From positions 1 through 10,956 of the forward strand of contig CAINWC010000440.1 of assembly GCA_903854305.1 (NCBI GenBank): a stretch of DNA of 10,956 nucleotides, in the 5' to 3' direction. Below, one piece after another: positions 1 through 10,956 of the stretch. The notes below the pieces were generated by a model. That model saw only the letters and a list, made by a program, of their open reading frames with translations. It was not told the origin of the DNA and made no database searches. The position numbers were made by a program, and so were the translations under genes. Source of the DNA: an uncultured Pseudomonadota bacterium (lineage in GTDB: Bacteria > Pseudomonadota > Gammaproteobacteria > Burkholderiales > Methylophilaceae). Within the stretch, counting starts at the first letter, position 1. Each line of letters starts with the position of its first letter.

Positions 1-217
1 AATCTAGCTGAATCAATAAAAAATAATTATCAGATTACCCTTAAGATTTACTTAAAGATTATCTAATAGTTATTTTGGCTATGTGCAAAATAAGGTTGGA
101 AAGTTATTGTTTTCACCATCAAATAGTATTTCCAAATAAAATACGTTTGGTTGGAATTGTTGGGTATAAATCATAATTTTCAACAACTGATTGGTTGAAT
201 TTAGGATGATTCCATTT
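1..217. other. AT-rich stretch downstream of the CBASS effector, no gene seen
   Basis: No open frame with recognisable content is visible here. The stretch holds several short inverted repeats built from the same words. TTGGAAA at 96-102 can pair with TTTCCAA at 129-135, and CCAAA at 132-136 can pair with TTTGG at 146-150 across a 9-base loop. These could form weak AT-rich hairpins after the end of the effector gene. None has the GC-rich stem plus T-run of a convincing intrinsic terminator, so I do not call one. Confidence 0.4.
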
Positions 218-1129
218 TTATATTTTATTATTCAATGAAGCTTTAACCTCTTGAATTAAGACTGATGCACCTTTATTCATTTGCTCTTCATGGCCATCTC
301 GGAACATCCAAAATATATTGTCGAAGATAGGTGGATTCCTTTTTCGACCATCATAAATTTCATCCTGAAGCAGTCTGGAATTGACTTTAATTTCATCAAT
401 GCCTGCTCCATTGACAGCACTGCTCCATAGCTTTTCCGCATGATCTCTAAGCTTATCTAATCTGTCAGCTGCATCACGATGCTCAATAAATTGACTCACA
501 CCTAACTTGTAAAGAGCAGACATCGGAATAACTATCTTCATCACGAAATCAGTCATGGTCAGATCTTGAATAAAACCAAACCAAACCAAAGAAATTGCCA
601 AGAGAATCAGAATAGTAAATATCGTATTCGCATACCTTCGCCGAAGCGTGGAGTCCCACCAAATGTTGGCACGCTGACAAACTATGCATCCCCATTGAGT
701 AGGTAGCTGCTGAACTTCAATTGGATACCAGTTCCTAAGCTTTTCTAGCTTCGCAGCATTTTTTCCTAACTTTTTGGCATGCTCATGTATCAGTTCTGGC
801 TCAGGTCTTTTTCCAACCTTGATTTCATTCCACTTAATAGACAAGACCTTTGTGTCAAAGGCTTCTTGAACCAATGCTCCCTGACTCCTCAATTTCTTCT
901 GAAGTGGATTCAAAAACACCAAATCAACTAGTAATATCGTTACACCCAGTAGTGCTGCATAGTTTTTTAGCTCTGGATGAATGATGCCTAACAGGGTCGC
1001 AGTCATTGCAATTGGCCCTGCAATAATCATTTGTGAACCGATAATTACTTTAGCCGATGAATAAAGTTGGCGCTGAGCAGCCAACATCTCAATTTGAGTG
1101 GGTGCGTTTTGTTTTTGATTTATATTCAT
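218..1129 (-). CDS. S-4TM family CBASS membrane effector
   Basis: This 303-residue protein is the likely effector of the adjacent CD-NTase. Effectors of this class are thought to bind the cyclic oligonucleotide made on infection and to disrupt the inner membrane, killing the cell. Four hydrophobic segments are visible at about residues 29-50, 56-73, 167-187 and 192-211, with a long charged cytoplasmic loop between pairs two and three. The loop carries the family-typical WYP (about 134-136) and CQRANIWWD (about 151-159) motifs, followed by an arginine-rich patch. I start it at the ATG at 1129, two bases after the nucleotidyltransferase stop. A TTG at 1135 would overlap that stop in a TTGA, but it is a rarer start and no better placed. 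No strong ribosome binding site is seen, so translation probably depends on re-initiation from the upstream gene. The family assignment (SMODS-associated 4TM) is by motif recognition; the ligand is unknown. Confidence 0.85.
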   Translation of the reverse strand: MNINQKQNAPTQIEMLAAQRQLYSSAKVIIGSQMIIAGPIAMTATLLGIIHPELKNYAALLGVTILLVDLVFLNPLQKKLRSQGALVQEAFDTKVLSIKWNEIKVGKRPEPELIHEHAKKLGKNAAKLEKLRNWYPIEVQQLPTQWGCIVCQRANIWWDSTLRRRYANTIFTILILLAISLVWFGFIQDLTMTDFVMKIVIPMSALYKLGVSQFIEHRDAADRLDKLRDHAEKLWSSAVNGAGIDEIKVNSRLLQDEIYDGRKRNPPIFDNIFWMFRDGHEEQMNKGASVLIQEVKASLNNKI

Positions 1130-1131
1130 AG

Positions 1132-2004
1132 TCAAAGGTAATAGCTTGGAAACTTGTCGTTGTAAAGCTTACCCCACCATTCAAAAGCTTCTTTAATATT
1201 GTCATTGATTGTGGCATCTCTTGCCTTCTGAGCGCGGGTTGAAGCTGTGGCGAGTTTGGACAAAGCATCAACTTTAAAGGCTTCTGTTTTACAGGGATAG
1301 ATGTAACCAGATACACCCATCGGGTCTTGCATCATTGCCAATTCACTATCCCTAAGCTGCCGCAAGATTGTATTTATATCAATGTCATAGGCAATGCTTT
1401 TTTCATCAGCCGCAAACTTTGCAACTCGCATCTCAAGGTAGAAAGAAGAAATCTTTGCTCCCTGATAAAACTTCCATGCTTTAATAAAACGTATCAGCGG
1501 CTTAACTTTTCCTCCGTGTTGCTTATCAATGTAGTCCACGTATGCATTATGAGCATCAGGACTGGCTTCCATCCATCCGTCATTCCCGTCAGCTATTTCA
1601 TAGACCTTGTAGCCATTTGACTCATTGACATAGTCTGCGACCACAATCTCAGTATCTTCAGATTTTTTGTCACCAAAGGGCACCAATACGGCAGGTGAAT
1701 TTACTGCTACACCAGTATCTGGAAATCTCGTAGCAAGTGCATTCTTCACCTTAATCAGTGAAGCAGTAGATGTTTTAGTCAGTTGTGCAGTGGGGATACA
1801 AGCTAAGTAGTCAACATCGCTGTAGCCTGACACATTTGTTCCATTCCCAAATGATCCAATTCTAGTAAACCGATTCAAACCGAAGTTGCTTTTGAGGCAT
1901 GCCTCAATCGAAGCTCGATGACTTTTTGCAAGAGCAGTCTCTGCTTTTGTAGCCTTGATACTAGTTAGAAAGTCATCAAAGCCCTGTGCAATTGTTCTAG
2001 GCAT
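1132..2004 (-). CDS. CD-NTase (SMODS cyclic oligonucleotide synthase) of a CBASS system
   Basis: This 290-residue nucleotidyltransferase probably makes a cyclic di- or trinucleotide alarm signal in response to phage. The polymerase-beta-like core shows the GS motif at G50-S51, followed by the metal-binding D63-x-D65 in YSDVDYL. The third acidic position falls in the strand TEIVVAD (E119, or alternatively D124). The helical half contains a VKPLIRFIKAWK segment (about 167-178), typical of SMODS enzymes, and the length is normal. I choose the ATG at 2004 because GGGAG sits 5 bases upstream; the in-frame GTG at 2010 would leave no spacing. The stop lies two bases before the effector ATG, so the two genes are one operon. 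No Cap2/Cap3 or HORMA/TRIP13 accessory genes are visible, which fits a minimal type I CBASS. The product nucleotide cannot be told from sequence alone. Confidence 0.9.
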   Translation of the reverse strand: MPRTIAQGFDDFLTSIKATKAETALAKSHRASIEACLKSNFGLNRFTRIGSFGNGTNVSGYSDVDYLACIPTAQLTKTSTASLIKVKNALATRFPDTGVAVNSPAVLVPFGDKKSEDTEIVVADYVNESNGYKVYEIADGNDGWMEASPDAHNAYVDYIDKQHGGKVKPLIRFIKAWKFYQGAKISSFYLEMRVAKFAADEKSIAYDIDINTILRQLRDSELAMMQDPMGVSGYIYPCKTEAFKVDALSKLATASTRAQKARDATINDNIKEAFEWWGKLYNDKFPSYYL

Positions 2005-2041
2005 GTACACTCCCTTTATTATTAATTGCCTTTAATGTAAA

Positions 2042-2071
2042 CATATAATAATGTCCAAACTTACAGTCCAA
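2042..2071 (-). promoter_or_regulatory. possible weak promoter and 13-bp repeat upstream of CBASS
   Basis: On the minus strand TTGGAC (2066-2071) precedes TATATG (2042-2047) by 18 bases, or TATTAT (2045-2050) by 15 bases. Both are imperfect sigma70 matches. The heptamer GTCCAAA (plus-strand reading) occurs twice, at 2053-2059 and 2066-2072, a 13-bp period that could be an operator or chance. This 80-base gap is the only place for a dedicated CBASS promoter; read-through from hsdR and the transposase is the alternative. Confidence 0.25.
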
Positions 2072-2073
2072 AT

Positions 2074-3398
2074 TCCACATAGAACTAATCCAATCCCCCA
2101 GCCTCAGCAATCTCAATCAAGGTCGGAATGTGCGGCCCATATTCAACTGTTTCATTGATGCCTTTAGCTGAGGTAGTTGGTGGAATTGCTAGTCTCACAC
2201 CACTGCCTACCTTACGGGCATGTTTGGCATAAAGCGTCTTGGCACGTATGATTTCATAGCTGTAGCCACGACCAATTCTATTGGCAATTTTTATCAGTCC
2301 ATTTAGACACTCAGTGTAGGCATTGGTAATCTGGCTAGGTGAATCCCAATATGCAAAGATGTCTTCATAGTGATTGTGTACAGTCTTGGCAAGACTGTGG
2401 AATCGATCTAGTTCTTTTTCAGGCAAGGTGTTTTCCCATGCTTCAAAAGCCCGCATTGCAGAAACTTTGTCTGGGTCGTCGTAAATCCTGAAGAAAGCCT
2501 CTTTAAAATCGTAAGCCTGTGCCAATGATGGGATGGTCTCGCGTACCACTTCCAACGCATTGCGCTCTGCCTGGCTTAATGATGATGGTCTTTTTAACGT
2601 TAGCCAGCGGATGGATTTTTTTACCTGCACACGCTCATTTTTAGTTAGCGTTGATTGATACTTTTTCCGCTCTTCATCCAAGGCCTCGGAAGCCATTTTC
2701 AGCACATGAAATTTATCAATCACTAACCGTGCATTTGGCAGATATTCGCTGAATGAGCGTTTAAATGGTCTCCACATATCAGTGCAGACCCATTCAACTT
2801 TTTCTCGATCTGGCATATTTTTGAAGTATGGCTTCAGGTGGTCTTGAGTTCGGAATTCCAGCATATCAAAGACATTATTCGTGGCCAGATTGGTAATGAC
2901 ACAACGATAAGCGCCAGCTAAATTAACTTCATCGATCCCCATAATGACTGGAGTCTCATAACGGACAGTTTCTTCCATCTCTTCAATCAAATCATGAGCA
3001 ATGTTCTTGATCGTATTTACAGCCAAGCCAGTCTGCTCTGCTAAGCTGTGAAATGTCATGCCAAGACAACGCTGTCGGATGGCATCCACAAGTCTCTTTG
3101 TTGCGCGGCGACGCTCATCCAGAAACGTGAGCTCCGGGGTGGATGTCTTGCCGCAAGCATCGCATCGATAGCGCGGTCGTGAGATTTCAAGCCGGACTGG
3201 TTGCATCTGCATAGGCGTATCTGCAAAAATATTTGTTCGTCTCCCGTGTCGATATAAAAGACGGGCACAATCAGGGCAGTGAGGCAGCTCGCCTTCCACT
3301 ACTTCAGCAATAATGGTGATTGCACGGCTACTTGAATGCAAGTCAACCGGCTTTACGCCTGGCAGATTGAGAAGATCAAGCACCTATGTCATCCACAT
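2074..3398 (-). mobile_element. candidate minimal ISL3 insertion bounded by a 7-bp direct repeat
   Basis: On the minus strand ATGTGGA occurs at 3398-3392, inside the last codons of hsdR, and again at 2080-2074, just past the transposase stop. The 1311 bases between the copies are almost exactly the transposase gene, with 8 bases before its start and 4 after its stop. ISL3 elements normally make 8-bp target duplications and have inverted repeats of 15 or more bases. Here the duplication would be 7 bp, or 8 bp with one mismatch, and no good inverted repeat is found. The boundaries are therefore a proposal. Confidence 0.45.
2085..3383 (-). CDS. ISL3-family transposase, intact
   Basis: This 432-residue protein has the full ISL3 layout. 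An N-terminal zinc finger has C36-x2-C39 and C74-x2-C77, a helix-turn-helix lies at about 95-130, and a DDE catalytic domain has D151 (in GIDEVN), D202 (in CTDMW) and E358 (in NAYTECLNG). Length is normal for the family and there is no frameshift, so it may be active. The start is GTG at 3383: an in-frame TAG lies immediately upstream and the next methionine is at residue 58, so no longer form is possible. The start codon overlaps the hsdR end by 8 bases, so it probably relies on coupled translation. No clear Shine-Dalgarno sequence is seen; GTGGA 8 bases upstream is the nearest. Convincing terminal inverted repeats are absent. A 7-bp direct repeat flanks the gene (see the separate entry). Confidence 0.92.
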   Translation of the reverse strand: MLDLLNLPGVKPVDLHSSSRAITIIAEVVEGELPHCPDCARLLYRHGRRTNIFADTPMQMQPVRLEISRPRYRCDACGKTSTPELTFLDERRRATKRLVDAIRQRCLGMTFHSLAEQTGLAVNTIKNIAHDLIEEMEETVRYETPVIMGIDEVNLAGAYRCVITNLATNNVFDMLEFRTQDHLKPYFKNMPDREKVEWVCTDMWRPFKRSFSEYLPNARLVIDKFHVLKMASEALDEERKKYQSTLTKNERVQVKKSIRWLTLKRPSSLSQAERNALEVVRETIPSLAQAYDFKEAFFRIYDDPDKVSAMRAFEAWENTLPEKELDRFHSLAKTVHNHYEDIFAYWDSPSQITNAYTECLNGLIKIANRIGRGYSYEIIRAKTLYAKHARKVGSGVRLAIPPTTSAKGINETVEYGPHIPTLIEIAEAGGLD

Positions 3399-6300
3399 CA
3401 ATATTGCGTTGATCTCGGATCAGCTCATAAATAACGTCCGTAAGTGCGGACATTGCCTGTCTATCTGATTTTAATACCAAGGTGGCCAACTGCTGATGTG
3501 AGGTTAAGGCTCTCACAACACCTTGCTGAACAGCACCAGGCAAATTACCCTTTAACGCTTGGTCTCGTGTGTTGTTCTCGACCTGCGCCATGACAACATC
3601 ATTTTCTCGTGCAATTGAAACAATATGATTCACAAAGGTTGCTTGATCACGTAGCGGCGTGGCATCACCAAACAAGTGATTCAGTTTCTCGATTATCTCT
3701 ACAAGAAAATGTGGGTTATCTCCTTTTGAACCGCCGCCTCCTGGCCCAACTGGTTGTAATGACGGAACCTCTTCGTCTTCTGAAGGTACATCCTGCTTGC
3801 TCTTAATGTCAAAGCCGGTGAGTACCAGACCTTTCAAATCAACATTTTCAGGAGTCTCACCGCTGAGTCTCTTCATGAGTAACTTAGTAAAGGCCGCAAA
3901 GTTTTCTAATTCAGGATCGCCAAAATCGATCAACTGCGCCACATAAGCGTAAGTTCGGCAGAATCGACCCAATCCTGATTTGAAAGCCATAAGTGTTTTA
4001 ATTTGATCAGCATGCTCTTGCCGATGATGATCCGCTGATTTTGCTCCAGCTTCATCACCTTGACTATGCGCCTTATCGAAAGCAGCTTCCCACGTCACAA
4101 TCGCTTCACGTAACATTTTTAGGCGCTGATTAAATAAGCGGGTTGGCCGCTCGGTAGCCGCGTACAGTGCTTTGTGCTGCGGTTCTTGAGCATGCGTGAT
4201 GTCGCGAATCGTCTTGAAGCGGGCTTCTTTGAAGCTATCTAAATCTTCCGTCTCATACAGGCCTTGGGCATCTAGCTGCTCTTTAATCTCATAAACAACA
4301 TTCACATCCTGTATATCGTCAATTTGAGCACCTTCATCATAGATGGCAAAAGCACGACGAACATTGGCAGGATCATTTACAAAATCAATAATAAATATCT
4401 CATCTTTGCCTGGTGCCATTCGGTTGAGCCGTGAGAAGGTTTGCACAATCTCTACGTCATTGGCGATTTTCTTATCCACGTACATCGCCACTAATTTAGG
4501 TTGATCAAACCCCGTCTGAAATTTGTCAGCAACCAACATCACGCGATATTCAGGCCGTTCGAAGGCAATACGTAAATCCTGACCAGCAACATCAGGGTTC
4601 ATGTTTTCCTCAGAGAATTCGTCATTCTCATCAATCAGAAACGCATCTTCGGTAAACTCTGCATCGAAATCGTGCATCACTTGTTTACCGGTCATTTTCC
4701 CGGAAAATGCAATCAGCGAGTAAATGCCTGCATATTCGGAGTGCTTAGCAATGTAGGCATCAAAACTCTTTTTATAGCGAATGGCCGCTGCGCGGGAGCT
4801 GGTGACTACCATAGCCTTGGCTTTGCCATCTAAGCGATGCGCTACGTTCTTGCCGAAATGCTCAATGATAAATTGCACTTTCTGCGTTACGTTGGACGGA
4901 TGTAATGCCATCCACTGCGCTAAAGCCCGCTTTGCGGCTTTGCCGCTGACGCGCTTAGTATCTTCAATCTGTTTGGCAAGGTTAAATGCTGTTTTATAGG
5001 GCACATAACCAAGCAGCACATCTAGAATGAATCCTTCTTCAATGGCCTGGCGCATAGAGTAGCGATGGAATGCGCGTGGCAGATTGTCTTTAGAGGCTGG
5101 CTGTGTAGGGTCTTGAGGGCGACCGAACAACATGAAGGTTGAATGCTTAGGCGTGCCGGTAAATGCAAAATAGCTGATATTTTCAGGGCGCGCACGCGAC
5201 TTTTGAAGCTGCTCTAGCAGCTCCTCTACAGTCAATGATGCCATTTTACCGTTGCCACTCATGGCAAGCGCGGTCTGGAGTTTCGCTGCTGTTGAACCAG
5301 TTTGCGAAGCATGGGCCTCATCAATGATCACAGCAAAGTTTTTACCCTTTAATGCCTTGTCGGTCACAATAGCTTCCATGGCATAAGGGAATGTCTGGAT
5401 GGTCACCACAATAATGGGCGTGCCAGCCAATAGCGCATCAGCCAATTGCTGACTTTTGGATTTAGAAGACTTTTGGCGATCTATGGCGGCAATCACACCA
5501 AATTGATGGTCAATCTGTTTTACCGCGTCTTGTAGTTGACCATCTAGCACGGTGCGATCTGTCACAATAATCACGCTGCTGAAGATAGCCTCGCCATTAT
5601 CTTTGCGACACTTCACTAAATCATGCGCTGTCCATGAAATCGTGCTGGTTTTACCTGAACCTGCACTATGGTCAGCAAGGTAAGACATGCCAGGACCGTT
5701 TTTCTTGGCATCTTCAATCATGGCATTCACAGCCGACCATTGGTGGTAGCGCGGAAAAATTAGCGTTTCTTTCTTAGACCAGTTTCCTTTGAGGTCAACG
5801 ACATCTTTTTTCTCGACATAAACAAAGCCGTGGAAAATACGCAACCAGGCATCGCGTTGGCAAACCTGCTCCCAAAAGTAGGCTACAGGATATTCACCAT
5901 CCTTGCGCTCAGGGTTTCCTGCATGTCCTGCATTGCCTTGGTTGAATGGCAGAAAAAAGGTGTTTTCGCCATCCAGTTTGGTTGCCATCTGAATATCAGA
6001 ATCAGACATCGCAAAATGCACAACAGCACCACGCTTAAACGTCAGTAGCGGTTCACGGCGTTTGGTTTTGGGGTCATAGGGAAGTCTGTCTGTGCGGTAC
6101 TGATCCATAGCAGCGTCGGCTGACTGCGTAAAGTCTGTTTTCAGCTCAACTGTGGCAACAGGAATGCCATTAATAAACAACACCAGATCAATCGCCAGCT
6201 TACGGGATGGGTGATATTGCAATTGTGGTACCACTCGCAGAATATTGGCTGCATAGCGCTTCAATACATCGGTATTACGCTTATCCTCTGGAGCCGCTTC

Positions 6301-6606
6301 CGAAAGATCAAGATGCCCACAACCAGCGATAGAGAAGCCATTGCGTAAAATATTCGTGGTGCCGTGGTCTGTAAGCGCTTTGGCTAAACGATCCATGAGC
6401 ACCTCACGAGTACGCTCGCCGTTATCCTTCTGGAGCTTAGTCCACTTCTCAAGTTGCGTAGCTTCCAGCCATGCAATCAAGTCCTCCGCATAGAGGGCTC
6501 GCTCGGTATCATAGTGCAGCGTATCGCCAATTTTCCAGCCCTGTGTCTCCAGTTTGGAAACAACATAGGCTTCAAAATGTTTTTCTTGGTGTGCTGTATC
6601 GCTCAT
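3376..6606 (-). CDS. hsdR: type I restriction enzyme R subunit (HsdR)
   Basis: HsdR is the motor and nuclease subunit of a type I restriction complex; it translocates DNA by ATP hydrolysis and cuts at a distance from unmodified sites. The 1076 residues show an N-terminal PD-(D/E)xK nuclease (D140, then E154-x-K156 in VELK, with QY in MDQYRTDR at 169-170). The superfamily 2 helicase motor follows, with Walker A GSGKT at 316-320, DEAH at 429-432, FTGTP at 482-486 and a QTFSRLNR motif VI at 722-729. A long alpha-helical C-terminal region completes it. All key residues are present, so it should be functional. AGGGGG lies 8 bases before the ATG, and the start is 21 bases after the stop of the HEPN gene. 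The final residues (DDIGA) may have been supplied by the transposase insertion; joining across the flanking repeat would end the protein IDVEFGL instead. Confidence 0.96.
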   Translation of the reverse strand: MSDTAHQEKHFEAYVVSKLETQGWKIGDTLHYDTERALYAEDLIAWLEATQLEKWTKLQKDNGERTREVLMDRLAKALTDHGTTNILRNGFSIAGCGHLDLSEAAPEDKRNTDVLKRYAANILRVVPQLQYHPSRKLAIDLVLFINGIPVATVELKTDFTQSADAAMDQYRTDRLPYDPKTKRREPLLTFKRGAVVHFAMSDSDIQMATKLDGENTFFLPFNQGNAGHAGNPERKDGEYPVAYFWEQVCQRDAWLRIFHGFVYVEKKDVVDLKGNWSKKETLIFPRYHQWSAVNAMIEDAKKNGPGMSYLADHSAGSGKTSTISWTAHDLVKCRKDNGEAIFSSVIIVTDRTVLDGQLQDAVKQIDHQFGVIAAIDRQKSSKSKSQQLADALLAGTPIIVVTIQTFPYAMEAIVTDKALKGKNFAVIIDEAHASQTGSTAAKLQTALAMSGNGKMASLTVEELLEQLQKSRARPENISYFAFTGTPKHSTFMLFGRPQDPTQPASKDNLPRAFHRYSMRQAIEEGFILDVLLGYVPYKTAFNLAKQIEDTKRVSGKAAKRALAQWMALHPSNVTQKVQFIIEHFGKNVAHRLDGKAKAMVVTSSRAAAIRYKKSFDAYIAKHSEYAGIYSLIAFSGKMTGKQVMHDFDAEFTEDAFLIDENDEFSEENMNPDVAGQDLRIAFERPEYRVMLVADKFQTGFDQPKLVAMYVDKKIANDVEIVQTFSRLNRMAPGKDEIFIIDFVNDPANVRRAFAIYDEGAQIDDIQDVNVVYEIKEQLDAQGLYETEDLDSFKEARFKTIRDITHAQEPQHKALYAATERPTRLFNQRLKMLREAIVTWEAAFDKAHSQGDEAGAKSADHHRQEHADQIKTLMAFKSGLGRFCRTYAYVAQLIDFGDPELENFAAFTKLLMKRLSGETPENVDLKGLVLTGFDIKSKQDVPSEDEEVPSLQPVGPGGGGSKGDNPHFLVEIIEKLNHLFGDATPLRDQATFVNHIVSIARENDVVMAQVENNTRDQALKGNLPGAVQQGVVRALTSHQQLATLVLKSDRQAMSALTDVIYELIRDQRNIDVDDIGA

Positions 6607-6627
6607 ACTATTTCCCCCTGGTTAACA

Positions 6628-7347
6628 TCAATTCGCGATGAACCCGCGAACTCCAACAATCATCTCCTGAACGGCCACATCTGAGACAAACTCCCAATTA
6701 CCATGTGCGGACTGGTTGCGAAGTTCAAGATAGGTATGAAGTCGCTTAGCCGTATTAACATCGACACCACCAACATTTTTCAGGGTTTCTAGTAGTTCAG
6801 CAGTCTTCTTCCTCTGACCGTCCTTCTTGGTTATATCGAGGCCTCTAGTTGTGCAGAGGCTGACCAATTTGGATTCAAGCGCAATTCCAGCATACAGGCA
6901 GGCAGTATTTGCTTCTTTCAATCCTGATTTCTCTACTGACGAAAGTAGTTCCTCGGCTTCACTCAAGTATGAAATACCTACTTCATCATAGATGCGTTGC
7001 TGAAGTGGTCGGTAATATCCCCTAGCAAATGCCTCGCGAAGCCCCTTCAATTGGCCAATCGTGGACGGGAATCCTTTCGGGCGAAGAGAACGGCAGCTAA
7101 CGACAAATTGAATTTTTGTAGAGTCTAAGTTTGGAAGCGCATGATCAACCAAAGTGGCGACTTGATACTTCCATTGCTCAAATGCTTGCACATCTCTAAC
7201 TATAGGCTCAATGATTTTCTGATGCCGAACACGGTCTTGAACCCAGCTATATGAACTGGTGATTTGCGGATTAAGCTCAACTTCAAACGTTTCGGCTTGA
7301 GCGATTAGCGAATCAAATTCTTGCAGTACTGAGTTTCGACTATTCAC
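6628..7347 (-). CDS. HEPN-like protein embedded in the hsd operon
   Basis: I do not recognise a named family for this 239-residue protein. The C-terminal half (about 143-239) looks like a compact helical HEPN domain. It begins with a helix around LYAGIALESKL and carries R210-N-Q-S-A-H215, the RNxxxH signature that forms the RNase site in active HEPN proteins. The N-terminal 140 residues are helical and unassigned, with a W/Y-rich stretch at 30-65. The start is GTG at 7347, overlapping the hsdS stop in a GTGA, so translation is coupled. It sits between hsdS and hsdR, which normally adjoin. Possible roles are an RNase toxin triggered when restriction fails, a partner of AbiF, or a non-catalytic structural HEPN protein resembling the DUF4145 type. 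The motif is seen; the activity is inferred. Confidence 0.7.
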   Translation of the reverse strand: MNSRNSVLQEFDSLIAQAETFEVELNPQITSSYSWVQDRVRHQKIIEPIVRDVQAFEQWKYQVATLVDHALPNLDSTKIQFVVSCRSLRPKGFPSTIGQLKGLREAFARGYYRPLQQRIYDEVGISYLSEAEELLSSVEKSGLKEANTACLYAGIALESKLVSLCTTRGLDITKKDGQRKKTAELLETLKNVGGVDVNTAKRLHTYLELRNQSAHGNWEFVSDVAVQEMIVGVRGFIAN

Positions 7348-8657
7348 GCTGTCTCCCGAAGGTCAATTTGGCCGGTGACGGCAGCAGTAATCATGGCAGA
7401 ACGACGCTCTTTGAGGAGGTCGATGCTTAGTTTGGTTTTCAGCGCAAGAAGATCAAGGCGAGCGGTTTCGTGGTCAATCCAGTCAGCAATAGAGCCTCGA
7501 TGGTTGAGTGGTGGAAGACAGATAGTAACGCTCCCAATGGTATCTTGCCCAAGGCCGTATCGAGTGATTCCAGGCGCTTCTACGAAGAAGTAAGCTAGTG
7601 TTACATGTGATTGCATTGTTCGATGAATCAAGCGGGCGGTGTTGAGGTCGCCAGTCCGAATCTGTGTAAGGTGGTATCCGCAAACGACGCCTGGTACATC
7701 ATCTGCAACAAGAGCGGGAATGCCAATATCGGAAGGGTCTTCCGAGTCTTTAGTGATGATTACATCGCCCTTTTGTAGAGAGAATTGCTCTATTTCAGCA
7801 GGACTGGCCGTTGCCTGCATAAATGACAAGTCTTTAGTGATGAATTCGTTGTAATACACATCGGTGTAGTTGCATAGACCTACAGCCGCCTGACCTTCGT
7901 AAGTTTTTTTATCGACGCTGCTGTTCTTAAATTCCGAGATATGGCGTAGGCGTTTCACTTCCCACCCCTCAGGCACTTCATCAATCCACTCCACCCCTGA
8001 ATCTTTCATCTTGACGTTAAGGTTAATGCCTTTGGTGACAGCATGCGTAATGAGAGCCGAACGCTTTTCTTTTAGCAATTCAATGAAGCGGGTTTTCTTG
8101 GCGATGATGGCATCAATACGTGCGTTTTCGCGGTCGAGTGCTGCAATGATTTTAGCCTGTTCAGATTGGCTCGGTGATGGTACATAGATTGAGCCGACAT
8201 GCTCCCAATCTGCTCTTGGCATTTTTGTACCTTCGCAGCCAGCTTCAATTTGTTGTGTGACTTCAGTGGTCAATAACCATTGTTGGAGCCATGGAGCCAT
8301 GATTAATGTTGGCTGCATGACAAGGAATTCGGTTGAACAAACTCCATTTGAATCGCTAACGATGGCTTTCTTTAAGTATGGGCGAAGCTTTCCATACAAG
8401 ACATCGCCTGATTTAAATACTCCCACTGTCGAATCTTCATTTTGACGTGAGTTTCCCTCAGTTGGACGATATTTTCCTGAGCCTGACTCAACATCTTCCA
8501 AACCTATGTATCGCCATCCTTCAGGAGCGTCGGTACATCTTTCATTTCGCAATGATGTAAAACGCTTTATTCTGGCAACATCCCATCCATCAGGCACATC
8601 ACCAATCCACTCTACGCCTGAATTTTTGTATTTAGGGTAAGCTTTGTAATGACTCAT
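7344..8657 (-). CDS. hsdS: type I restriction specificity subunit (HsdS)
   Basis: HsdS reads the bipartite DNA target and assembles with two HsdM and two HsdR subunits. The 437-residue protein has two half-repeats. Each begins with a SGVEWI..VP.GW..(K/R) element (13-25 and 220-232), runs through a variable target-recognition domain (about 30-150 and 240-375) and ends in a conserved coiled-coil spacer (about 165-210 and 388-430, containing LLKE(K/R)RSA.IT.AVT). The half-repeats are also visible as DNA repeats. The start is ATG at 8657, overlapping the abiF stop in ATGA, with a strong AGGAGGTG inside the abiF tail. Its stop overlaps the start of the HEPN gene. Both TRDs are complete, so it should specify a two-part site; the sequence recognised cannot be predicted here. 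Confidence 0.95.
7961..8627. repeat. pair of 46-bp direct repeats within hsdS
   Basis: The segments at 7961-8006 and 8582-8627 match at 39 of 46 positions in the same orientation. They encode the two SGVEWI..VP.GW elements that precede each target-recognition domain. Such repeats are expected from the duplicated architecture of HsdS and can serve as sites for domain exchange by recombination. Confidence 0.8.
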
Positions 8658-9556
8658 GGATTCACCTCCTGCCAGATCGGTAGCGTCTGCCAGTTTGCGG
8701 GAAAGTCCATTGCAGAGGTATTAATGGCGTGCTGTTGAATCAGTTTTTTAAGACCAGTTCGCCAATGGTGGTGTGGCGCAACAATGTTCATGCAATGCAA
8801 CAGAATTACCAAGCTGTTGTATAGTTTTCTGGAGCCATGCGCCCACTGCGCTGTTAACCCCGCTGGTTTCCTGCCAGGTGCTTTTGGCGTAATAGTGAAT
8901 TCACGATTCCATAGCCTGCTGTGGTGTGCGCAGGTATTTCTAACCAATGAAAGATGACGTAGCCACGATGCCAATACAGATTCATCAACACCGTAAGTCT
9001 TGGCAATCGCTTGGCGCACCTGCATAGGTTTCAGATTGTCGTACCACCGAGAAAGCAAACCTAATGACATTACTTCACATGATGCCCATATCGGTGGTAA
9101 CGCTTCGCTGTAGTTCTGGCGATAGTGTCCTATAAATGTTTCGTCAGAACGAGAAACTTCATCGGTAAGCTTGGTTAGGTTTTGTTGCCAGCGTGCAGCT
9201 TTGAAAGCAATCGTTGAATCAAGATGTGCATGCGGCCCACAATGATGCGCTAATTGATAAGCCCATGCACTACGGACGGATACTTCTATACGCTCGATAG
9301 CATCCAGCACATGCAGCCGCAACTGGCGATCAAAAATATAGAGATTAAGTACCGCATCAAAGCTGGTTCCGGGATGGAAGCGATGGTTATTGTGATCAGC
9401 CTCAAATGGCAGCCAATAAGCACCCATGCGATAATAATTGATGTGCTGAAGATAGAACTCAGCTTCTTGCGGATTCGCAACAACCATGCCGCGTTGCTGA
9501 AGTAGAGCAACTTGATCAGCCCAAGTGATGGCTGGTTTAGTGAAGGGTCGCGTCAT
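8654..9556 (-). CDS. abiF: Abi_2 (AbiD/AbiF) family HEPN abortive-infection protein
   Basis: This 300-residue protein belongs to the Abi_2 family, whose members stop phage growth and are predicted HEPN RNases. The N-terminus ([19 protein letters not shown], then [14 protein letters not shown] at 39-52) is typical. The core has IERIEVSVR at 87-95, and the C-terminal half carries R206-N-T-C-A-H211-H followed by SRLWN, the HEPN catalytic signature. I start at the ATG at 9556, with AGGG 8 bases upstream; this matches where the family begins. An in-frame GTG at 9601 would add 15 residues encoded inside the leader hairpin and is unlikely. It overlaps hsdS by 4 bases. A 157-base gap with its own promoter separates it from hsdM, which suggests independent expression. 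From memory, AbiF proteins have been described as toxins paired with a structured RNA and related to the ancestry of Cas13; the leader here fits that. Confidence 0.9.
8661..8668 (-). promoter_or_regulatory. strong ribosome binding site for hsdS inside abiF
   Basis: The minus strand reads AGGAGGTGAATCC directly before the ATG of hsdS. AGGAGGTG is a near-perfect anti-16S match, located within the last codons of abiF. It fixes the hsdS start and implies efficient initiation in addition to coupling through the ATGA overlap. Confidence 0.8.
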
Positions 9557-9632
9557 GTTTGCAACCCTAGAAATGAGTAACCCGCCGGTTTGAGGATACA
9601 CTTTCGTGCATAGCCTTGGCGGGTTTTGTTGC
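9557..9632 (-). ncRNA. candidate structured RNA upstream of abiF
   Basis: On the minus strand AACCCGCC (9625-9618) pairs perfectly with GGCGGGTT (9586-9579). Inside this 8-bp stem, AUGCAC and GUGUAU form a further stem (one G-U pair) closed by a GAAA tetraloop, and a GG/CC pair lies between the two stems. The whole gives a long interrupted hairpin. GCAAC at 9632-9628 could also pair with GUUGC at 9565-9561 beside the abiF ribosome binding site. The promoter entry places transcription start near 9631, just before the structure. I recall that a conserved RNA motif is known upstream of abiF genes; whether this one matches that covariance model needs a search. It may be an RNA antitoxin, a cis-acting leader, or both. 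The 3' end is unknown. Confidence 0.6.
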
Positions 9633-9636
9633 TTAA

Positions 9637-9715
9637 CATCATATATTTAGTGCACGCGAAATGCAATACCTTATTTGCCGTTATAACGCCATTTGCCATC
9701 ATATAAGTGCGCACT
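9637..9715. repeat. direct repeats and palindromes in the hsdM-abiF gap
   Basis: The nonamer CATCATATA occurs at 9637-9645 and again at 9697-9705, exactly 60 bases apart. Each copy is followed within a few bases by AGTGC, so on the minus strand both read GCACT..TATATGATG. The 9697 copy abuts a perfect 10-bp palindrome, AGTGCGCACT (9706-9715), overlapping the hsdM stop. A second perfect palindrome, CGTTATAACG (9679-9688), lies between the copies and is flanked by two ATTTGCC words. These look like operator-type elements around the abiF promoter; no regulator can be named. Confidence 0.5.
9638..9666 (-). promoter_or_regulatory. sigma70-like promoter before the abiF leader
   Basis: TTGCAT (minus strand, 9666-9661) and TATGAT (9643-9638) are separated by 17 bases. 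The -10 box matches consensus at 5 of 6 positions and the -35 at 3 of 6. Transcription would begin around 9631, immediately before the hairpin, and would run through abiF, hsdS, the HEPN gene and hsdR. Confidence 0.5.
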
Positions 9716-10956
9716 ATTCAGTTACCTCACCCAATAACGCAGCAATTTCAGCTTCTACCTTTTTTAAATCAGCGTCAATATCAGCGAGTTTGCGTGGCGG
9801 CACATATTTGTAGAAAAAACGGTTAAAGTTGACCTCATAACCAACACGGCCAATGTCATGATCTTTGTCGTCTCGGAAGGATTCGTCAATATAGGCATCC
9901 GGCACATGGGGCAGCACCTCACGCGCAAAAAAGTCTTTAATATCTTCCGCAAGTGGTACGTTCTCATAATCCGTTAAATCAGTATCAGAAAGTGCTTGCC
10001 CATCTGCATCCAAAACCGGTTCACTTTCTGGGTCACGCTGTCCAAAAGCATTCACCAGTGCTTTTATCAGTGGCTTTCCAACCTTACCAATAACAGAAGA
10101 TGTTTGTGCTGCTTCGCTCGCAAATGTTTCTGCCCAGTCAAAAGGTTGTATTGTGCCAAGGTGAATTTCTAGTGCTGCATTCCAAGCCTCTTGTTGCTCA
10201 GCAGATAGCTTTAACCATACTTTATCGTCATGCAGTTTATTCACGTTCTCGCGGTTGATTTGCAGAGACATTCTGAGCGGGCGTAGCACTCTAATGCGGC
10301 GATAACCAAAGGTGTGGTAATCAACCATTTGACTAAGCCCGCTGCTTTCAGCAGAGGCGTAGATGTCAACAATCTGCCGGCGTTGATCATCGCTGATGAT
10401 ACGGCGCTTGTTACCTTCATTCTTGATTGAAGTCCAAAGACTGGAGGCGCTGATAAGTTGCACTTTATTTTGACGCTGTACAGGTTTTTTATTGGACAGA
10501 ATCCACAGGTAGGTAGCGATACCCGTCCTGAAGAAGATTTCTGTTGGAAGCATTACTATGGCTTCAATTAAATCATTTTCCAGCAGCCAGCGACGAATTT
10601 CAGACTCACCAGAACCAGCGCCACCATTGAACAGCGGTGAACCAGATAAAACGATGGCGGCACGACCTCCACCATTCTCAGGTAACTCTAATTTGCTGGC
10701 TAAATGCATCAGAAACAGCATTGATCCATCGTTGATGCGTGGCAAGCCAGGACCAAAGCGACCATCGTATTTCTTTTCTGTGTGTTCTGTATTTACTGCA
10801 TCCTGATCCTTCTCCCATTTTTTACCGAAGGGTGGATTAGATAAGCAATAGTGAAATTTATCATTGGCAAATTGATCGTTAGAAAGTGTGCGGCCAAGTT
10901 TTATGTTTTTAGATAAATCACGACCTGGATCTGATTCTAGTGTACGCAACAACATG
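9714..10956 (-). CDS. hsdM: type I DNA methyltransferase subunit (HsdM), 5' end outside the window
   Basis: HsdM transfers methyl groups from S-adenosylmethionine to adenine N6 in the site chosen by HsdS. About 414 residues of the C-terminal part are present. The catalytic motif IV NPPF is at visible residues 40-43 (in CLSNPPFGKKW), followed by the GSMLFLMHLASKL and AIVLSGSPLFNGG segments and the IVMLPTEIFFRTGIATYLWIL block typical of this family. The AdoMet-binding motif I and the N-terminal helical domain would lie beyond position 10956. The frame is open through the window edge, so the methionine closest to the edge should not be taken as the start. The C-terminus ends in a TAG inside the AGTGCGCACT palindrome. 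Its separation from the rest of the operon by 157 bases suggests that the methyltransferase has separate control. Confidence 0.95.
   Translation of the reverse strand, partial: MLLRTLESDPGRDLSKNIKLGRTLSNDQFANDKFHYCLSNPPFGKKWEKDQDAVNTEHTEKKYDGRFGPGLPRINDGSMLFLMHLASKLELPENGGGRAAIVLSGSPLFNGGAGSGESEIRRWLLENDLIEAIVMLPTEIFFRTGIATYLWILSNKKPVQRQNKVQLISASSLWTSIKNEGNKRRIISDDQRRQIVDIYASAESSGLSQMVDYHTFGYRRIRVLRPLRMSLQINRENVNKLHDDKVWLKLSAEQQEAWNAALEIHLGTIQPFDWAETFASEAAQTSSVIGKVGKPLIKALVNAFGQRDPESEPVLDADGQALSDTDLTDYENVPLAEDIKDFFAREVLPHVPDAYIDESFRDDKDHDIGRVGYEVNFNRFFYKYVPPRKLADIDADLKKVEAEIAALLGEVTE

Follow-up and report, generated by a model that had tools for sequence, protein, structure and literature searches.

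The AbiF system, which is the proposed ancestor of Cas13, combines an Abi_2 family HEPN ribonuclease with a small structured RNA. In C. difficile the RNA RCd22, which comprises two abiF motifs and a separate terminator, lies upstream of the toxin gene in a prophage lysis module and has its own promoter; as reported in PMC12373285, it binds AbiF, neutralises its toxicity both in cis and in trans, and additionally acts in cis through premature termination. For PbAbiF, the source describes one RNA bound per monomer and the inhibition of its RNase by single-stranded bulge bases (PMC12737573). A third point of comparison is PrrC, a HEPN RNase whose gene likewise sits inside a type I restriction operon, EcoprrI hsd; PrrC possesses an ATPase domain and is held by the restriction proteins (PMC3710099), whereas AbiF has an RNA partner instead. 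That Abi2 proteins occur embedded within restriction operons has been on record since 2013 (PMC3710099).

The window (the whole stretch of 10,956 nucleotides of DNA analyzed here) contains a type I restriction-modification operon with the order hsdM, RNA-abiF, hsdS, a gene for a 239-aa protein, and hsdR (Table 1). Like RCd22-AbiFCd, it places an RNA with a predicted promoter of its own, and a putative antitoxin role, upstream of an Abi_2 HEPN toxin gene; it differs in having a single motif and in residing in a restriction operon (PMC12373285). The encoded AbiF matches the Abi_2 profile with 203.5 bits (cut-off 25.6), and its catalytic R-x4-H motif is present, with R206, N207 and H211 invariant across 20 aligned homologues. 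Its AlphaFold2 model superposes on PbAbiF with a TM-score of 0.90, and the two share the HEPN motif and an associated ncRNA; the PbAbiF-AbiFr complex (PDB: 8VZ6) has been solved, whereas the pair in the window is known from sequence and a model (PMC12737573, PMC12373285). The 239-aa protein is a candidate second HEPN/RNase of the operon: its AlphaFold2 model is of middling confidence (pLDDT 80.7, pTM 0.54), the best Foldseek match is the HEPN structure 2hsb (E 0.026), and HEPN proteins are frequent among the top matches. No structure matches it at E<=0.001 in Foldseek, the DUF4145 match (E 0.062) lies under the cut-off, and a search among 5.8 billion proteins yielded 13 of this kind, itself counted. 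Downstream of the restriction operon lies a CBASS-like pair (218-2010, minus strand) consisting of a CD-NTase (SMODS) and an S_4TM effector, and an ISL3 transposase (2085-3383) separates the two.

Table 1. Coordinates of the abiF RNA, its flanking signals and the genes of the restriction operon in the window
Feature	Position	Strand	Evidence or remark
hsdM, cut by the window edge	9714..10955	-	PF02384; PADLOC MTase_I
Weak -35-like TTGCAT	9666-9661	-	spacer 17; under scan threshold
-10-like TATGAT	9643-9638	-	commonest offset among homologous loci
abiF RNA (putative AbiF antitoxin RNA), full model match	9570..9634	-	R2 70.9 bits, E 1.5e-16
Outer 8-bp stem, second and third stems, GAAA loop	9579..9625	-	sequence, fold, homologue covariation (outer and second stem)
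Rfam core of abiF RNA	9580-9623	-	RF03085 29.5 bits
Unpaired CAAACC, conserved single-stranded part	9587..9592	-	alignments of homologues
abiF, 300 aa, Abi_2 / HEPN RNase, motif RNTCAH	8654..9556	-	PF07751 E 4.6e-60; 8vz6 E 1.5e-60
hsdS, 4-nt overlap with abiF stop	7344..8657	-	PF01420; PADLOC Specificity_I
239-aa protein, predicted HEPN-like fold, motif RNQSAH	6628..7347	-	AlphaFold2, Foldseek
hsdR	3376..6606	-	PF18766, PF22679, PF04313

On the minus strand between hsdM and abiF, a perfect 8-bp outer stem is formed by AACCCGCC (9625-9618) and GGCGGGTT (9586-9579), the letters of which were re-read. It encloses a second stem of 3 bp (AGG 9616-9614 with CCT 9595-9593), a CT (CU) bulge (9613-9612), a third stem of 6 bp with one G-U pair (ATGCAC 9611-9606 with GTGTAT 9601-9596) capped by a GAAA loop (9605-9602), and, 3' of the second stem, an unpaired CAAACC. 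This unpaired stretch may, by analogy, be equivalent to the inhibitory bulge described for PbAbiFr in PMC12737573. The hairpin lies 88 nt past the stop codon of hsdM (9714), and 22 nt separate the stem from the ATG of abiF (9556-9554). The interrupted hairpin with a perfect outer stem and a GAAA-capped inner stem, which the initial annotation had placed before abiF, is confirmed by re-reading of the sequence, by the fold and by covariation. For the segment 9557-9643 of the minus strand, the predicted fold is this structure, with a free energy of -25.0 kcal/mol and a z score of -2.72; among 200 shuffled sequences, 4 were equally stable. An additional pairing seen in the fold, between GCAAC before the stem and GTTGC before the ATG, was dropped, being invisible by eye in the close relatives inspected.

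As evidence against chance, covariation outweighs the folding energy. In our alignment A2 of homologous leaders, 98.5% of the combinations at 10 paired positions are standard and 8 of the 10 pairs show two-sided changes; the covariation score of 0.403 compares with a shuffle mean of 0.124 (none of 500 as high) and with slid controls of at most 0.087. The covariance in homologous leaders on which the initial annotation had let its reading hang is therefore strong. Moreover, distances between the RNAs track those between the AbiF proteins (Mantel r 0.589 for n=79, with none of 2000 permutations exceeding 0.141), and hence the RNA and the protein are inherited together.

Among Rfam families searched at a relaxed threshold, the best match to the window is RF03085, the abiF RNA (E 0.0018, or 0.003 when the whole genome is searched; model positions 1-37). 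At the gathering score no Rfam family matches anywhere in the window, and as the RF03085 match lies below the cut-off of 37 bits, formal membership is not claimed. The alignment nonetheless contains the consensus stems and the unpaired conserved bases, with no non-standard pairs marked in the part shown. The window RNA shares with RF03085 the outer stem, the second stem, the unpaired CUCAAAnCGG and the site before an Abi_2 gene, and its covarying stems are common to homologous leaders; its apical part measures 20 nt against 13 in the model, that is, 7 longer.

A set of 80 loci was collected by scanning genome contigs with an AbiF alignment, the loci thus being picked by protein and not by RNA. 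A covariance model, R2, was built from the RNAs of 47 loci whose AbiF is less than 60% identical to that of the window, with the window and the nearer loci (L006-L022) held out. Its score for the window RNA (Table 1) stands against a runner-up of only 11.4 bits within the window. At E<=1 a match precedes abiF in 78 of the 80 loci, and at the stricter E<=1e-6 it does so in 76, 47 of these RNAs being the training set. Over the 82 sources (1.25 Mb), R2 returns 85 matches at E<=1, including those 78 and the window itself, a weak match in a genome from the window's order (L005), and five others: L037 has two, L025 a tandem copy and L032 an orphan, while the match in L027 adjoins a second Abi_2 gene. 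Two loci, L021 and L022, score weakly (27 bits) and are devoid of the usual unpaired stretch, and another two of the 80, L076 and L085, give no R2 match, though a similar hairpin is visible by eye.

None of seven bacterial loci with a long hairpin (L006, L008, L009, L012, L014, L019 and L023, the last being part of the training set) reaches the RF03085 cut-off, whereas R2 scores them at 68-72 bits; the low Rfam score is therefore a property of the long-hairpin class. Likewise, none of four viral long-hairpin loci reaches that cut-off, their R2 scores being 66.2 (L352), 45.1 (L358), 61.1 (L365) and 34.0 bits (L372). The covariance search that the initial annotation had proposed against the Rfam motif gives RF03085 as the best family, though below the gathering score, and the held-out R2 model scores the RNA strongly. 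By homology, the element of the window is an abiF RNA. The notion that this GC-rich repeat is a mere hsdM terminator or a chance inverted repeat draws on its position shortly past the hsdM stop, and is exceedingly improbable given the family match, the covariation, the conserved unpaired sequence and the presence of the element where hsdM is not found.

We consider it very probable that the hairpin is an abiF RNA with its own promoter, which binds the AbiF HEPN dimer and keeps AbiF inactive, as the antitoxins of type III toxin-antitoxin systems do. A small structured RNA would be transcribed just upstream of abiF and would bind the ribonuclease dimer, rendering it inactive; AbiF could be released by an infection that reduces the amount of the RNA or impairs the restriction enzyme. 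The family identity, the covariation and the activities reported for the relatives RCd22 and PbAbiF (PMC12373285, PMC12737573) support the RNA-antitoxin interpretation of the initial annotation, with binding predicted for the window by kinship. That interpretation was right in kind and is already known, since RCd22 neutralises AbiF and the PbAbiF RNA inhibits the RNase.

The same annotation had also placed a sigma70-like promoter just before the structure. This promoter is weaker than claimed, as a scan of the window for promoters and terminators gave nothing above threshold and no promoter site with 9 of 12 matches. Its position, however, is conserved: a -10-like hexamer occurs at the window's offset in 31 of 75 aligned loci (window included), with 20 for the next offset, and, in a wider zone, in 54 of 75 loci, where 500 shuffles average 16.8 and never exceed 27. 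With TATGAT at the commonest conserved offset, a transcription start near 9631 is plausible.

At the other end, a GC-rich stem followed by a T-rich tail is seen in most homologues. The 12 nt after the stem contain 5 T in the window, the range over 80 hairpins being 4-10 and 6 of the 80 having five or fewer. The stem may thus end most transcripts and leave the RNA in excess of abiF mRNA, though the U tract is poor here. We also considered weaker terminators in restriction-nested loci, which proved unsupported: tails average 7.0 T in 12 inside restriction operons (n=23, L013 included) and 7.2 outside (n=57). These features, together with the proximity of the hairpin to the ATG and the premature termination reported for RCd22 (PMC12373285), could be read as a cis-only leader, that is, an attenuator or translation switch for abiF, hsdS, the HEPN-like gene and hsdR with no antitoxin acting in trans. 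Such a leader is very unlikely, as tails have a similar T content in restriction operons and elsewhere, conservation extends to the unpaired inner bases as well as the covarying stems, RCd22 neutralises in trans (PMC12373285), and solitary copies exist in phages without any abiF. These phage copies, as well as RNAs beside broken abiF genes, are more readily explained by an RNA acting in trans than by a leader confined to cis.

The separation of RNA and toxin can be followed in bacterial genomes. Among 369 genomes of the window's class, R2 marks 43 places at E<=1e-4, of which 27, by hand comparison, directly precede a full-length Abi_2 gene; one is at a contig end (L216), three precede a broken abiF, and 12 have no nearby Abi_2 match. 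These 12 include a tandem pair before a faint abiF trace (E 0.001-0.007) and L209, which appears remnant-like by eye. Among 250 genomes of the order there are 16 places at E<1e-3. Five have an intact abiF and seven no trace of the gene; in the rest, abiF is riddled with stops at one place, reduced to 63 codons at another and, at a tandem pair, to a weak remnant of 26 codons. One of the seven without a trace (L136:6192-6249, minus strand) is an abiF RNA at Rfam level (38.1 bits) standing before a DUF3800 gene (E 7.6e-12) and not abiF. In the orphan of L032 (7385-7441), an intact abiF RNA with a promoter-like sequence lies between hsdM and hsdS without abiF, and the corresponding site in the related operon of L027 is occupied by an RNA and a second Abi_2 gene (6548-7528; Abi_2 confirmed). 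L213 contains two near-identical abiF RNAs 9 kb apart (2218-2284 and 11193-11260) without an Abi_2 match, possibly in a prophage. Conversely, the class sample has 33 full-length Abi_2 genes, seven without an R2 match at E<=1e-4; of these, three carry divergent copies of the RNA scoring 18-25 bits, a fourth shows a hairpin that looks doubtful by eye, and for the other three (L219, L223 and L224) no abiF-like RNA was found in this sample. The Abi_2 family is therefore not always RNA-equipped, and these three possibly represent a clade controlled otherwise.

Using tblastn with the window's own subunits, abiF was found between hsd genes in 21 of the 80 loci, 14 between hsdM and hsdS and seven between hsdS and hsdR, some with a further gene in between. 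The 59 loci not counted as nested comprise 52 without any hsd match in this search and seven with partial or distant matches that were left uncounted (L013, L021, L022, L036, L050, L072 and L074). On the AbiF tree the nesting label requires at least 12 changes, compared with a shuffled mean of 19.6, and four of them are forced by well-supported branches, implying that nesting is both clustered and repeated. In L058, hsdM and hsdR are 73-77% identical to those of the window, while AbiF is 48% identical and the RNA belongs to another class, suggestive of cassette exchange.

This recurrent nesting is what would be expected if HsdM, HsdS and HsdR held AbiF inactive as EcoprrI holds PrrC, with the RNA being secondary. 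HEPN genes in restriction operons are read in this way in PMC3710099, and two of the three RNA-less Abi_2 genes (L219 and L223) appear, on visual inspection, to stand right behind an hsdS end. We regard such guarding by the restriction proteins as unlikely in view of the loci not counted as nested, nearly all of which retain the RNA, and of C. difficile, where the RNA alone suffices (PMC12373285).

Virus sequences provide further solitary copies of the RNA. Exact-pattern scans of IMG/VR with three patterns, a sample that is not random, gave at least 120, 30 and 73 stretches; the reversed first and second patterns, used as controls, gave 46 and 0. The outer stem, which lies mostly outside the pattern, pairs at 6 or more of 7 positions in 177 of the 223 matches listed, a filter that removed the other 46, and fully in 153; of the 46 reversed-pattern matches, three reach 6 of 7 and none pairs fully. 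The conservation of unpaired bases in these copies is due to selection of the matches, since those bases belonged to the search pattern. R2 at E<=0.01 returns 94 matches, located in 89 of 100 cluster representatives scored (of 101, from the matches listed). A -10-like hexamer is modestly enriched before the phage copies (34 of 99 among the matches listed; shuffles mean 18.4, maximum 30). Ten large proteins of such contigs were compared with PHROG families: seven matched, five of them to portal, tail sheath or head closure families and two to families without clear function, and three had no PHROG match. One virus contig carries four abiF RNAs as two close pairs (L364:94-549, minus strand), an arrangement reminiscent of ToxI repeats.

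With 82 AbiF queries, AbiF was found within 600 nt downstream of one of the 177 structured viral matches listed, and Abi_2 was absent from 49 of 50 records searched whole (41 virus contigs, many of them fragments, and nine complete named phages). That phages infecting several host groups have the RNA without the toxin is an argument for its action in trans, presumably by binding to AbiF.

Many of the viral copies lie near tRNA genes. A tRNA gene is found within 600 nt of 39 of the 177 copies listed, compared with a mean of 12.7 and a maximum of 20 for random positions (200 draws), and all 72 tRNAs involved share the strand of the RNA. Counted by cluster from the matches listed, 16 of 101 are near a tRNA against 5.0 at random (none of 1000 as high). 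Among the copies listed, 28, which stem from only six flank clusters, have a tRNA start 13-19 nt past the pattern, so that the RNA abuts the tRNA. None of the 46 reversed-pattern loci has a tRNA gene; this control shows that the contigs, and not the position, differ, making the random-position control the better one.

Nine named phage regions, including mycobacteriophages and cyanophages, were chosen among the matches of the window RNA, which matches Mycobacterium phages weakly (E 0.1), and of two viral queries (22, 1 and 57 records, partly overlapping). The query that gave the 57 records (L408) itself included 12 nt of a tRNA gene, and hence tRNA-flanked matches such as Bromden were favoured and the set is not a neutral sample. 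The RNA reaches the Rfam gathering score in S-CREM1, S-SRM01, S-SZBM1, Baka, LittleE, MrMagoo and Bromden; Faith1 and Bajun show none at that score and were identified via BLAST and R2, which gives 18-45 bits over the nine. A tRNA starts within 10 nt of the RNA in six (S-CREM1, S-SRM01, S-SZBM1, MrMagoo, Bromden and Faith1). In Bajun the RNA lies inside a tRNA array, in LittleE 1.1 kb before a tRNA, and in Baka 270 nt before a tRNA, overlapping a predicted gene. Bromden also contains a weaker copy in front of a different tRNA (R2 20.1 bits).

Solitary phage copies of defence RNAs have precedents in Racr (PMC10651486) and in the pseudo-ToxI of phage PhiTE (PMC3475682), which serve as models for the phage abiF RNAs, while belonging to other toxin and RNA families; the abiF copies, as putative decoys, differ in often adjoining tRNA genes. 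The idea that phages counter tRNA nucleases of the host with tRNAs of their own is discussed in PMC10264068. The S-CREM1 paper lists an abiF sRNA and notes that Rfam contains three phage sequences, with no proposal of AbiF blocking in that context (PMC9964418). A search of published papers, mainly open-access ones, found no proposal that phage abiF RNA blocks AbiF.

Taking these observations together, we lean towards the view that solitary abiF RNAs are widespread in phages as decoys against AbiF and are situated in tRNA arrays, where tRNA processing would free the RNAs beside tRNAs that make good the losses caused by HEPN nucleases of the host. It is conceivable, if rather doubtful, that the phage copies are instead remnants of abiF cassettes, or spacers of tRNA arrays selected for RNA processing. 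Some bacterial RNAs do stand beside decayed abiF, phage copies often abut the 5' end of a tRNA, and the single pseudo-ToxI repeats of PhiTE are reported to be inactive until expanded (PMC3475682). Remnants or spacers are harder to reconcile with the near-absence of AbiF matches after the viral copies listed, with outer stems that vary and yet still pair (in copies selected on their unpaired bases), and with an arrangement common to phages of cyanobacteria, mycobacteria and Brevundimonas.

With the window, the AbiF systems gain a clean member, and the accompanying comparison indicates that the Rfam model misses the long-hairpin class in the loci tested. If the solitary phage RNAs are decoys, they would allow one to test whether AbiF acts against phages and is countered by them through RNA mimicry. 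They would also assign a function to gaps left without annotation in the tRNA arrays of phages, and would make tRNA a candidate target of AbiF. The abiF RNA would then be a general currency of the arms race, and its placement would suggest that AbiF attacks tRNA.
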